Source: Sulfurimonas indica
GTDB lineage: Bacteria > Campylobacterota > Campylobacteria > Campylobacterales > Sulfurimonadaceae
Direction: 5' to 3'
DNA length: 64,000 nt
NCBI RefSeq assembly: GCF_009192995.1
Contig: NZ_SDID01000002.1
Location: 124,001-188,000 of the forward strand
Program-made: the position numbers and the translations under genes
In this document: positions 1-64,000 of the stretch, one piece after another
Numbering within the stretch: the first letter of the stretch is position 1
Layout: each line of letters starts with the position of its first letter
The notes under the pieces: model-generated
What the model was told of the DNA's origin: nothing
Seen by the model: only the letters and a program-made list of their open reading frames with translations
Databases searched by the model: none

Positions 1-255
1 TGCAATATTGTTGTTAAAGTTGTCACCGCCAAAGAGTACAAAATCCAAATCAGGATGATTCTTGTTGATATATGCAACTGCAAGTTTGAGTGCATCGACA
101 GAATCGCTGTCACTGAGGTCCATATGGGAGTCGGTAATATGAATAAACTTCAGACTCTCTGTTGTAGCCTCCTTTTGTGTTGCATTAGCAACAAGTGGCA
201 GTGTACCAAGTGCTACAGCACCTTTTAAAAATCCACGTCTTGATATCTCTGGCAT
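1..255 (-). CDS. TAT-exported metallophosphoesterase (partial, C-terminus outside window)
   Basis: Reading leftward from an ATG at 255, the 85 visible codons begin with MPEISRRGFLKG, a twin-arginine signal (S-R-R-x-F-L-K) followed by a hydrophobic stretch ending in LVANA. After it come FIHITDSHMD (first metal-binding D-x-H block of calcineurin-like phosphoesterases) and FVLFGGDNFNNN (second block, GGDN). The protein should be folded in the cytoplasm, exported by Tat and act as a periplasmic phosphoesterase. It lies 50 bases after the FecCD permease in the same direction, so it may be the last gene of the TonB/ABC uptake run. The remaining metal ligands lie beyond the window, so substrate cannot be judged. 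Confidence 0.8.
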   Translation of the reverse strand, partial: MPEISRRGFLKGAVALGTLPLVANATQKEATTESLKFIHITDSHMDLSDSDSVDALKLAVAYINKNHPDLDFVLFGGDNFNNNIA

Positions 256-305
256 AAGTAAACCTTTTTGTTTTTTCAATTATTACATAATTTTAGTTAA
301 TAATT

Positions 306-1268
306 TTACCGTACTCGTGAGATAATAAGATAGATAAAAAACGGTCCACCAATGAGTGCTGTGATGATGCCAATAGGCAGCTCACTTTGTGTTGGCAGTG
401 CACGTGTAATAGTATCACACAGTACAAGAAAAAACCCACCAAAAAGGGCTGTTTTTATGATGCGTTTCTCTACCGTAAGTGGGTAAAGTTTTGTAACGAT
501 ATGAGGGACAATAAGTCCGATAAAACCGATAGGCCCAGAGATACTCACAAGCAGACCGATAGCCAAAGAGGCGATAAGCAGAAGCCAAAGTGTGACTTTT
601 TTACTCTCTACCCCTTTGAGCTTTGCACCCTCTTGGGAGACACCGAGAAGTTGCAGTTCAAAACGATAAGCATAGATAGTAAGCGTTAGTAAAAGAGCGA
701 TAATACCTAAAAGAAGAGGGTTATTCCAGCCAATGATAGAAAGAGAGCCCATCGTAAAACGAATCAGCATATCGTTTTGAATGGTGTTACCAAGATAAAA
801 AACAAGCATCAATGCCGAGGTGTAAAAAAGTGAAAGGGCAATACCCAAAAGCAGAAGTGAGCTCTGCTGCGAGCCTCGTAAAAACTGTGAAAGGTAAAGC
901 AGTAAAAATATTGTCAATATAGCTCCAAAAAATCCAAAAAGGCTTACAGCCCCGATGCCAAACAAAACAGTACTAAGCCCTAATTTAATGGCAATTCCCG
1001 CTCCAAGTGTTGCCCCACTTGAAACTCCAAGAGTATAAGGAGTCATCAATGGGTTCCGAAAGAGCGTTTGAAAAAGCAGACCACTCAGGGCTAAGATACT
1101 TCCGGCAAAAAAGCTAAAAAGTACTCGAGGAAGTCGTAAATCATAAAAGATCTGCGCACTGAGTGACTCTGTGTGAACAAGATCCCAAAAATGTAAATCG
1201 ACCGCACCAAGAAAGGGAGAGACTATGAGTATAGAAAGAAGTGCGAACCAGATCAGAGCTCTAATCAT
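306..1268 (-). CDS. FecCD/BtuC-family ABC transporter permease
   Basis: A 320-residue, very hydrophobic protein with the spacing of about ten membrane helices, matching the FecCD/BtuC permease family that imports corrinoids, ferric siderophores or heme as a homodimer. Family landmarks include LRLPRVLFSFFAGSILALSG near residue 45, GVSSGATLGAGIAI near 80, and GPIGFIGLIVPHI near 245, the segment contacting the ATPase. Length is normal for the family. The ATG at 1268 lies inside the end of the ATPase gene (8-base overlap), indicating translational coupling. With the ATPase, binding protein and TonB receptor upstream it forms a complete uptake route. Confidence 0.93.
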   Translation of the reverse strand: MIRALIWFALLSILIVSPFLGAVDLHFWDLVHTESLSAQIFYDLRLPRVLFSFFAGSILALSGLLFQTLFRNPLMTPYTLGVSSGATLGAGIAIKLGLSTVLFGIGAVSLFGFFGAILTIFLLLYLSQFLRGSQQSSLLLLGIALSLFYTSALMLVFYLGNTIQNDMLIRFTMGSLSIIGWNNPLLLGIIALLLTLTIYAYRFELQLLGVSQEGAKLKGVESKKVTLWLLLIASLAIGLLVSISGPIGFIGLIVPHIVTKLYPLTVEKRIIKTALFGGFFLVLCDTITRALPTQSELPIGIITALIGGPFFIYLIISRVR

Positions 1269-1986
1269 ACTGCACCGCCAGAGATTTTATGCTTACATCA
1301 TAGAGTTTGCTGAGGTTTTCATCAGTGAAGAAGTCTGTTTCAAAATAGTGGGCATTTTGATTTTTTAAAAAAAGTACAGGATTGTTCATAAAATGAGCCA
1401 GATGAATATCATGTGTTATTAAAACTGTTTGGTGTGTTTGTTGTAACTGTTTGATGTGTCTGGCGATGATTTTTGCATTTTTTGGGTCAAGGTTTGCTGT
1501 TGGCTCATCAAAGATAATGATCTGGCTCTCCTGAGTAAGTGCTTGAGCAATCAATACAAGAGCAGTTTCACCGGAACTAAGCGAACTGAGTGTCTGATGG
1601 GAAAGGTGTGCAATATGTAAAAGTCCCATATACTGTTTTGCAAGACTCCTGTCTTTGTCAGAGTAGTCAAAAAAGCTCTTCTTATGGGCAAATCTTCCAA
1701 GCAGAACAAACTCTTCAACTGTTAAAAACTCATCATAAAACTCGAGTTTTGTAGGGATGTAGGCGATTTTTTTTGCACGCTCTTTTGCAGTGTAGCTCCC
1801 GATATTTGTACCATCAAGTGAAATTTCTCCGTGATGAGGGGTCAGTGCACAGATCGCTTTTGCAAGCGTACTCTTGCCAGAACCGTTTGGACCCAATATA
1901 CTGAGATGTTTTGGAAATTCCTGTGTGATATTTTCTAAAATTATCTGCTCTTCATAAAAACAGTAAAGGTTTTGCAATTTAATCAT
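1261..1986 (-). CDS. ABC transporter ATP-binding protein (BtuD/FecE type)
   Basis: ABC ATPase of about 241 residues starting MIKLQNLYCF. Walker A is GPNGSGKSTLAK, the ABC signature reads LSSGETALV, Walker B is IIIFDEPTA with the catalytic Glu, and the switch His is in LITHDIH. An upstream in-frame start at 2013 would place nine extra residues inside the preceding gene; ATG 1986 is preferred because it gives a conventional N-terminus and an 8-base overlap with the binding-protein gene. The partner permease is the next gene. It powers import of the ligand delivered by the periplasmic binding protein. Confidence 0.93.
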   Translation of the reverse strand: MIKLQNLYCFYEEQIILENITQEFPKHLSILGPNGSGKSTLAKAICALTPHHGEISLDGTNIGSYTAKERAKKIAYIPTKLEFYDEFLTVEEFVLLGRFAHKKSFFDYSDKDRSLAKQYMGLLHIAHLSHQTLSSLSSGETALVLIAQALTQESQIIIFDEPTANLDPKNAKIIARHIKQLQQTHQTVLITHDIHLAHFMNNPVLFLKNQNAHYFETDFFTDENLSKLYDVSIKSLAVQYD

Positions 1987-2800
1987 TATGCATCTCACGT
2001 GAGAGCCGCTCAATGGTAAAGGCTACTCTTTGGGATGGGATGTGAAGATAATCTTCATCTACTATAGAGATCATGCCATTTTTTGCTGCATTTGTCGGGA
2101 GTGCATACCAGTTGGCAAGCGCACGTTTGACATTGACATTTGCTTCGGTTGCGTGAGAGTGCAGAATGATGATCTGATCAGGGTTCAGAGCAATGATATT
2201 TTCATAATTCAGTACTGGTTGCGAGATGGTGTCATCTTTGTAGGCATTTGTGTTGCCTGTAAGCTTGATGATATCATTAAAGAAGATATCATCCCCGGCC
2301 ACATAGATACCACTGCGCAGATCCTCTTTAAGCCCATAGACAATGAGTACGGAGTGTGGTTTTTTTGTTTTTTTTATATTTTTGATAGCACGTGTTATAT
2401 CTGTTAGAAGTTTGTTAGCCTCTTTTGTTTTTGAAATTGTTTTACCTAAAAGGGCAATAGAGTTTTTTATATCCTGTAGGGTTTTTAGCTTGAGTTTGAG
2501 TCTCTTTATATGAAAATATTTGAGTTTTTCTAAAGTTTGTGTATTAAAGCTCTGTCCTACAACCAAAGTAGGGGAGTGAGAGATTATTTTTTCAATATTT
2601 GGATGGGTATAGCCACCTATAACAGGGAGTTTCTGCGCTGCTTTTGGATAGAGTGAATAGGATGATGTAGCAACAAGCTCATCACCTGCACCAAGAGCGT
2701 AGATGATCTCTGTAATGGATGGGCTCAGAGAGATAATTCTCTCTTTTGCCGTGGCAGTGAGTACAAAGATAAAGATAAGGAGAAAGGTTTTTATACTCAC
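1979..2800 (-). CDS. Periplasmic substrate-binding protein, BtuF-like
   Basis: A 273-residue exported protein: signal peptide about residues 1-18 (MSIKTFLLIFIFVLTATA) and then a type III (BtuF/FhuD/FepB fold) binding domain. RIISLSPSITEIIYALGAG and the block containing PVIGGYTHPNIEKII are the typical opening of vitamin B12/iron-chelate binding proteins; the C-terminal half has DQIIILHSH. There is no lipobox Cys, so it should be soluble in the periplasm. It sits 11 bases after the TonB receptor and overlaps the ATPase gene. Ligand is uncertain: sequence resembles BtuF most, but I see no cobalamin riboswitch upstream to support B12. Confidence 0.88.
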   Translation of the reverse strand: MSIKTFLLIFIFVLTATAKERIISLSPSITEIIYALGAGDELVATSSYSLYPKAAQKLPVIGGYTHPNIEKIISHSPTLVVGQSFNTQTLEKLKYFHIKRLKLKLKTLQDIKNSIALLGKTISKTKEANKLLTDITRAIKNIKKTKKPHSVLIVYGLKEDLRSGIYVAGDDIFFNDIIKLTGNTNAYKDDTISQPVLNYENIIALNPDQIIILHSHATEANVNVKRALANWYALPTNAAKNGMISIVDEDYLHIPSQRVAFTIERLSREMHND

Positions 2801-2811
2801 TTTTTGCCTTT

Positions 2812-4668
2812 TTAATATTTCGCGTTAAGCCCTACGTAGAGACTTCTACCTGCTGTTTCATAACCATCTACAGTTTGGTAGTATTTGTCAGTCAAGTTAT
2901 TGATTTTAGCATAAAATGTAACATATTTATTTGCTTTAACATTTGTCACAAAATCAATGACTGTATATTTTCCTGTTTGTGCTCCTTGATTGTCTGCACT
3001 GTCATATCTTTTACCGATATATTGTGCATTGAGTCCAAAGTCTAAACTATTTGTTGCATAGTATGTCGCACGAACGTCAACCTGTGCTTGTGGACGACGT
3101 GCTAGTGCTTTTCCATCACTGTCTTTTGCTTCAAGGTAAGTATAGAGTGCTTTTAGACCTAAAGTATCTAAATAGTAATCCTCATAACCAATTTCTACCC
3201 CTTTGAATGTAGACTTTCCTGTTGTTTGGATATATCCAAGTGTCCAGTCATAATCAATTAAATCTTTAATCTCATTATGAAAGTATGTAATCCACAGTGT
3301 GTCATTTCCAAAGCTTACATCACCTGTTAAAGATTTTTCAGGTTTTAAATTTGGATTCGCTCCCCATTGTCCAAAAAGTTGTCCGAGTGTCGGAGCATTG
3401 TATCCTGTACCGATATTTGCACTTAAATAGAGATCATCTTTAATAAATTGTTTGATTCCAAATTTCCCTGTCAATGCATTTTCAAAGGAGTTATAGTTAT
3501 CATAACGAACAGATTCTGTAATGATTGTGTTGTTGTCAGCTAAAATCTGGATTTTATTGTAGTTTGTTGCATAAGCAGAGATTGCATTATAGCTTTTATC
3601 TATATTTGGTGTAATGTCTGTCTGCTCAAACTTTTGATAAGAAGCACCGACTCTTAAAAAACTATCTGCCATATAGTCAATTTTATCAACAACTTTTACT
3701 TCGTTAACAGAACCTTTATAGTAATAATTTCCCCATTGAGAAACTGTTTCTCTATCAAAAGTAGAAAGATTATACTGTAGTGTTATATCATTAAGAGAGT
3801 CTTGATGCTTAAGTGCCAGTGAATAGAAACGGTTTTGTAGGTATGTATTTGGAATCGTTGAATCATTTGCGGTACCTGCTCCATTATCATAATGTACAAA
3901 GCTGTTTATCGCTTGAATATTAGCTTCAACTCTGTCACTGTCCGTAAAGTTATAGCCAAATTTTGTATTGAGGGTTTTATTTTCATAGCTATCTTTTTCC
4001 AACCCTAAATCATCATATCTTTTTCCATAATCAGCTTCTGATTGTTTTGGTCCTGCAGCTGAAAAACCATCATTATCAAAGTATGTTCCTGAGACAAGCA
4101 TATCATATTGTTTTGTAGCATATGATGCTGCTAATGATGTTTGAAGTGTGTTATATGTACCATATTCAAGATTTAAACTTGCATGATAACCTTGTTTGGC
4201 GTTAGATGTGGTTATGTTGATAATCCCACCACTTGCATCACTTCCCCAAACACCGGATTGTGCTCCTTTGATGATCTCAATCTGTTCTACATTATTGAGC
4301 ATAATTTGAGAAAATTCTGCTGCTGCTCCGATGGCTGTTGGGTTGTTGTAACGGACACCATCAACGAGAACTAAGATTCTTTTTGAGCTCATTCCTCGTA
4401 CATAGATAGAAGAAGATGTACCAGGACCACCGTTTTGTGTCATTGCCATATTCGCAAGCTTATTGAGTGCTTCATTGAGTGTTGTAACACGAGACTCTTC
4501 AATCTCTTCTTTTGTTATAACAATAACATCATCTGTAATATCCTTTTTATTAATAGATGTTCCTTGTGATGATGTGACTTCAATATTTTGAAGTGTATAT
4601 TGATTCTCAGCTTGAAGTGAGCTCACAAGAGCAACAGTAATAAGTGAAAGTTGTAGTTTTTTTTGCAT
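2812..4668 (-). CDS. TonB-dependent outer-membrane receptor (BtuB/CirA-like)
   Basis: A 618-residue TonB-dependent receptor. A signal peptide (about residues 1-20, ending LQAE) is followed by the TonB-box region NIEVTSSQG, a plug domain (about 40-155, with NEALNKLANM and SSSIYVRGMSSKRILVLVDG) and a 22-strand-type barrel. The C-terminus GRSLYVGLNAKY ends in an aromatic residue as expected for BAM-assembled barrels. Size matches BtuB (about 600) better than larger siderophore receptors (about 700). It heads the run with the binding protein and ABC transporter. Ligand class (corrinoid, heme or siderophore) remains open. Confidence 0.93.
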   Translation of the reverse strand: MQKKLQLSLITVALVSSLQAENQYTLQNIEVTSSQGTSINKKDITDDVIVITKEEIEESRVTTLNEALNKLANMAMTQNGGPGTSSSIYVRGMSSKRILVLVDGVRYNNPTAIGAAAEFSQIMLNNVEQIEIIKGAQSGVWGSDASGGIINITTSNAKQGYHASLNLEYGTYNTLQTSLAASYATKQYDMLVSGTYFDNDGFSAAGPKQSEADYGKRYDDLGLEKDSYENKTLNTKFGYNFTDSDRVEANIQAINSFVHYDNGAGTANDSTIPNTYLQNRFYSLALKHQDSLNDITLQYNLSTFDRETVSQWGNYYYKGSVNEVKVVDKIDYMADSFLRVGASYQKFEQTDITPNIDKSYNAISAYATNYNKIQILADNNTIITESVRYDNYNSFENALTGKFGIKQFIKDDLYLSANIGTGYNAPTLGQLFGQWGANPNLKPEKSLTGDVSFGNDTLWITYFHNEIKDLIDYDWTLGYIQTTGKSTFKGVEIGYEDYYLDTLGLKALYTYLEAKDSDGKALARRPQAQVDVRATYYATNSLDFGLNAQYIGKRYDSADNQGAQTGKYTVIDFVTNVKANKYVTFYAKINNLTDKYYQTVDGYETAGRSLYVGLNAKY

Positions 4669-4717
4669 AGATATCCTTAAATATTTTTATTTTGTTTGTT
4701 GTTATGGTTGAAAATAT

Positions 4718-4873
4718 TTAAGCTGTAGGCGGAGAGTTGATCTTTATCTTGAGAGGTTTGCCGTCAAGTGTGCATACGGCACTAGAGAGTGCTACAATTT
4801 TCTTTAATGAGATGTAGGCTTGTATGGCTGCTAGTGTAAAGTAGTTTTTTCCAAAACCTTTAGGTATATGCAC
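4718..4873 (-). CDS. Small ORF of 51 codons upstream of the TonB receptor
   Basis: In the 330-base gap between the TonB receptor and the GGDEF-EAL gene, the minus strand carries an open frame from GTG 4873 to TAA 4718. It begins (M/V)HIPKGFGKNYFTLAAIQA and ends KIKINSPPTA, with a single Cys near residue 35. It lies between a good -10 box (TATAAT at 4904-4909 on this strand) and the receptor start, so it would be on the receptor mRNA. An AAGAGAA stretch about 7 bases upstream is a weak ribosome site. I do not recognise the family; it could be a real small protein, a leader peptide, or chance. Confidence 0.4.
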   Translation of the reverse strand: MHIPKGFGKNYFTLAAIQAYISLKKIVALSSAVCTLDGKPLKIKINSPPTA

Positions 4874-4903
4874 TTTTTTTCTCTTTGTGGTAACTTTTTT
4901 GGA

Positions 4904-4909
4904 ATTATA
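4904..4909 (-). promoter_or_regulatory. -10 box for the small ORF/TonB receptor operon
   Basis: TATAAT read on the minus strand, about 31 bases before the GTG of the small ORF and 235 before the receptor ATG. No good -35 is visible, which is usual for Campylobacterota sigma70 promoters. Confidence 0.5.
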
Positions 4910-4968
4910 ACAGAAAAGTAAATAAGTTTGTTTAAAGGTTTTGTAAATGTTATTGCTCTATTATTGTA

Positions 4969-4974
4969 TATAAT
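4969..4974 (+). promoter_or_regulatory. -10 box for the GGDEF-EAL gene
   Basis: TATAAT within TTGTATATAATGAAC, 24 bases before the preferred ATG at 4999. No clear -35 element at 16-18 bases. Confidence 0.5.
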
Positions 4975-4998
4975 GAACAATTATATAAAAGAGTGGAA

Positions 4999-7293
4999 AT
5001 GAAAATATTTAAAAGAGATATTTGGAAATTGTATTATACAATTGTTGTTCTATCGCTTATTTTCTTTTTTATTATCAGTTATGCTCTGTGGAACCAAAAA
5101 ATATCTGCTTATAAAGATCGTCAAGAGACATATGCTATCTCTACTGCTTACTATATTGAAAATCTTTTTTCTCAGTATGAGACGATTCTTGATATTGTCG
5201 GAAAAAATATTTTAAATCATAATCTTACCCCGCAGCAAGAAAAAAAGATGCTGGATCAAATGCTTTTACTGAATCCAACACTGGCCGGGGTCGGCCTTTT
5301 TAAACCGGACGGGACTCCTTATTTGGCAACGAGTAATATTGATGTAAAAAAGATACCCAACCTTCTACAAACAAAAAAGACACGGGAAGGTTTTTTAGAT
5401 GCTTTAGAGAGTGACAGGATGGTCGTTGGGAGGACATATTATCTTGAGGCACTCAAGAGTCTTGTTATCCCAATTCGTAAAGCCCTTTATGATAAAAAAG
5501 GGGATGTTGTTGCCGTTATTGCCAGCGGTATCTCTTTAAGTAAGAAAAATCAGTTTATCCATTCACTGCTTGGGGCTAATAAAATATTTATTTTACGTGA
5601 TAAAGACAACTACTTGCAGTTTTATGATTTTGAAGAATATCTATATAGAAAACCAGTTGGCAAGAGAGCATTAGCCGATATCTTTCAAATAATGGAACAA
5701 GTCTATGCTAAGCCATTAAGAGAACTGAAAAATTCAGAAGCAGTAATAAGTGTAACCTGTACTTCTTACATTACAGGCAAACTATCATACAGTAGTTATA
5801 AATATATAAAACGATACAAAGAGTGGATAGTTGTTACAACACCATTGACTATTATAAGGGCTGAGTATCTGAATCAAGAACTCATTCTTTTAGCAATATA
5901 TATCCTTATCCTGTTTATCATCTACTATCTTATCGGTGTGATTGATAGAAATGAGATGCAAAAACAGCGTACATTGAAAGAACAGGCCATTCGTGATTCC
6001 TTAACTTCTTTGTATAATCGTTACTATATTGAAGAGAAGATAAAAAACTTTAAATCGAAATATACGCTATTTTTTATTGATTTGGATGGATTTAAAAGTA
6101 TCAATGACAGTTTTGGACATGAGTATGGAGATAAAGTTTTACAGATTATCGCAGCAAGGCTTATGTCGCTTGCAAAAAAAGAGGAGCACCGTGATATCAT
6201 CCGTTATAGCGGTGATGAGTTTATTTTAATAACGGAGTTTATGAGTGATGATAGTATAGGAGTATGTGCAAAAGGGATACTGCATGCAATTTCCGGTGAA
6301 TTTGTCATTGATGAGTTTAAGTTTGTTTTAGGAGCAAGTATAGGAGTAGCAAGATATCCGTATGACGGGAAGAATTTTGATGAGGTGAAACGCTACGCTG
6401 ACCTTGCTATGTATAAAGCAAAAGAGATGAAGAACAGTTTTGTCATTTTCCATGAGGCCATCAAAGAGAAGTACTTAAGAAGTGCAATGATGGAGCGTGA
6501 GCTTAAAATGGCATTGAGTAGAGGAGAAATCTCTATGGTGTATCAACCACAGGTCTATATTGATGGGAAGATCTATGGTGTTGAAGCGTTAGTTCGCTGG
6601 AACAATGAAACTCTGGGCTTTGTACCTCCTGATGAATTTATAGCTATAGCGGAGATAACAGGTCTTATCAAAGATATAGGACGCTTTATCATCTCAAAAG
6701 TTCTTGAAGATGTTTATGAGATACAGCAGGCTGCAAAAAAAGAGTTTCACCTCTCTATTAATATCTCTGCGAAACAGTTTTCACAACATGATTTTTTAAG
6801 TTGTATCATTGGAAAAGTTACAGCATCTCAGATAAAAACGGAACTTATCTCTTTGGAGATTACAGAAACGGTTTTTATTGAAGATAAAAAACATGTTATC
6901 GCAATACTTGAAGATATTAAAAAACAGGGGATGAAGATCTCTCTTGATGATTTTGGTACGGGTTATTCTTCAATGAACATTTTACGAAACCTCCCGATTG
7001 ATGAACTGAAGATCGATAAAAGCTTTATTGACGATATTGTAGAAGAGAAAGATACACGCCAGATCGTTCACAGTATTATCATCATTGCTAAAAGTCTTGG
7101 ACTTCAAGTGGTTGCAGAAGGTGTAGAGAATATGGAACAAAAAGAGATACTTGAGAGTTTTGGTTGTGATATATATCAAGGATATCTTTTTGCAAAACCA
7201 ATGAAAAAAGAGGAACTTGTAGAGAAGTTGATTAAAAACAAGGGTATTTTTCTTTCTACTCTTAAAAACAGTATGTTAAATTTTGAAATATAA
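4999..7293 (+). CDS. Membrane GGDEF-EAL cyclic-di-GMP turnover protein
   Basis: A 764-residue protein with TM1 about 12-32, a periplasmic sensor of about 255 residues (Cache-like by position and size), TM2 about 290-312, a GGDEF domain (about 325-490) and an EAL domain (about 495-745). The cyclase motif is SGDEF (S404-F408), an accepted variant of GGDEF. The EAL motif is intact (VEAL, E529-L531) and DDFGTGYSS, needed for phosphodiesterase folding, is present, so both activities are possible. A GTG at 4993 lies six bases upstream, but GAGTGGA fits better as the ribosome site for ATG 4999. It stands alone between a divergent operon and rqcH. Confidence 0.93.
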   Translation: MKIFKRDIWKLYYTIVVLSLIFFFIISYALWNQKISAYKDRQETYAISTAYYIENLFSQYETILDIVGKNILNHNLTPQQEKKMLDQMLLLNPTLAGVGLFKPDGTPYLATSNIDVKKIPNLLQTKKTREGFLDALESDRMVVGRTYYLEALKSLVIPIRKALYDKKGDVVAVIASGISLSKKNQFIHSLLGANKIFILRDKDNYLQFYDFEEYLYRKPVGKRALADIFQIMEQVYAKPLRELKNSEAVISVTCTSYITGKLSYSSYKYIKRYKEWIVVTTPLTIIRAEYLNQELILLAIYILILFIIYYLIGVIDRNEMQKQRTLKEQAIRDSLTSLYNRYYIEEKIKNFKSKYTLFFIDLDGFKSINDSFGHEYGDKVLQIIAARLMSLAKKEEHRDIIRYSGDEFILITEFMSDDSIGVCAKGILHAISGEFVIDEFKFVLGASIGVARYPYDGKNFDEVKRYADLAMYKAKEMKNSFVIFHEAIKEKYLRSAMMERELKMALSRGEISMVYQPQVYIDGKIYGVEALVRWNNETLGFVPPDEFIAIAEITGLIKDIGRFIISKVLEDVYEIQQAAKKEFHLSINISAKQFSQHDFLSCIIGKVTASQIKTELISLEITETVFIEDKKHVIAILEDIKKQGMKISLDDFGTGYSSMNILRNLPIDELKIDKSFIDDIVEEKDTRQIVHSIIIIAKSLGLQVVAEGVENMEQKEILESFGCDIYQGYLFAKPMKKEELVEKLIKNKGIFLSTLKNSMLNFEI

Positions 7294-7307
7294 ATGAAAA
7301 AGTAGGT

Positions 7308-7313
7308 TAAAAT
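7308..7313 (+). promoter_or_regulatory. -10 box abutting the rqcH start (possible leaderless mRNA)
   Basis: TAAAAT in GGTTAAAATAC, ending only six bases before ATG 7320. No Shine-Dalgarno is visible. Transcription would begin at or next to the start codon. Confidence 0.4.
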
Positions 7314-7319
7314 ACTTTT

Positions 7320-8648
7320 ATGAAACTATCACATCTGCAACAAATCATACAATATCTGCGAAAATTCAAAAAAATAAGTGCCATTTACAGAGTAAGTGAT
7401 ACGATTGTCAAAATTGTCTTTGACAAGGATGATACACTCTATTTTAATATGCAGCGCTCCAACTCCTCTATATTCAAGTGTAGTGAGTATCCACGCTCCA
7501 AGGTCTATAATGCTCCTTTTGATGTTATCCTCTCTAAACGTTTCAATCGCTCAAATATTTTGGATGTTGCGCTTGTAAATGGTGACAAAATTATTCGTTT
7601 TAAAACTTCTTTGGCATCGGCCTATAAAGAAGAAGTGACTTATTTACAGTTTGAATTTACCGGAAAATATACCAATGCAATTATTCTGGATGAAGAGGGT
7701 ATTGTCTTAGAGGCGTTGCGTCATGTTGATCTTTTTTCGTCGTTTCGTGAGGTACGTGTAGGACAGAAATTGTTAGATGTTCCGCCTGCACCATTTGTAG
7801 CTAAAGAGTACCCTTTAGAAGATGTAGAAACATTTTTATATGAAGTCTATGAAAAAGAGCAAAATAGCAAACTTGAGTCTCTAAAGAAGCAAAAGATTGC
7901 ACTGCTGAACAAAAAACTTAAAAAACTGCAGAAACTCTATGATAGATTGGATTCTCAAGAGGAACTTGAAGCCGAAGCACAGCAGTTTGAGCACTATGGT
8001 AATTTGATACTATCCAATGTACAAAATATCAAACCATACAGTACAAAACTACTCCTGAAAGATTACGATGGCAGTGAGATAGAGCTAAGACTTGATAAGC
8101 CTCACGTAACACCTTTTGCAATTAGTGAGATGTTCTTTACGAAGAGTAAAAAAGCAAAGCAGCGTGCACGTCATTTGCATATTGAAGAGGAGTCTCTTCG
8201 CTCAAAGATAGAACATACAAAACGTTTTATCCATACGGTACAAGAGGCAAAGGATGTGGCAAAAATTGAGTTGCTCTTTCCAAAACACCAGCAAAGCAAA
8301 AAAGTAAAAACAAATGACTCAATCGAGACCTTTTGGGTGGAAGGATACAAAGTAGAGCTTGGAAAAAATGAAAAAGGCAATATCGAGCTTTTAAAGAATG
8401 CCAAGGCAAGGGATATCTGGCTGCATATGAAAGAGAGGCCATCCTGTCACGTAATCATTCATACAGACAAACAGCAACTTCCTCAAAATATCATAGCAAC
8501 AGCGGCAAGGCTTTGTGTTGATTTTACAACAACTTCAAAAGACAGGTATTTGGTCGATTATACTCCAAGACGTGAGGTCACCATACAAAATGGTGCAAAT
8601 GTGTTGTATAATAAGTACAAAACAATAGAGGTAGATACGAGAGAATAA
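7320..8648 (+). CDS. rqcH: NFACT-family ribosome rescue factor RqcH
   Basis: A 442-residue NFACT (fibronectin-binding-like/Rqc2) protein. An N-terminal NFACT-N region is followed by a charged coiled coil (about 185-235) rich in Lys/Leu (LLNKKLKKLQKLYDRL) and a C-terminal NFACT-R (DUF814) domain with ARDIWLHMKERPSCHVII and IATAARLC. In bacteria RqcH binds split 50S subunits carrying peptidyl-tRNA and directs C-terminal alanine tailing for degradation. At 442 residues it is shorter than the Bacillus protein (about 570), as expected for a compact form. It is not obviously co-transcribed with the following small gene, 108 bases on. Confidence 0.85.
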   Translation: MKLSHLQQIIQYLRKFKKISAIYRVSDTIVKIVFDKDDTLYFNMQRSNSSIFKCSEYPRSKVYNAPFDVILSKRFNRSNILDVALVNGDKIIRFKTSLASAYKEEVTYLQFEFTGKYTNAIILDEEGIVLEALRHVDLFSSFREVRVGQKLLDVPPAPFVAKEYPLEDVETFLYEVYEKEQNSKLESLKKQKIALLNKKLKKLQKLYDRLDSQEELEAEAQQFEHYGNLILSNVQNIKPYSTKLLLKDYDGSEIELRLDKPHVTPFAISEMFFTKSKKAKQRARHLHIEEESLRSKIEHTKRFIHTVQEAKDVAKIELLFPKHQQSKKVKTNDSIETFWVEGYKVELGKNEKGNIELLKNAKARDIWLHMKERPSCHVIIHTDKQQLPQNIIATAARLCVDFTTTSKDRYLVDYTPRREVTIQNGANVLYNKYKTIEVDTRE

Positions 8649-8756
8649 GGAAGGGAAACGCAGAGTTATCGTAGATGGCAGAATTTACTTCTGGCATCGT
8701 TAAAAAGATAGTAGATGGTTCCCTTAATTTTACGAAAGTAAAATAAAGGATATATG

Positions 8757-9083
8757 ATGGCCGTTGGTCCTATTGGTGGTGCAATCTTAGTAAATCAAAT
8801 GACACCTGCAGTCACACCTGTGCAAGGTGGGCAATATACCCGTTTTGAACTACAAAATATTGCTGCCCAAGCTGCTGCTAATGAAAAACAAAAAGAGATA
8901 GAAGAGGTGCGTCCTACAGAGGAGAACCATGCAATTGATCCTGACCGTGAGCATCAACGTCAAGAAGCTGACGAAGAGATGTCCCAAAACCCTACAAAAG
9001 ATCGCAAACATTTTGACTCCAAGGAAGAGACACAAGAAGAGGTTAGCAAAGAAACCACGCATCTATTAGATATTAAAGTCTGA
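8757..9083 (+). CDS. Uncharacterised charged protein, probably disordered
   Basis: About 108 residues. The first 40 residues are mildly hydrophobic (AVGPIGGAILVNQMTPA), then an Ala-rich helix, then a strongly charged Glu/Lys/Asp/Gln-rich stretch containing EEVRPTEENHAIDPDREHQR, and a short tail HLLDIKV. No signal peptide, membrane helix or known domain. AAAGGA six bases before ATG 8757 favours it over ATG 8754. It lies 39 bases before cdsA. The alternation of a flexible charged middle with a short hydrophobic tail suggests an adaptor or chaperone-bound protein, but I do not recognise its function. Confidence 0.7.
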   Translation: MAVGPIGGAILVNQMTPAVTPVQGGQYTRFELQNIAAQAAANEKQKEIEEVRPTEENHAIDPDREHQRQEADEEMSQNPTKDRKHFDSKEETQEEVSKETTHLLDIKV

Positions 9084-9121
9084 TACGATATAATCACACA
9101 ATTAACAAAATAGGAATTTTT

Positions 9122-9877
9122 ATGAGTATGTTTGGCGCACACAAAGAGAGAATTATTACCGGTTTAGCCCTTTTAGCAGGTGTTTTACTTGTTGGTTTTA
9201 TAGATAACTTTTTTTTAATGTGGCTTCTCTTTGGTGCTATCTATATTTTGGCATTTAAAGAGGCCATAAAACTTTTTGGGGTAGAAAAAGATGGACTGCT
9301 TCCATATGCTATTGGACTTTGGTTGGTTGCAGGAATATACCCTTATGGAGATGACCTTTTTGTGTTAGCAGGTGTGGCTTATGCGGGTGCTGTTGCATTT
9401 AACAAAGAGCTGAAATGGGTGGATTTTTTCCCATTTATCTATCCGACTGCCGGTATGCTCTTTATGTTTACGATGTACGAAGAGTATGGGGTAATGGCAC
9501 TACTTTGGCTTGTAGCAGTTGTAGCACTTACAGATATTGGTGCATATGCGGTTGGCAAAAGTATAGGAAAGACACCTTTTTGTGAAACAAGTCCAAACAA
9601 AACGATGGAAGGTGTTGTAGGAGGTATTGTCATTGCAACTGCAGGAGGGATGTTCTTTGGTCTTTCTATTGTAGATTTAGGAGTTGCTTTTTTAATCTCT
9701 TTGGCTGTGGCAATCAGTTCTATATTTGGAGATCTCTTTGAATCCTTACTCAAACGTCAAGCCGGTGTAAAAGACAGTGGAGACCTACTCCCTGGACATG
9801 GCGGCGTACTGGATAGAGTAGACGGTTACCTTTTTGGCGGTGTTGTTATGTTAGTGCTTCTTCGAGGACTTGTCTAA
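9122..9877 (+). CDS. cdsA: Phosphatidate cytidylyltransferase
   Basis: CdsA makes CDP-diacylglycerol from phosphatidate and CTP, the precursor of all membrane phospholipids. The 251-residue protein has about seven membrane helices. The C-terminal CDP-alcohol signature is clear: SIFGDLFESLLKRQAGVKDS then LLPGHGGVLDRVDG, with the metal-binding Asp residues. It starts cdsA-dxr-tsaD, where each gene overlaps the next by a few bases. The pairing of cdsA and dxr is common in bacteria and links lipid and isoprenoid synthesis. Confidence 0.95.
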   Translation: MSMFGAHKERIITGLALLAGVLLVGFIDNFFLMWLLFGAIYILAFKEAIKLFGVEKDGLLPYAIGLWLVAGIYPYGDDLFVLAGVAYAGAVAFNKELKWVDFFPFIYPTAGMLFMFTMYEEYGVMALLWLVAVVALTDIGAYAVGKSIGKTPFCETSPNKTMEGVVGGIVIATAGGMFFGLSIVDLGVAFLISLAVAISSIFGDLFESLLKRQAGVKDSGDLLPGHGGVLDRVDGYLFGGVVMLVLLRGLV

Positions 9878-10958
9878 ATTGTCCTCACTTGTTCTTCTTG
9901 GCTCAACCGGCTCCATCGGGGTCAATACCCTAGTCATCGCAAAAAAATTTGGTATCAATGTTGAAGTACTTGTTTGCGGCAGAAATATAGACCTGCTTAA
10001 CAAACAGATACAAGAGCATAATCCTAAAGTAGTAGTAGTTGCAAATAAAGAGGATGTATCATCTGTTCATCACTCTTGCGTGAAGTATGGAGAAGAGGCG
10101 ATTCTAGAAACCATTGAGGCTGCAAAAAGTGAATTGGTTGTCAATGCACTTGTGGGTTTTTTAGGATTACGACCAACACTCAAAGCAATAGAGTGCAATA
10201 AACGTGTAGCACTTGCAAATAAAGAGTCTTTAGTCGCTGCAGGCTCTTTTATAGATACATCAAAGATTCAGCCGATTGACTCAGAGCATTTTGGACTTTG
10301 GTATCTCTTACAGGAGCGAACTGTCACAAAGATGACAATAACAGCAAGTGGTGGAGCATTTCGAGACTGGCCCCTTGGTGACTTGGAAAATGCAACACTA
10401 GCCGATACTCAAAAACATCCAAACTGGTCGATGGGACAAAAAATTACGATTGACTCTGCAACTATGGTCAACAAAATGTTTGAACTCCTAGAGGCAAGGT
10501 GGCTCTTTGGCGAAGGCGAATATGATGCTATTATTGAGACCAAGTCACTGCTTCATGCAATGATAGACTTTAAAGATGGTTCTACAACAGCACATTTTGC
10601 GGGTGCAAGTATGCAACTTCCTATTGCCTATGCTCTTGATACAAAGATGGATACGGTGATTCTACCGCATATCGATCTTGTGGAAGTTGGCAGTCTAGAA
10701 TTCAGAAAAATAAAAAAAGAGCGCTATCCTATTTGGGAAATCAAAGAAGATTTATTAAAAAATCCGAATTTTGGAGTGATAATCAATGCAGCCAATGAAG
10801 CAGCTATTGAGAAGTTTATTATTAAAAAGATAGGTTTTATGGATATCAGTAAAAATATTCTTAAAGCGTATGAAAAGTTTTGTACAGCCCCCAAAAGTAT
10901 TGACGAGCTGTTTTTGCTTGATAGGGAAGTACGAAGTTTTGTGAGGGATATGCAGTGA
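9870..10958 (+). CDS. dxr: 1-deoxy-D-xylulose 5-phosphate reductoisomerase
   Basis: DXR converts DXP to 2-C-methyl-D-erythritol 4-phosphate with NADPH, the first committed step of the MEP isoprenoid pathway. N-terminal LLGSTGSIG is the NADPH-binding turn. [12 protein letters not shown] and [12 protein letters not shown] contain the substrate and metal-binding residues, and [18 protein letters not shown] is the family signature; the His-rich flexible loop follows. No ATG is available at the start: TTG 9870 (overlapping cdsA by 8) or TTG 9879 are the candidates, with GAGGA at 9864-9868 fitting the second better. Length is 359-362, slightly short of E. coli (398). Confidence 0.95.
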
Positions 10959-11938
10959 TACTCAGTATTGAAAGCTCTTGTGATGATTCGGCGATAGCTA
11001 TTACAGAGATAGAGAGCAAAAAACTACTTTTTCATAAAAAAATATCTCAAGAGATAGAACACTCTGTCTATGGTGGAGTAGTTCCAGAGCTGGCAGCCAG
11101 ACTTCATGCAGAGGCTCTGCCAAAGATTTTGGCAGAGTGTGAGCCTTATTTCGACAGACTCAAGGCCGTTGCTGTGACATCATCACCAGGACTTGCAGTA
11201 ACACTTGTTGAAGGTGTAACGATGGCAAAGGCAGTTTCTGTCGCTTTGGGTATTCCCATCATTGGCGTGAACCATCTTATCGGGCATATCTACTCTCTTT
11301 TTATAGAGAAAGAGGTAGTTTTTCCTTTGACTGTGCTTTTAGTTTCTGGTGGACATACGCAGGTGATGGAAGTAAAAAGCCTGCGTGAAATTGATACTGT
11401 CGCAAAATCTATGGATGACAGTTTTGGTGAGAGCTTCGATAAAGTAGCAAAAATGATGGGACTGGGATATCCGGGTGGACCGCTTATAGAGGAGTTGGCC
11501 AAAGATGGTAACAGAGAAGCTTATAGCTTTACAGTGCCATTACACCAATCTCCTTTAATCGCTTTTTCCTATTCAGGTCTTAAAAATGCTGTGCGTTTAG
11601 CAGTAGAAGAGGCAGGAGATGATAAAGAGAAGTATAAAGATATAGCAGCTTCGTTTGAACACATTGCTACAAAGCATTTGATTATGAAGCTCAAAAAGTA
11701 TTTTAAATCGCATCCTCCAAAAACTTTTGCCATAGTTGGCGGAGCAAGTGCCAATCTTTACCTGCGCGCTCAAATAGAAGAGCTTTTAAAGCCCTATCGT
11801 GCTAAACTATTACTCAGTGAGTTGCAATATTGTTCGGATAATGCTGCTATGATAGGAAGAGTTGCCGTAGATATGTATAAAGAAGGAATGTTTTCATCCT
11901 TAGAAGCGTTGGACATCTCGCCAAAAAGCAAACTTTAA
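10955..11938 (+). CDS. tsaD: tRNA N6-threonylcarbamoyladenosine transferase TsaD
   Basis: TsaD transfers threonylcarbamoyl to A37 of ANN-decoding tRNAs with TsaB/TsaE. It has the ASKHA opening [11 protein letters not shown], metal-binding His pair in [11 protein letters not shown], the LLVSGGHTQ block and [10 protein letters not shown] in the C-terminal half. The 327 residues are close to the usual 335-340. It begins at GTG inside the dxr stop (GTGA, 4-base overlap), so it should be translationally coupled. Last gene of the cdsA-dxr-tsaD run. Confidence 0.95.
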
Positions 11939-12004
11939 AACTTAATTGAACCTTATACAAATCTGCTCTTTTTTTAAATAAGACAAATATTATCCGATTT
12001 AAAA

Positions 12005-12010
12005 TATACT
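12005..12010 (+). promoter_or_regulatory. -10 box for tpx
   Basis: TATACT (in TTTAAAATATACT), 60 bases before the tpx ATG. The implied leader holds a small hairpin, AACGCT (12028-12033) pairing with AGCGTT (12040-12045), ahead of an A-run and AAAAGGA. Confidence 0.45.
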
Positions 12011-12070
12011 TCTGACATCAAAACAAAAACGCTTTGTTTAGCGTTGAAAAAAAAATAAAAGGATTTGAAT

Positions 12071-12577
12071 ATGGCAACGACTAAATTCAAAGGTACAGAC
12101 GTAGAGTTATTAGGTAATGAAGTAAATGTTGGAGATAAAGCTCCAGAAGTAACAGTTGTAAACTCAGATGGTTTAGGCGATGTTAAAGTTGGTGGCGCAC
12201 AAGGTGTAAAGCAACTTATCATCGTTGTTCCTTCTTTAGATACAGGTGTATGTGCAACTGAAACTCGTAACTTCAACGCTAAAGCTGCAGAGCTTGAGGG
12301 TGTAAAAACTACTGTTGTTTCTATGGACCTTCCATTCGCTGCAGGTAGATTCTGTTCAGCTGAGGGAATCGACAAATTAACTGTTGCTTCAGACTTTAGA
12401 AACAAAGATTTCGCTAACGCTTACGGTGTACTTTTAGGTGGTTCTGTTCTTGCTGGTGTTACTGCAAGAGCTATCTTTGTAATTGATGAAAACGGAATCG
12501 TAACTTATAAAGAGATCGTTCCAGAAATCACTGAAGAGCCACAATACGACGCTGCTATCGAAGCTGCTAAAAAGTAA
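12071..12577 (+). CDS. tpx: Thiol peroxidase (atypical 2-Cys peroxiredoxin)
   Basis: Tpx reduces hydrogen peroxide and alkyl peroxides using thioredoxin. The 168 residues contain the peroxidatic block PSLDTGVCATETRNF with the catalytic Cys, and the resolving Cys in AAGRFCSAEGI, spaced as in Tpx. The ATG at 12071 follows AAAAGGATTTGA; a TTG two codons earlier is less likely. Codon use is strongly biased towards a narrow set (GCT, GTT, GTA, ACT, GAA), suggesting high expression. The gene has its own promoter and a structured downstream region ending in a terminator. Confidence 0.96.
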   Translation: MATTKFKGTDVELLGNEVNVGDKAPEVTVVNSDGLGDVKVGGAQGVKQLIIVVPSLDTGVCATETRNFNAKAAELEGVKTTVVSMDLPFAAGRFCSAEGIDKLTVASDFRNKDFANAYGVLLGGSVLAGVTARAIFVIDENGIVTYKEIVPEITEEPQYDAAIEAAKK

Positions 12578-12606
12578 TTTATTCTCCTATTACTAAAGTT
12601 TTCAAC

Positions 12607-12679
12607 AATTAAGGTGTCCGACTTAATTGAACTTCTTGCCGCCATTGGTGGCAAGAAAGTAAGATGAGTATCGTCTCAT
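12607..12679 (+). other. Three consecutive inverted repeats downstream of tpx
   Basis: Three potential hairpins in 73 bases: AATTAAG (12607-12613) with CTTAATT (12622-12628); TTCTTGCC (12633-12640) with GGCAAGAA (12650-12657); ATGAG (12664-12668) with CTCAT (12675-12679), the last followed by TTTATTTC. No open frame of note. Together with the terminator that follows, the segment could be a stable tpx 3' end or a 3'-derived small RNA. Confidence 0.55.
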
Positions 12680-12696
12680 TTTATTTCTCCTTCTTT

Positions 12697-12731
12697 GAGG
12701 TATCTAGCCTGAACTCTAGATACCTCTTTTT
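12697..12731 (+). terminator. Intrinsic terminator of the tpx transcript
   Basis: A perfect 11-base stem, GAGGTATCTAG (12697-12707) with CTAGATACCTC (12716-12726), an 8-base loop and then TTTTT. Oriented for plus-strand transcripts; lies 120 bases after tpx and about 80 before the outer-membrane gene. Confidence 0.85.
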
Positions 12732-12808
12732 ACTCATAATCATATAATTTAAGAATCCAACGAATATAGTCTGATATAATATGTTCTAATATCTTTATGG
12801 AGTGGAAT

Positions 12809-13561
12809 ATGAAAAAAATCTTATCGACATTAGCATTAGCTGCAGCAATGACTACAGTTGTAAGTGCTGATATGATGCGCATTGAAATGGGTGGAGGTGT
12901 TTGGAAAGAAACGCCAAGTGGATATGCAAAGAGAACAGATAGCGGTGGTGTTTTACATTTAAATGGTACATATACAAGTAGAGAAAAAGAATCAAGTGAA
13001 GCGTACGCTTGGCTTTTAATTAAGCATCCTATATTCATTATTCCTAACATAAGACTTGAGTATGTTAGTATTTCCGATGAAGGTCTTACATCAGGGTCAG
13101 TTAATGGGATTAATATTCCAGGTTCAGCACCGACTACAATGGATATTAAAGAGTACGATATCATTCCATACTACAATCTTTTAGATAATACTTTTTGGAC
13201 AACGATTGATTTAGGCTTGGATGCTAAAGTAATAGAAAGTGATGTTGTTGTAAGTCCAGTTACGGGATTTTCAGGATATACAACAACAGATACAACGGTT
13301 ATCCCTTTAGTTTATGTCAGGGGAAGAATTGAAATACCTTCAACTGGACTTGGTTTGGAGGCAGATGTAAAAGCTATAACAGATGGGACAGATACAATGT
13401 ATGATGTCCGTGCAAAAATAGATTATACGTTTGATTTTGATGTTATTCAGCCTGGTATAGAAGTAGGTTATAGAACACAAAAAGTAAAAATCGATGATGG
13501 GTCTACACAAGTTGATTTAGATTATTCAGGTGTTTATGCTGGTTTAATGCTTCGTTTCTAA
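12809..13561 (+). CDS. Outer-membrane beta-barrel protein, TIGR04219-like
   Basis: About 250 residues with a signal peptide (MKKILSTLALAAAMTTVVSA), then DMMRIEMGGGVWKETPSG, the glycine-rich opening typical of the TIGR04219 family of outer-membrane proteins. Alternating polar/hydrophobic strands fill the rest, and the C-terminus SGVYAGLMLRF ends in Phe as required for barrel assembly. A strong ribosome site (GGAGTGG) precedes ATG 12809. TATAAT at 12776-12781 is a likely -10 box. It overlaps the convergent murB gene by 4 bases. Function of this family is not known to me beyond its location. Confidence 0.82.
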   Translation: MKKILSTLALAAAMTTVVSADMMRIEMGGGVWKETPSGYAKRTDSGGVLHLNGTYTSREKESSEAYAWLLIKHPIFIIPNIRLEYVSISDEGLTSGSVNGINIPGSAPTTMDIKEYDIIPYYNLLDNTFWTTIDLGLDAKVIESDVVVSPVTGFSGYTTTDTTVIPLVYVRGRIEIPSTGLGLEADVKAITDGTDTMYDVRAKIDYTFDFDVIQPGIEVGYRTQKVKIDDGSTQVDLDYSGVYAGLMLRF

Positions 13562-14373
13562 TTATTATGTAAATTTTTGAGATACTCTCTGTCGAGTATC
13601 TCAATCTCTAACTCTAATTGTATGCCAAACTCTTTATAAACTCTTTGTTGTGCTTCTTTTATCAAAAAAAGAGCATCCTTATAGGTTCCATTGGCTTTGT
13701 TGACTAAGAAGTTTGCATGTTTTTCACTAAAACACATATCCCCTTGCATTACTCCTTTTAAGCCCACTGCTTCTATGAGTCTGCCAGCATAATTTCCCTC
13801 AGGGTTTTTAAAACAGCTTCCTGCACTTGGTGTTGATGGTTGATTTGAACGCATCTTTTTAAACATGGCTACTTTTTTTTCATCAAAACCGTAAGAGAGC
13901 TCAAAAGTAGCCTCTAAAATCGGCTCTTTTATATTCGTAAATCTATAGCCGTAGTTGATTGCATCTCTGTTATAGGTTCCAGAGAGAAGTTTTAGACTCA
14001 AGAGATGATTAAAGATTTCATACTCTTTGAGCCCTGCGTTCATATAAACCAGTCCACCGAGTTTCCCTGGAAGATGAGAGAGAAATTCAAAGTTTGCGAT
14101 ATTGTTTTTTTTGCAATAAGAGGCAATTTTTCCAGAAGGTGTGGCTGCACCAATGATAAGTCTATTGTTTTGTACTGTAATGTAGTCAAAATCTTTGCTA
14201 AGCATCATCAGTGGGGGTGGATTGTCACCGATGAGAACATTATTACAGGCCCCTATAAGATAGTAGTCTTGAACTTCATCTGCTTGAGACTGTTTGTCTA
14301 AAAGTGTTACATCAAACGTTCCACCTATTTTAAAAGAGGAGTATTTGGAAAAATTAATAGATTTTGTCTGCAT
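13558..14373 (-). CDS. murB: UDP-N-acetylenolpyruvoylglucosamine reductase
   Basis: MurB reduces UDP-GlcNAc-enolpyruvate to UDP-MurNAc with NADPH and FAD, the second committed step of peptidoglycan synthesis. Visible features are SSFKIGG (FAD region), YLIGACNNVLIGD (a shortened FAD-binding turn), LPGKLGGLVYMNAG, the catalytic Ser in SAGSCFKNP, and the C-terminal Glu in LELEIEIL. At 271 residues it is the short form found in Campylobacterota. It is the downstream member of mqnD-fliQ-murB, each sharing one base with the next (TTATG-type overlaps). Confidence 0.93.
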   Translation of the reverse strand: MQTKSINFSKYSSFKIGGTFDVTLLDKQSQADEVQDYYLIGACNNVLIGDNPPPLMMLSKDFDYITVQNNRLIIGAATPSGKIASYCKKNNIANFEFLSHLPGKLGGLVYMNAGLKEYEIFNHLLSLKLLSGTYNRDAINYGYRFTNIKEPILEATFELSYGFDEKKVAMFKKMRSNQPSTPSAGSCFKNPEGNYAGRLIEAVGLKGVMQGDMCFSEKHANFLVNKANGTYKDALFLIKEAQQRVYKEFGIQLELEIEILDREYLKNLHNN

Positions 14374-14639
14374 TACTCAACAAATGTAGGAATAAGAGCA
14401 AAAATATGCGTAGAGAAATCTGTCATCTCATTGAGCATCCAAGGCATTGTTAAAACGATAACGATAACAACACCGATAATTTTAGGAATGAAAGAGAGGG
14501 TCATCTCATTTATCTGTGTTGTTGCTTGAAAAATGGAGACTGCAAGACCGATAAGCATACCGGTAAGCAGTCCTGGAAGTGCCAAATAAAGAGCGATTTT
14601 AAACGTCTCTACACCCAGCTCTATGAGTTTTGATTCCAT
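14373..14639 (-). CDS. fliQ: Flagellar export apparatus protein FliQ
   Basis: An 88-residue protein with two membrane helices, matching FliQ of the flagellar type III export gate. The helix 1 segment ALYLALPGLLTGMLIGLAVS and following IFQATTQINEMTLSFIPKI are diagnostic of the FliQ/SctS family. It lies between mqnD and murB and shares a base with each, so it is expressed together with housekeeping genes rather than in a flagellar operon, a common scattering in Campylobacterota. Confidence 0.96.
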   Translation of the reverse strand: MESKLIELGVETFKIALYLALPGLLTGMLIGLAVSIFQATTQINEMTLSFIPKIIGVVIVIVLTMPWMLNEMTDFSTHIFALIPTFVE

Positions 14640-15502
14640 TATGAATTCCTCAATTCCTGATACTCTGTTGGAATTAAATAATCTTCTATTTTTACAAGTG
14701 TATCATAAAAACCGTGTTCAAAGCCAATCTCAAAGAGTTTATCTATTGCTTTGTATTGGATGGGACTTAGAGTAATGGATTCATCATTAGCGTAGAGCTC
14801 AAGATATTTGTCAAGTGTTGCTGCATCAATGCGAACCAAATCACGTTCGATTAACATTTTTGAGAGTCTCTCTTTATGATCACGTGCGACCTGAACAGCT
14901 TTAGTAAGTGTTTTTTCATACTCTATGGCTTTGTTTAACGGCAGTGAGCGGCGAATTGCCATACCACCGAGTGGAAGTGGTAATTCCTCTCCTGCGAGTT
15001 CTTGCCAGATATCCCACATCTCACGCTCAACTTCAAGCTCGTCATTATAGGTCAAAATCGACTCATGGATTAAAACACCGGCATCAACAGCACCATCGAG
15101 TACTGCCTGTTCAATCTCTAAAAAATTCATATATGTTATGCGTGCATCAGGGTAGGCGATGCGAAAGAGCATCGCATTGGTCGTATGCTTACCGCTGAGA
15201 GCTACTTTAAAGTTACGTTTGAGTTTGCTCCCCTTTTTCTTGATGACTTTTGGACCGTAACCCTCCCCAAAACTTACAGCAGTACGTAGAGGTGCATACT
15301 CCTCTTTGATGTGCGGATAGAGCGCAAAACTGATAGCAACAATGTCATACATACCGTTAAGGGCATCTTCATTTAATGTTTGAATATCTTTTGCGATATC
15401 GTCAAAAGTGACATCTTTCATCCCTACCCAGCCAAATTTAATGGCGTAGTACATGAAGATATCATCGGCGTCAGGTGAGTGTGCTATAAGAGTTTTTTTC
15501 AT
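14639..15502 (-). CDS. mqnD: 1,4-dihydroxy-6-naphthoate synthase (futalosine menaquinone pathway)
   Basis: About 287 residues starting MKKTLIAHSPDADDIFMYYA, typical of MqnD, which converts cyclic de-hypoxanthinylfutalosine to 1,4-dihydroxy-6-naphthoate. A periplasmic-binding-like fold is indicated by the blocks FEGYGPK-type (FGEGYGPKVI) and GVLIHESILTY, the latter containing the catalytic His region. An upstream in-frame ATG at 15580 would add 26 implausible residues (LVYHIFYFKTLL), so ATG 15502 is chosen. The gene is a marker for the futalosine route used by Campylobacterota. Confidence 0.88.
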   Translation of the reverse strand: MKKTLIAHSPDADDIFMYYAIKFGWVGMKDVTFDDIAKDIQTLNEDALNGMYDIVAISFALYPHIKEEYAPLRTAVSFGEGYGPKVIKKKGSKLKRNFKVALSGKHTTNAMLFRIAYPDARITYMNFLEIEQAVLDGAVDAGVLIHESILTYNDELEVEREMWDIWQELAGEELPLPLGGMAIRRSLPLNKAIEYEKTLTKAVQVARDHKERLSKMLIERDLVRIDAATLDKYLELYANDESITLSPIQYKAIDKLFEIGFEHGFYDTLVKIEDYLIPTEYQELRNS

Positions 15503-15604
15503 GAAAAAGATTGTAACCAAATAAGAATAAAAGTGGACTAAAAGGGTTTTAAAGTAGAAAATATGATATACTAAAAACAAATGTCATAGAGTAGGACCGT
15601 TAAG

Positions 15605-16645
15605 ATGGATTTGAAATATCAGATTTTAATTGTTGATGATGTTGCTGACAATATTCAGGTAGCCATGAATATTTTAGAAGAAGACAATTATGACTTCTCT
15701 TTTGCTACTTCAGGAGAAGCAGCCTATGAACTGCTTTTAAACAATGAATTTGATTTGGTGCTGCTTGATATTATGATGCCGGGGATTGATGGTTTTGAGC
15801 TGTGCCAAATGATGAAGCGCCATGAGAAGCTCAAAGATATTCCCGTTATTTTTTTAACGGCAAAAGTTGATATAGACTCTATATCACATGGTTTTCGAGT
15901 GGGTGGTGTAGATTATATTACAAAGCCTTTTCAGGCTGAAGAGCTTATAGCTCGTGTGAAAAACCATCTGCAACTCTATACAGCAAAAGAGATTTTAAAG
16001 TATCACAATATTACTTTAGAGAGGAAAGTAAAACTGAGTGAGGAGCGTCTACTTACTGAACTTGAAAAAAATCAAATCGAGATGATCTATATACTATCAG
16101 GTCTGATGGAGTCTGTTTCAGATGAGAGTAGTGAACATGTTCGTCGTGTAGCGGAGATCTCAAAACTGCTTGCACATTATCATCAGAGTTTGAGTGATGA
16201 CGATGAGGAGGTTATTTATCATGCAGCGCCTATGCATGACATTGGAAAAATAGCCGTTCCTCAGGCGATACTTCAAAAAGAAGCTCCACTTTCGGTACAA
16301 GAGCTAGAGATTGTCAAAAAACATACAACAAAAGCGCACGAACTTTTAAGAAACTCTTCAAGAAAAATTATGAAAGCAGTAGATATCATAGCCCTTGAGC
16401 ATCATGAACGCTGGGATGGTTCTGGTTATCCGAAGGGGCTTCGAGGAGAAGATATCAATATCTTAGGGCGCATTGTTGCTGTTGCTGATGTTTTTGATAC
16501 CTTGAACCATGACAGAGTATATGCTAAAGCATGGGATGCAAAGAAGTCTGCATCCTATATTATTGAGCAAAGCGGTAAACAATTTGATCCTACTGTTGTT
16601 ACAATATTTCAAGAACATCTTGATGAGTTTTTAGAGATTGTGTAG
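15605..16645 (+). CDS. Response regulator with HD-GYP cyclic-di-GMP phosphodiesterase output
   Basis: A 346-residue RpfG-like regulator: receiver domain 1-125 with phospho-acceptor D55 ([14 protein letters not shown]) and a C-terminal HD-GYP domain. The HD pair is H211-D212 (MHDIGKI) and the GYP motif G274-P276 lies in [14 protein letters not shown], so the phosphodiesterase site looks intact. The stop is one base before the ATG of a hybrid histidine kinase, making a probable cognate pair. Phosphorylation would be expected to control c-di-GMP breakdown. Confidence 0.94.
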
Positions 16646-16646
16646 T

Positions 16647-19600
16647 ATGCGTTATTTTTTCATTTTTTTCTTTTTACCATTTGTGCTTTTTGCCGGAGAA
16701 TTAGCACTTACTCCACAGGAAAAAGCTTATTTACAAGAGCATCCAAAGGTTGTTTTAGGAGCTGACTATTCATGGGCACCTTATGATTTTATGGATGCAT
16801 CAGGAGAACATACAGGGATATCTGCAGATTTTTTAAAGCTTATCGCACAAAAAAGCGGACTTGAGATAGAGGTAGTTCCCGATAAATGGTACAAAACTAT
16901 GGAGCGCATGAGCTCAAAAAAGATTGATGGTCTTGCCTGTGCTGCAAAAACACCAAGCAGAGAGAAGTTTCTTCTTTTTACAAAACCGTATGTAGCAATG
17001 CCTCTGGTTATTATTACTCTCACGCAAACAGATGATATTGAAACACTTGCTGACCTAAAAGATAAAATCGTTGCCGTCAATGAGGGTTCGTATCTGCATG
17101 AGTGGTTAAGTAAAAATCATCCGGAGATAAAACTGCTGCTTACCTCTTCGAACAATGATGCACTTGAAGAGGTCTCTGTAGGGAATGCCAATGCATATAT
17201 TGGAAATATAGCAGTTGCTACCTATATCATTAAACATAACTTTCTAGCGAATCTGAAGGTTGTCAATAAAGTTCCACATATGCAAACAAAAGTAGCTGTT
17301 GCCATCGATAAAGAGAAGCCTCTGCTTTTTTCTATCATGCAAAAAGCGCTCGATGCAATTACAGAGAATGAAAAACGTCAAATCATTAATAAGTGGTTTG
17401 ATGCAACACTGCTCAATAAAATAAACACAAGACTTGAAACACTCACGCAAGAGGAGCGAGAGTGGATTGAAAGACATCCAACTTTGCGTTACAGTGAAGT
17501 AAACTGGAAGCCTCTTTCCATCATAGAAAACAATCATATGGGTGGTATGCTTGGCGATTATATGGCACTGCTGAGTAAAAAGACAGGTTTGCAGTTTGTT
17601 TATAAGCCATCAAAATCTTGGCCGGATGTGCTTCAAAACTTTAAAGAGAACAAAATTGATTTGGTTCCGGGTGTAGGAGAAAACCCTTATGAAAACTCCC
17701 TTGGACTGACATCAAAAACATTTGTCTCTTTTCCTTTTGTACTGGTCACAAAAAATGAGAAATCTTTTGTCAACAATATTGATGACATAAAAGACAAAGT
17801 TATCACAGTACCAAAATATTTTACAAGTTATAATTACCTCAAAGAGTATAAAAAAGATATCAAAATAATTCCTACAAACTCTATTTTAGAATCACTTGAA
17901 CTCGTAAAAGATGGGAAAGCCTACGCATTTTTAGGGCATATGGCTACAGCGATGTATTATGTCGGAAGATATTATCCAAATGAGCTACATATCGCCGGTA
18001 AGATAGATTTTAAATTTAACCATAAATTTTTGGTACATAAAGAGAATCATATACTTTTAGGCATTATCAATAAAGCGATAGAGAGTATCACAGACCAAGA
18101 GCGTCAAGATATAACAAACAGATGGCTTGCAGTAACTGTGAATGAAGCAAAGGACTATACTTTGATCTTTCAAGTTGCAACACTATTGATTATACTGATA
18201 ATTGCCGCTTTATATTGGAACACAAGACTCTCAAGAGAGATTAAAGAGCGTAAAAAAGCTGAACAAGAGTTGCAAAAGGCAAAAGAGGCTGCTGAACAGG
18301 CAAACAGAGCCAAGTCAGAATTTTTGGCAAATATGTCTCATGAGATCAGGACACCTATGAATGCAATTATTGGTTTTACTGAGCTGCTAAGCGAACAGAT
18401 TCAAGAGGAACGACTCAAATCCTATGTAAAAACGATTCAATCAGCAGGTAACACACTTCTGATGCTCATCAATGATATTTTAGACCTCTCCAAGATAGAG
18501 GCAGGAAAGATGGAGTTGCAAAAAGTACCGACAAATATCTATGAGCTCTTCGATGAGGTAGGCTCCATTTTTGAACCGACGATCAGCTCTAAAGGTCTGG
18601 AATTACACATAGATATTGACAACAAAATACCGCAAAGTCTTTTGCTTGATGCGACACGGCTGAGACAGGTCATTTTTAATCTTATAGGCAATGCTGTAAA
18701 GTTCACTTCCGAGGGAAATATCAATCTGATTGTAAAGATAGCCAATATTGATGAATATAAATCGAAAGTAGATTTGGAAATCATCGTAAAAGATAGTGGA
18801 GTGGGCATTCCAAAAGATCAGTTGGAGAAGATATTTCAGGCCTTTAAACAAAAAGACGGACAGGACAATAGAGAGTATGGAGGGACCGGACTTGGTCTTG
18901 CGATCTCAAAAAGATTGACTGAAATGATGGGCGGTAAAATTAGTGTAGAGAGTAGAGAGCATATAGGATCAAAATTTATAATCAAACTCTTTGGGATTGA
19001 TATTGCATCACTCCAGAACAAATTTTTTCCTCAAGAGAGAAAAAGCAAGAAGAGAAAAAAAGTAGTTTTTGAAAAAGCAAGAGTACTGGTTGTTGATAAT
19101 ATTGATGATAACAGAGAGTTGCTTATTAATAATTTTCAAGATACAAACCTTGCTGTTGATAGTGCAAAAAATGGACTTGAGGCACTACAGATGGCAGAAA
19201 AAAATGCGTATGACCTGATTATTATGGATATTCGTATGCCGGTAATGGATGGTTATGAAGCAACGCGTGCCATAAAAGCAAAAAAAGAGATTCCTGTCAT
19301 TGCATTGAGCGCATCAGTTCTCAAGGGGGATTTTACAGAAGTTGATAAAGAGTTGTTTGATGCATATTTGCGTAAACCCATTCATAAAGAAGAGCTCTTT
19401 GATGTGATAAAAACTTTTTTAAAACATCAGCTTGTTGAGAGTGAAGCTCAAGAGAAGATAGATTTACATGAGATTCTTTTGCGTGAGAAACTTTGTAAAA
19501 AACTCTTAAACGTGGTAACTCCACTAGCAGCTCAGGCAGTGAAAAGTCATAATATGCAAGATATAAAAGCTTTTGCATCAGTACTTAGAGAGATAGCAGA

Positions 19601-19727
19601 GAGCTATAATGACAAAGACTTGAAACGTTATCTTGAAGCTCTTGAAAATGCCATAAAAGCTTTTGATGTCAAAGAGATTGAAAAACTTTTACATATCTAT
19701 GAAGCATTTGAAAAAGAGGTACCATAG
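16647..19727 (+). CDS. Hybrid sensor histidine kinase with two periplasmic solute-binding domains
   Basis: About 1026 residues. A signal/anchor helix (1-18) precedes two tandem bacterial extracellular solute-binding family 3 (PBPb) domains (about 25-250 and 265-495), each opening with a similar block ([26 protein letters not shown]). One membrane helix (about 503-525) leads to a coiled-coil linker, HisKA with H565 ([11 protein letters not shown]), HATPase with the N and G boxes ([21 protein letters not shown]), and a receiver with D861 ([13 protein letters not shown]). The last 110 residues are helical but I see no HPt His motif. Architecture resembles BvgS/EvgS. A TTG nine bases upstream is less likely than ATG 16647. 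Confidence 0.93.
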
Positions 19728-19861
19728 TTGTCTTTTTTTCGTTAGAATTTCGCATATTTCTAGAAAATTCTATTTAAAAATATGGCAAAATGACATATTT
19801 TTGAATAGGTAGGATTTTTTTACCTACAATTACTCCAAATTTCATAATAAGTGAGTCCAAA

Positions 19862-20899
19862 ATGGATGCAAACAAACAAAAATCATTAGACTTGGCTATT
19901 AAGCAGATAGATAAGGCCTTTGGAAAAGGTGCTTTAATGCGCTTGGGAGATAAAGAGATTGAACCGATTCAGTCAATCTCAACAGGATCTCTTGGCTTAG
20001 ACTTGGCTCTTGGAATTGGTGGTGTACCACAAGGAAGAGTTGTAGAGATTTATGGGCCGGAGTCTTCAGGGAAAACAACACTTGCGCTTCAGATAACAGC
20101 AGAGTGTCAAAAACAGGGTGGGGTGTGTGCCTTTATCGATGCGGAGCATGCTTTAGACGTTGTGTATGCAAAAAATCTTGGCGTAGATATCGATAATCTT
20201 TTGGTTTCGCAACCTGACTATGGTGAGCAGGCACTTGATATAGTTGAGACAATTGCGCGTAGTGGTGCGATTGATTTAATTGTGATTGACTCTGTTGCTG
20301 CACTGACTCCAAAGGTTGAGCTTGAAGGTGAAATGAATGACCAGCAAGTAGGTGTACAGGCGCGTTTGATGTCAAAAGCACTGCGTAAACTTACAGGTGT
20401 GCTTAACAAAATGAACTGTACAGTAATTTTTATCAATCAGATTCGTATGAAAATCGGTATGATGGGATATGGCTCTCCGGAGACGACAACAGGCGGTAAT
20501 GCTCTGAAGTTTTATGCCTCTGTACGTATTGATGTGCGTCGTATTGCATCCCTAAAACAGGGTGAGAGCCAGATTGGTAACCGTGTAAAAGCTAAAGTGA
20601 TTAAAAACAAAGTAGCTCCACCATTTCGTCAAGCTGAGTTTGATATTATGTTTGGTGAGGGAATCTCAAAAGAGGGTGAACTTGTTGATTATGGTGTAAA
20701 ACTCGATATCGTTGATAAAAGCGGTGCCTGGTTTAGTTATGGCGAGACAAAGCTTGGACAGGGACGTGAAAATGTCAAAGCGAAGTTCAAAGATGAACCA
20801 GAACTTGCAAATGAGATTGAAGAAAAAATCAAACAGGCCATGGGGATTAGCTCTTTAATGACCATGGATACTTCAGAAATTGCTGAAGCGGATGTCTAG
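19862..20899 (+). CDS. recA: Recombinase RecA
   Basis: RecA drives homologous strand exchange and SOS co-protease activity. The 345 residues include Walker [10 protein letters not shown], Walker [11 protein letters not shown], and the loops around [20 protein letters not shown] (L2 region) that contact DNA. Length is normal (about 345-350). It stands alone: 134 bases separate it from the kinase gene upstream and 73 from eno. That upstream gap holds an AT-rich inverted repeat (19743-19750 with 19765-19772) but no recognisable LexA box, in keeping with Campylobacterota. Confidence 0.98.
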
Positions 20900-20972
20900 A
20901 AGAGAAATAGCTAAACAAATTTTTAATTGAATTTGGTTAAAATACGGCAATTTATTTTATGAAGGCAGATAT

Positions 20973-22238
20973 ATGTTTATAGATAACGTAAGTGCGATAG
21001 AAGTAATGGATTCTCGTGGTAATCCAACAGTAAAAGCAACAGTGACTTTGAGTGATGGGACAATAGCAAGTGCAATCGTTCCTTCAGGGGCAAGTACCGG
21101 TAAGCGTGAGGCATTAGAGCTTCGTGATGGTGGTAATCGCTATATGGGAAAAGGTGTGCTTCAGGCTGTTGAGAATGTAAACAGTATTATCTCTGATGCA
21201 CTCATCGGTATGAGTCCGTTTAACCAAGCTGTCATTGACGGTATGATGAAAGAACTCGATGGAACACAAAACTATGGAAAGTTAGGTGCTAATGCAGTTC
21301 TAGGTGTTTCTATGGCAGTTGCACGTGCTGCAGCACAAAGTCTTGGTGTACCACTTTACCGTTACCTAGGTGGTGCGAATGCAATGGTTATGCCAACACC
21401 AATGCTCAATATTATCAATGGTGGAAGCCACGCTGATAACTCTGTTGATTTTCAAGAATATATGATCATGCCTGTAGGTTTTGAAGATTTTGCAGAGTCT
21501 CTTCGTGCTTCTGCTGAAGTTTATCACAATCTAAAAGCTATTTTAAAAGCAAAAAAACACAATACGGCGCTTGGTGATGAGGGTGGTTTTGCACCAGATC
21601 TAAGTTCAAACGAAGAGCCTATTCAAATCATAATGGAAGCAATTGAAAAAGCTGGATACAAGCCTGGTGAGCAGATTGCAATCGCACTTGATGTTGCTGC
21701 GAGTGAACTTGTAACTGAAGGTGGCTACAGACTTGATAGTGAAAATCGTACGGTATCATCAGCTGAACTTGTTGCTTATTATGAAGATTTATGTGCGAAA
21801 TATCCGATAGTATCTATTGAAGACGGCCTGAGTGAAGATGATTGGGATGGATTTAAACTCATGACTGAGAAGCTTGGAGATAAAATCCAAATTGTTGGAG
21901 ATGATCTTTTTGTTACAAATGCAAATATCTTAAATGAAGGTATTCAAAAAGGAATTGCAAATGCGATTCTTATCAAACCAAATCAAATTGGTTCAGTCTC
22001 TGAGACAATGCTTACTGTTCGCCTTGCACAGAGAAATGGTTACAAATGTGTTATGAGTCACCGCTCCGGTGAGAGTGAAGATGCTTTCATTGCAGATTTT
22101 GCAGTTGCTCTTAACTGTGGTGAGATCAAAACAGGCTCAACTGCACGTGGTGAGAGAACCGCAAAATATAACCGTCTTTTAGAGATTGAAAATGAAGTAG
22201 TCTATGGTGAATATTTAGGATCTGCTCTTTTTAACTAA
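20973..22238 (+). CDS. eno: Enolase
   Basis: Interconverts 2-phosphoglycerate and phosphoenolpyruvate. The 421-residue protein shows [13 protein letters not shown], the [15 protein letters not shown] loop, [14 protein letters not shown], metal-ligand blocks IALDVAASE and [11 protein letters not shown], and [23 protein letters not shown] element at about 20936 resembles a -10 region. Eno-FtsB/DivIC-like adjacency (10 bases here) is widespread in bacteria. Confidence 0.98.
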
Positions 22239-22247
22239 GAGAAGTTT

Positions 22248-22526
22248 ATGAACAAAGAGGAGCTTTACGAAGAGATTGATACCGAGGAGAGTATAACTCA
22301 GCGATACTTGGGACTTTCTCTTAAAAAGTTTTTTCTTTTGTTCATTTTGATAGTCCTGTTTGGGATCTATCTGGGTATAATTTTTTATGGAACAAATTCA
22401 CTAGAGGTTCTTTTTGGTCTGCAAGACTATGAGAATTATCTTCAAGATGAAGTTGTACGACTCAAAAATGAGAATGCAGAACTACAGCGTGAGTATTTTG
22501 AATTGAAAGAAATTTCTGCACAATAA
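22248..22526 (+). CDS. Septum formation initiator family protein (FtsB/DivIC/FtsL-like)
   Basis: A 92-residue bitopic protein: a charged N-terminal tail (1-27), one membrane helix (about 28-48, FFLLFILIVLFGIYLGIIF), then a periplasmic coiled coil (about 62-90, EVVRLKNENAELQREYFELK). The architecture and position directly after eno match the FtsB/DivIC family of divisome scaffold proteins that bridge FtsQ and FtsL. The family is short and divergent, so which of FtsB, DivIC or FtsL it corresponds to cannot be settled by eye. Confidence 0.8.
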   Translation: MNKEELYEEIDTEESITQRYLGLSLKKFFLLFILIVLFGIYLGIIFYGTNSLEVLFGLQDYENYLQDEVVRLKNENAELQREYFELKEISAQ

Positions 22527-22540
22527 TCATATAAATTTGC

Positions 22541-22546
22541 TATAAT
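22541..22546 (+). promoter_or_regulatory. -10 box upstream of the AMIN-domain gene
   Basis: TATAAT in TTGCTATAATGTTTAC, 25 bases before ATG 22571. Suggests that the AMIN/glucosaminidase pair can be transcribed separately from eno. Confidence 0.45.
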
Positions 22547-22570
22547 GTTTACAAAAAACAGGTGTTTTAT

Positions 22571-23230
22571 ATGATAAGACTCTTTTTAGCCCTTCTTTTT
22601 CTTCCTCTTTTTTTATTTGCGAGAGAAAATCCATTTTTTCCGATTGATACGGCAGAAAATATTCCCTTAACATCGAGCAAGATTGAAAAAGCACCACCAC
22701 TCAAACGTGCTACATTGACATTTCCTTCTACTGCAAGAATATTGGAGAGTGTTACTGTAGAGTATAAAAACCTTGACGGCTCAATCGCAACGAAAAAGAT
22801 TCAGCTGCATAATGCAGTGGATTGGCATCTGCCGCTCTTTATCTCTCAAAGTTATTATGAACCTTCTACTGAAGGTAAACAATCTGTCATTGTAAAGAAA
22901 AAGAAGAGACCTGCTCCTAAGAAAGCACAGTACAAAAAAATTGTATCATTAAATTTTATAACATTTTATGCATATGGGAAAAAGCTAAATGTAGTAACAA
23001 AAGAGAAGTTGTTACGAGATTTTTTACTGACAAAACCACATAGGATAGTTTGTGACTTTAAACGTGAGACAGATATAGGAAGTTATGTGAAGAGTATCAA
23101 ACACTCTTTATTTAAAAAGATCAGAGTGGGAACGCATAAAGGCTATTATCGTGTCGTTATAGAGTTGGATGGGTACTATCAGTACAAAGTTAAAAAAACT
23201 TCTTCAGGCTATCTTTTTACATTATTATAA
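22571..23230 (+). CDS. AMIN-domain periplasmic protein
   Basis: About 219 residues with a signal peptide (MIRLFLALLFLPLFLFA). The C-terminal 90 residues carry an AMIN-like beta fold (PHRIVCDFKRET, KKIRVGTHKGYYRVVIELDG), a module that binds peptidoglycan or localises amidases and secretins. The middle holds a Lys/Pro-rich linker (VKKKKRPAPKKAQ). Start ATG 22571 gives a proper signal peptide; a GTG three codons earlier is possible. It precedes a glucosaminidase by 15 bases, which supports a cell-wall role. Confidence 0.78.
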   Translation: MIRLFLALLFLPLFLFARENPFFPIDTAENIPLTSSKIEKAPPLKRATLTFPSTARILESVTVEYKNLDGSIATKKIQLHNAVDWHLPLFISQSYYEPSTEGKQSVIVKKKKRPAPKKAQYKKIVSLNFITFYAYGKKLNVVTKEKLLRDFLLTKPHRIVCDFKRETDIGSYVKSIKHSLFKKIRVGTHKGYYRVVIELDGYYQYKVKKTSSGYLFTLL

Positions 23231-23244
23231 TTTAAAGGAAGAAA

Positions 23245-23922
23245 ATGAAAATTTTATTGACAGCTTTACTGCTTTTGAGTAGTTTAACAGTGACAAACTG
23301 TTTCGCAAAACAGCAGCATTATTCTGTTAATGTAGTACCAAAAAACATGAGTGTCCAAGAGAAGAAAAAGCGGTTTTTTGCTCTTTTGGTACCACCGATT
23401 GAACATGTGCACAAAGAGTTGCAAAAACAGTATCTTGAAGTAAAAAAAGATCTACAAAACCACACAAATCAAGAAAAAATCGCAGCTCTGAAAAAGAAGT
23501 ATAAAGTAAAAACGGATAAAGAACTTCTTATTGCTTTAAAGCCGCATCCTATGAGTATAGCTTTGGCGCAGGCTGCCATGGAGAGTGCATGGGGTACATC
23601 TCGATTTTTTCGTGAAGCCAACAATATCTTTGGTGTCTGGAGTACGAGTTCGAAACAAAAGAGAATCGCAGCATCGCAAAAACGTGGAAAGCGAACGATC
23701 TGGGTCAGAAAGTTTGACAACCTTGATGAGGCAATCAGACAGTACTACTTTATGCTTTCATCTTCACTACGCTATAAAGCATTCAAACAAATGAACTATG
23801 AGGGCAAACCCGTTACAGAAATTATTAAAGGCTTAAAGCATTATTCTGAAAGAGGCGATGCGTATGTGAAAGAGCTTCGCAGTATGATCCGCTATAACAA
23901 GCTTACAAAATATGATAAATGA
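23245..23922 (+). CDS. Bax-like glucosaminidase (GH73-type peptidoglycan hydrolase)
   Basis: A 225-residue exported protein with signal peptide about 1-22. The catalytic-type block PHPMSIALAQAAMESAWGTS contains the conserved Glu of the Bax/FlgJ glucosaminidase fold, followed by REANNIFGVWS and YYFMLSSSLRYKAFKQM, both typical of that family. It should cleave the GlcNAc-MurNAc backbone in the periplasm. A Cys in TVTNCFAK near the cleavage point is not a canonical lipobox. A DUF-type N-terminal helical part (35-95) precedes the catalytic domain, as in Bax. Confidence 0.83.
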   Translation: MKILLTALLLLSSLTVTNCFAKQQHYSVNVVPKNMSVQEKKKRFFALLVPPIEHVHKELQKQYLEVKKDLQNHTNQEKIAALKKKYKVKTDKELLIALKPHPMSIALAQAAMESAWGTSRFFREANNIFGVWSTSSKQKRIAASQKRGKRTIWVRKFDNLDEAIRQYYFMLSSSLRYKAFKQMNYEGKPVTEIIKGLKHYSERGDAYVKELRSMIRYNKLTKYDK

Positions 23923-23962
23923 TGAATCATAGTAAAGTAGCAAAAGTATAGCTATTATCTGC

Positions 23963-23968
23963 TATAAT
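23963..23968 (+). promoter_or_regulatory. -10 box abutting the mgtE start (possible leaderless mRNA)
   Basis: TATAAT ending seven bases before ATG 23976, and no Shine-Dalgarno in between or before. Transcription would start at or next to the A of the start codon. Confidence 0.5.
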
Positions 23969-23975
23969 TTCGCTC

Positions 23976-25304
23976 ATGAAAGAAATTAAAAACTATATAG
24001 CATCTCACGATGTCAGTGAGATGCATCCTTCTGAAATCGCCAATATTTTACGAGGAATGGATGATGGTAAATTTAGTCAAGCCATCAAAATCGTTCCAAA
24101 AGAGCTTGTTGGTGATGTAGCTCTCGCACTTCCAGATAGATATTTTGATGATGTTGTTGAAAATTTAAGTGTGGATGAGCTCTCTCAAGCTGTATCTGAA
24201 CTCGAATCTGATGATCAGTTAGAGTTTATGCAAGAGCTTGAAGATGTTGATGAAAATGTTGCATCACAGGTTTTTGAAACACTTGCTGAAGATGATAAAA
24301 AAGAGATAGCACAGCTTCAAAAATATGAAGAAGATGAAGCTGGTGCCTATATGCAGCTTGAAGTCTTTACAGCTCACGCTGATGAGATTGTTCAAGATGT
24401 CATTAAGCGTTTTGCACGTCTTCGTAAGGCCAATGAACTTGAAAATATTCAAAACCTCTTTATTGTTGATGATCATAATAAACTTCTTTATACGGTAGGT
24501 TTGGATGATTTACTCATCTTTGATTTTTCAAAAACAATAGAAGAGAACATTGGAAAAAGTGATGAGTCCTTTGAACCAATCAAGGCATATGACAGAGAAG
24601 ATATCAAAAAGGTCGTAGAACTTTTTAAACAATATGATGTTTCTGTTATGCCAGTCGTAAATGAAGAGGGTGTTTTGCTTGGTCGTATCACCTCTGATGA
24701 CATCTATGATATAATTAACGAACATGCAACAGAACAGATGTATAATCTAGCCGGTGTTGATGATGAAGCAGAAGAGGATGAAGATATACTAAAAGCAGGG
24801 CGTAAGCGTGCCTATTGGCTTGGTATCAATCTTTTAACAGCGATTGCCGCCTCTTTGGTCATCGGTATATTTGAGAGCACTATTAACTCTATGGTAGCTT
24901 TAGCTGTACTGATGCCTATTGTCGCTTCGATGGGTGGTAATGCAGGAACGCAGACACTGACAGTTGTTGTACGTCAGTTGGCTCTTGGTGAGATATCACA
25001 AGGGGATGCATTCCGTTCTATCAAAAAAGAAGTAGCCATCTCTTTGATGAATGGGCTGATCTTTGCTCTTGTGATGGGTATGATAGCCTGGACATGGTTT
25101 AATTTGCCAATGCTGGGTGTGGTCATTGGACTCTCAATGATCATAAATCTTTTTATGGCAGGTTTTTTTGGTGCTGTTATCCCATTGGTGTTAAAATGGT
25201 TGAAAATTGACCCTGCCATTGGAAGTACGGTCATCTTGACAACTGTTACGGATGTTGTAGGTTTTTTCAGCTTTTTAGGGCTTGCAAAAATTATACTATT
25301 ATAA
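23976..25304 (+). CDS. mgtE: Magnesium transporter MgtE
   Basis: A 442-residue Mg2+ channel: N-terminal superhelical domain (about 1-125, rich in Asp/Glu), paired CBS domains (about 130-255, ending GRITSDDIYDIINEH), a plug helix, and five membrane helices (about 275-442). The pore signature is MPIVASMGGNAGTQTLTVVV. In MgtE the acidic cytosolic part binds Mg2+ and closes the pore when Mg2+ is plentiful. The next gene, 12 bases on, is a CNNM-type protein with its own CBS pair, suggesting joint Mg2+ homeostasis. Confidence 0.95.
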   Translation: MKEIKNYIASHDVSEMHPSEIANILRGMDDGKFSQAIKIVPKELVGDVALALPDRYFDDVVENLSVDELSQAVSELESDDQLEFMQELEDVDENVASQVFETLAEDDKKEIAQLQKYEEDEAGAYMQLEVFTAHADEIVQDVIKRFARLRKANELENIQNLFIVDDHNKLLYTVGLDDLLIFDFSKTIEENIGKSDESFEPIKAYDREDIKKVVELFKQYDVSVMPVVNEEGVLLGRITSDDIYDIINEHATEQMYNLAGVDDEAEEDEDILKAGRKRAYWLGINLLTAIAASLVIGIFESTINSMVALAVLMPIVASMGGNAGTQTLTVVVRQLALGEISQGDAFRSIKKEVAISLMNGLIFALVMGMIAWTWFNLPMLGVVIGLSMIINLFMAGFFGAVIPLVLKWLKIDPAIGSTVILTTVTDVVGFFSFLGLAKIILL

Positions 25305-25316
25305 GGATGATATAAC

Positions 25317-26372
25317 TTGGAATTGCTACTCATATTTTTTCTATTATCTGTAGGCATATCTTTTGTATGTTCGGTATTAGAGTCAGTACTTCTTTCCATA
25401 AACATGTCATATGTAGCAGTATTGGAAAAAGAGAGACCATCAATCGGTAAACTATTGCGCCTTCAAAAAGAGAATATCAATAAATCTATTGCTTCTATTT
25501 TGATTTTAAACACTATTGCAAATACTTTGGGTGCAGCAGCTGTTGGGGCTCAGGCTTCAGAAATTTTTGGAAATGATGCGGTTGTTGTTGTCTCTGTTAT
25601 ACTGACATTTGCCATTCTTTTTCTCTCTGAGATCATTCCAAAGACTATCGGTGCAATTTACTGGAAAAAATTAGCACCGCTTGCAGCCTATTTTATTAGA
25701 ATTTTTATCTGGTTAACCTATCCTATTATCTTAACAACACTTGCGGTGACTAATAAAATTTCCAAAGGAAAAGATGACGCACATAGACTTACAAAAGAAG
25801 AGCTACTCGAGAGTATGTTGATGAGTGAAGATGAGGGTGTTATTGATGAAAAAGAGTCTGATGTTATTGAAAATATGCTCAATCTTGACAATATCAAAGT
25901 CTCAGAGGTTTTAACACCAAGAAGTGTTGTTTTTGCACTCGATGAAAATATGACTATCGAAGAGGTTGTGAAAAAAGAGGAATCTATATTTAAATTTTCC
26001 CGTATTCCTGTCTACAATGAAAGTATCGAAGATGTAACCGGTTTGGTGTTGACAAAAAGAATATTTAAACAACTGCTTAAAAACAAAAAAGCAACGCTCA
26101 AAGAGATAAGAAAAGATATCTTTGCTATCAATGAAAATGTACCGGTAAGTAAGGCTCTTGACCTTTTTATATCGAAAAAAGAGCACATGTTTTTAGTCAA
26201 AGATAATTATGATCAGACTGAGGGAATTTTAACACTTGAAGATTGTGTTGAGACAATTTTAGGTGTCGAGATTATGGATGAGAGTGACACCACAGCAGAT
26301 ATGCGCGAACTTGCAAAGAGAAAGATGAAGCTAAAGCGAAAGCTTCAAGAAGCAAAGAATGCGCAAAAGTAA
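25317..26372 (+). CDS. CNNM/CorB-type DUF21-CBS membrane protein
   Basis: A 351-residue protein with the DUF21 transmembrane domain (about 1-150; FLLSVGISFVCSVLESVLLS, FLSEIIPKTIGAIYWKK) followed by two CBS domains (about 190-315; DNIKVSEVLTPRSVVFALDE, TLEDCVETILGVEIMDE). Such proteins (CNNM/CorB/CorC) act in Mg2+ or Co2+ efflux; many are labelled hemolysin. The C-terminal CorC_HlyC domain is missing: after the CBS pair only a basic Lys/Arg tail of about 35 residues remains. The start is TTG 25317 with AAGGA ten bases upstream. It is 12 bases after mgtE. Confidence 0.9.
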   Translation: MELLLIFFLLSVGISFVCSVLESVLLSINMSYVAVLEKERPSIGKLLRLQKENINKSIASILILNTIANTLGAAAVGAQASEIFGNDAVVVVSVILTFAILFLSEIIPKTIGAIYWKKLAPLAAYFIRIFIWLTYPIILTTLAVTNKISKGKDDAHRLTKEELLESMLMSEDEGVIDEKESDVIENMLNLDNIKVSEVLTPRSVVFALDENMTIEEVVKKEESIFKFSRIPVYNESIEDVTGLVLTKRIFKQLLKNKKATLKEIRKDIFAINENVPVSKALDLFISKKEHMFLVKDNYDQTEGILTLEDCVETILGVEIMDESDTTADMRELAKRKMKLKRKLQEAKNAQK

Positions 26373-26377
26373 ACTTT

Positions 26378-27706
26378 TTAGGCTACAACATTACTCATAT
26401 TGATGTTATCACCTAACTCTTCTACTAATTGATCCATAAGAGAAAACATTATATTGGAGTGCTCTTCAGCCTTTTTAAATCTATTGACAATTTCATCTTT
26501 TGAATCACTTTTTGCCATACATCCTCCTCTAAGCGCACAGTCAAGATTTTCATTGATAAGATTATGGAACTCTTCATGATGTATTTGTATCTTTTTAAAG
26601 GTTTGGTTGTCTCCAAAGATTTTCATTCCCTGGTTGTAGTACCAAGAACCAAAACCACAATGGTGAGAATCTTTTTTTAACTCCTGGGTTACTGTACCGT
26701 TGACAACGGCAGAGTAAGCATTTGATTTAAAGATGATGTGATGAATTTTGTAATTTGCAAGGAAAAGGGCGAAACTGCTTTTATTGGACTCTTTTGATGT
26801 TGCATCCATATCAGCGTTAAGCTGACTCATTGTATCAGAGAAGTTATCCATTGTTTCATTTGCACTTGTTGCGATACTGCGCATGTTTGCAGCATTTTCG
26901 GAGATACCGCTTGATTGTTGTTGGAGATTTTGGATGGTAATACTAATCTCTCCTGTTGCTTTGGTTGTTCTCTCTGCAAGTTTTCGTACTTCATCGGCAA
27001 CAACGGCAAAACCACGCCCATGCTCACCGGCACGTGCAGCTTCGATGGCAGCATTAAGTGCAAGTAGATTTGTCTGGTCTGCAATATCTTTGATGAGATT
27101 AACGACATTGGTAATCTCATTGACATTTTCATCCATCAACTCAATCGCTTGTGTTGTATCTACGACAAGATTGTTAAGCTCTGAAATCTCTTGAGTTGTT
27201 GCAGAGACCGCTTCATAACTGACTCTTGTTGATTCAGTTGCATGAGAAGTAAGTTCTGTTACTCTTACAAAAGCATCTTTTGTTTTGTTGATGTCAGCTG
27301 TAATCATATCAAGGTTGCCTTTCATACCACCATTGAGTTGATTAAACTCTGTTGATAAAAGCCCCATCAGTTTGTAACGCTCATTTGCTTTCATAGAAGC
27401 AATGGCCTTTTGAATCTCTTTTGCAGTTGCGCTAAATTCACCGTGAAGTCCTTCAGGGAACATATGCCTGTACATTTTTCCATCTGTGATGGCTTGAATG
27501 GTATAGCGTGTCTCACGCAGTATGACCTCCATCTGATCAAGTGAGTTATTGATGTTCCAGGCAATTTTCTCCAGCGGGGACTCTTTTTTATCAAGGATAA
27601 CTCTCGAAGAGAGCTTGCCATTTTCTACGTCTCTGAGTACAGAAGCTATCTGTGTCATTAGTTCTGTTTCATTGGTACTCTTATTATTGAATGAAAAAAG
27701 AGTCAT
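26378..27706 (-). CDS. Soluble methyl-accepting chemotaxis protein with C-terminal CZB domain
   Basis: A 442-residue chemoreceptor with no membrane helix. A HAMP-like N-terminal region (about 15-115) leads into the signalling hairpin, whose conserved tip is [20 protein letters not shown], followed by [14 protein letters not shown]. The C-terminus (about 325-430) is a CZB zinc-binding domain with [15 protein letters not shown] and IHHEEFH, the latter motifs supplying zinc ligands; CZB domains sense zinc or hypochlorous-acid-type oxidants. It overlaps a PAS-domain gene by 4 bases (ATGA), which suggests that PAS supplies redox sensing in trans, as in the CetA/CetB pair of Campylobacter. Confidence 0.93.
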
Positions 27707-28254
27707 AAGGTAGCTCCTAATTGTAAGTTTATGATAAATTCTGCATAGTCAAGCTGATGTTCTTTAAGCAGCTCATCCAGTATCTTTTGTGATGCCTCTA
27801 CACCGCCGCTATGTTCAGCTTCAAGGAGTTGTTTGTAGATAGGAGTGATGATATCTATGGCAGATTGTGGCATCTTTCTTCTTACAGATGTATAGCTTAC
27901 AATGTTGCCGTGTGTATCTACATCTGCTGTGATATAGGCAAATACCCAATAATACCCTCCATCAGCACAAAGATTTTTTACAAAGCCGAAAAATTCATCT
28001 TTTTGCTGTATCAAATCCCATACAAGTTTAAATGCTAGCTTTGGCATGTCAGGGTGACGGATGAGGTTGTGATTTGCTCCGACTAAATCAGCAGGAGGGT
28101 AGCCTGCCATTTTCGCAAAAATTTCATTGCAGTAGATTATACGACCTTTTGTATCTGTCTTGGAGATAATAAAGTCATTAGCACCTAAAACTTTTTCGTT
28201 ATTAGTAATGTTTTTTGGAGCATCAAGTTTCGAGAGACTTTTTTGTAGTGCCAT
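27703..28254 (-). CDS. Aer/CetB-like PAS-domain redox sensor
   Basis: A 183-residue protein with one PAS domain (about 25-135). [38 protein letters not shown] and [19 protein letters not shown] match the FAD-binding PAS of Aer and CetB, which report redox or respiratory state to the chemotaxis array. After the PAS comes a helical tail of about 45 residues. No membrane segment. The gene ends within the start of the soluble MCP. AGGA eight bases before ATG 28254 is the ribosome site. A G8 tract lies about 83 bases upstream. Confidence 0.9.
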
Positions 28255-28284
28255 ATGTTTTCCTGCTTTATATAAAAGTGAGAC

Positions 28285-28290
28285 ATTATA
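28285..28290 (-). promoter_or_regulatory. -10 box for the PAS-MCP pair
   Basis: TATAAT on the minus strand, 31 bases before ATG 28254. The C8 (minus strand) tract begins 47 bases further upstream. Confidence 0.5.
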
Positions 28291-28336
28291 ACAAATAGTT
28301 AAGGTAATTTTTATTGAATAAATATCTTTTTGTTAA

Positions 28337-28344
28337 GGGGGGGG
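28337..28344 (+). repeat. G8 homopolymer tract (C8 on minus strand)
   Basis: Eight consecutive G in a very AT-rich spacer between the SQR-like gene and the PAS-MCP operon (TTAAGGGGGGGGTAAAA). It lies upstream of the putative -35 position of the PAS gene. Homopolymeric G/C tracts are phase-variation sites in Campylobacter and Helicobacter, although usually 8-12 long and often within genes. Confidence 0.8.
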
Positions 28345-28396
28345 TAAAAGAAGATATTGTAACAAAATGAAACATATTAATTTATGTTATATATTT

Positions 28397-29578
28397 TTAC
28401 ATGCCGGGAATTCTTGGTATCTTTCCCAATTTGGAGTTACGGCAGTAAAGACCCCATGCTTTTTTCATCCAGTGTCCGATGAAAGGCATCGGCAACATAA
28501 AAGCACGTTTTTCATCTCTATAAACAAAAGCAGCACCATCACCACTGTCCATAACACACAAAATATTAAGGTGTTGATTATAACCTTTAAAATCTGAACC
28601 ACCGCTATCGCGTTGCTCAATATTATGGGCCGCATTTTTTGCCATGACCTCTGCAATATGCCCCTGTTTTGCTCTCCAGTCATAGCCTTCAAGAGCTGCT
28701 ACATCACCAATAGCATAGATGTTGCTCATTGTGCCGTCTTCGTTTAAAACACAAGAGGTGTCATCAGTCTTTACAAAACCTGCCTCATTTTGTGGTAGGT
28801 CTGAATTTTTGATAACATCATGTCCGTCACCTGCAGGGATAAACATCATAAAGTCAGCTTCAAGTTTGCTGTTATCTTCAAAAACAACACCATCTTTTTC
28901 AAACTCTACTATCTTTTTGCCAAAGTGTTTGTTAATATCTAGTTTTGTAAAGAAAACATCCATCATCTTAAGTGCCTGTGGTCCCATTCTTTTGCCTGGT
29001 TCTGCCATCGGAGCAAAGAAAGTCAACTCAAACTTATCACGGATACCTTTTTTCTTAAGTAGGTTGTGTACATTAAAAAGCAGTTCAAACCCAGGTCCGC
29101 CACGTACTGCGGAGGAGTCTTTAGGATTTCCTCCAAATCCCATAGCAATTTTTCCACTTCCTTTTTCAATAAGTTTGTCAATTTCATCACGGATAGCAAG
29201 AGCCTGCTCAGGTGCACCACAGATCGAGAGAGTATTTTCTACACCCTTTGGTTTCATTTTGGATGCACCGATACCAATGATGAGATAATCATAATCATTC
29301 AGTACTTTACCACTTGCTAAGGTCACAGAGTTCTCAGCTTTTGAGATAGCCTCTACCGCATCGATAATAAGTTCAAATCCATGTGCACGCTGCAACTCCT
29401 TTAAGTCTACACAAACATCTTTGAATTCACTCTCACGTGTTGGAACCCAGATGGAAGTAGGGTAGATATAAAAGTACTCTCTGTCACTTACAAGTGTAAC
29501 ATTGTAACCCATTTTTGTAAGATATGTTGCAGCATCAACACCCGCAAATCCACCACCTAAAACAAGTACTTTCTTCAT
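28397..29578 (-). CDS. SQR-like FAD/NAD(P)-dependent oxidoreductase
   Basis: A 393-residue two-dinucleotide-binding flavoprotein with N-terminal FAD fold MKKVLVLGGGFAGVDAATYL, DYLIIGIGA, and the second FAD block NIYAIGDVAAL. RGGPGFELLFNVHNLL is characteristic of sulfide:quinone oxidoreductases. Cysteines are at 56, 120, 276, 341 and 379. C341 (NILCVMDSGDGA) sits where one SQR redox Cys is expected, but the partner usually found just before the GGPxFE block is absent here (SSAVRGGPG). It may be a divergent SQR, a flavocytochrome-c-like subunit or a type II NADH dehydrogenase relative. ATG 29578 with AAGGA is preferred over a start seven codons earlier. Confidence 0.8.
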   Translation of the reverse strand: MKKVLVLGGGFAGVDAATYLTKMGYNVTLVSDREYFYIYPTSIWVPTRESEFKDVCVDLKELQRAHGFELIIDAVEAISKAENSVTLASGKVLNDYDYLIIGIGASKMKPKGVENTLSICGAPEQALAIRDEIDKLIEKGSGKIAMGFGGNPKDSSAVRGGPGFELLFNVHNLLKKKGIRDKFELTFFAPMAEPGKRMGPQALKMMDVFFTKLDINKHFGKKIVEFEKDGVVFEDNSKLEADFMMFIPAGDGHDVIKNSDLPQNEAGFVKTDDTSCVLNEDGTMSNIYAIGDVAALEGYDWRAKQGHIAEVMAKNAAHNIEQRDSGGSDFKGYNQHLNILCVMDSGDGAAFVYRDEKRAFMLPMPFIGHWMKKAWGLYCRNSKLGKIPRIPGM

Positions 29579-29661
29579 GGATAATCCTTTTATTATCAAA
29601 TTTTATAAAAAATATTACAGTAATTGATGTTAAAAATACATTAAACAGGTTAATTTTATCG

Positions 29662-30537
29662 TCAATTTTCTTTCTTATTGATAAAGTAGACTGCAAGCAT
29701 AGAGACCCCACCACCGATGATAATGTGCAGCTGCATTGGTTCGTCCAAGATAAGCCAGGCAGAAAAAAGTGCAAAAAGTGGTACCAAAAACATAAAAGAG
29801 CTGGTTTTCTCACTCCCTAGTTTTCCACTTGCAATAAAAAAGATAGTCGTAGCAATGGCTTGTCCAAAGACAGCGAGGTAGATCATCGCACTCCAAAACT
29901 CTACTCCTTGATGAAAGACACTAAGAGGCGCAGAATCTTTTGCATAGTAAAATGTCACTATAGTAGCAATAAGTGAGATGGCAAAACTGTAGTGGATAGG
30001 GTGAATATGTTTTTGTGAATGTTGCGAGAGAAGAGTGACTCCTGCCCATATTGTAGCACAGAGTAAAAAGTATAGATTTGATGAGCTCAAGAAGTGTGAA
30101 AAATCACCCAGCTCTAAAAGAATATATCCACCCATCAAACCTAAAATAAGTCCAAAATATTGTTTAGTACGCAGTCGTTTACGAAAAAGTATGGCCACAA
30201 GTAAAAAGGTCATGATAGGGCTAAAAGTGGTAATGATGACACTTCCGGCTCCTGCATAACCATATTTGATACCCATAAAAGAAGAGATCATAAAGGAGAT
30301 GTTTAAAACAGAACTGCCAAAGATATACTTCAAACTGTGCATATCAAGTTTGAATGGGATACGGATAAAGTAGAGAATCGGTAAAAATGCCAGACTCATC
30401 AGAAAAAATCGCCAAAATATAATGACATCCATTGGAAGATTATAGGTAAGTATTTTGAGTGCTGTCCAGCCTCCACCCCAAAAGAACATTGCAAGCAGCA
30501 TAAGATAGGTGAAGTGTTTCTCCCCAATATTTTTCAC
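29662..30537 (-). CDS. EamA-family (DMT superfamily) transporter
   Basis: About 291 residues with ten predicted membrane helices in two EamA repeats (first: AMFFWGGGWTALKIL and FMISSFMGIKYGYAGAGSVI; second: SFAISLIATIVTFYYA and MFLVPLFALFSAWLILDEP). Members export amino acids and metabolites; the substrate cannot be read from sequence. The preferred start is GTG 30537, which overlaps the asnB stop (GTGA); a longer frame from 30582 would run inside asnB. Third gene of methyltransferase-asnB-eamA. Confidence 0.88.
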   Translation of the reverse strand: MKNIGEKHFTYLMLLAMFFWGGGWTALKILTYNLPMDVIIFWRFFLMSLAFLPILYFIRIPFKLDMHSLKYIFGSSVLNISFMISSFMGIKYGYAGAGSVIITTFSPIMTFLLVAILFRKRLRTKQYFGLILGLMGGYILLELGDFSHFLSSSNLYFLLCATIWAGVTLLSQHSQKHIHPIHYSFAISLIATIVTFYYAKDSAPLSVFHQGVEFWSAMIYLAVFGQAIATTIFFIASGKLGSEKTSSFMFLVPLFALFSAWLILDEPMQLHIIIGGGVSMLAVYFINKKEN

Positions 30538-32336
30538 AGCAGTTCTCTTTCTATCCAGTGGGAGAGCACATAAAGGCCCCATACATGTTGTTTAAATCTG
30601 CCGCTTCGGGCACGCTGAATGTATTCTTGTAAAATCTCCTCTTTAAACATGCCTGTTTGTTTATTGACCGTTTCTATAAGCGCAACACGACCACTGTTAT
30701 AGAGATACTCTCCATAAGGGTTTGAGAATCCTTTTTTCTTGCGTGAGAGAATATTTGGAGGAAGTTTATCCTGGAGCATATCTTTGAGTAGCCCTTTTGT
30801 GATACCATCTTGGTAACGAAGGGAGGGTGCAACACTAAAGAGAAGCTCTACAAACTTATGGTCCAAAAAGGGTGTACGTGATTCAATGGAGTGTGCCATA
30901 CTGACACGATCCAGTTTTGCAAGAAAGTGCTCTGCCTGAAAGTGTTGCAGGTCTGCATAGGAAAACCAGATAGACTCATCAGAATGTGATGAAGATTCAA
31001 AACGCTCACGCATTTGCTTGAGGTATAAAAACCCATCTCCGTCACGAATATTTCTCTTCATTAAGATGTTCTTTTGCATATCGGTAAACTTTTCACTTGA
31101 AGTTCGAAAGATAACCTCCCCTTCAAAAGCCCGCTTGTACCACTCCCACTCACGATTCATACTAAAGTTGGAACGAAAATATTTTTTGAGCCAGTTTTTA
31201 TGAAATACTTTTTTGGCTGCTTCCATCTCAAGATATTCAAAATACTGCCTATAGCCCAAAAAGAGTTCATCACTCCCCTCTCCACTGAGAACTACTCGAA
31301 AGCCATCTTTTTTAATGTGAGAAAAGAGATGATGAAGTGGGATGGCTGCCGGGTCATTAAGCGGCTCGTCAAGTGTTTCAAAAACAGTGTCGATTGTGTC
31401 AATATACGCTTTTTTGCTCAGTTCAATCTGGATATTTTCTATACCTAAAAGTTTTGCACTCTCTTTAGCGTTTGAGCGTTCATCATATTTACCGAAATTT
31501 TCAAATCCCAAAGTATAGCTGACAAGTGGTCTGCCGAATCTTTTTGCATAAAAGTTCAGTGTCGCACTGTCAATGCCTCCACTAAGTAGTGCTGCCATAG
31601 GTGCATCACTCTCAAGACGCAAGGCTATAGACTCTTCTAAAGATTGCGTGAGCTTTGTGATAGCTTCTTCTTTAGAGTGAATTTGATTGGCTTGCGTATT
31701 TAAGATATCATAGTAAGTTTTTACGGTAACGTGATTGTTCTCTACTGTAAGCATCTCTGAGGGAGCGAGTTTTTTAATCTTTTTGTAAAAAGTGTGGGGT
31801 GCAGTAGGGGCAAGATAGCTCAGATAAGAAGAGAGCGCATCATAAGAGAGCTCTTTTTTCTTTAGAAATGGCGTGAGTGCCTTTATCTCTGAAGCAAAAT
31901 AAAAACTGTTACCCTCTTGGAGATAAAAGAGTGGTTTTTTCCCAAGTCTGTCACGAAAAAGGTAGAGTTTTTCTCCATCGAGCAGGGCTATGGCGAACAT
32001 ACCTCGAAGATGTTCTACAAAGGAAACTCCCCATTTAAGGTAAGCGGCTATGATAACTTCAGAATCACTCTGTGTCTGAAAGTCAAAGTTTAATCCTTCT
32101 CTCAGCTCTTTAAAGTTATAGATCTCACCATTGAAAGAGAGTAGTATCTCTTTGTGCTTGAGAGGCTGATGGCTTCTTGTGTGTGTATCTGTTATAGAGA
32201 GGCGTTGATGTGCAAAAAAAAGATTTTTTCTTCGCTCGATACCGCAAAAATCAGGTCCACGATGGGAGAGTTTGCCAAGAGCATATTTTGCCTGTGCATC
32301 ATCATATTCACCTAAAATTCCAAAAATTGCACACAT
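30534..32336 (-). CDS. asnB: Asparagine synthase (glutamine-hydrolysing)
   Basis: A 600-residue AsnB. The N-terminal glutaminase has the catalytic Cys2 (MCAIFGILG), LSHRGPD and LSFNGEIYN; the synthetase domain has the PP-loop LLSGGIDSA (about 250) and VLSGEGSDELFLGY. The C-terminus FLDHKFVELLFS is typical. It makes asparagine from aspartate, glutamine and ATP, though relatives amidate sugars or antibiotics. It shares one base with the upstream methyltransferase gene and overlaps the eamA start. Confidence 0.93.
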   Translation of the reverse strand: MCAIFGILGEYDDAQAKYALGKLSHRGPDFCGIERRKNLFFAHQRLSITDTHTRSHQPLKHKEILLSFNGEIYNFKELREGLNFDFQTQSDSEVIIAAYLKWGVSFVEHLRGMFAIALLDGEKLYLFRDRLGKKPLFYLQEGNSFYFASEIKALTPFLKKKELSYDALSSYLSYLAPTAPHTFYKKIKKLAPSEMLTVENNHVTVKTYYDILNTQANQIHSKEEAITKLTQSLEESIALRLESDAPMAALLSGGIDSATLNFYAKRFGRPLVSYTLGFENFGKYDERSNAKESAKLLGIENIQIELSKKAYIDTIDTVFETLDEPLNDPAAIPLHHLFSHIKKDGFRVVLSGEGSDELFLGYRQYFEYLEMEAAKKVFHKNWLKKYFRSNFSMNREWEWYKRAFEGEVIFRTSSEKFTDMQKNILMKRNIRDGDGFLYLKQMRERFESSSHSDESIWFSYADLQHFQAEHFLAKLDRVSMAHSIESRTPFLDHKFVELLFSVAPSLRYQDGITKGLLKDMLQDKLPPNILSRKKKGFSNPYGEYLYNSGRVALIETVNKQTGMFKEEILQEYIQRARSGRFKQHVWGLYVLSHWIERELL

Positions 32337-32917
32337 TACTTGAAAAATCCTACAGTGATATCGTTGTTGATATAATCCTCACGCAGAAGAACTTTTTTTA
32401 CCTTGAGTGCTGTTGCCATCTCTGTAATTTTTTCTTTTGGAAGGTAGTTATATGTTTGTGAGTTGTCTTCTGCGCATAAGATATTGAAGATAAAAGCTTT
32501 TTTGGAAGCCGTAAAACAGTTGTTTATAAAGAGATTTGTCTCAAAAGGCGTTAAAACATTCATCGCCCCGCTGCATATAACATAATCACTCACAGGAACT
32601 TCTGTGTTTGTTATATCTGCGTGAAGTATCTCTTGGTCTGTTTTTTTCTTTGCTATTGCACACATTGTATTAAGAGAGTCAATACCTCTGTATTTGTTTG
32701 GAAGCTTACCATTGTTTTGCAGGTAGCTATAGAAGTCACTAAAACCACAACCTGCATCTGTAAGTGAGTACTCGGCTAAATTATCCGGAAGCAGCTCACA
32801 AATAACATCAAAACGAATCTGTTGATGAGCAAAACTCAGCCAGCAGACCCCCTGAGGAGTTAGTCCATGCTTTTTAATTGCGTTATTGTAAAAATCTTCA
32901 CTTGCAATACGTGGCAT
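32336..32917 (-). CDS. Class I SAM-dependent methyltransferase-like protein
   Basis: About 193 residues. LTDAGCGFSDFYSYL is the SAM-binding motif I (D-x-G-C-G), followed by YRGIDSLNTMCAIA with the acidic residue that binds the ribose, and ILHADIT, then SDYVICSGAMNVL. AAGGAGAAGT directly precedes ATG 32917, so the longer frame starting at 32956 is rejected. Substrate is unknown. It is the first gene of a three-gene run with asnB and an EamA exporter, hinting at modification and transport of a small metabolite. Confidence 0.8.
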   Translation of the reverse strand: MPRIASEDFYNNAIKKHGLTPQGVCWLSFAHQQIRFDVICELLPDNLAEYSLTDAGCGFSDFYSYLQNNGKLPNKYRGIDSLNTMCAIAKKKTDQEILHADITNTEVPVSDYVICSGAMNVLTPFETNLFINNCFTASKKAFIFNILCAEDNSQTYNYLPKEKITEMATALKVKKVLLREDYINNDITVGFFK

Positions 32918-32968
32918 ACTTCTCCTTTTTAGTGATGCTATTATATAATAATTCAAAGGAAAATAAGT

Positions 32969-33844
32969 ATGAGAGTAGCAGTAATTGGACTAGGCGGTGT
33001 TGGTGGGTATTTGGCAGCTTCATTCACAAAAGCAGGTATCGATGTTATTGGTTTTGGACGAGGAGAGCATCTAGGTACAATTCAAAAGCATGGACTTACT
33101 GTCAAAGAGGATAGTGTAGAGTGGAATGTGGCTATCGATGCCAGAGAGCTGCGTGAGGCAGAGGGTATTTTTGATGTTGTACTCTTCTGTGTAAAAAGTT
33201 ATGATCTGCTGCAGAGTTATAAAGGTATTGCTCCATGTATAAATGATGAGAGTCTGCTTATCTCTTTTGCAAATGGTGTAGATAACGGTGATAAGCTGCG
33301 AGATATCTCTCACGCAAGGGTACTTGAGGGTGCGATATATATTCTTTCACATATTGAGAGTCCAGGTGTCATTCGTAAAAAGGGTAAGGTTTTCGCTGCT
33401 GTTTTTGGAGGTGACAAGGAAGCAGCTGAGGTTTTAGCTTCACTTTTTGAAAAAGCAGAATTGCGTTATAAAACTGTTGATGATATAAAGACCGCACTAT
33501 GGAAAAAGTATATTTTCATTGCTGCATTTGCCACACTTACATCGTACTATGACAAGCCAATAGCATATATCTATAAAGAGCACTATGATGAGACAAAAGA
33601 AGTTTTAGAGGAGATAGCAGCTGTGGCAAAAAGTTATGGAATAAACATTGATGATGAAGTGCAAAAAGCACTTGATACTGCTTCTAAACTTCCAGCCGAT
33701 GCTTCAACATCAATGCATTTTGATTTTCAAAACAAGAAACGTACTGAGTTAGAGAGTCTTAGCGGATATATAGCAAAAAACAAAGCTGTAAAAACACCTT
33801 TAATGGAAAAAATGTATCAAACATTAAGCACAAAGCGGAGATAA
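32969..33844 (+). CDS. panE: 2-dehydropantoate 2-reductase family protein
   Basis: A 291-residue ketopantoate reductase-like enzyme. The NADP-binding fold MRVAVIGLGGVGGYLAASF opens the protein; FCVKSYDL and the region LISFANGVDN match the family; the central catalytic Lys is expected in ALWKKYIFIAAF, and STSMHFDFQNKKRTELESL matches the conserved C-terminal SSMLxDxxxxxxTEID block. It would reduce ketopantoate to pantoate for CoA synthesis; paralogues of unknown function exist, so the symbol is moderately certain. It starts 51 bases from the divergent methyltransferase gene. Confidence 0.85.
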   Translation: MRVAVIGLGGVGGYLAASFTKAGIDVIGFGRGEHLGTIQKHGLTVKEDSVEWNVAIDARELREAEGIFDVVLFCVKSYDLLQSYKGIAPCINDESLLISFANGVDNGDKLRDISHARVLEGAIYILSHIESPGVIRKKGKVFAAVFGGDKEAAEVLASLFEKAELRYKTVDDIKTALWKKYIFIAAFATLTSYYDKPIAYIYKEHYDETKEVLEEIAAVAKSYGINIDDEVQKALDTASKLPADASTSMHFDFQNKKRTELESLSGYIAKNKAVKTPLMEKMYQTLSTKRR

Positions 33845-33868
33845 TGAAGTAAAAAAAGAGAGTAATTC

Positions 33869-34396
33869 ATGAGAAAAGAGCGAATAGTATTAGGTGGTGG
33901 GTGTTTTTGGTGTATTGAAGCAGTTTATAGAAATGTAAAAGGGGTGCTCTCCGCAGTGAGTGCTTATACAGGTGGTGCAAGACCAAATCCGACCTATGAG
34001 AATGTCTGTTCCGGTGCAACGGGCCATGCGGAAGTAGTTGACATTAGCTATGATGCAGATGTTATAAGTTTATCTGAGATTTTGGATATTTTCTTTGTCA
34101 TTCACGACCCGACGACACTGAACCAACAGGGTGCCGATAAAGGAACACAATATCGCTCTGTTATTTATTATGCTAATGAAGATGAGAAAAAAGTCATTGA
34201 AGAGTCCATTGAAAAACATCAAGCAGAGTTTGCTGATAAAATTGTAACTGAGGTAAGTCCTTTGGGTGAGGTTTACCCAGCTGAGCCATATCATCAGAAC
34301 TATTATAATCTTAATTCACAGCAGGGATATTGTCAAGTTGTCATTGCCCCAAAACTACAAAAGTTTATGATGCAGTTTCCAGAGCAGCTTATTTAG
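33869..34396 (+). CDS. msrA: Peptide methionine-S-sulfoxide reductase MsrA
   Basis: A 175-residue MsrA that repairs methionine-S-sulfoxide. The catalytic Cys is in GGGCFWCIEAVY, and GYTGG-type AYTGGARPNPTYENVCSGATGHAEVV and the HDPTTLNQQGADKGTQYRS block are complete in the translation, here named by their first residues (AYTGGARPNP; HDPTTLNQQG). Resolving Cys candidates include the one in QQGYCQVVI near residue 160. No fusion to MsrB. It follows panE by 24 bases and may be co-transcribed. Confidence 0.96.
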   Translation: MRKERIVLGGGCFWCIEAVYRNVKGVLSAVSAYTGGARPNPTYENVCSGATGHAEVVDISYDADVISLSEILDIFFVIHDPTTLNQQGADKGTQYRSVIYYANEDEKKVIEESIEKHQAEFADKIVTEVSPLGEVYPAEPYHQNYYNLNSQQGYCQVVIAPKLQKFMMQFPEQLI

Positions 34397-34488
34397 GGAT
34401 TTCTTAATAGTTATATGACATTAACTCTAAAATATGCTAAACTTGTTCATCAAAGAGTAAGAGGGATTTGAAAAACTAGGAGTTATAG

Positions 34489-35442
34489 ATGAATGAAATT
34501 TATGAATTGGCTATTGTCGGTGCAGGACCTGCAGGAATTGCAACTGCTGTTGAGAGTTATCTTCAGGGTGTGAGAAATATCATACTTCTTGAAAAAGATG
34601 AAAATCATAATTCAACCATACGAAAGTATTATAAAGACAACAAGCGTGTTGATGTTGAGTGGAAAGGTCAAAAAGTTGAACTTGATGGCAATATCTACTT
34701 TATAGATGGTACAAAAGAGACAACACTCGATTTTTTTGATGAGATTCTTAAAAATCACTCTGTTGAGTTGCAAACGCATGTTGAAGTGACAGGTATTGAG
34801 AAAAAAGATGGCTATTTTGAAGTGCATATGGCTGGAAAAAGCATTAAGGCAAAATATGTCGTCGTCACCATTGGCCGTATGGGAAAACCAAATAAACCAA
34901 GTTATAAGATTCCACCTGCTATTCGTAAAAAAGTGAACTATACAACAGATGAGTGTGGGAGTGGCGAGAAGATTTTAGTTGTTGGTGGAGGAGACAGTGC
35001 GGTTGAGTATGCAGTTGACTTGAGTGCTAACAATGATGTGGCAATCTGTTATCGCCGGGAGACATTCCGTCGTGCAAATCCGACAAATCAAAGAGATATC
35101 GCCAATGCTATAGCACATAATGAAGTCCGTCCTATCTTAGGTGTAAACATTGATGGGCTTGAAGCTACAGAAGATGGGAGGATAAAAGTACTTTTTTCTG
35201 AGATTGAACCGGAAATCTATGACAGAGTTATCTATGCAATCGGAGGGACAACACCAAGTGCTTTTCTTTCAAGCTCAGGCATCAAAGAAGAAGATGGCAA
35301 ACCGGTCCATGATGAGCATTATGAGACGAATGTAGAAGGCCTCTTTGTAGCAGGTGACATCACACAGGAGAGTGGAGGAAGTATTGCTCTTGGATTAAAT
35401 CACGGTTATGCTATAGCGTGCCATATTAAACATTGCTGTTAA
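34489..35442 (+). CDS. Thioredoxin-reductase-like FAD/NAD(P) oxidoreductase (YpdA-like)
   Basis: A 317-residue two-domain flavoprotein: FAD turn AIVGAGPAGIATAVES at the N-terminus, NAD(P) turn ILVVGGGDSAVEYAVDLS near 165, ATxG-like VTIGRMGKP, and GLFVAGDITQESGGS near the C-terminus. There is no CxxC redox motif, so it is not a thioredoxin reductase. It resembles the ferredoxin/flavodoxin-NADP reductase and YpdA (bacillithiol disulfide reductase) branch common in Campylobacterota. ATG 34489 follows TAGGAG. The product end overlaps the convergent AMMECR1-like gene by 4 bases. Confidence 0.85.
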   Translation: MNEIYELAIVGAGPAGIATAVESYLQGVRNIILLEKDENHNSTIRKYYKDNKRVDVEWKGQKVELDGNIYFIDGTKETTLDFFDEILKNHSVELQTHVEVTGIEKKDGYFEVHMAGKSIKAKYVVVTIGRMGKPNKPSYKIPPAIRKKVNYTTDECGSGEKILVVGGGDSAVEYAVDLSANNDVAICYRRETFRRANPTNQRDIANAIAHNEVRPILGVNIDGLEATEDGRIKVLFSEIEPEIYDRVIYAIGGTTPSAFLSSSGIKEEDGKPVHDEHYETNVEGLFVAGDITQESGGSIALGLNHGYAIACHIKHCC

Positions 35443-35771
35443 GCTCTATGGGAGATAACTCCCTCCGGTGTTTGGAGGGAGATTTCTATCTCGATTTCAA
35501 AATACTCACTGAGTGTAAGCGGCGTGAAGTTTATATCTTCAAAAGCCGCTTTTTTTGCTCCTACTACGATATTGTCAAGTAGTGAGAGATGCGCCATATC
35601 CTCATAATAGCCACGTAGTTCATCATCCAAAAAAATCTTAAGCGTTATCGGCAGTGTTTCACCTAAAAGTGGATACTCTTTTAAAAGTGCCTTTTTATCT
35701 ATACTGTTTTTTGACTGCAGGACTTCGATGATAGAGTCATGAGCCAGTTGAATAAGAAGCGGATGATTCAT
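35439..35771 (-). CDS. Minimal AMMECR1-like domain protein
   Basis: A 110-residue protein of unknown function. Residues 48-103 (DDELRGYYEDMAHLSLLDNI, then GAKKAAFEDINFTPLTLSEY, then FEIEIEISLQTPEG) follow the core of the AMMECR1 family: an LRG motif, a helix with AAFxDxxFxPL, and an IEIEIS strand. The normal family motif LRGCIG is here LRGYYE, and the second half of the domain (ending with LPQV-type and KAGL-type motifs) is missing because the frame stops just after TPEGVISHRA. It overlaps the antiporter gene by 4 bases (ATGA), so it is probably translated as such. Assignment is by eye. Confidence 0.6.
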   Translation of the reverse strand: MNHPLLIQLAHDSIIEVLQSKNSIDKKALLKEYPLLGETLPITLKIFLDDELRGYYEDMAHLSLLDNIVVGAKKAAFEDINFTPLTLSEYFEIEIEISLQTPEGVISHRA

Positions 35772-36946
35772 GCGAGACTCTTTTGCTCTTCTTTACTTTT
35801 GTAAATATTAATGAGCTTGATCATAATCATAACACTGATGACTTGAAAGAGGGCCGCTAAAATGAAGGCATAGTAGTGTAGTTTATCAATTGAGTTGGCA
35901 GTGTAGGCAAGTGTTGCCATCGCGATAAGAAGCGTAAGCGGCATTGCATGAGAGAGACCAAGTAAAAGAGAATCCCAAACTCCTAAGTCTTTGATAAAAA
36001 CCAAAGAGGCGAAAACACGCATCAAAATCATAACAACGGTAATAATGACTGCCTTTTCAATAAGTCCAGTAAGTAAAAGTGCATCCAAGTTAAATGAGCT
36101 TCCAATGTGAATAAAAAAGATAGGAATCAAAAGTCCAAAACCAAAAGAGGCGAGTTTTTCAGGAAGCTCATGTTTATGCTCAAAAAAAGTTGGGATGAAG
36201 ATACCAGCCAAGAAAGCCCCAAATGCAAGCTCAAGATGCAGGTAGAGCATAGCCCCGACAAGTAGAAAAAAGATACCCATACTTAGACGAATATCTTGTT
36301 CTTTATTATCTTCATGTGGCATAAGTGCGAGTGAGACCTTTGGAAACCACCAAAAAAGTAGCTGCATCGCACGAAAAATAAGAAACATAAAAAAGATAAA
36401 GGCAATGAGCGCCATAATCGTTTGAAAAAGCCCAAGTCCAATACCAGACTGTAGAGCAGCTGAGGTAATTGTTAAAATCACGATACTTACTACTTCACCG
36501 ATACCACCAACGGTCATCGAAAGTGTAATCCACGGGGTTTTACCATACTCTTTTGCCAAAGAAGCTACAAGCCCGACAGAGATAAGCGGCAGAAGCACCA
36601 TAAAGATTTTTCCAAGATGAAACTGCATGGAAAAGGCGATGGAGAAGAGGTATAAAAAAGTCAGATAGAGTGCTACTTTTTTAATGGTGTGTGTTGGTGT
36701 TTTAAGTACGTTTTTAAGATTAATCTCTGTCCCGGCTATAAACATCAGGTATAAAAATCCAAGCTCCGCAACAATGTCAAAAAGGTGTTCATTATGTAAG
36801 AAACCGACATAACCAAGTAAAGAGCCTAAGATGATCTCAATAGGGGTAGTAGGGAGCTTGAGACTCTTTGCAATAAAAGGAGAGAACATAATGATAAGCG
36901 ATATTGTTGTAATTAAAACAATGTTATCGCTTAGAGTTTGTGTCAT
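35768..36946 (-). CDS. Cation:proton antiporter, CPA2 family
   Basis: A 392-residue integral membrane protein with about 12-13 helices matching the Na_H_Exchanger/KefB fold. LGFLYLMFIAGTEINLKNVL is the typical helix 3-4 segment; LAFGAFLAGIFIPTF carries the conserved AxxAG region; the C-terminus is short and lacks the TrkA-N (RCK) regulatory domain of KefB/KefC. It should exchange K+ or Na+ for H+. It follows bioB by 4 bases and overlaps the AMMECR1-like gene. Confidence 0.9.
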   Translation of the reverse strand: MTQTLSDNIVLITTISLIIMFSPFIAKSLKLPTTPIEIILGSLLGYVGFLHNEHLFDIVAELGFLYLMFIAGTEINLKNVLKTPTHTIKKVALYLTFLYLFSIAFSMQFHLGKIFMVLLPLISVGLVASLAKEYGKTPWITLSMTVGGIGEVVSIVILTITSAALQSGIGLGLFQTIMALIAFIFFMFLIFRAMQLLFWWFPKVSLALMPHEDNKEQDIRLSMGIFFLLVGAMLYLHLELAFGAFLAGIFIPTFFEHKHELPEKLASFGFGLLIPIFFIHIGSSFNLDALLLTGLIEKAVIITVVMILMRVFASLVFIKDLGVWDSLLLGLSHAMPLTLLIAMATLAYTANSIDKLHYYAFILAALFQVISVMIMIKLINIYKSKEEQKSLA

Positions 36947-36950
36947 AATC

Positions 36951-37799
36951 TTAGCCTGTTACACTCTTAGCAATGTCAAGTCCTAAAGAGTCTAGCATTT
37001 CAAGGTCTTTATTCATTGCTCTTCCAGCAGTTGTCAGGTAGTTACCGATGACAATGGAGTTCGCACCTGCATCAAAGATCTCATTTTGACGCTCACCAAA
37101 CATAAGTTCACGTCCACCTGCAACCATAATACGCTGAGCTTGAGGAATCATCTGGCGTGTCAGCTTGATAAGTGAGAGTGCCTCATCGACTGTAAGCGGA
37201 TTGGGTGAGAGTTGCAGTGCTTCATTGTGATGATAGAAGTTAATCGGTACAGAAGTAGGGTTCAGTGATGCTAGAGACTCTAGCATAGAGATTCTGTCCT
37301 CCTCGGACTCTCCAAGACCAAAGATTCCGCCGGTGATGAGAACCATACCCGCTTTATTTACATTTTGACAAGTCTCATAACGCTCACTCCATGGGTGTGT
37401 TGTACAGATTTGTGGATAAAAGGCCTCACTGGTTTCAAGATTATGATTATAGGCTTTGATACCTGCTTCTTTTAAAACTAGAAGTTGCTCTAATGTTGCC
37501 GTCCCATTGCAGGCGATGAGGCGTAGTTGGGGTGCAACTTTTTGGACTGCGTGAGCCACTTCACAGACAAAGTTAAGTGTTTTATCGTTAAGTCCTTTGT
37601 CGGCAGTGACCAAGCAAAATCCAAGTGCTCCGTTATCTCGTGCTGCAATAGCTTCTTTTTGAATCTCTTCAATTGGTTTCTGTATGTAACGCTCGATATC
37701 TGCTTTATAGCGGACACTCTGTGAACAAAATTTACAATCTTCTTTACATGTACCGCTGTTAATATTACAGATGGAACATAAAAATATCTTTTTATCCAC
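36951..37799 (-). CDS. bioB: Biotin synthase
   Basis: BioB is a radical SAM enzyme that inserts sulfur into dethiobiotin. The N-terminal CKEDCKFC holds the CxxxCxxC ligands for the SAM [4Fe-4S] cluster; further motifs are NLETSEAFYP, GGIFGLGES and INFYHHNEA. AGGRELMFG contains the Arg that ligates the auxiliary [2Fe-2S] cluster. The start is GTG 37799 with an AAAGG site. At 282 residues it is short compared with E. coli (346), as in other Campylobacterota. It sits between a YfcE-like phosphodiesterase gene and the antiporter. Confidence 0.92.
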   Translation of the reverse strand: MDKKIFLCSICNINSGTCKEDCKFCSQSVRYKADIERYIQKPIEEIQKEAIAARDNGALGFCLVTADKGLNDKTLNFVCEVAHAVQKVAPQLRLIACNGTATLEQLLVLKEAGIKAYNHNLETSEAFYPQICTTHPWSERYETCQNVNKAGMVLITGGIFGLGESEEDRISMLESLASLNPTSVPINFYHHNEALQLSPNPLTVDEALSLIKLTRQMIPQAQRIMVAGGRELMFGERQNEIFDAGANSIVIGNYLTTAGRAMNKDLEMLDSLGLDIAKSVTG

Positions 37800-37804
37800 T
37801 ATTT

Positions 37805-38317
37805 TTACCTTTTAAATTCATAACTCTTCTTGAGAGAAAACTCATCTTTTTTCTTTTGAGTATAGTAGTTTACTATAAATTTGTTTGATTTAACTTCAAG
37901 TATGGCACACTCCGAGAGTGCTTTTTTCCTTGCACAAACTTCACCGGGGTTAAGATAAAGTGACCCACCTTTAAACTCTACTTCAAACTGATGTGTATGT
38001 CCAAAGATGATAACTTCTGCATCAGGTGTCATATAAAATGGAAGATGCATTAGTTTGAAAGTAGTCTCTGCAAGTTTGAAATAGTAAGGTTCTTGAACAA
38101 GATGATAATTGTTGTGATGGTGCACTAAATGAGCATCATTATTTCCATAGACTGCGATGTAGCGTTTACCACAGTTTGCTAGAAGCTCAAGTATCTCATG
38201 TTCAACGATATCACCAGCATGAATGATAAACTCAGCTCCATTTTCTACAAGAAAATCAAGGGCTTTTTTTGCCTTGTTGATTTTAGAGTGGGTATCTGAG
38301 AGCAGACCTATCTTCAT
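37805..38317 (-). CDS. YfcE/MJ0936-family metallophosphoesterase
   Basis: A 170-residue calcineurin-like phosphodiesterase with all metal blocks: LLSDTHSK, IIHAGDIVE, VYGNNDA, MHLPFY and FGHTHQ. Family members hydrolyse model phosphodiesters with Mn2+; the natural substrate is unknown. It is a single-domain cytoplasmic protein with no signal. It follows topA by 2 bases and precedes bioB by 5, so topA, this gene, bioB and the antiporter form one run. Confidence 0.9.
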   Translation of the reverse strand: MKIGLLSDTHSKINKAKKALDFLVENGAEFIIHAGDIVEHEILELLANCGKRYIAVYGNNDAHLVHHHNNYHLVQEPYYFKLAETTFKLMHLPFYMTPDAEVIIFGHTHQFEVEFKGGSLYLNPGEVCARKKALSECAILEVKSNKFIVNYYTQKKKDEFSLKKSYEFKR

Positions 38318-38319
38318 AA

Positions 38320-40551
38320 CTATTTTTGCTCGTCTATCTCTTGGCGTGGAGTACGTGCTTTACATTTGACACACTCATATACTTCTTTGTTTCTGTATGT
38401 ACGTGGTGCTAAAACACCAGAACAATCCTTCTCTTTACATTTGATAGTAGTTGGTTCAAACTTAGAGATAAATTTACAATCAGGATAGTTCTCACATCCC
38501 CAAAAAGGTCCTCTACGTGAGTTTTTAAGTGAAATTTTTCCACCACAGTCAGGACAAGGTGTCTCACTTACCTTTTCTTCAACATTTATGCTTTTTGTAT
38601 TTTTACACTCTGGGTAGTTAGAACATGCTAAAAACTGACCGTTACGACCGTTTTTAACAATCATATCAGAACCACACTTCTCACATTTGTCTTCTGCGGT
38701 TTGTTCTTTTTTCTCTACCGGGTTCCCCTCTTCATCACACTGCTCTGTGTATTTACATTTAGGAAAGCCGCTACAGGCGATGAACTGGCCAAAACGACCT
38801 GAGCGAAGGAGCAGTTCCGAACCACATTTAGGACAGTTACGCCCTAACGGTTTAGCAACTTTAAGTGATACTATCTTCTCTTTTCCCTCTTCTATCTGTT
38901 TCATAAACTCTTCATAGAAGTCAATTAAAAGCTTTTGCCAATCCTCTTTACCTTCTGCAATCTCATCGAGTTTTTCCTCCATTGTTGCCGTAAAGTTGAT
39001 ATCTACAATGTTAGGAAAGTGTTTCTCTAAAATCTCTGTTACAGTAAAAGCAACTTCTGTAGGAATGATCTGTTTTTTCTCTATCGTCACATAAGTACGG
39101 TTTGAAAGTGTTGCAATTGTCGGTGCATAAGTTGATGGACGACCAACACCTTCGGTCTCAAGCTTTTTAATCAGACTAGCTTCTGAGTAACGTGCCGGAG
39201 GTTCCGTGAAATGCTGCTCTGGTTTGATGCTTTGAATCTCTGCTTTGTCACCCTCTTTGAGAGTTGGAAGGAGTTTATCTTTGTCTTCTGTACCTGTTAC
39301 TGCATAAAAACCGTCAAAAATGAGTTTTCTACCACTTGCACGGTATTCATTTTCATTGCCTCTAAAGATGATACTTTGTTGCTCAAAAAGTGCATCTTCC
39401 ATCTGACATGCCATAAAACGCTCATAGATAAGACGGTAGAGTTTTATCTCATCTGGTTTAAGATATTTTACTGCTACCTCTGGAGTAAACTGAAGCATAG
39501 TAGGGCGAATAGCCTCGTGAGCTTCTTGAGCACCTTTTGCTTTTTTCGTATAAACTTTCGGATTTTTCGGAAGATATTTTTTACCGTAACGATTCTCAAT
39601 GATGCCGCGAACTGCACCAACAGCTTCGCTTGCGAGATTGAGTGAATCAGTTCTCATGTATGTGATGACCCCTGATGTACCATCTGGAGTTTTTACACCC
39701 TCATAGAGAGTTTGTGCAATCATCATCGTCTTTTTTGGAGTAAACCCGAGCTTACTAGATGCAGTCTGCTGCAGTGTTGAGGTCATAAATGGTGGAGGCG
39801 TCGAACTTTTTCTCTGTTTTGTCTCAATCTTTGCTATTGTAAAATCATCAGCTTTGACACTTGCTGTAATTGCATCAGCTTGTTCTTTGTTCTCTATAGA
39901 GAGTTTTGAGAGCTTTTTACCTTTATGCACGATGAGATTTGCATCGATGTTTGTTTTAAAAACAGTATCGATTGACCAGTACTCTTGTGGTACAAATGCT
40001 TTTATCTCACGTTCACGATCTACTACAAGTTTGAGTGTTGAACTCTGAACACGTCCACCACTAAGACCTTTTTGAATCTTTGAGGCCAAAAGAGGAGAGA
40101 GTTTATAACCTACTATACGATCAAGAAGACGACGAGCCTGTTGAGCATTTACCATTTTCATATCAATCTTGCGCGCAGACTCTAAAGCGTGTTTTATAGC
40201 ACCTTTTGTAATCTCGTGAAAGACAATACGTGGTAGTTCCTCTGGATCTTTTTTGATTGCATGTGCAATATGCCACCCAATAGCTTCTCCTTCGCGATCC
40301 TCATCGGTCGCGATATAGATAGTATCAGCCTTTTTGGCTTTTTCGCGTATCTCTTTAACGGTTGGAGCATTCTCTTTTGCTACAGAGTATTTTGGAATGA
40401 TTTGATGATGTTCTTCATCTATGGTGATTCCAAAACGGGATTTTGGCAGGTCGCGGATGTGCCCTTTTGATGCTATTACATCATAACCCTTGCCCAAAAA
40501 GTTCTTGATTGTACGAGCTTTAGCAGGTGATTCGACGATAATTAAGTTCAA
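38320..40551 (-). CDS. topA: DNA topoisomerase I
   Basis: TopA relaxes negative supercoils. The 743-residue protein has the TOPRIM domain (MNLIIVESPAKARTIKNFLG; ATDEDREGEAIGWH with the DxD/E metal site), the catalytic Tyr in SGVITYMRTDS (about 300), the RYSEASLIKKLE block (about 455), and four C-terminal zinc-ribbon segments from about 570 (CPKCGSELL, CEKCGSDMI, CPDCGGKIS, and CKEKDCSGVL). On the minus strand ATACTATATATAG precedes it and likely contains the -10 box. It is first in a run with a phosphodiesterase, bioB and an antiporter. Confidence 0.97.
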   Translation of the reverse strand: MNLIIVESPAKARTIKNFLGKGYDVIASKGHIRDLPKSRFGITIDEEHHQIIPKYSVAKENAPTVKEIREKAKKADTIYIATDEDREGEAIGWHIAHAIKKDPEELPRIVFHEITKGAIKHALESARKIDMKMVNAQQARRLLDRIVGYKLSPLLASKIQKGLSGGRVQSSTLKLVVDREREIKAFVPQEYWSIDTVFKTNIDANLIVHKGKKLSKLSIENKEQADAITASVKADDFTIAKIETKQRKSSTPPPFMTSTLQQTASSKLGFTPKKTMMIAQTLYEGVKTPDGTSGVITYMRTDSLNLASEAVGAVRGIIENRYGKKYLPKNPKVYTKKAKGAQEAHEAIRPTMLQFTPEVAVKYLKPDEIKLYRLIYERFMACQMEDALFEQQSIIFRGNENEYRASGRKLIFDGFYAVTGTEDKDKLLPTLKEGDKAEIQSIKPEQHFTEPPARYSEASLIKKLETEGVGRPSTYAPTIATLSNRTYVTIEKKQIIPTEVAFTVTEILEKHFPNIVDINFTATMEEKLDEIAEGKEDWQKLLIDFYEEFMKQIEEGKEKIVSLKVAKPLGRNCPKCGSELLLRSGRFGQFIACSGFPKCKYTEQCDEEGNPVEKKEQTAEDKCEKCGSDMIVKNGRNGQFLACSNYPECKNTKSINVEEKVSETPCPDCGGKISLKNSRRGPFWGCENYPDCKFISKFEPTTIKCKEKDCSGVLAPRTYRNKEVYECVKCKARTPRQEIDEQK

Positions 40552-40652
40552 TACGTTCTTCCTATATATAGTATAGTGATTTGTTTTTTGATTGTGGAAG
40601 TGTACCTAAAAAATATAAAATTGTAAAAATTAAAAAAAATTTCTAAAATTTC

Positions 40653-40679
40653 TAAAGTTATTTTTTTGGCTGACGATAT
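40653..40679 (+). promoter_or_regulatory. Sigma28 (FliA) promoter of flagellin
   Basis: TAAA (40653-40656), exactly 15 bases, then GACGATAT (40672-40679): a near-consensus flagellar late promoter. It is 79 bases before the flagellin ATG, leaving a leader of about 70 bases. Confidence 0.8.
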
Positions 40680-40758
40680 TGTTATAGTCTCGGGCAAGGA
40701 TGCCTAAAGATAAATAAAAAATAAGAGTTTTTAACTCTTCCATAGAAAAGGATTTATT

Positions 40759-41568
40759 ATGGGTTTTAGAATTAACACAAACATCGGTGCGATGGATGCG
40801 TGGCGTAATGCTACAATGAATAACATTCAGCTTGATAAAAGTTTGAATAGATTATCTTCAGGTTTAAGAATCAACCGTGCTGCTGATGATTCAGCTGGTT
40901 TGGCAATTGCTGATAAACTCTCAGCTCAGTCTCAAGGTCTGGGGCAAGCGATGAGAAATGCAAATGATGCAATCGGTCTTATTCAGACTGCTGATGGTGC
41001 ATTGCAAGAGTATACAAATATTGCTCAGCGTATTAGAACACTTGCAGTTCAAGCTGCCAATGATACGCAAGATACTGCTTCAAGAAGCTATATCCAAACT
41101 GAGATTGATCGTCTTATCAGTTCTGCTAGCTTTATCAATACACAAACTAAATTTAATGGTAAATCTATCTTTACAGATAGTAGTTTTACTTTCCACGTTG
41201 GTGCTTATGAGGGTGAAGTTACAAAAACTACAATTGATTCTATGACAGCATCAAGTGTTTTAGGTTCTGCAAATGTTAGCGTTCAGTCTGCTGCTGAAGC
41301 GACAATCAGTGCAATGGATGGTGCAATTGCAACAATCGATACACTAAGAGCAAAATTAGGTGCTGCACAAAACCAACTTGAATCTACAGTTAGAAATAAC
41401 TCTATAGCACAAGTTAATATTACTGCTGCTGAATCTCAAATTCGTGATGTTGACTTTGCTGCTGAGTCTGCAAACTTCAACAAAAGAAATATCTTAGCAC
41501 AATCTGGTTCATATGCAATGAGTCAGGCGAATGCTGTACAACAAAACGTGCTTAGATTATTACAGTAG
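40759..41568 (+). CDS. Flagellin (short form)
   Basis: A 269-residue filament protein. The N-terminal D0/D1 helices (MGFRINTNIGAMDAWRNATM; SLNRLSSGLRINRAADDSAG) and C-terminal D1/D0 helices (ESQIRDVDFAAESANFNKRN; QANAVQQNVLRLLQ) are complete, but the variable centre is only about 50 residues, so there is essentially no D2/D3. It has a sigma28 promoter, AAAAGGA before ATG 40759, and highly biased codons. The neighbouring legionaminic acid and Maf genes on the opposite strand suggest its Ser/Thr residues are glycosylated; candidates lie around SSFTFHVGAYEG and TKTTIDSMTASS. Confidence 0.95.
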   Translation: MGFRINTNIGAMDAWRNATMNNIQLDKSLNRLSSGLRINRAADDSAGLAIADKLSAQSQGLGQAMRNANDAIGLIQTADGALQEYTNIAQRIRTLAVQAANDTQDTASRSYIQTEIDRLISSASFINTQTKFNGKSIFTDSSFTFHVGAYEGEVTKTTIDSMTASSVLGSANVSVQSAAEATISAMDGAIATIDTLRAKLGAAQNQLESTVRNNSIAQVNITAAESQIRDVDFAAESANFNKRNILAQSGSYAMSQANAVQQNVLRLLQ

Positions 41569-41663
41569 TAATAATCGCTAAAACAAGGCTTTAGCCTTGT
41601 GAGCAAGTTTCTTTAGAAAATGTACTTCGTCTACTTCAGTAGTAAAGTGTAACATTTCTTTAA

Positions 41664-41690
41664 AACTAAGCCTTTTTGGCTTAGTTTTTT
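41664..41690 (+). terminator. Intrinsic terminator after flagellin
   Basis: AACTAAGCC (41664-41672) pairs with GGCTTAGTT (41678-41686), followed by a run of T. It overlaps the stop codon of the convergent maf gene. A second hairpin without a T-run, ACAAGGCT (41583-41590) with AGCCTTGT (41593-41600), lies just after the flagellin stop and may protect the mRNA 3' end. Confidence 0.8.
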
Positions 41691-43699
41691 TCTATCTCTT
41701 TTAAAAAATCTTCCAAATACTCTTTATAATATGTTATCAATCTAGTCAGTTGCGTAGTTAGCAGCTTACTAAGTTTTTTGATATGTTTTTTTGGATTATC
41801 AATCTCTTTTGTATTGATAAAATCAAAGATGTATCCGCTGACCATCTGTATGTAAAGACTAATGACTTTATCTGTATCCCCTACTTCATCTCTTCCATCT
41901 TCAGCTAAGATATCCATAAACAAGCCAAGAAGCTCATAATGAAATTTATCAAGAGAGCTAAAGTTTTTCTTTTGGAAAGAGTCAAGAAGATTTAAAATAT
42001 TTGTAGCATGCTCAACTCTTTGTTGAATGATTTTTATCTCATCATTTGATAAACCAATAGAAGAGAACTTCTTAAAAGCCTCCTGAAGCGATAAATCTGG
42101 TTTTTTTAGTGTATATTGAAGTTTAATATCTTCCATTTTTTTTGGACTTGCTTTGTAAATAGCAGCACCATTAGAGAGATTATATGTTTTTTGCTCATCT
42201 GATTGCAGTCTACTCAAAATTCCACGAAGTTCTGCTAAAGAAGCGATAAAGTGTGGTGTTGTTGGTACTTCATCTTGGAAGTTTCCTTCGGTGGTTAGTA
42301 CTGTGTCATGATAGTTGATATTTTCTTCTAAGTCAAGCACATGGTCAATATCAAGCTTTTTACTGTGAATATGTTCAGATAGATGTGTTTGCCCTGTGTC
42401 GGCATCAAGCGCCATATCAAGTCCAAGAGCATAGAACTCTTGAGCTTGGAATTTTACGGCAAGTGCATAGCTCATAATGCCAACATTGGAAGCTGTAAGT
42501 TGGCCATACCCTTTTTTTATAGTAGCTGCTGCTTGAAAAATATAGACATTCTCTTTTTCAAAAGCTTGCGCAAATTCTGGATAGGTAAAAGAGGCAAACA
42601 AAGCAATGGCGTCATTGAAAAAATCAATATTTTTAACATTTTCAAGGTGTTTCATACTCGCTTGAAATCCGTCAACATGAATGAGAATATCCGGTTTTAC
42701 ATTGTGTTTTTCTAAAAGACCCATAGTGGCACTAACGGCAATGATAGTAAAGTTATTTTGATGTTTTTCTACCCATTCTATGTTGTTTTGAAGTGATGGT
42801 CCTGCAGCGAGTAAAAGAACAGGATGTTTCTGTAAAAGAGCCATTTGGGAGAGAGCTTCAATATTTACATATTTATATCCATCTTTAATATAATCAAGTG
42901 GACGTAAATATATCTGCATAACAGCTGAGTGCGGAAACTTGAGATAATCTTGTGAGATGATCACACTATGGATAATTTTGAGCTTATCAGTAGAATGACT
43001 TAATAGTTGAAAATATTTTAGGTAATGGTTATAGATAGGCATTTCTCTTAAAAAGGCCTGGATTTTATAGCGAAAGATATCATTATCGTCAAAGATAGAG
43101 AAGATGAGTGTCGCACCATTGTTTGTCAACGCCTTATAATCTGTTACAAACAAAGAGAGATAAAAAAGTTCCAAGTCATCTTCTACGATAAAATATGTGT
43201 AAGCATTGATTTTCTCATGTACTTTCGTAAGATGGAGACCAAGCCCTACTCCCATAAAAATAAACTTATAGAGTTTTTTCATCGTTGTATCTTTGTTCGC
43301 AAACTGATTTGTATAGTTTACAATAGGTGCAATTGTGACAATTGCAGATTCCAAAGGGTTCATTTTTTCATATTTTTGAAGCATTTCTTCGCTAAAGGAA
43401 AGATCTCTAAAAGTTTCAAACAGGTTGTCTTTCTTGGAAAAATCAATATGCTCTTTCACCATCTGCGCATGCTTATTGCTATCCATATTATAGAGCCACT
43501 TTCCACTCTCAATCTCTACTACATCAAAGTAACCTTCTTCTTTATATTCGAGCTCATATCTTGGTGTGTAGTATTGATTTTGCAGTGCATTTTCAAAGGC
43601 TGTAAGTTGATTATAAAGACCTTGATATTCTGCTTGGAAGTAAAGCATATTATTTTTATAGGTGTTTTGCGCTTGGGTTTCGATTGAGGAGTTATCCAT
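41681..43699 (-). CDS. Maf-family motility accessory factor (flagellin nonulosonic acid transferase)
   Basis: A 672-residue DUF115/Maf protein. The core contains VLLLAAGPSLQNNIEWVEKH, IIAVSATMGLLEKHNVKPDI and LIHVDGFQ, the nucleotide-sugar-binding fold related to sialyltransferases and MptE, followed by FYALGLDMALD. Maf proteins transfer pseudaminic or legionaminic acid to flagellin Ser/Thr in the cytoplasm before export. It is the last gene of the eight-gene overlapping run and shares one base with legF. Its convergent neighbour is the flagellin gene. Confidence 0.9.
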   Translation of the reverse strand: MDNSSIETQAQNTYKNNMLYFQAEYQGLYNQLTAFENALQNQYYTPRYELEYKEEGYFDVVEIESGKWLYNMDSNKHAQMVKEHIDFSKKDNLFETFRDLSFSEEMLQKYEKMNPLESAIVTIAPIVNYTNQFANKDTTMKKLYKFIFMGVGLGLHLTKVHEKINAYTYFIVEDDLELFYLSLFVTDYKALTNNGATLIFSIFDDNDIFRYKIQAFLREMPIYNHYLKYFQLLSHSTDKLKIIHSVIISQDYLKFPHSAVMQIYLRPLDYIKDGYKYVNIEALSQMALLQKHPVLLLAAGPSLQNNIEWVEKHQNNFTIIAVSATMGLLEKHNVKPDILIHVDGFQASMKHLENVKNIDFFNDAIALFASFTYPEFAQAFEKENVYIFQAAATIKKGYGQLTASNVGIMSYALAVKFQAQEFYALGLDMALDADTGQTHLSEHIHSKKLDIDHVLDLEENINYHDTVLTTEGNFQDEVPTTPHFIASLAELRGILSRLQSDEQKTYNLSNGAAIYKASPKKMEDIKLQYTLKKPDLSLQEAFKKFSSIGLSNDEIKIIQQRVEHATNILNLLDSFQKKNFSSLDKFHYELLGLFMDILAEDGRDEVGDTDKVISLYIQMVSGYIFDFINTKEIDNPKKHIKKLSKLLTTQLTRLITYYKEYLEDFLKEIEKN

Positions 43700-44385
43700 T
43701 ACTTTCCTTGAATTAAAAATGTAGCAAAATCAAAATCGAGTTGTGTATCTATATCTACTGACTCTTTTTGGGGCATAATATAAGCATAAATATTTTTTTC
43801 TAAAAAAAATGTATCTTGTGTTAAGAGTAGCTCTGTTTTTGCTATATAAATTGCACCATTGAGTCTATAGTACTGTTTGAGTTCTTGACTACGTAAATTT
43901 AGCAATTTTTGGTCCAAAAATCCTGACATACTGTTGTTTTCTCCAAGAGTATTACTCCATAATGGAGAGTGCTCGACCTCACAAACAGATATGACAGCAT
44001 CAGCCTCTTGTTGAACTAATAATTCAATCGCTTCATCTATATGTTTTTTCTCACGTAAGGGACTTGTCGGTTGTAGAAGTACAACATAGTCATAACTGGA
44101 AAATATATTCAGGGTATGTTTGATAACATCTATGCTGCTAGCTGTATCATTGGCTAGTCTATCAGGCCTTTTAATAACTTGCAGAGCATTTTGTTTTGCT
44201 ATTGAGAGTATCTCATTATCATCGCTTGAGACAACTACTTCATCAAGATACCTACTCTTTTTAGCAGCCTCAATGCTCCATGTAATCAAGGGTTTCCCTG
44301 CTAATGGTAAGATATTTTTACGAGGAAGGCGTTTGCTACCACCTCGAGCAGGAATAACAGCTAAAAAAGTTTTACCATCAAGCAT
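43699..44385 (-). CDS. legF: CMP-N,N'-diacetyllegionaminic acid synthase (NeuA-like)
   Basis: A 228-residue cytidylyltransferase: AVIPARGGSKRLPRKNI is the CTP-binding loop, LQPTSPLREKKHIDEAI and YRLNGAIYIAKTELLL are typical of the NeuA/PseF/LegF group, and VDIDTQLDFDFA is the C-terminal metal motif. It activates a nonulosonic acid with CTP. The specific call as legF rests on its neighbours (legB, C, H, I, G and ptmE); PseF-like proteins look similar. Shares one base with ptmE upstream and with maf downstream. Confidence 0.83.
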   Translation of the reverse strand: MLDGKTFLAVIPARGGSKRLPRKNILPLAGKPLITWSIEAAKKSRYLDEVVVSSDDNEILSIAKQNALQVIKRPDRLANDTASSIDVIKHTLNIFSSYDYVVLLQPTSPLREKKHIDEAIELLVQQEADAVISVCEVEHSPLWSNTLGENNSMSGFLDQKLLNLRSQELKQYYRLNGAIYIAKTELLLTQDTFFLEKNIYAYIMPQKESVDIDTQLDFDFATFLIQGK

Positions 44386-45431
44386 TAAAAGATCTCTCCA
44401 TATTCATTTTGAGCCTGTTCAAAGTCACTCATGCGTCCAATATCGAGCCAGTACTCATGAATAGGAAAAGAGATAGATTTGAGCTTATCTTGAATGATAT
44501 CATTAAAGAGTGTTGGCATATCATAAAACTCATTTTTTGGAATATATTCAAAAACCTGTGGAGAGAGTACATAGATACCGGCATTGACAAAAAACTTGTG
44601 TACAGGTTTCTCTTTGATGGAGATGATCTTACTTCCGTCTGTTTCAATGACACCATAAGGTACTTGATAATCATATTCTCGAACACACATTGTTGCTACT
44701 GAGTGCTCCATCATATGAAAGTCAAGTAGATGCTCGAAGTTGACATTTGTAAGCAGATCAGCATTCATCACAAAAAATGGTTCTTGTGGTCTCTCTTGCA
44801 TAAGTGAAAGTGCCCCTGCTGTACCTAAGCGTTTTGATTCCTCGATATATTCAATATTTACGCCAAGACTTGCACCATCACCAAAATACTCTTTTATCAT
44901 TTCTGCTTTATAGTTGACACTGATAGTAATATTTACAAATCCATACTTTGCAAAATTTTCTATAATGGTCTCTAAAATAGGTTTGTTTCCAACCTTTAAT
45001 AGTGGTTTTGGTACATCCTGCGTGAGGGGATGGAGTCTTGTACCGAGGCCTCCTGCCATTAGGATGACACGATTGCTTTTTGCATTTGTTTTTAAGAGGT
45101 TTGAGAGCTCTTCTATCTTGACAAGTCTTCCTTCATCATCAACGATGGGAATTTGATAGATTTGTTTACGAATGGCTTTTTGGACAATGAGCTCTTTTGA
45201 GTCATTGATATTTGCCAAAGTTGGCTCTTTAAAGTAAAGTCCTTCTATGCTAGAGTCAAGAGTAAGACCATTTAAGAGTCCACGACGGATATCGCCATCG
45301 GTCAGTGTTCCTACAACTTTTTCATCTTCATCAAGTACGATGGCAATACGCATAGCACCTTTGTCTATTACCTCCAAAGCCTCTTTAATGCTAGAGTTTT
45401 TTCTTAGTAAGATATTTGTATAATTATTCAT
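44385..45431 (-). CDS. ptmE: CBS-nucleotidyltransferase PtmE-like (sugar-1-phosphate activation for legionaminate)
   Basis: A 348-residue fusion of two CBS repeats (about 1-115; KVVGTLTDGDIRRGLLNG) and a nucleotidyltransferase domain (about 120-345) opening VILMAGGLGTRLHPLT with PKPLLKVGNKPI. The same architecture is PtmE of Campylobacter, which makes GDP-glucosamine at the start of the legionaminic acid route. It overlaps legG by 8 bases. The CBS domains may give allosteric control by a nucleotide. Substrate is inferred from context. Confidence 0.8.
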   Translation of the reverse strand: MNNYTNILLRKNSSIKEALEVIDKGAMRIAIVLDEDEKVVGTLTDGDIRRGLLNGLTLDSSIEGLYFKEPTLANINDSKELIVQKAIRKQIYQIPIVDDEGRLVKIEELSNLLKTNAKSNRVILMAGGLGTRLHPLTQDVPKPLLKVGNKPILETIIENFAKYGFVNITISVNYKAEMIKEYFGDGASLGVNIEYIEESKRLGTAGALSLMQERPQEPFFVMNADLLTNVNFEHLLDFHMMEHSVATMCVREYDYQVPYGVIETDGSKIISIKEKPVHKFFVNAGIYVLSPQVFEYIPKNEFYDMPTLFNDIIQDKLKSISFPIHEYWLDIGRMSDFEQAQNEYGEIF

Positions 45432-46590
45432 TACAGTCCTTTATGGTATGAAATTTTTTGATTAAAAGATCTTGCAGGGAAACACTTTTTAAAACCTCTA
45501 TAATTTGCTGTGATGTCTCATGGGAAGATTCATAGGGATTTATGTTGTGTTGCAGTTTTTCTTGCAGAGTTGGTGTATATATCTGTGCTATTGCTTTTTG
45601 AATACTTTGTTTATCAATAGAAACATTGATAACAGATACTGCCTGGAGTCGTCCCTCTTGACGCTTACCAATATTGATAGTTGGTTTTTGAAAACTAGGT
45701 ACTTCCAAAATACCACTTGAGCTGTTTCCTATAACTCCGTCAACATATTGTATGGCACTAAAATATCGAAGTTGCCCGAGTGATGTGAAAACAATAGCAT
45801 TGGTATGTTCACTGATAAATGTATCTATCATAGAGTTGATGATAGTACCTCCTGTGTCGGCATTTGCTTTGGTGAAAATAAGGAGTGTATCATCAAGGTC
45901 TTCAAGTGCATCTAGAAGCTCTTGAAACTGTTCTTTTGGAGAGAGCGCAGCGAGTGTTTCTGGATGGTAGGTTATAAGTAGATTTTTTTCTTTGAGTTTT
46001 ATACCTATGGACTCTTCAAATTCTTCTCTGTTTAGAAGTTTGAGTTTTTTAATATTTTCAATACCAAGTGCCCCGATATTGTGTACTCTCCAAGGTTCTT
46101 CACCCATTTGTAAGACTCTTTTTTTATACTCCTGTGTCGCAGTAAAGTGAAGATGTGACAGTTTTGTAATTGCGTGACGAAGAGCATCGTCCATTGCTCC
46201 TTGTGTTACTTCCCCTCCATGAATATGTGCTATTGGAATGTGCAGTATTGTAGCTGTTGCAGCGACACTAAGCATCTCATATCTATCTCCTAAGATAACA
46301 ACTATATCAGATTTTAGTTCTGTAAGTGTTTGTGTAAGCTCTGTTTGCAGTTTGGCCATTGCCAAAGAGTTACTTTGTGGTCTGTTTTCCTCAAGGGGAA
46401 GAGGTATTTTTGCACTGATAGTGAAACACTTTTCTATCTCTTCATAAGTGTTGCCAAAACTTTGAGAGAGATGAGCCCCAGTTACTATGAGTTGTAGTTC
46501 TAAATTTGCATCAGCATCAACTTTTTTAATCAGAGGCTTTAGCAATCCATACTCTGCGCGCGTTGCAGTAACGAGGGCTATCTTTCTCAT
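45424..46590 (-). CDS. legG: Hydrolysing NDP-sugar 2-epimerase LegG (NeuC-like)
   Basis: A 388-residue UDP-GlcNAc 2-epimerase-family enzyme: VTATRAEYGLLKPLIKK, VILGDRYEMLSVAATA, IAHIHGGEVTQGAMDDALRH and VIGNSSSGILEVPSF are hallmarks of the hydrolysing NeuC/LegG/PseG-type branch. In the legionaminic acid route it releases the NDP and inverts C2 to give 2,4-diacetamido-2,4,6-trideoxymannose. It overlaps legI by 4 bases and ptmE by 8. NeuC (sialic acid) is an alternative reading, but the neighbouring dehydratase and aminotransferase argue for LegG. Confidence 0.85.
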   Translation of the reverse strand: MRKIALVTATRAEYGLLKPLIKKVDADANLELQLIVTGAHLSQSFGNTYEEIEKCFTISAKIPLPLEENRPQSNSLAMAKLQTELTQTLTELKSDIVVILGDRYEMLSVAATATILHIPIAHIHGGEVTQGAMDDALRHAITKLSHLHFTATQEYKKRVLQMGEEPWRVHNIGALGIENIKKLKLLNREEFEESIGIKLKEKNLLITYHPETLAALSPKEQFQELLDALEDLDDTLLIFTKANADTGGTIINSMIDTFISEHTNAIVFTSLGQLRYFSAIQYVDGVIGNSSSGILEVPSFQKPTINIGKRQEGRLQAVSVINVSIDKQSIQKAIAQIYTPTLQEKLQHNINPYESSHETSQQIIEVLKSVSLQDLLIKKFHTIKDCNE

Positions 46591-47585
46591 ATCATATCAT
46601 CTTTGGCATAATTTTTTTGTGCGATACTTCCTAGAATCTCATCCCACTTCATAGGGCTGATTCCACTACCGGGGCGTTTGACATCAAGATTGTCTTCGCG
46701 GAGAACTTCCCCTTCTTTAATCTCTTTTGCCGCAACGATACTTTTACGTGCTACTGTGATATTTGGTGTTTCACTAGGAGATGGTTTTTTCTCAGAAGAA
46801 CCAAGTGCTTTTTCGATATTACGGATGGAGTGTACCATTGCTTTGAGCTCATCTGGTTCTAAAGAGGCTTTATGATCAGGACCAGGCAGTGTACGTGAGA
46901 GGGTAAAGTGTTTTTCTATTACACTTGCTCCCATTGCAACAGCTGCTATAGGGACCTCGATGCCTAGGGTATGGTCGCTGTAGCCAACGGCTACGTCAAG
47001 CTCTTTTTCAATACTGAGCATTGCCCGCAGGTTTACATCTTCCATAGGTGTTGGGTACATTGTATTTGCATGTAATATGGTAATATTTTCTTTTTTTGTT
47101 CCGTTGCAAAGAAGAACATGAAAAGCATCTTTTACTTCTTGCATTGTTGCCATTCCTGTTGAGAGGACTACTTTTTTATCAAGCCTAGCAATAGCACGCA
47201 AGTAGGGCAGGTTAGTGATTTCACCACTTGGAATTTTAAAAATTTCTAAATCCAAATCATTTAAAAGTTCTATGCTTTCTAAGTCAAAAGGCGTGGAGAG
47301 AAACATGATGCTCTTGCTTTGACAATACTCTATAAGCTCTTGATGTACTGCAGTATCGAGTTCAAGTTTTTTAAGCATCTCAAACTGTGAGTCATCCTCT
47401 TCTTGCATGTTTTTTTGCTGATAGGCTGCTTTTTTAGCACTTTTGCTGACAAGTTTCTCAGCTTTAAATGTTTGAAACTTTACTGCATTCGCACCGGCAT
47501 CACTGGCTACATCGATAAGTTGTTTAGCAAGTTCTATACTGCCGTTATGATTTACACCAGCTTCAGCAATGATAAAAACACTCAT
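46587..47585 (-). CDS. legI: N,N'-diacetyllegionaminic acid synthase (NeuB-like)
   Basis: A 332-residue NeuB-family synthase that condenses PEP with a 6-deoxy-diacetamido-mannose. The TIM-barrel part has IIAEAGVNHNGSIELAKQL, NAVKFQTFKAEKL, FKIPSGEITNLPYL, GYSDHTLGIEVPIAAVAMGA and VIEKHFTLSRTLPGPDHKAS; the C-terminal SAF (antifreeze-like) domain ends DNLDVKRPGSGISP. All are diagnostic of the NeuB/LegI/PseI family. LegI is preferred because of the adjacent legG, legB and legC. Overlaps legH and legG by 4 bases each. Confidence 0.87.
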   Translation of the reverse strand: MSVFIIAEAGVNHNGSIELAKQLIDVASDAGANAVKFQTFKAEKLVSKSAKKAAYQQKNMQEEDDSQFEMLKKLELDTAVHQELIEYCQSKSIMFLSTPFDLESIELLNDLDLEIFKIPSGEITNLPYLRAIARLDKKVVLSTGMATMQEVKDAFHVLLCNGTKKENITILHANTMYPTPMEDVNLRAMLSIEKELDVAVGYSDHTLGIEVPIAAVAMGASVIEKHFTLSRTLPGPDHKASLEPDELKAMVHSIRNIEKALGSSEKKPSPSETPNITVARKSIVAAKEIKEGEVLREDNLDVKRPGSGISPMKWDEILGSIAQKNYAKDDMI

Positions 47586-48154
47586 TTTACAAGACTCCCG
47601 GCTTTTATAAATCCTTCCAAAATGATTCCCTGTTTTGTAGTTACACCACTCCCGACAAAGCTATTGGCTTTTACAAGGACATTACCATTAAGTACGGAAG
47701 CTGTTGATATATGACAATTATCTTCTACTATAGTGTCATGCTCTAGAAGTGTTTTAGAATTGATGATGCAGTTTTTTCCAACTTCTGCACCTGCATTTAC
47801 AAGGGCGTGATGCATAACAACTGTCCCTTCACCAATTGTTGCATGTTCTGAACAATAGGCAAGAGGAGAGATGATTGTTGGAATAGTAAAATCAAGGGCT
47901 TTGAGCTTTTCAAAAAGTTTGATGCGAACAGAGTTTGACTTTATATGTCCAATAGTGATGAAAGCGTACTTATAACGCTTGCGTAACTCCTCCAAATCAT
48001 CATCACAGCCGATTAGCGGGTAGTTTAAAACAGCTTGAGATTCTCCTGTAAATTTTTCAATAATACCGGCTATCTTAAAGCGTTTTTCCTGTTCTATGAC
48101 ATCAATGACACTTTTGCAGTGTCCACCACCACCAATAAGTAGAATCTCTTTCAT
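47582..48154 (-). CDS. legH: Sugar O/N-acetyltransferase LegH (NeuD-like, left-handed beta helix)
   Basis: A 190-residue acetyltransferase with a short N-terminal Rossmann part (KEILLIGGGGHCKSVIDVIE) and C-terminal hexapeptide repeats (HATIGEGTVVMHHALVNAGA; NSFVGSGVTTKQGIILEG). This is the PglD/NeuD/LegH type that N-acetylates the C4 amino group formed by LegC. It starts within one base of the legC stop and overlaps legI by 4. Confidence 0.83.
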   Translation of the reverse strand: MKEILLIGGGGHCKSVIDVIEQEKRFKIAGIIEKFTGESQAVLNYPLIGCDDDLEELRKRYKYAFITIGHIKSNSVRIKLFEKLKALDFTIPTIISPLAYCSEHATIGEGTVVMHHALVNAGAEVGKNCIINSKTLLEHDTIVEDNCHISTASVLNGNVLVKANSFVGSGVTTKQGIILEGFIKAGSLVK

Positions 48155-49293
48155 TATAATCTTACTCCACTTGGGATATTTACTATTTTTTCTTGTAACT
48201 CTTTAGAATTTTTCAGTCCATCGTTATAGCATTCGTGGAACATAGTAAGTTCACTCAAAAGCTTCCATACTGGACGACTCATAACTCCATGTTTATTGCT
48301 AAATTCCAAAAAAACATCTCTCTGTTTTTGATTCTCAAAAGAGATGGCATTGAGCCAATAGTTGCTTTGTGCTTCTTGTGGCTCTTGAATGAATGCTATA
48401 TCGTCAAAATTTTCAAAAAACTTTTTATACTCTTCTGCCAAGGCTCTTTTATCAGCTAAAAATCTCTCAAGCTGTTCCATCTGGGCGACAAGAAGTGCTG
48501 CATTGATATTTGGCATACGGTAGTTAAAGCCTATCTCATCGTGTATGTATTCCCATTGATGAGGTACCTTTGCTGTTGTCGTGATATGTTTTAAATGTTT
48601 TGCCAATGCTTCATCATCTGTTACAATCACACCGCCTCCGCCTGAAGTGATGATTTTATTACCGTTAAAACTAAAAACACCCATTTTCCCAAAGGTCCCC
48701 GTATGTTTGTTTTTATAAAAACTTCCCAGGCTTTCAGCACTGTCTTCAATCAGTGTGATACGCCATGCTTTACACAGAGAGGCTATAGTATCAATTTCGC
48801 AAGGGTGTCCAAATGTATGCATCGGTACACAGGCTTTAATTGTTTTGCCACTTTTTTTGTTTTTGCACTGACCATTTTGGATAACACAATATTCTTCTAA
48901 AAAAGTTTGCAGTGCTTTGACACTCAAGCCTAAAGTAGTTTTATCTACATCTAAAAAAACAGGCTCTGCACCGCAGTAACTGATAGCGTTACTTGTTGCT
49001 ATAAAACTCAAAGCCTGCGTGAGGACTTCATCTCCCTGCGTTACTCCTGCAAGCTTTAAAGCTGCATGGAGGGCAGATGTGCCATTAACACAGGCAATAG
49101 CATATTTACTGCCAACATAATCGGCAAACTCCTCTTCAAAACGTGTGACAAATTTGCCGACAGAAGAGACAAAAGTAGAGTCTATACATTCATTGAGGTA
49201 TCTCTTTTCATTACCTAAAAAACGAGGTTCATGGAGAGGGATAAATGCTTCTGTGTTATAGAGTTTATGAATAAAGTCAGTAATTTCTTGCAT
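48154..49293 (-). CDS. legC: PLP-dependent NDP-4-keto-6-deoxysugar aminotransferase LegC
   Basis: A 379-residue DegT/DnrJ/EryC1 aminotransferase. Landmarks: CVNGTSALHAALKLAGV (PLP phosphate binding), FLDVDKTTLGLSVKAL, LIEDSAESLGSFYKNKHTGT (the Asp that contacts the pyridine N) and the catalytic Lys in FSFNGNKIITSGGGGVI. The motif NYRMPNINAALLVAQME follows. It converts the LegB 4-keto product to the 4-amino sugar. The gene shares one base with legB and with legH. Confidence 0.87.
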   Translation of the reverse strand: MQEITDFIHKLYNTEAFIPLHEPRFLGNEKRYLNECIDSTFVSSVGKFVTRFEEEFADYVGSKYAIACVNGTSALHAALKLAGVTQGDEVLTQALSFIATSNAISYCGAEPVFLDVDKTTLGLSVKALQTFLEEYCVIQNGQCKNKKSGKTIKACVPMHTFGHPCEIDTIASLCKAWRITLIEDSAESLGSFYKNKHTGTFGKMGVFSFNGNKIITSGGGGVIVTDDEALAKHLKHITTTAKVPHQWEYIHDEIGFNYRMPNINAALLVAQMEQLERFLADKRALAEEYKKFFENFDDIAFIQEPQEAQSNYWLNAISFENQKQRDVFLEFSNKHGVMSRPVWKLLSELTMFHECYNDGLKNSKELQEKIVNIPSGVRL

Positions 49294-50480
49294 TACATCT
49301 TTCCGTCCAAATATTTTTTCTTATCTTCATATTCAAAATTTGGTAGAAGTTTGAAAAACTCTGCAACGATTGCTTCTTTGCTCCACGTGTGTTGTGTTTG
49401 CATTTTTTCAAGTTCACTTTCAAAATCTTGAAGTTTTTCTGCATCAAAATCAAGCTCATTTTTGATAATACCAAGATTGTTAAATCGTTCCATATCAAGA
49501 GTCTCATTGTCAGTAAAGAACTCTTCAAAATCCTTTTCGCCTGTTGTATCACTTTTTGTAAAAAGACAGGGCCATTTTCCTTTTTGAGGTAATGTTTTTG
49601 CAAGCTCTCTGGCTTCATCTTCACTTTTACACAAATAAGGTTCATACCCTTTTTCTTTGAGGTATTTTACAGCGATATCCGAAAAAGATATCAAGTGGAG
49701 GGCTTCACTGAGTTTTGGAAAAAAGATATCTCTGTTTTGGCCAAAAAGTGCACTCATCAAGCAAAGTTCACCACTCTCTTTTGGTGTGACAAAATAGCGT
49801 TTTACATCGTTTGGTGCGACAATAGGTTGTTTTTTTTCAAGCCGCATATTAAAGCTGTGAAGCAAGGAACCATCACTAAAAGCGACATTGGCAAAACGAG
49901 CCATAGAAACTTCGATATCAAGCGAGTTTCGATGGACAAACATCTCCATTATCCGCTTGCTTGCTCCCATCATATTGACAGGATTTGCTGCCTTGTCTGT
50001 TGAGACACAAAAGTATTTTTTTACACCTTTGCCACTTGCTTGCTTGAGAGTTTTGTCAGTATTGAAGATATTGACCTCACACATACGCATCAGCGTGTAA
50101 GGGTCTTTTTCACTGCGGACATGTTTGAGTGCCGAGAGATTTAAAATATAGTCATATTTCCCATCATTTTCAAAAAAAGCATCATATATTTGGCTGCCGA
50201 TATCGAGTGCAAAAGTGGCAAATTCTCCATCGATGTAGCCGTAAGAGCTGCGAACATCTCGAACAAGTTCAGCAAGATTGTTTTCAGCAATATCAACAAC
50301 ATGAAGTTTCTTTGGATTACGAGAAAATATCTCTTTAACAACGGCACTACCAATGCTTCCAGCACCTCCAAGAACTAAAAAGCGGGAATTGCTTACAATG
50401 GTGCTGAGCTCTTTGTCATAGAGAGTAATATCATCATTAAAGAGTTCTTTTTCTCTACCGATTAGGTGCAGTATGCTCAC
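49293..50480 (-). CDS. legB: NDP-GlcNAc 4,6-dehydratase LegB (CapD/Polysacc_synt_2 type)
   Basis: A 395-residue extended SDR. VLGGAGSIGSAVVKEIF is the NAD-binding turn and VSTDKAANPVNMMGASKRIM is the CapD/FlaA1/PseB-type active site (Met replacing Tyr, with Lys). About 45 residues precede the NAD-binding fold and about 70 charged residues follow the catalytic domain. It removes water to give the 4-keto-6-deoxy sugar. The start is GTG 50480 with AAAGG seven bases upstream. First gene of the run; divergent from fliD with 143 bases between. Confidence 0.8.
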   Translation of the reverse strand: MSILHLIGREKELFNDDITLYDKELSTIVSNSRFLVLGGAGSIGSAVVKEIFSRNPKKLHVVDIAENNLAELVRDVRSSYGYIDGEFATFALDIGSQIYDAFFENDGKYDYILNLSALKHVRSEKDPYTLMRMCEVNIFNTDKTLKQASGKGVKKYFCVSTDKAANPVNMMGASKRIMEMFVHRNSLDIEVSMARFANVAFSDGSLLHSFNMRLEKKQPIVAPNDVKRYFVTPKESGELCLMSALFGQNRDIFFPKLSEALHLISFSDIAVKYLKEKGYEPYLCKSEDEARELAKTLPQKGKWPCLFTKSDTTGEKDFEEFFTDNETLDMERFNNLGIIKNELDFDAEKLQDFESELEKMQTQHTWSKEAIVAEFFKLLPNFEYEDKKKYLDGKM

Positions 50481-50548
50481 AGGAATACCTTTGTTGTATT
50501 TGTTTGATTTAGAAAGAATCTAGCAAGTTTAATACCATATTAAATAAT

Positions 50549-50575
50549 TAAATATATCTAGAATTTTGCCGATAA
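50549..50575 (+). promoter_or_regulatory. Sigma28 (FliA) promoter of fliD
   Basis: TAAA (50549-50552), exactly 15 bases, then GCCGATAA (50568-50575): a textbook sigma28 promoter. About 49 bases before the fliD ATG. Confidence 0.85.
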
Positions 50576-50623
50576 TATTGTCATTAAATAATAAAGACAA
50601 GGTTTTTATTCAAAGGATTGAAA

Positions 50624-51994
50624 ATGGCAATAAGTTCACTAGGCCTTGGATCAGGTGTTTTAACGCAAGATGTTTTAGATCAATTACGACAAGCAGATGA
50701 AGCTGCAAGAATAACACCTATTGATTTAGAAATTGCGGCGGCAAATGATGAAAAAGCTGCATTGAGCGTTCTTGATGCAAAAATGACAAATTTAGTAGAT
50801 AATATTTATGCTTTAAAATCACCAACACTCTATGATGAGCGAACTGTAGCTGTCGATGGTACATCAGTTGAAATGACAGCGAGTGCAAACAGTGATATTG
50901 GTGAATTTACACTTGATGTTACACAGCTTGCTACAAAACAGATAGAAGAGTCAGGTTCTTTTACTGCTTCTACTGACACGATAGCAACAGCTGCAGGAAG
51001 TCTGAACCTTAATATTGATGGACAAGATTTTACGATAGACTATACAGATACAACAACTTTAGAGGATTTGAAAAAATCTATCAATGATATTGCCGGTGAT
51101 AAAGTGAATGCTACTATTGTACAGGTTGCAAGTGGTGATTATCGACTCTTTTTAAGTTCTGTAGATACTGGAACTACACAAGATATTACTATTACAGATA
51201 ATTCTGGAAATCTTTCAGGTACACAATTGACAAATGATTTAACAGCTGTCCAGACAGGTGTTGATGCTCAGTTTACCTATAATGGACAGGCAATTACACG
51301 CACTTCTAATAATATAACTGATCTCATTACAGGTTACGATATTACACTTAAAAGTTTAGGAACTTCTACTGTGAAAGTCGAGCAAAACCGTGATGCTATC
51401 ATGGAAAAAATCGATAATTTTGTCACAAAATATAATGATGCGATGAAAGAGTTAGAGTCACTCACAAAAAACAGTACAGATGCCCAAGAGAGAGGGATTT
51501 TTGCCTCAGACAGTACAATCAGAGGTCTGCAAAGAGCATTGAGAATGGCTATGGATGAGATAGGTGGTGGAGTTGCTACTATTTATGACTATGGATTTGA
51601 TATTGCAAAAGATGGTACGTTAAGTATTGATAAGGATGTTTTAAATCAAAAACTTGATGAGAACGCAGCCAATGTAGAGGTGTTTTTTACCGGTGGTAAT
51701 TTTGACAATGGAGATGGTACGACAACAGCTATTGATGGAGCATTTGCGGAGCTCTATACACAAGTAGATGCCTATACTGGTTTTAATAAAACACTTGATA
51801 GTTTTCAAACAGATTTAAATGACAGAATCTCTACACTTGAAGAGCGTAGACTGGATGCAATCGAGAGATTGGATAACAGATATGAAACCTTGGTAAAACA
51901 GTGGGGTGCGTATGATGCACTGATTGCTCGTTTGAATAACTCTGCTAATGCATTTATCCAAATGGTAAATACACAAAATACGCAAGATAATTAA
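50624..51994 (+). CDS. fliD: Flagellar filament cap protein FliD
   Basis: A 456-residue hook-associated protein 2. The N-terminal SSLGLGSGVLTQDVLDQLRQ and ALKSPTLYDERTV, the FliD-type beta domain (IATAAGSLNLNIDGQDFTID; TTLEDLKKSINDIAG) and the C-terminal coiled coil (RISTLEERRLDAIERLDNRY; LNNSANAFIQMV) match FliD. The cap chaperones flagellin folding at the filament tip. ATG 50624 has AAAGGA at the right spacing; the TTG two codons earlier is rejected. Under a sigma28 promoter and followed by fliS. Confidence 0.95.
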   Translation: MAISSLGLGSGVLTQDVLDQLRQADEAARITPIDLEIAAANDEKAALSVLDAKMTNLVDNIYALKSPTLYDERTVAVDGTSVEMTASANSDIGEFTLDVTQLATKQIEESGSFTASTDTIATAAGSLNLNIDGQDFTIDYTDTTTLEDLKKSINDIAGDKVNATIVQVASGDYRLFLSSVDTGTTQDITITDNSGNLSGTQLTNDLTAVQTGVDAQFTYNGQAITRTSNNITDLITGYDITLKSLGTSTVKVEQNRDAIMEKIDNFVTKYNDAMKELESLTKNSTDAQERGIFASDSTIRGLQRALRMAMDEIGGGVATIYDYGFDIAKDGTLSIDKDVLNQKLDENAANVEVFFTGGNFDNGDGTTTAIDGAFAELYTQVDAYTGFNKTLDSFQTDLNDRISTLEERRLDAIERLDNRYETLVKQWGAYDALIARLNNSANAFIQMVNTQNTQDN

Positions 51995-52053
51995 GGTTTT
52001 CGAGGAAAAGGCCGATGTAATTGGCATCGAGAAAAGATAAAAAAGGATTTAAG

Positions 52054-52425
52054 ATGTATGCTAATGTTGCACATAATATTTATAATGAAAATCATGTTTC
52101 AGTTGAGTCTCCGGCAAAGTTAATTGAGATGTTATATGAGGGTGTTTTACGGTTTAATGCTCAAGCAAAAAAAGCGATAAAAGATAAAGATATTGAAAAG
52201 AAAGTTTATTGGTTAAATCGCTCGATCGCTATTGTGAATGAATTACGTTCTATTCTTGACTTTAAAGGTGGTGATATTGCTCTTTATTTAGATGGTTTGT
52301 ATGAATACCAACTTGAGTTGCTCTTTGATGCAATGTTAGAAGATGAAAGTAAAAAACTAGATGAGTGTACAAATGTTTTTAAAGGCTTATTAGAAGCGTG
52401 GCGAGAGACAACAAATGTGGCTTAA
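52054..52425 (+). CDS. fliS: Flagellin chaperone FliS
   Basis: A 123-residue helical protein: YNENHVSVESPAKLIEMLYE, FNAQAKKAIKDKDIEKKVYW and ELRSILDFKGGDIALYLDGL are FliS signatures. FliS binds the flagellin C-terminus and delivers it to the export gate. ATG 52054 follows AAAAAAGGATTTAAG; an upstream in-frame TTG at 52021 is unlikely. It overlaps the next small gene by 11 bases. Confidence 0.95.
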   Translation: MYANVAHNIYNENHVSVESPAKLIEMLYEGVLRFNAQAKKAIKDKDIEKKVYWLNRSIAIVNELRSILDFKGGDIALYLDGLYEYQLELLFDAMLEDESKKLDECTNVFKGLLEAWRETTNVA

Positions 52426-52669
52426 TCAACTCAAAGTTGCTATTGCAACAGAAGATTTTTCCCTATTAGAGAGTTTATTAGTAGATCTTCCCCACTTGAG
52501 TGATACAAAAGAGATAGAGAGCGCATTAATTCTTTTTGCTCAAGCAAAAGAGTTACTTGAAGCTAAAAAAGATGAAACAAAAGCCTCTATGCAACAGATC
52601 AAAAAAAATATAAACTTTTTAAAGTCGGGTGTTGCCGACGCTCCTGCAAAGTTTGACATTAGCTCTTAG
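52415..52669 (+). CDS. FliT-like small helical protein
   Basis: An 84-residue, all-helical, soluble protein (NQLKVAIATEDFSLLESLLV; ALILFAQAKELLEAKKDET) located directly after fliS, in the position of the FliD chaperone FliT. Sequence identity to FliT cannot be judged by eye. Its ATG lies within the fliS end (11-base overlap), and its own end overlaps the convergent SDR gene by 11 bases. Confidence 0.65.
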   Translation: MWLNQLKVAIATEDFSLLESLLVDLPHLSDTKEIESALILFAQAKELLEAKKDETKASMQQIKKNINFLKSGVADAPAKFDISS

Positions 52670-53357
52670 GTTTTTTCTTTATTCCAAACTGCAAACTTCT
52701 TATCGTATATTCACTTACAACTGCGCCTTTTCGCATAGTGAGGATATGTTCCACTGCATCGGCGATATCACTCGCAAGTAGTTTTTCATTCTCCTCTTCA
52801 CTGACATTAAAACGTAGCTCGTCATAAAAGTTTGATTCTGTCATATCTGGATTGATGTTTGTGATGCTCAGTTCACTTTTTCTTGTCTCTTCAAAGAGCG
52901 CATCTCCAAAGGCTTTCAGACCTGCTTTTGTTGCAGAGTAAAGTGCTGCAAACTTACTTGCACGTAAGGCTTCTATAGAATTGATATTGATAAGGTACCC
53001 GCCACTTTTTTTTAAAGATCGTAGAGTGGCATGTGTGAGCAGCATAGGAGCTGTAAGGTTAAGATGGGTCATCTGTTCTATGATTTTTGAGCTCTGTTCT
53101 TCATGTGGTTCAAATCTTCCAAAACCTGCAGCATTGATCAGTATATGAGTATCCTCTTTTTGTAAAATATTGCAGAGCTCTTGCGTTGCGTGAGGTTGGC
53201 TTAAGTCTGCTTGTACTGCCTGAAAGTTTTGATGAGAAAATGCTTCATAGGTGATTGTACGACTGATACCGATTACAGAGTACCCCATTGTAAGGAGTCT
53301 CTGTGTGATAGCTTTGCCAATCCCACTGCTTGCTCCCGTAACGACTGCTTTTTGCAA
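52659..53357 (-). CDS. Short-chain dehydrogenase/reductase
   Basis: A 232-residue classical SDR: AVVTGASSGIGKAITQRL (TGxxxGxG cofactor turn), LINAAGFGRF (NNAG-like), the catalytic Ser in YLININSIEALRAS and YSATKAGLKAFG with the YxxxK pair. Substrate is unknown. The start is TTG 53357 with GAGGAG seven bases upstream. It is divergent from the HAD gene by only 31 bases. Confidence 0.9.
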   Translation of the reverse strand: MQKAVVTGASSGIGKAITQRLLTMGYSVIGISRTITYEAFSHQNFQAVQADLSQPHATQELCNILQKEDTHILINAAGFGRFEPHEEQSSKIIEQMTHLNLTAPMLLTHATLRSLKKSGGYLININSIEALRASKFAALYSATKAGLKAFGDALFEETRKSELSITNINPDMTESNFYDELRFNVSEEENEKLLASDIADAVEHILTMRKGAVVSEYTIRSLQFGIKKKPKS

Positions 53358-53376
53358 TTTTTGCTCCTCTTTTTGC

Positions 53377-53382
53377 TATACT
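53377..53382 (+). promoter_or_regulatory. -10 box abutting the HAD gene start (possible leaderless mRNA)
   Basis: TATACT in TTTTGCTATACTACATTC ends six bases before ATG 53389, with no ribosome site in between. Transcription would begin at or beside the start codon. Confidence 0.4.
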
Positions 53383-53388
53383 ACATTC

Positions 53389-54216
53389 ATGAAAAATATT
53401 TATATAACTGATTTAGACCATACATTTTTGCGTTCTGATTTGTCTGTAAGTGATTATACTAAAAAAATTTGGAACTCTTATGAAAATGATGCCATTTTAG
53501 GCATTGCAACTGCAAGGACCTACAAAAAAACAGCACAGTTTTTAGAGGGCATTTCTGTAAGTGCTCCGATGATACTGCTTGATGGTGCACTCATTGCAAC
53601 GATGGATAAAAAGATCATCGATACGAAGTTTGTAGACAAAGAAACAGGTGATGCTATCATAGATGAGGGGGTAAAACTTGGTATTTACCCCTTTGTTCTT
53701 TCACTTGTAGATAATGAACTCAATGAGGCATTTTCCTACTCTACAATACTCAATGGCTATCAGAGTGAGATCATTAAACGTTACTCAAATGATAACCATA
53801 CACATGAGTTTAAAAGCTTAAGAGCAATGGAGAATAACTTTAAAATCATCTATATGGCAGATGAGGATATTTTAATAGAGTTAGAGAAAAATATCAAAGC
53901 TCTTTTTGGGGAGGAGCTCAAGTATATTTTAGCTCCTGAAGCCTATATGGGGTGTCATTTTTTGACGATTTTACATAAAGATGCTGATAAGGCCCATGGC
54001 ATACAAAGTGTCAGTGAAGCAGCCGGATTTGATCTAAACAAATTGACCGTATTTGGAGATAACTACAATGACATAGGCATGTTTGAACTGGCAAACAGTG
54101 CTGTAGCTGTCGCAAATGCACAAGAGGGTGTCAAAGAAAAAGCAGATATCGTTCTGCCGCATACCAATGATGAAGACGGAGTGGCACGCTACTTGGAGGC
54201 ACTTAAAAATGGCTAG
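53389..54216 (+). CDS. Cof-type HAD-superfamily hydrolase
   Basis: A 275-residue HAD phosphatase. The nucleophile motif is DLDHTFLRSD (DxDxT), the Lys of motif III is expected near residue 200-210 (HKDADKAHGIQSV) and motif IV is VFGDNYNDIGMF. The C2B-type cap lies between. Cof proteins dephosphorylate sugar phosphates and similar metabolites. ATG 53389 starts exactly before the first beta strand; a longer frame into the SDR promoter is rejected. It overlaps the sugar transporter gene by 8 bases. Confidence 0.9.
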   Translation: MKNIYITDLDHTFLRSDLSVSDYTKKIWNSYENDAILGIATARTYKKTAQFLEGISVSAPMILLDGALIATMDKKIIDTKFVDKETGDAIIDEGVKLGIYPFVLSLVDNELNEAFSYSTILNGYQSEIIKRYSNDNHTHEFKSLRAMENNFKIIYMADEDILIELEKNIKALFGEELKYILAPEAYMGCHFLTILHKDADKAHGIQSVSEAAGFDLNKLTVFGDNYNDIGMFELANSAVAVANAQEGVKEKADIVLPHTNDEDGVARYLEALKNG

Positions 54217-55471
54217 AAAATCAACACTTATACCGATGCTCGTCATTGGAACGCTCTTTTTTATCTTTGGCTTTGTAACATGGCTCAATGGTTCACTTAT
54301 TCCCTTTTTAAAAGTTATCTGTACACTCAATGAGTTTGAGGCACTTTTTGTGACCTTTGCTTTTTATATCGCCTATACCGTTATGGCACTGCCTATGGCA
54401 TTTGTCTTAGAGAAGACAGGATATAAAAAGGGAATGGCACTAGGTCTCTTTGTGATGGCTGTTGGAGCACTGCTTTTCATTCCCGCTGCAAAAGCAGCTG
54501 CTTTTGGCATATTTTTAACAGCGCTCTTTACACTTGGAACGGGACTGACAATCCTTCAAACGGCATCGAACCCTTACATCGTGTTAGTCGGTCCCATTGA
54601 GTCTGCTGCAATGCGTATAAGCATTATGGGACTTATCAACAAAGGTGCAGGGGTTTTAGCTCCCATCGTCTTTACGGCTTTGATTTTTACAGATATGCAA
54701 ATAGGTACAGACTTAAGCGGTATGGATAGAGTAGCATTGGCCGGACAGTTGGTAAAACCTTATATTGTTATGGCTGTTATGCTAACTGTTTTGGCCCTGT
54801 TTGTTCTCTTTTCCTCACTCCCTGAGATAGAGTTTGTGGAAGATATATATGATGATGAAAATATCTTTGGTTTTCCTCGTGTTGTCTTAGGTGCTGTTGC
54901 ACTCTTTTTTTATGTCGGTATCGAAGTGATTTCCGGAGATACCATAGGTCTCTATGCACAGAGTATAGGGATGCAAAATGTAACTGCACTTACTTCTTAT
55001 ACAATGGCATTTATGGTTCTGGGATATCTCATTGGGGTCCTTTTCATCCCAAAATATCTCTCCCAGGAAAAGGCACTGACATATTCAGCGCTTAGTGGTA
55101 TCATTTTACTTTTTGGAGTAGTGTTTTCCTCAACAACCGATATAACGATATCTTCTTATCTGTGGGGATGGAGTGGTATTATGTTGTTACCAAATTCTTT
55201 GGTATTTGTAGCCCTTTTAGGACTTGCAAATGCTCTTGTTTGGCCGACTATCTGGCCTTTGGCATTAGAAGATCTGGGGAAACATACCGCTAAAGGGAGT
55301 GCATTGCTCATTATGTCCATTGCCGGTGGGGCACTGCTTCCACTTGCCTTTGGACGTATCGCACAAACCTTAGGGAATATGCAAGAGGCTTACCTCTTTG
55401 GCATACTCTGTTACTTTATTATTCTAATCTATGCATTGAAGTGGCATAAAATGAAAGGCTGGAGAGTTTAG
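54209..55471 (+). CDS. Sugar MFS transporter, FucP/GluP family
   Basis: A 420-residue, 12-helix major facilitator protein. IFGFVTWLNGSLIPFLKVIC and LQTASNPYIVLVGP are the signature segments of the FucP (L-fucose/glucose/galactose:H+ symporter) family, together with GPIESAAMRISIMGLINKGA. ATG 54209 lies within the end of the HAD gene. It probably imports a hexose. The downstream mutarotase gene, two bases on, supports a sugar route. Confidence 0.9.
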   Translation: MARKSTLIPMLVIGTLFFIFGFVTWLNGSLIPFLKVICTLNEFEALFVTFAFYIAYTVMALPMAFVLEKTGYKKGMALGLFVMAVGALLFIPAAKAAAFGIFLTALFTLGTGLTILQTASNPYIVLVGPIESAAMRISIMGLINKGAGVLAPIVFTALIFTDMQIGTDLSGMDRVALAGQLVKPYIVMAVMLTVLALFVLFSSLPEIEFVEDIYDDENIFGFPRVVLGAVALFFYVGIEVISGDTIGLYAQSIGMQNVTALTSYTMAFMVLGYLIGVLFIPKYLSQEKALTYSALSGIILLFGVVFSSTTDITISSYLWGWSGIMLLPNSLVFVALLGLANALVWPTIWPLALEDLGKHTAKGSALLIMSIAGGALLPLAFGRIAQTLGNMQEAYLFGILCYFIILIYALKWHKMKGWRV

Positions 55472-55473
55472 TT

Positions 55474-56313
55474 ATGTATGGGCTATGCTCTTTTGAGAAT
55501 GGATTTGAATATCTTGATATCTCAAATGCAGCAGCTCACGCAAAGATAACACTGCAGGGTGCGCATATATTTGAGTACTTGGCACAAGGGAGAGAATCTT
55601 TATTATGGCTGAGTGATGAGAGCAGTTTTAAAGAAGGTGTAGCTATTCGCGGTGGCATACCGCTTTGTTGGCCACGATTTGGAAACCTTGATAAAACACT
55701 TCCTCAGCATGGTTTTGCAAGGGTAATGCTTTTTGAACTTATCTCAGTGGAAGAACCAACTCCAAAGCTCACAGAGGTACATCTGCAGTTAAAAAGCAGT
55801 ATCCAGAGTCGAGAAGTTTGGGATTATGAATTTGTTTTGGATGTTGTGTTTCGTATCTCTGAAAAACTCACTATCTCTATGACTACACATAACTGTGATA
55901 GTAGAGAGTTCCTTCTTACGCAAGCATTTCATAGCTATTTTCAAGTATCTGATATTGCCAATGTAACCATTTGTGGTTTGGAAGGTATCTCTTTTTTAGA
56001 TACGCTGCGTGAGAAAAGATATGTAGAGAATAAGCCAATAATTATTGAAAGTGAAATTGATAGAGTCTATGAAGGGGCTATAGGTAAGATTTTTCTCTGT
56101 GATGGCAAGAGAAGAGTAGAGATTTTGGCAGAGAATTCTGCTTCGGCTATCGTGTGGAATCCATGGATAGAAAAATGTTCACAAATGAGTGGTATGAAAA
56201 ATGAGGCTTACAAAGAGTTTGTCTGCATAGAGAGTGCCAATGCTTTTGATGATTTTAAAACTCTTCAGGCAGGTCAGAAAGATACGATCACAGTTCACTA
56301 TCAGGAGGTTTAA
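55474..56313 (+). CDS. D-hexose-6-phosphate mutarotase (YeaD-like)
   Basis: A 279-residue galactose-mutarotase-fold protein. AHAKITLQGAHIFEYL, LLWLSDES, GGIPLCWPRFG, LPQHGFARVM (catalytic His), LTQAFHSYFQV (second His) and FVCIESANAFD match glucose-6-phosphate 1-epimerases of the YeaD type. It equilibrates alpha and beta anomers of hexose 6-phosphates. It starts 2 bases after the sugar transporter and ends 1 base before the sirtuin gene. Confidence 0.9.
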   Translation: MYGLCSFENGFEYLDISNAAAHAKITLQGAHIFEYLAQGRESLLWLSDESSFKEGVAIRGGIPLCWPRFGNLDKTLPQHGFARVMLFELISVEEPTPKLTEVHLQLKSSIQSREVWDYEFVLDVVFRISEKLTISMTTHNCDSREFLLTQAFHSYFQVSDIANVTICGLEGISFLDTLREKRYVENKPIIIESEIDRVYEGAIGKIFLCDGKRRVEILAENSASAIVWNPWIEKCSQMSGMKNEAYKEFVCIESANAFDDFKTLQAGQKDTITVHYQEV

Positions 56314-56314
56314 A

Positions 56315-57019
56315 ATGGCAAAAGTAGTTATATTTTCAGGTGCAGGAATCAGTGCCGAGAGTGGGATATCAACCTTTCGAGACAGTGGAGGTCTTTGGGA
56401 TAACTATAAGATAGAAGAGATTTGTTCTGTGGGGTGTTTGGACTGGAACTATGAAGAGACGATTGCCTTTTATGATAAACGACGTGAAGATATTCAAGAC
56501 AAAGAACCCAATAGAGCACATCATGAGATAGTAAAACTTAAGAAAAAATATCCAAAAGACATTACCATTATCACGCAAAATGTGGATGATATGTTTGAAA
56601 GAGCAGGATGTAGAGATCTGTTGCATCTGCATGGTTTCTTGCGTGAGGTACGATGTGAAGCCTGTGGTTTTTTGGATGACATCGGCTATGCAAAGCTGCG
56701 TGAGGTCTATGACGCTTGTCCGAGATGTTCACACCTACTGCGACCAAATGTTGTCTTTTTCGGAGAAGCAGCACCAAAATATGCAGATATGTATAAAGAG
56801 CTAGATGATTGTGAGATGCTTATAGTCATCGGGACAAGTGGTATTGTCATCAATACAGATGTGTTCATTAGAGGGGGCATTCGCTACTCAATACTTAATA
56901 ATCTGGAACCAAGCCCAGCCATTGACGATACATTATACTCAAAAGTTTTGTATAAAAAAGCTACAGAAGCGATTGATGAGATAATAGAAGATACTAAGGA
57001 GTTCTTGGGGAATATTTAA
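56315..57019 (+). CDS. Sir2-family NAD-dependent protein deacylase (CobB-like)
   Basis: A 234-residue sirtuin. VIFSGAGISAESGISTFRDS and IITQNVDDMF form the NAD site, HLHG carries the catalytic His, and a Cys4 zinc finger is visible (CEAC ... CPRC). FYDKRRED holds the Tyr-x-x-Arg pair that in class III sirtuins (CobB, SIRT5) recognises succinyl or malonyl lysine, so desuccinylation or demalonylation is plausible. AGGAGG precedes ATG 56315, an unusually strong ribosome site. End of the sugar/HAD run. Confidence 0.93.
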   Translation: MAKVVIFSGAGISAESGISTFRDSGGLWDNYKIEEICSVGCLDWNYEETIAFYDKRREDIQDKEPNRAHHEIVKLKKKYPKDITIITQNVDDMFERAGCRDLLHLHGFLREVRCEACGFLDDIGYAKLREVYDACPRCSHLLRPNVVFFGEAAPKYADMYKELDDCEMLIVIGTSGIVINTDVFIRGGIRYSILNNLEPSPAIDDTLYSKVLYKKATEAIDEIIEDTKEFLGNI

Positions 57020-57041
57020 AATGTTTTTTTGTAAATAATGC

Positions 57042-57047
57042 TATAAT
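57042..57047 (+). promoter_or_regulatory. -10 box for tetR-hydrogenase operon
   Basis: TATAAT in ATGCTATAATCTACAC, 28 bases before ATG 57076. Confidence 0.5.
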
Positions 57048-57075
57048 CTACACAATATAAATAAAATGGAATTTT

Positions 57076-57669
57076 ATGGCAAGAGTTACAAAAGAAGAAA
57101 GAAAAAATGGAATTATTTCTGCTGCGTTGAAGCTTTTTTCTGAAAAAGGCTTTTATATTACAACTATTCCTGATATTGCTGAAAAAGTTGGTATGAGTGT
57201 TGGTAATTTTTATAACTATTTTAAATCTAAAGATATTTTAGCAAAAGAGCTTGTTTTATATATTTCGGAATATCTTGGTAATCAGATTCGTGAGATAAAT
57301 GATAGAGAGATATCAACAGAGGAAAAAATTTATGAAATAATCTCTATGTATTTTAATATGGCGGATGAGAAGCCTGAAATGATAGAGTATTTTTTACGTG
57401 TTTACCTTTCAAATCGTGAAGTGTTTGGTGATGGATGTGAGGGGATGATATGTGTTTCTCCTTTTGTAACTGAAATGATGATGTTTTTTAATGATGGTGT
57501 TGCAAATGGAGACTTACATGATCAAGATTTTTTTTCAGCTTTTGGTCTCTTTATGGGCTATCTTGGAGGTATGGTTTTTCTCTTTGGAGAAAAAATATTG
57601 CCTGAACCGTTAGAGTGGTATAAAGAGTCTATATCACAAAATATTTACAATGCACTCAAAACAAGATAA
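57076..57669 (+). CDS. TetR/AcrR-family transcriptional regulator
   Basis: A 197-residue regulator. The N-terminal helix-turn-helix (GIISAALKLFSEKGFYITTI; AEKVGMSVGNFYNYFKSKD) is classical TetR; the C-terminal ligand/dimer domain (60-197) is all-helical with two Cys in DGCEGMICVSPFV. It overlaps the start of a hydrogenase small subunit by 20 bases with no separate ribosome site there, so regulator and hydrogenase are translationally coupled. It may regulate itself and the two hydrogenase operons; the ligand is unknown. Confidence 0.93.
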   Translation: MARVTKEERKNGIISAALKLFSEKGFYITTIPDIAEKVGMSVGNFYNYFKSKDILAKELVLYISEYLGNQIREINDREISTEEKIYEIISMYFNMADEKPEMIEYFLRVYLSNREVFGDGCEGMICVSPFVTEMMMFFNDGVANGDLHDQDFFSAFGLFMGYLGGMVFLFGEKILPEPLEWYKESISQNIYNALKTR

Positions 57670-58555
57670 CAAGCCACGTCTTCTTTGGCTTCAGGGTGTT
57701 ACATGTAATGGTAATACCCACTCCTTTTTAAATCTTCCCTATCTGCCACTTCTTTTGGATAAGTTTGAAGTGCTTTACTATCCGGCTATGGAAGCATTAC
57801 ATAGTTTTGAAGAGATATCTGCATGTAAGCTCTCATGTGATGTACTCATCTTTGAAGGAGCATATGATCCATTGATGAAACGTAACGGTGTTTTTATGAA
57901 AGAGATGCTTGCTCATTATGCAGCTACTGCAAAACATATCGTTGCCGCAGGGACTTGTGCAAGTTTTGGAGGTATGTTTAAAGAAGCAGCTTCGCATAGA
58001 AATAGTGGTATTTTATTTAATGAAGAAGAGATGAATGGACCTCTTCTTAAGCATAAAAAACGGATTATTAATCTTTCAGGTTGTCCCATTCACCCTGAAT
58101 GGATGGGGTATACATTAAGTATGATTGCCAATGATCAAACAGTTATAACTGATGAATTGCATCGTCCTGTAGAATTATATAGTAATTTAGCACATCATGG
58201 ATGTACACGAAACGAATATTTTGAGTGGAAGGTTGATACTAAAGGTTTTGGTCAGAAAGAGGGATGTTTGTTTTATGAACAAGGCTGTCGTGCTCCTATG
58301 ACACATGCATCATGTAATAAAATACTTTGGAATGAGGTGAGCTCAAAAACACGAATTGGTACACCCTGTTTTGGATGTACCGAACCCGACTTTCCACGAA
58401 CAGAACTCTTTCAAACAAAAACCAATATGTCAATACCGGAAGATGTACCATTAGGTGTTCCTAAAAGAAGTTATCTTACAATGGCGGGAATTGCAAAGAC
58501 CTTTCATATAAAACGTTTAGAAGGAAAGCTAATTGATTACAAGACAACTGATTGA
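57650..58555 (+). CDS. Cytoplasmic [NiFe] hydrogenase small subunit, group-2 (HupS-like)
   Basis: A 301-residue small subunit without signal peptide or C-terminal membrane helix, so cytoplasmic. The proximal-cluster motif reads C19-N-G-N22 (VTCNGNTHSF): the second Cys of the usual CxxC is Asn, as I recall for cyanobacterial HupS. Other ligands are present: GTCASFGG, LSGCPIHPEW, HHGCTRNEYFEW, GCLFYEQGCRAPMTHASCNK and GTPCFGCTEPDFP. The last segments read like group 2 HupS rather than exported HydA/HyaA. No ribosome site precedes ATG 57650; coupling to tetR is likely. Confidence 0.9.
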   Translation: MHSKQDNKPRLLWLQGVTCNGNTHSFLNLPYLPLLLDKFEVLYYPAMEALHSFEEISACKLSCDVLIFEGAYDPLMKRNGVFMKEMLAHYAATAKHIVAAGTCASFGGMFKEAASHRNSGILFNEEEMNGPLLKHKKRIINLSGCPIHPEWMGYTLSMIANDQTVITDELHRPVELYSNLAHHGCTRNEYFEWKVDTKGFGQKEGCLFYEQGCRAPMTHASCNKILWNEVSSKTRIGTPCFGCTEPDFPRTELFQTKTNMSIPEDVPLGVPKRSYLTMAGIAKTFHIKRLEGKLIDYKTTD

Positions 58556-59834
58556 ACAGATTGAGGGTGAAGCATCTGTATATTTTGATATAAAAGAGAA
58601 AAAAGTTAATTTTGCAACAGTAACTTTCCCACATTTTAGAGGTATGGAGTCGATACTTGAAGGTAAAAATGCCCTTGATTCTTTGGTTATTAGCCCTCGA
58701 GTATGTGGTATATGTGGGCATGCGCATTTAATGGCAACTGTACGTGCATTGGAAGATGCTTACAAAAATGCAGGTTGTGAAATTATTCTTTCAGAAAAAG
58801 CAGAAAAAATTCGAGAATTTACTCTTATTATGGAAATGATACAAAATCATTTTAAATGGCTTTATATTGTTATTATTCCAGAACTTGCTAAATTGACAAA
58901 TAGCATCCTAGAAAAAAAACCACTAAAAGGAGCGTATGCAGCCTCTTTAGCAGCAAAAGCCATTGCTATTTTTGGTGGACAATGGCCACATTCGTCTTAT
59001 ATGATTCCAGGTGGAGTAACATGTGATCCTACACAAATAGATATATTACAGGCTCAAAATCATATAGATGAACTTATATCATTTTTTGAAAGAGAGAGTT
59101 TAGGTATAGCACTAGATAAGTTTTTATCTTTTGAATCTTGTAAAGATTTTAATAAAGAGATACAATCAGACATTACTTTATTAGAAGAAAGTTTAATTGT
59201 TGCTGACATGAATCATAAAGGTTTAGCATATGATAGATTTATAGTTATGGGTGAGCATGATTTTACGCATGTTGCAAAATTAAAACAAACAAGAGCTTTT
59301 GGAGTAGATAGCAAGTACGTATCAACAGTAGAAGCTTATTCTCCACAAGAAAATACATATGCTTATAATGCTCTTTATAAAGATGAATATTATGAAACAG
59401 GACCACTTGCTAGAATGATGTCTATCTCTCTACCTATTATAAAAAATATGCATAGAAGATATAAAGATAGTGCTTACTCACGAGTTATGGCACGTGTGTT
59501 TGAGATAGGATATATGCTTAACTATGCAAAAGAACTGCTTCAAAATATAGATATTTTACAAGAGTCAGTAGTTAATGTAGCAGATATAAAAAAAATCTCA
59601 GCATCTGGTCTGGGTATAGTGGAAGCTCCTCGTGGTCCACTACTCCATAATATAGAAATTAAACAGGGTATTATTCAAAACTATAAAATTATTACACCTA
59701 CACAGTTTAATATTGGGAGTTCTACAATAGAAAAACCAACATCTGTACAAATTGCTATGAAAGGGACAACAAAAGAGGATGCGCTCTTTATCTTTCGTAC
59801 ATTTGATGTTTGTTCCGTCTGTACTACTCATTAA
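58533..59834 (+). CDS. Cytoplasmic [NiFe] hydrogenase large subunit lacking a C-terminal extension
   Basis: A 433-residue large subunit. L1 is RVCGICGHAH (C58, C61), IFGGQWPHSSYMIPGGVTCD and EAPRGPLLHNIE match group 2 enzymes. The C-terminus is FDVCSVCTTH with the chain ending at H433: C427, C430 and the His are kept, but Pro of DPC is Val and there is no cleavable tail, as in the H2-sensing HupV/HoxC proteins. No maturation protease would be needed. Ile between the L1 cysteines also occurs in HoxC. Start TTG 58533 overlaps the small subunit by 23 bases. The gene is noticeably richer in ATA and TTA codons than its neighbours. Confidence 0.88.
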   Translation: MITRQLIEQIEGEASVYFDIKEKKVNFATVTFPHFRGMESILEGKNALDSLVISPRVCGICGHAHLMATVRALEDAYKNAGCEIILSEKAEKIREFTLIMEMIQNHFKWLYIVIIPELAKLTNSILEKKPLKGAYAASLAAKAIAIFGGQWPHSSYMIPGGVTCDPTQIDILQAQNHIDELISFFERESLGIALDKFLSFESCKDFNKEIQSDITLLEESLIVADMNHKGLAYDRFIVMGEHDFTHVAKLKQTRAFGVDSKYVSTVEAYSPQENTYAYNALYKDEYYETGPLARMMSISLPIIKNMHRRYKDSAYSRVMARVFEIGYMLNYAKELLQNIDILQESVVNVADIKKISASGLGIVEAPRGPLLHNIEIKQGIIQNYKIITPTQFNIGSSTIEKPTSVQIAMKGTTKEDALFIFRTFDVCSVCTTH

Positions 59835-59895
59835 TTTTTCTCATTTAGTCCGAAAATAAAATAAGAAATGCTGCTTTTCAGTTTAAAATAAAAAA

Positions 59896-59901
59896 TATAA
59901 T
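59896..59901 (+). promoter_or_regulatory. -10 box for the hydABC operon
   Basis: TATAAT in AAAAAATATAATATCTG, in the 96-base spacer after the cytoplasmic hydrogenase; about 69 bases before ATG 59970 and 30 before the alternative ATG 59931. Confidence 0.5.
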
Positions 59902-59969
59902 ATCTGTTTAAGTTATATCAGGATAGCATAATGAATGATTATTCATTTAATGTAAAAAAGGAGTTGGCT

Positions 59970-61205
59970 ATGGCAGATAGAATAGAGGGTGTAAAAAAGC
60001 TTTTTACATCTAAAAGTGCACGTGTTGAAACAAACAAAGGTGATGCTTACTATGACAAATTGTTTCAAACATGTCAGGCAAGAGTCGAAGAGTTGAAGAC
60101 ACAGCAACCTATAAACAATAGGTTGGATATAGAGGATGTGTTAGAAGCACATGGAATAGAGAGACGTGATTTTTTAAAATGGGCTAGTGCTGTAACAGGT
60201 ATGCTAATGCTGCCAGCTTCTTTTACTCCTCTTGTAGCAGATGCTGCACTGCTTATGAATAGGGCACCGGTTATCTGGTTAGAACTTCAAGATTGCGCAG
60301 GTAACTCTGAGGCATTATTACGCTCTGATGGGCCAAAAATTGATGAAATTGTTTTAGATATTATCTCTTTAGAGTTCCATGAAACACTCCAAGCTGCTTC
60401 TGGACATCAAGCAGAGAAACAACTTGAAGATGCAATGGAACACTTTAAAGACAAGTACTTACTATTTGTTGAAGGATCTATTCCTATGGAAATGGATGGT
60501 CAATATGGTACTATTGGTGCAAGTGCAGAAACATTTTATGATCATTTAATGCGTGTTAGTAAACATGCTGCTGCAATTGTTGCAGTTGGCTCTTGTGCTA
60601 CATTTGGTGGTGTGCCTGCAGCTTCTCCAAATCCAACAGGAGCAGTAGGTGTTATGGACGTTATTAAAGGAAAACCTATTATTAATATTCCAGCATGTCC
60701 TGCTAACCCAGCAAATATGGTTGGTGTAATCATTCATTATATTTTAACTGGTCAAGTTCCAGAACTAGATTCATTGTTACGTCCTAAATTTGCATTTGGT
60801 TATAGAATTCATGATAACTGTGAAAGACGTGCACACTTTGATGCTGGTGAATATGTAGAAGAGTGGGGTGATGAGGGTGCTAAAAACAACTTTTGTCTCT
60901 ACAAAGTTGGATGTAAAGGTCCTATGACATTTAATAACTGTTCAATCGTTAGATATAACGAAGGTGTTAACTGGCCTATCGGTGTTGGCCGCGGTTGTAT
61001 CGGTTGTTCTGAACCAGATTTCTGGGATAAATATGCGTATGAGCGCCCAATGGCAGATGCAAATATTAAAGCACCAACAGGCGGTGTTGAAAAAACTGTT
61101 GATGAGTTTGGTTTAGGTTTGTTAACAGCAGCAGGTATAGGTATTGGTATTCATGCAGTAGCAAGTGCATTGGCAGGTAAGAAAGAAGATGGAGGAGAGG
61201 TATAA
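59970..61205 (+). CDS. hydA: Exported [NiFe] uptake hydrogenase small subunit
   Basis: About 411 residues, group 1-type. The Tat motif ERRDFLKWAS is about 62 residues from the start, after a long N-terminal part typical of Campylobacterota HydA. The proximal motif is C109-A-G-N112 (LQDCAGNSEALL), Asn again replacing the second Cys. Other ligands: VGSCATFGG, IPACPANP, HDNCERRAHF, FCLYKVGCKGPM, TFNNCS and GRGCIGCSEPDF. A C-terminal membrane helix (about 378-400) anchors it to the periplasmic face. AAAAAGGAG before ATG 59970 is stronger than AGGA before ATG 59931; the latter adds 13 residues and is possible. Confidence 0.93.
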   Translation: MADRIEGVKKLFTSKSARVETNKGDAYYDKLFQTCQARVEELKTQQPINNRLDIEDVLEAHGIERRDFLKWASAVTGMLMLPASFTPLVADAALLMNRAPVIWLELQDCAGNSEALLRSDGPKIDEIVLDIISLEFHETLQAASGHQAEKQLEDAMEHFKDKYLLFVEGSIPMEMDGQYGTIGASAETFYDHLMRVSKHAAAIVAVGSCATFGGVPAASPNPTGAVGVMDVIKGKPIINIPACPANPANMVGVIIHYILTGQVPELDSLLRPKFAFGYRIHDNCERRAHFDAGEYVEEWGDEGAKNNFCLYKVGCKGPMTFNNCSIVRYNEGVNWPIGVGRGCIGCSEPDFWDKYAYERPMADANIKAPTGGVEKTVDEFGLGLLTAAGIGIGIHAVASALAGKKEDGGEV

Positions 61206-62983
61206 TGGCAAAAAAACATATTATAGTAGATCCAATTACTAGGATTGAAGGACACTTGAGAATTGAGGCAGTAATTGATGAGAATAATACAATTGTAGAT
61301 GCTTACTCTTCATCTACAATGTTTAGAGGTATTGAGACTATTCTTCAAGGACGTGACCCACGTGATGCAGGTCTTTTGGCAATGCGTATTTGTGGTGTGT
61401 GTACGGGTACACACTATCAACGCTCTATAGAGGCGGTAGAAGATGCTTTTGATATTACTATTCCTAAAAATGCACGTTTAGTTCGTAACTTAATTCAGGG
61501 TGCACTCTATATTCATGATCACCTTGTGCACTTTTATCATCTTCATGCTCTTGATTTTGTTGATGTTGTTTCAGCTCTTTCTGCTGATCCAAAGAAAACT
61601 GCAGTTGAAGCTGAAAAATGGGCAGGAGTATCTGGTACTTCTCCATATATTTCAGGAGCTCCTGCATTTCAAGAGATTCAAGATAGAGTGGCAAAATTTG
61701 TAAAACAGGGTCGTCTTGGAATCTTTGGAAATGGTTACTGGGGTAATAAACATTATAAATTAACACCAGAGCAAAACCTCATTGGTGTTGCACACTATTT
61801 AAAAGCTCTTGATATTCAAAGAGATATGGCTAAAATGCAAGCAATTTTTGGTGGTAAAAATCCACACCCACAATCAATTGTAGTTGGTGGTGTTACTTGT
61901 GTACAAGATATTCAAAATCCTGCTCGTATAGCACTTTTTAAATCACTTTTAAAAGAGAGTACGAAGTTTATAAAACAGGCATATCTTCCAGATGTTTATA
62001 TGGCAGGAACTATGTATGCTGATGAGGCAACAGATAGTAGTGCAACATTTACTGAACTTATGAAAGGTAAAGGTGTGGGTGGAACTGGTGGAGGACTTTT
62101 AAGTTATATGACTTATGGTGATTTCCGTCTTGATGATACTGGTTTTTATAAATCTGCACTTCTTTTCCCTTCAGGTGTTGTGTATGATGGTGATTTATCT
62201 AAGGTTCACGAAGTTGATCCAGATAAAATTGCTGAAGATGTTACACATGCATGGTATGAAGGTGATAAACCATTGCACCCATATGATGGAGAAACGATTC
62301 CTAAATATACTGGACTTGACAAGCATGCTGATGGTATGGCTTATTTGAAAACAGATGAAAAGTACTCTTGGATTAAATCTCCGATTTATGATGATAAACG
62401 TGTAGAAGTTGGACCACTGGCTCGTATGGTTGTAGGTGTTGCAAAAGGTGATGAGAGAATTACAAAGTATGTAACAAACTTCTTAAAACGTGGAAACTTG
62501 CCAACATCTGTACTCTTTAGTACAGTAGGACGTACAGCTGCTCGTGCAATAGAGACAGAGCTTATGGCTGATGTTATGATGGATTGGGTAGATGAATTGG
62601 CTGCGAATACTGCGAGTGGTGACTTGAGTACATGGACTGACTTTGACTTTGATAAAGTAAGTGTAAATACAAAAGGTCGTGGTATGGCAGAAGCTCCTCG
62701 TGGTGCTTTAGGACACTGGGTTAGAGTTGAAAATGGAAAAATTGCTAACTATCAAGCCGTAGTTCCATCAACATGGAATGCAGCTCCAAGAGATTATAAA
62801 GGTCGCTTGGGTGCATATGAAGCATCACTTATCGGTACTAAAGTTGCTGATCCAGAACAACCATTAGAGATTATTCGTACAATCCATAGCTTTGACCCTT
62901 GTATTGCTTGTGCAGTGCATGTTGTTGATACAAAAGGTAAAGAACTTGGTGTCTATAAAATAGATACCGGGTGTAGTATTTAA
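61205..62983 (+). CDS. hydB: Exported [NiFe] uptake hydrogenase large subunit
   Basis: A 592-residue catalytic subunit with no signal of its own, co-exported with HydA. Motifs: DPITRIEGHLRIE, L1 MRICGVCTGTH (C63, C66), FGGKNPHPQSIVVGGVT, EAPRGALGHW, and L2 SFDPCIACAVH (C566, C569, H572). A 20-residue tail beyond His572 would be removed by a maturation protease. It oxidises H2 and passes electrons through HydA to cytochrome b. It starts on the last base of the hydA stop (TAATG). Confidence 0.97.
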   Translation: MAKKHIIVDPITRIEGHLRIEAVIDENNTIVDAYSSSTMFRGIETILQGRDPRDAGLLAMRICGVCTGTHYQRSIEAVEDAFDITIPKNARLVRNLIQGALYIHDHLVHFYHLHALDFVDVVSALSADPKKTAVEAEKWAGVSGTSPYISGAPAFQEIQDRVAKFVKQGRLGIFGNGYWGNKHYKLTPEQNLIGVAHYLKALDIQRDMAKMQAIFGGKNPHPQSIVVGGVTCVQDIQNPARIALFKSLLKESTKFIKQAYLPDVYMAGTMYADEATDSSATFTELMKGKGVGGTGGGLLSYMTYGDFRLDDTGFYKSALLFPSGVVYDGDLSKVHEVDPDKIAEDVTHAWYEGDKPLHPYDGETIPKYTGLDKHADGMAYLKTDEKYSWIKSPIYDDKRVEVGPLARMVVGVAKGDERITKYVTNFLKRGNLPTSVLFSTVGRTAARAIETELMADVMMDWVDELAANTASGDLSTWTDFDFDKVSVNTKGRGMAEAPRGALGHWVRVENGKIANYQAVVPSTWNAAPRDYKGRLGAYEASLIGTKVADPEQPLEIIRTIHSFDPCIACAVHVVDTKGKELGVYKIDTGCSI

Positions 62984-62993
62984 GGGAGTAATT

Positions 62994-63728
62994 ATGAAAC
63001 CTAAATATAAACAGGTTAAAAGAATGACAGCTTTTATGCGACTCAACCATTGGGTGGTCGCATTTAGTATGATTGGTGCAATTGTTACTGGTTTATACAT
63101 AGGTCATCCTTATTATGCAACATTGATTGCTGAACCAGCGGTAGTAAAATATGTAATGGCATGGAATCGCTGGTGGCATTTTATCATTGCTATTATCTTT
63201 GATGTAAGTAGTATAGTAATCGCATATTTATACTTCTTCTCTCGCTTTGAAAAGCCGTATAAAAAGATTTTACCAACTAGTAGCAATATAAAAGAATTTA
63301 TGGAAGTTCTTTTAAATCTCGTTACGCTTAACAGAAGAAAAAAGTTTGACTCTACACATTCAGATAGTTTCAATACAGTCTATTTTCTGATTTTTCATTT
63401 GTTGCTTGCGTGGATGCTTTTAACAGGATTACAACTTTATGTGCATGGTTTAGAATCCGGTCTCAGTTCTATTGGTAACTGGTGGCCGTGGATGCTTCAC
63501 TTAGTAACAGATTGGACACTTCCTGTATCATCTTGGATGGTCGGTTCTACTGCAACAGGTGTAAATGTGATGGATGTTCGTATAGTGCATCATACGACTA
63601 TGTGGCTTGTTATTGCCTGGATTGTGTTTCATATCTACTATCAAGTATGGCGTACAATTTTCTGGAAAGAAGGTGATATTACTATTGTTGTTGGTGGTTC
63701 TAAATTCGTACAAGAGAATAAAGCTTAG
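62994..63728 (+). CDS. hydC: Ni/Fe-hydrogenase cytochrome b subunit
   Basis: A 244-residue membrane protein of the HyaC/HydC type with four to five helices. Candidate heme ligands are in MRLNHWVVAFSM, RWWHFIIAIIF, LIFHLLLAWML and RIVHHTTMWLVIAWIVFHIY. It carries electrons from the periplasmic HydAB to menaquinone, consistent with the mqnD gene in this window. GGGAG precedes ATG 62994, 10 bases after hydB. The stop codon lies within the stem-loop of a terminator. Confidence 0.95.
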   Translation: MKPKYKQVKRMTAFMRLNHWVVAFSMIGAIVTGLYIGHPYYATLIAEPAVVKYVMAWNRWWHFIIAIIFDVSSIVIAYLYFFSRFEKPYKKILPTSSNIKEFMEVLLNLVTLNRRKKFDSTHSDSFNTVYFLIFHLLLAWMLLTGLQLYVHGLESGLSSIGNWWPWMLHLVTDWTLPVSSWMVGSTATGVNVMDVRIVHHTTMWLVIAWIVFHIYYQVWRTIFWKEGDITIVVGGSKFVQENKA

Positions 63729-63744
63729 GCTTTATTCTCTTTTT
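63714..63744 (+). terminator. Intrinsic terminator at the end of hydABC
   Basis: GAGAATAAAGC (63714-63724) pairs perfectly with GCTTTATTCTC (63729-63739), a 4-base loop between, followed by TTTTT. It overlaps the hydC stop codon. The next gene begins 35 bases later. Confidence 0.85.
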
Positions 63745-63778
63745 ATACCCTCTTCAAAATTTTCTTAAAGGTATCAAA

Positions 63779-64000
63779 TGGCTTTTGTCCTTGAACTAAG
63801 TATTACATCCAATCAAAATTACATTATGAATTATATAGTCGCAATTACAAGAGAATTTGATATAAATAGTGATATTGTAATGCAAGATGAAAAAATCGTT
63901 TGTGCTTTTGACTCAAAACATGAAAGACTTCAAGAGTGTCTTGACTCACTTGCACAAAGGCTTCCGGCATCACTTTTTTTAAAATCTTCATCACATAGTG
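63779..64000 (+). CDS. Start of a gene downstream of hydABC, possibly hydrogenase accessory (partial)
   Basis: From ATG 63779 (AAAGG five bases upstream) 74 codons are open to the window edge: MAFVLELSITSNQNYIMNYI, then VAITREFDINSDIVMQDEKI and CLDSLAQRLPASLF. No signal peptide. In related organisms hydrogenase maturation genes (hydD, hydE, hyp) follow hydABC, and the N-terminus is compatible with a HypF/HydE-like protein, but I cannot identify it from this fragment. Confidence 0.55.

Follow-up and report, generated by a model that had tools for sequence, protein, structure and literature searches.

A tetR-hydS-hydL Cassette Ahead of the Uptake Hydrogenase Genes of Sulfurimonas indica as a Likely H2-Sensing Module

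Gene Organization at the Locus

The stretch of DNA analyzed here (the window, 64,000 nucleotides) belongs to a 2.09-Mb, Sulfurimonas-like genome and carries, on the forward strand, three overlapping genes positioned directly ahead of a group 1 hydABC operon. The first of these, tetR (57076-57669, 197 residues), encodes a TetR-family regulator recognized by its TetR_N domain (Pfam PF00440, 57 bits). It is followed by hydS (57650-58555, 301 residues), which encodes the small subunit of a cytoplasmic group 2 hydrogenase (PF14720 and PF01058, NiFe_hyd_SSU_C/Oxidored_q6), and by hydL (58533-59834, 433 residues, TTG start), which encodes a tail-less group 2 large subunit (PF00374, NiFeSe_Hases). The gene coordinates bear out the overlaps of 20 bp between tetR and hydS and 23 bp between hydS and hydL that were claimed in the initial annotation. 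That annotation also described the regulator as fused by overlap to the hydrogenase; the genes do overlap, but a fused protein is encoded at none of 80 named loci. Downstream lie hydA (59970-61205; TIGR00391, 448 bits) for the group 1 small subunit, hydB (61205-62983) for a group 1 large subunit with a C-terminal tail, and hydC (62994-63728) for a cytochrome b subunit whose counterpart in S. paralvinellae is annotated as a cytochrome b/b6 domain protein. All three genes, also on the forward strand, are predicted targets of the regulator. A hydA start at 59931 falls on the edge of the palindrome discussed below, and relatives begin at an ATG equivalent to window position 59970, which is probably the true start.

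Two other features of the neighborhood deserve mention. Beyond hydC, a 641-residue protein (L281:4779-6704) carries zinc-finger-like motifs similar to the N-terminal region of HypF, and shorter relatives of it occur in the hydABC clusters of other families. At window 41681-50480, between flagellin and flagellar cap genes, a sugar-nucleotide cluster encodes NeuA/NeuB/NeuC-like proteins, an aminotransferase, and a motility-associated protein-like product; it probably serves flagellin glycosylation.

The Hydrogenase and Regulator Proteins

Alignment of HydL with its relatives shows invariant active-site Cys residues at positions 58, 61, 427, and 430, along with invariant Glu11 and Arg367. The C-terminal end reads FDVCSVCTTH, and the terminus ...FRTFDVCSVCTTH runs straight into the stop codon, in agreement with the earlier observation that the subunit stops directly after DVCSVCTTH. 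All complete relatives likewise end right after the second CxxC plus three residues and have no tail. The final residue is His, or Gln or Lys in a few relatives; this replacement of the metal-site His is seen at loci L073, L077, L098, L193, L202, and L204. Since the clade is found throughout the class and its C-terminus is near-invariant, the arrangement seen here is not a chance event in one genome. HydS has nine invariant Cys residues and an invariant His182 across 93 loci, placed where ligands of a proximal, a medial, and a distal FeS cluster would be expected, with Asn22 instead of Cys as the fourth proximal ligand, and it has no Tat signal. The cassette contains no dedicated protease gene, and HydL has no tail to be cleaved. 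A second group 2 hydrogenase of the same genome, on contig C31, is tailed and followed by a protease-like gene. This enzyme (L280:806-8239) is encoded between hypD and a GGDEF/EAL gene, in an operon that opens with a nickel-transporter-like gene and has a palindrome copy at its beginning. The L1 motif of HydL is PRVCGICGHAH, and its CGIC had been taken as a trait of H2 sensors. That argument fails because CGIC is also present in tailed group 2 enzymes of Thermus, Runella, Sulfobacillus, and contig C31 itself, so the motif lends no support to sensing.

The assignment of the regulator to the TetR class is secured by both the TetR_N domain and an all-helical TetR fold. Its AlphaFold model (pLDDT 86) has TetR proteins as top PDB matches at Z of about 20 (Z 20.0 to 3pas and 19.5 to FadR 3whc). 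The effector half of the protein (conservation 0.69) and the DNA-binding half (0.66) are both well kept, and the mean identity of TetR (0.64) is higher than that of the large subunit (0.47). Cys121 and Cys126 are present in 93 of 93 relatives and also in the TetR proteins of genomes that have no HydSL. The loop that holds them is modeled at a pLDDT of only about 50-60, as expected if a partner or cofactor is missing from the model. Taken with the fold model, the conserved effector half and the invariant Cys loop suggest a constant partner or cofactor of TetR.

Distribution and Inheritance of the Cassette

Relatives were sought in 200 genomes of the family and 397 genomes of the class, and gene order was read in 101 distinct loci and in a named GTDB set of 80 loci. 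Full-length HydL relatives (42-75% identity) occur in about half of the 200 family genomes, and the clade is found in 113 of the 397 class genomes, in ten family-level groups. It is near absent from the two largest family-level groups, f2 and f3, which in size and gene content resemble Helicobacter and Campylobacter (G498 is an exception). The named loci come from Sulfurimonas, Sulfuricurvum, Sulfurovum, Nitratifractor, Arcobacter-like genomes, and Poseidonibacter. The HydL relatives form one clade (100/100) across free-living Campylobacteria and are always tail-less.

The gene tetR stands directly upstream of hydS in 99 of 101 loci, and the other two (L057 and L082) end at a contig edge. In the named set, this adjacency with an intact cassette is seen in 70 of 80 loci, eight are interrupted by contig ends, and the last two (L145 and L162) keep TetR and hydS with genes inserted ahead of hydL. 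Among contig-complete loci, HydSL without TetR was not found. The adjacency of tetR is therefore conserved class-wide, and the module is not peculiar to S. indica; a relative with an upstream TetR is already in print for S. multivorans (PMC5357620). The earlier remark that a TetR is near and a kinase is not also holds up, with the TetR gene occupying the position of a signal partner in all complete loci. The inserts in the two Sulfurovum-type loci (L162:4007-7004 and L145:1243-3071) are foreign genes that encode a DNA cytosine methyltransferase, restriction-like proteins, and others, and leave the reading frames of both hydS and hydL intact; the TetR of L145 is itself truncated by the end of the contig. 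At L165:1-937, other genes immediately precede hydL.

The uptake hydrogenase next door is a less constant neighbor. A hydA gene lies within 1.5 kb of the cassette in 76 of 99 loci, and the downstream hydABC operons fall into two types that are 52% identical to each other, with at least six switches of type along the hydL tree. Pairwise identities correlate strongly between TetR and hydL (r 0.82) and poorly between TetR and HydB (r 0.24) or between hydL and HydB (r 0.28). Judged from these correlations and the type switching, TetR together with HydSL is the unit of inheritance, set before different uptake hydrogenases. A 49.8-kb plasmid of S. paralvinellae (L097, NZ_CP041407.1) bears the cluster tetR-hydSL-hydABC-hyp, and a gene for a site-specific integrase lies close upstream of tetR there.

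A Palindrome at the hydABC Promoter

Between hydL and hydA lies the predicted TetR operator TGAATGATTATTCA (59932-59945), which is palindromic, without strand, and has the flanks A...TT. It abuts a likely -10 element of the hydABC promoter, CATAAT (59927-59932, forward strand), a candidate recognized by inspecting the sequence and an alignment of promoters from relatives, which have TATAGT or TATATG at this position. The candidate is rated weak because a consensus promoter scan of the region, which gave no more matches than shuffled sequence, did not list it. In many hydABC promoters the palindrome is preceded, at constant spacing, by a second conserved box, about TAATATTTGTTTAAGTTAT (window 59900-59917), which may be a -35 region or an activator site. 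The operator of Bacillus FadR may resemble the palindrome, a likeness that is not used as evidence here.

When the best match was taken at each of 98 loci, 32 were exact, 18 had one mismatch, and 23 had two, so that 73 of 98 fell within two mismatches, a level reached in about 2% of random 240-bp windows from the same loci. Copies in family f5 are poor (three to four mismatches). The exact 16-mer TGAATGATTATTCATT occurs at 30 sites in 28 of the 397 class genomes, compared with one site for the reversed control. A comparison by hand placed all 28 of these genomes among the 113 hydrogenase carriers, an overlap whose chance probability would be roughly 1e-15 for independent genomes, although the genomes here are not fully independent. 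Of the 30 exact sites, 24 lie before a hydA gene of one type or the other, however far from the cassette, and two lie before a nickel transporter-hypB operon. Four sites lie away from hydrogenase genes, all in family f7; one is before a porin gene, and three f7 genomes (L284:4001, L285:4001, and L287:4001) have the exact palindrome in one conserved convergent gap.

S. indica has a single exact copy in its genome, the one in the window. A copy with one mismatch is found 27 bp before hypA. Copies with two mismatches precede the operon of the nickel transporter, hypBCD, and the second group 2 hydrogenase by 40 bp and a maturation protease gene by about 45 bp. Genome-wide, two-mismatch sites are mostly intragenic and number 34 against 22 for a reversed-pattern control, so they were rejected as operators in general and our claim is limited to sites 25-45 bp before hydrogenase genes. 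General autoregulation of tetR was also rejected, with an upstream palindrome within two mismatches in only six of 99 cases and within three in 16 of 99.

Because the palindrome is rare at the tetR promoter, HydSL does not appear to be under its own switch and would be made whether the uptake hydrogenase is on or off, as is fitting for a sensor. This placement bears on the proposal that HydSL is a catalytic group 2d hydrogenase that passes low-potential electrons to ferredoxin for the reverse TCA cycle, with TetR as its local regulator. Publications have put such a role forward for both Campylobacterota and Aquifex (PMC5401914, PMC4584964), and the NiFe and FeS ligands are conserved. Yet in most genomes the palindrome is at hydABC and not at the promoter of tetR-hydSL, the cassette stands before two different hydABC types, and the soluble fraction of S. 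denitrificans shows no H2 uptake even though Suden_1437 is transcribed (PMC4149538). We regard the catalytic role as quite unlikely. Nor do the relatives fall within a well-described catalytic clade in which tetR comes and goes, as published work has not settled what the clade does, and tetR is kept throughout.

Genomes lacking the cassette or the hydrogenase provide controls. In genomes without the cassette, hydA promoters have at least three mismatches in 24 of 28 cases. One of the exceptions, G053, has a one-mismatch palindrome and no hydSL but keeps the cognate TetR next to hydABC. With these promoters mostly free of the palindrome and G053 retaining its regulator, the palindrome can be said to follow TetR. 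At hydA copies located away from the cassette in cassette-bearing genomes, the palindrome is present within two mismatches in seven of 12. The suggestion in the initial annotation that TetR controls the adjacent hydABC thus gains support from two sides, the conserved adjacency of tetR and the palindrome on hydABC promoters of TetR-bearing genomes. On these comparisons, TetR very probably controls a hydrogenase regulon through the palindrome.

What TetR responds to is a separate matter. A search with TetR turned up G507, where a cognate TetR adjoins hydABC in the absence of hydSL. A further orphan, in G135, is flanked by a group 4-like hydrogenase gene and by hypF, bringing the orphans without HydSL to three genomes, two of them with TetR beside a palindrome-bearing hydABC. 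These orphans mean that TetR may act on another signal, such as nickel supply, a redox carrier, or an acyl-CoA-like ligand, in which case HydSL would be an ordinary co-transcribed enzyme. Nickel uptake and hyp genes in the regulon would suit this explanation, as would the presence of fatty-acid regulators such as FadR among the nearest folds. On the other hand, TetR always accompanies HydSL in complete contigs and the two co-evolve, the three orphans stand against 113 genomes with the hydrogenase, and HydL has no processing tail. A signal other than H2 is in our view unlikely.

Proposed Mechanism and Significance

We favor the reading in which tetR-hydS-hydL is an H2-sensing cassette whose TetR is the repressor of a hydrogenase regulon. 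TetR would bind TGAATGATTATTCA next to the likely -10 element of hydABC and repress, rather than activate, the group 1 uptake hydrogenase, and through weaker palindrome copies it would also act on hypA, the nickel transporter-hypBCD operon, and the maturation protease gene. By analogy with HoxBC, which serves the kinase HoxJ in this way, HydSL is likely the H2 sensor of its co-encoded TetR and would supply it with the H2 input. Reduction of HydSL by H2 would then change TetR by contact or electron transfer, perhaps at the Cys121/Cys126 loop, and the operator would be released. A more specific version, which we offer tentatively and consider rather doubtful, is a direct relay in which H2 oxidation would transmit either electrons or a change of conformation from the FeS chain of HydSL to Cys121/Cys126, as a thiol switch or a bound FeS cluster, to free the operator. 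Such a relay could amount to a gas-to-DNA switch that needs neither kinase nor second messenger and that governs the hydrogenase regulon of the class.

The observations that count against the favored reading are the expression data from S. multivorans, the TetR orphans, the poor matches in family f5, and G352, a genome of the same genus as G507 with an exact palindrome and no cognate TetR. Some cassette-bearing genomes also have hydABC copies without a palindrome. Expression of hydB in S. multivorans is seen whether or not H2 is added, under nearly all conditions, and almost no hupL transcript is present (PMC5357620), though Sulfurospirillum is able to produce H2 itself (PMC6242987). One could conclude from the S. 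multivorans data and from the persistence of the palindrome in G352 that the cassette is little used, with a dispensable hydrogenase partner and an hydABC operon that is constitutive in practice. The strong class-wide conservation of TetR (mean 64% identity, above that of the hydrogenase) and of the HydL C-terminus makes this highly improbable.

Whether the class-wide cytosolic group 2 hydrogenase is a sensor or a source of reductant for the reverse TCA cycle is a long-standing question in Campylobacterota. Its role has been called speculative (PMC4584964), assigned to rTCA reductant (PMC5401914), and assigned to sensing (PMC2628731). For the TetR encoded upstream of hupSL in S. multivorans, it has been suggested that it might repress hupSL itself (PMC5357620). 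In the literature searched, we found no report of a TetR hydrogenase regulon, an operator, or a TetR partnership for this hydrogenase; the main new piece of evidence here is the palindrome. The sensing reading yields a specific and inexpensive test consisting of one regulator, one palindrome, and a target list of hydABC, the nickel transporter-hyp operon, hypA, and the protease gene. If it is true, major primary producers of vents and redoxclines would sense H2 via TetR and not via a HoxJ/HupT kinase relay. This would be another way of placing gene expression under H2 control, and it would offer a compact component for genetic circuits that respond to H2.

Comparison with Known Systems

The cytosolic hydrogenases already described in Campylobacterota as group 2 or 2d, namely Suden_1437, S. 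multivorans HupSL (SMUL_1421-1422), and Nautilia GAmH_0548-0549, very probably belong to the same gene family, and the guesses at their role (rTCA reductant or H2 sensing) conflict. In S. denitrificans, the published primer for Suden_1437 corresponds to the peptide CGICGH, and Suden_1437 lies beside hydAB (PMC4149538), so this "cytoplasmic hydrogenase" is very probably a member of the clade. The Campylobacterota enzyme has been labeled both 2D (PMC5401914) and 2b (PMC7952632). The group 2b sensors, HoxBC with HoxJ and HupUV with HupT, resemble HydSL in being cytoplasmic two-subunit hydrogenases with a tail-less large subunit and no protease gene of their own, and they too are encoded with a signal partner and sometimes directly before a group 1 hydrogenase (Afipia). 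They differ in that the partner gene of HoxBC/HupUV loci encodes a kinase-like ATP-binding protein where a TetR stands here. The large subunit has DVC here and DPC there, and the small subunit starts with CNGN here and with CGGC in HoxB; a further difference is a length about 50 residues shorter here. The CNGN start is shared with the tailed Thermus and Runella enzymes. In the tree, HoxC/HupV form their own clade (100/99), separate from the Campylobacterota clade, a placement that favors independent loss of the tail in HydL and HoxC/HupV; a tree that joins the two is not rejected, however (AU p of 0.07), and a common origin may still apply. Among proteins of solved structure, the best relative is Hydrogenase-2 of the Huc type (7utd/7uur). 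Compared with the tailed, group 2a-like cytosolic uptake hydrogenases, HydSL has no cleavable tail and no dedicated protease gene. As for the regulator, it shares its fold (Z 19-20) with TetR repressors of known ligand such as Bacillus FadR and, like them, has a palindromic candidate operator at a promoter. In contrast to such repressors, the cassette TetR has no known small ligand; its effector and DNA-binding halves are conserved to the same degree, it has an invariant Cys pair, and it is genetically tied to a hydrogenase.
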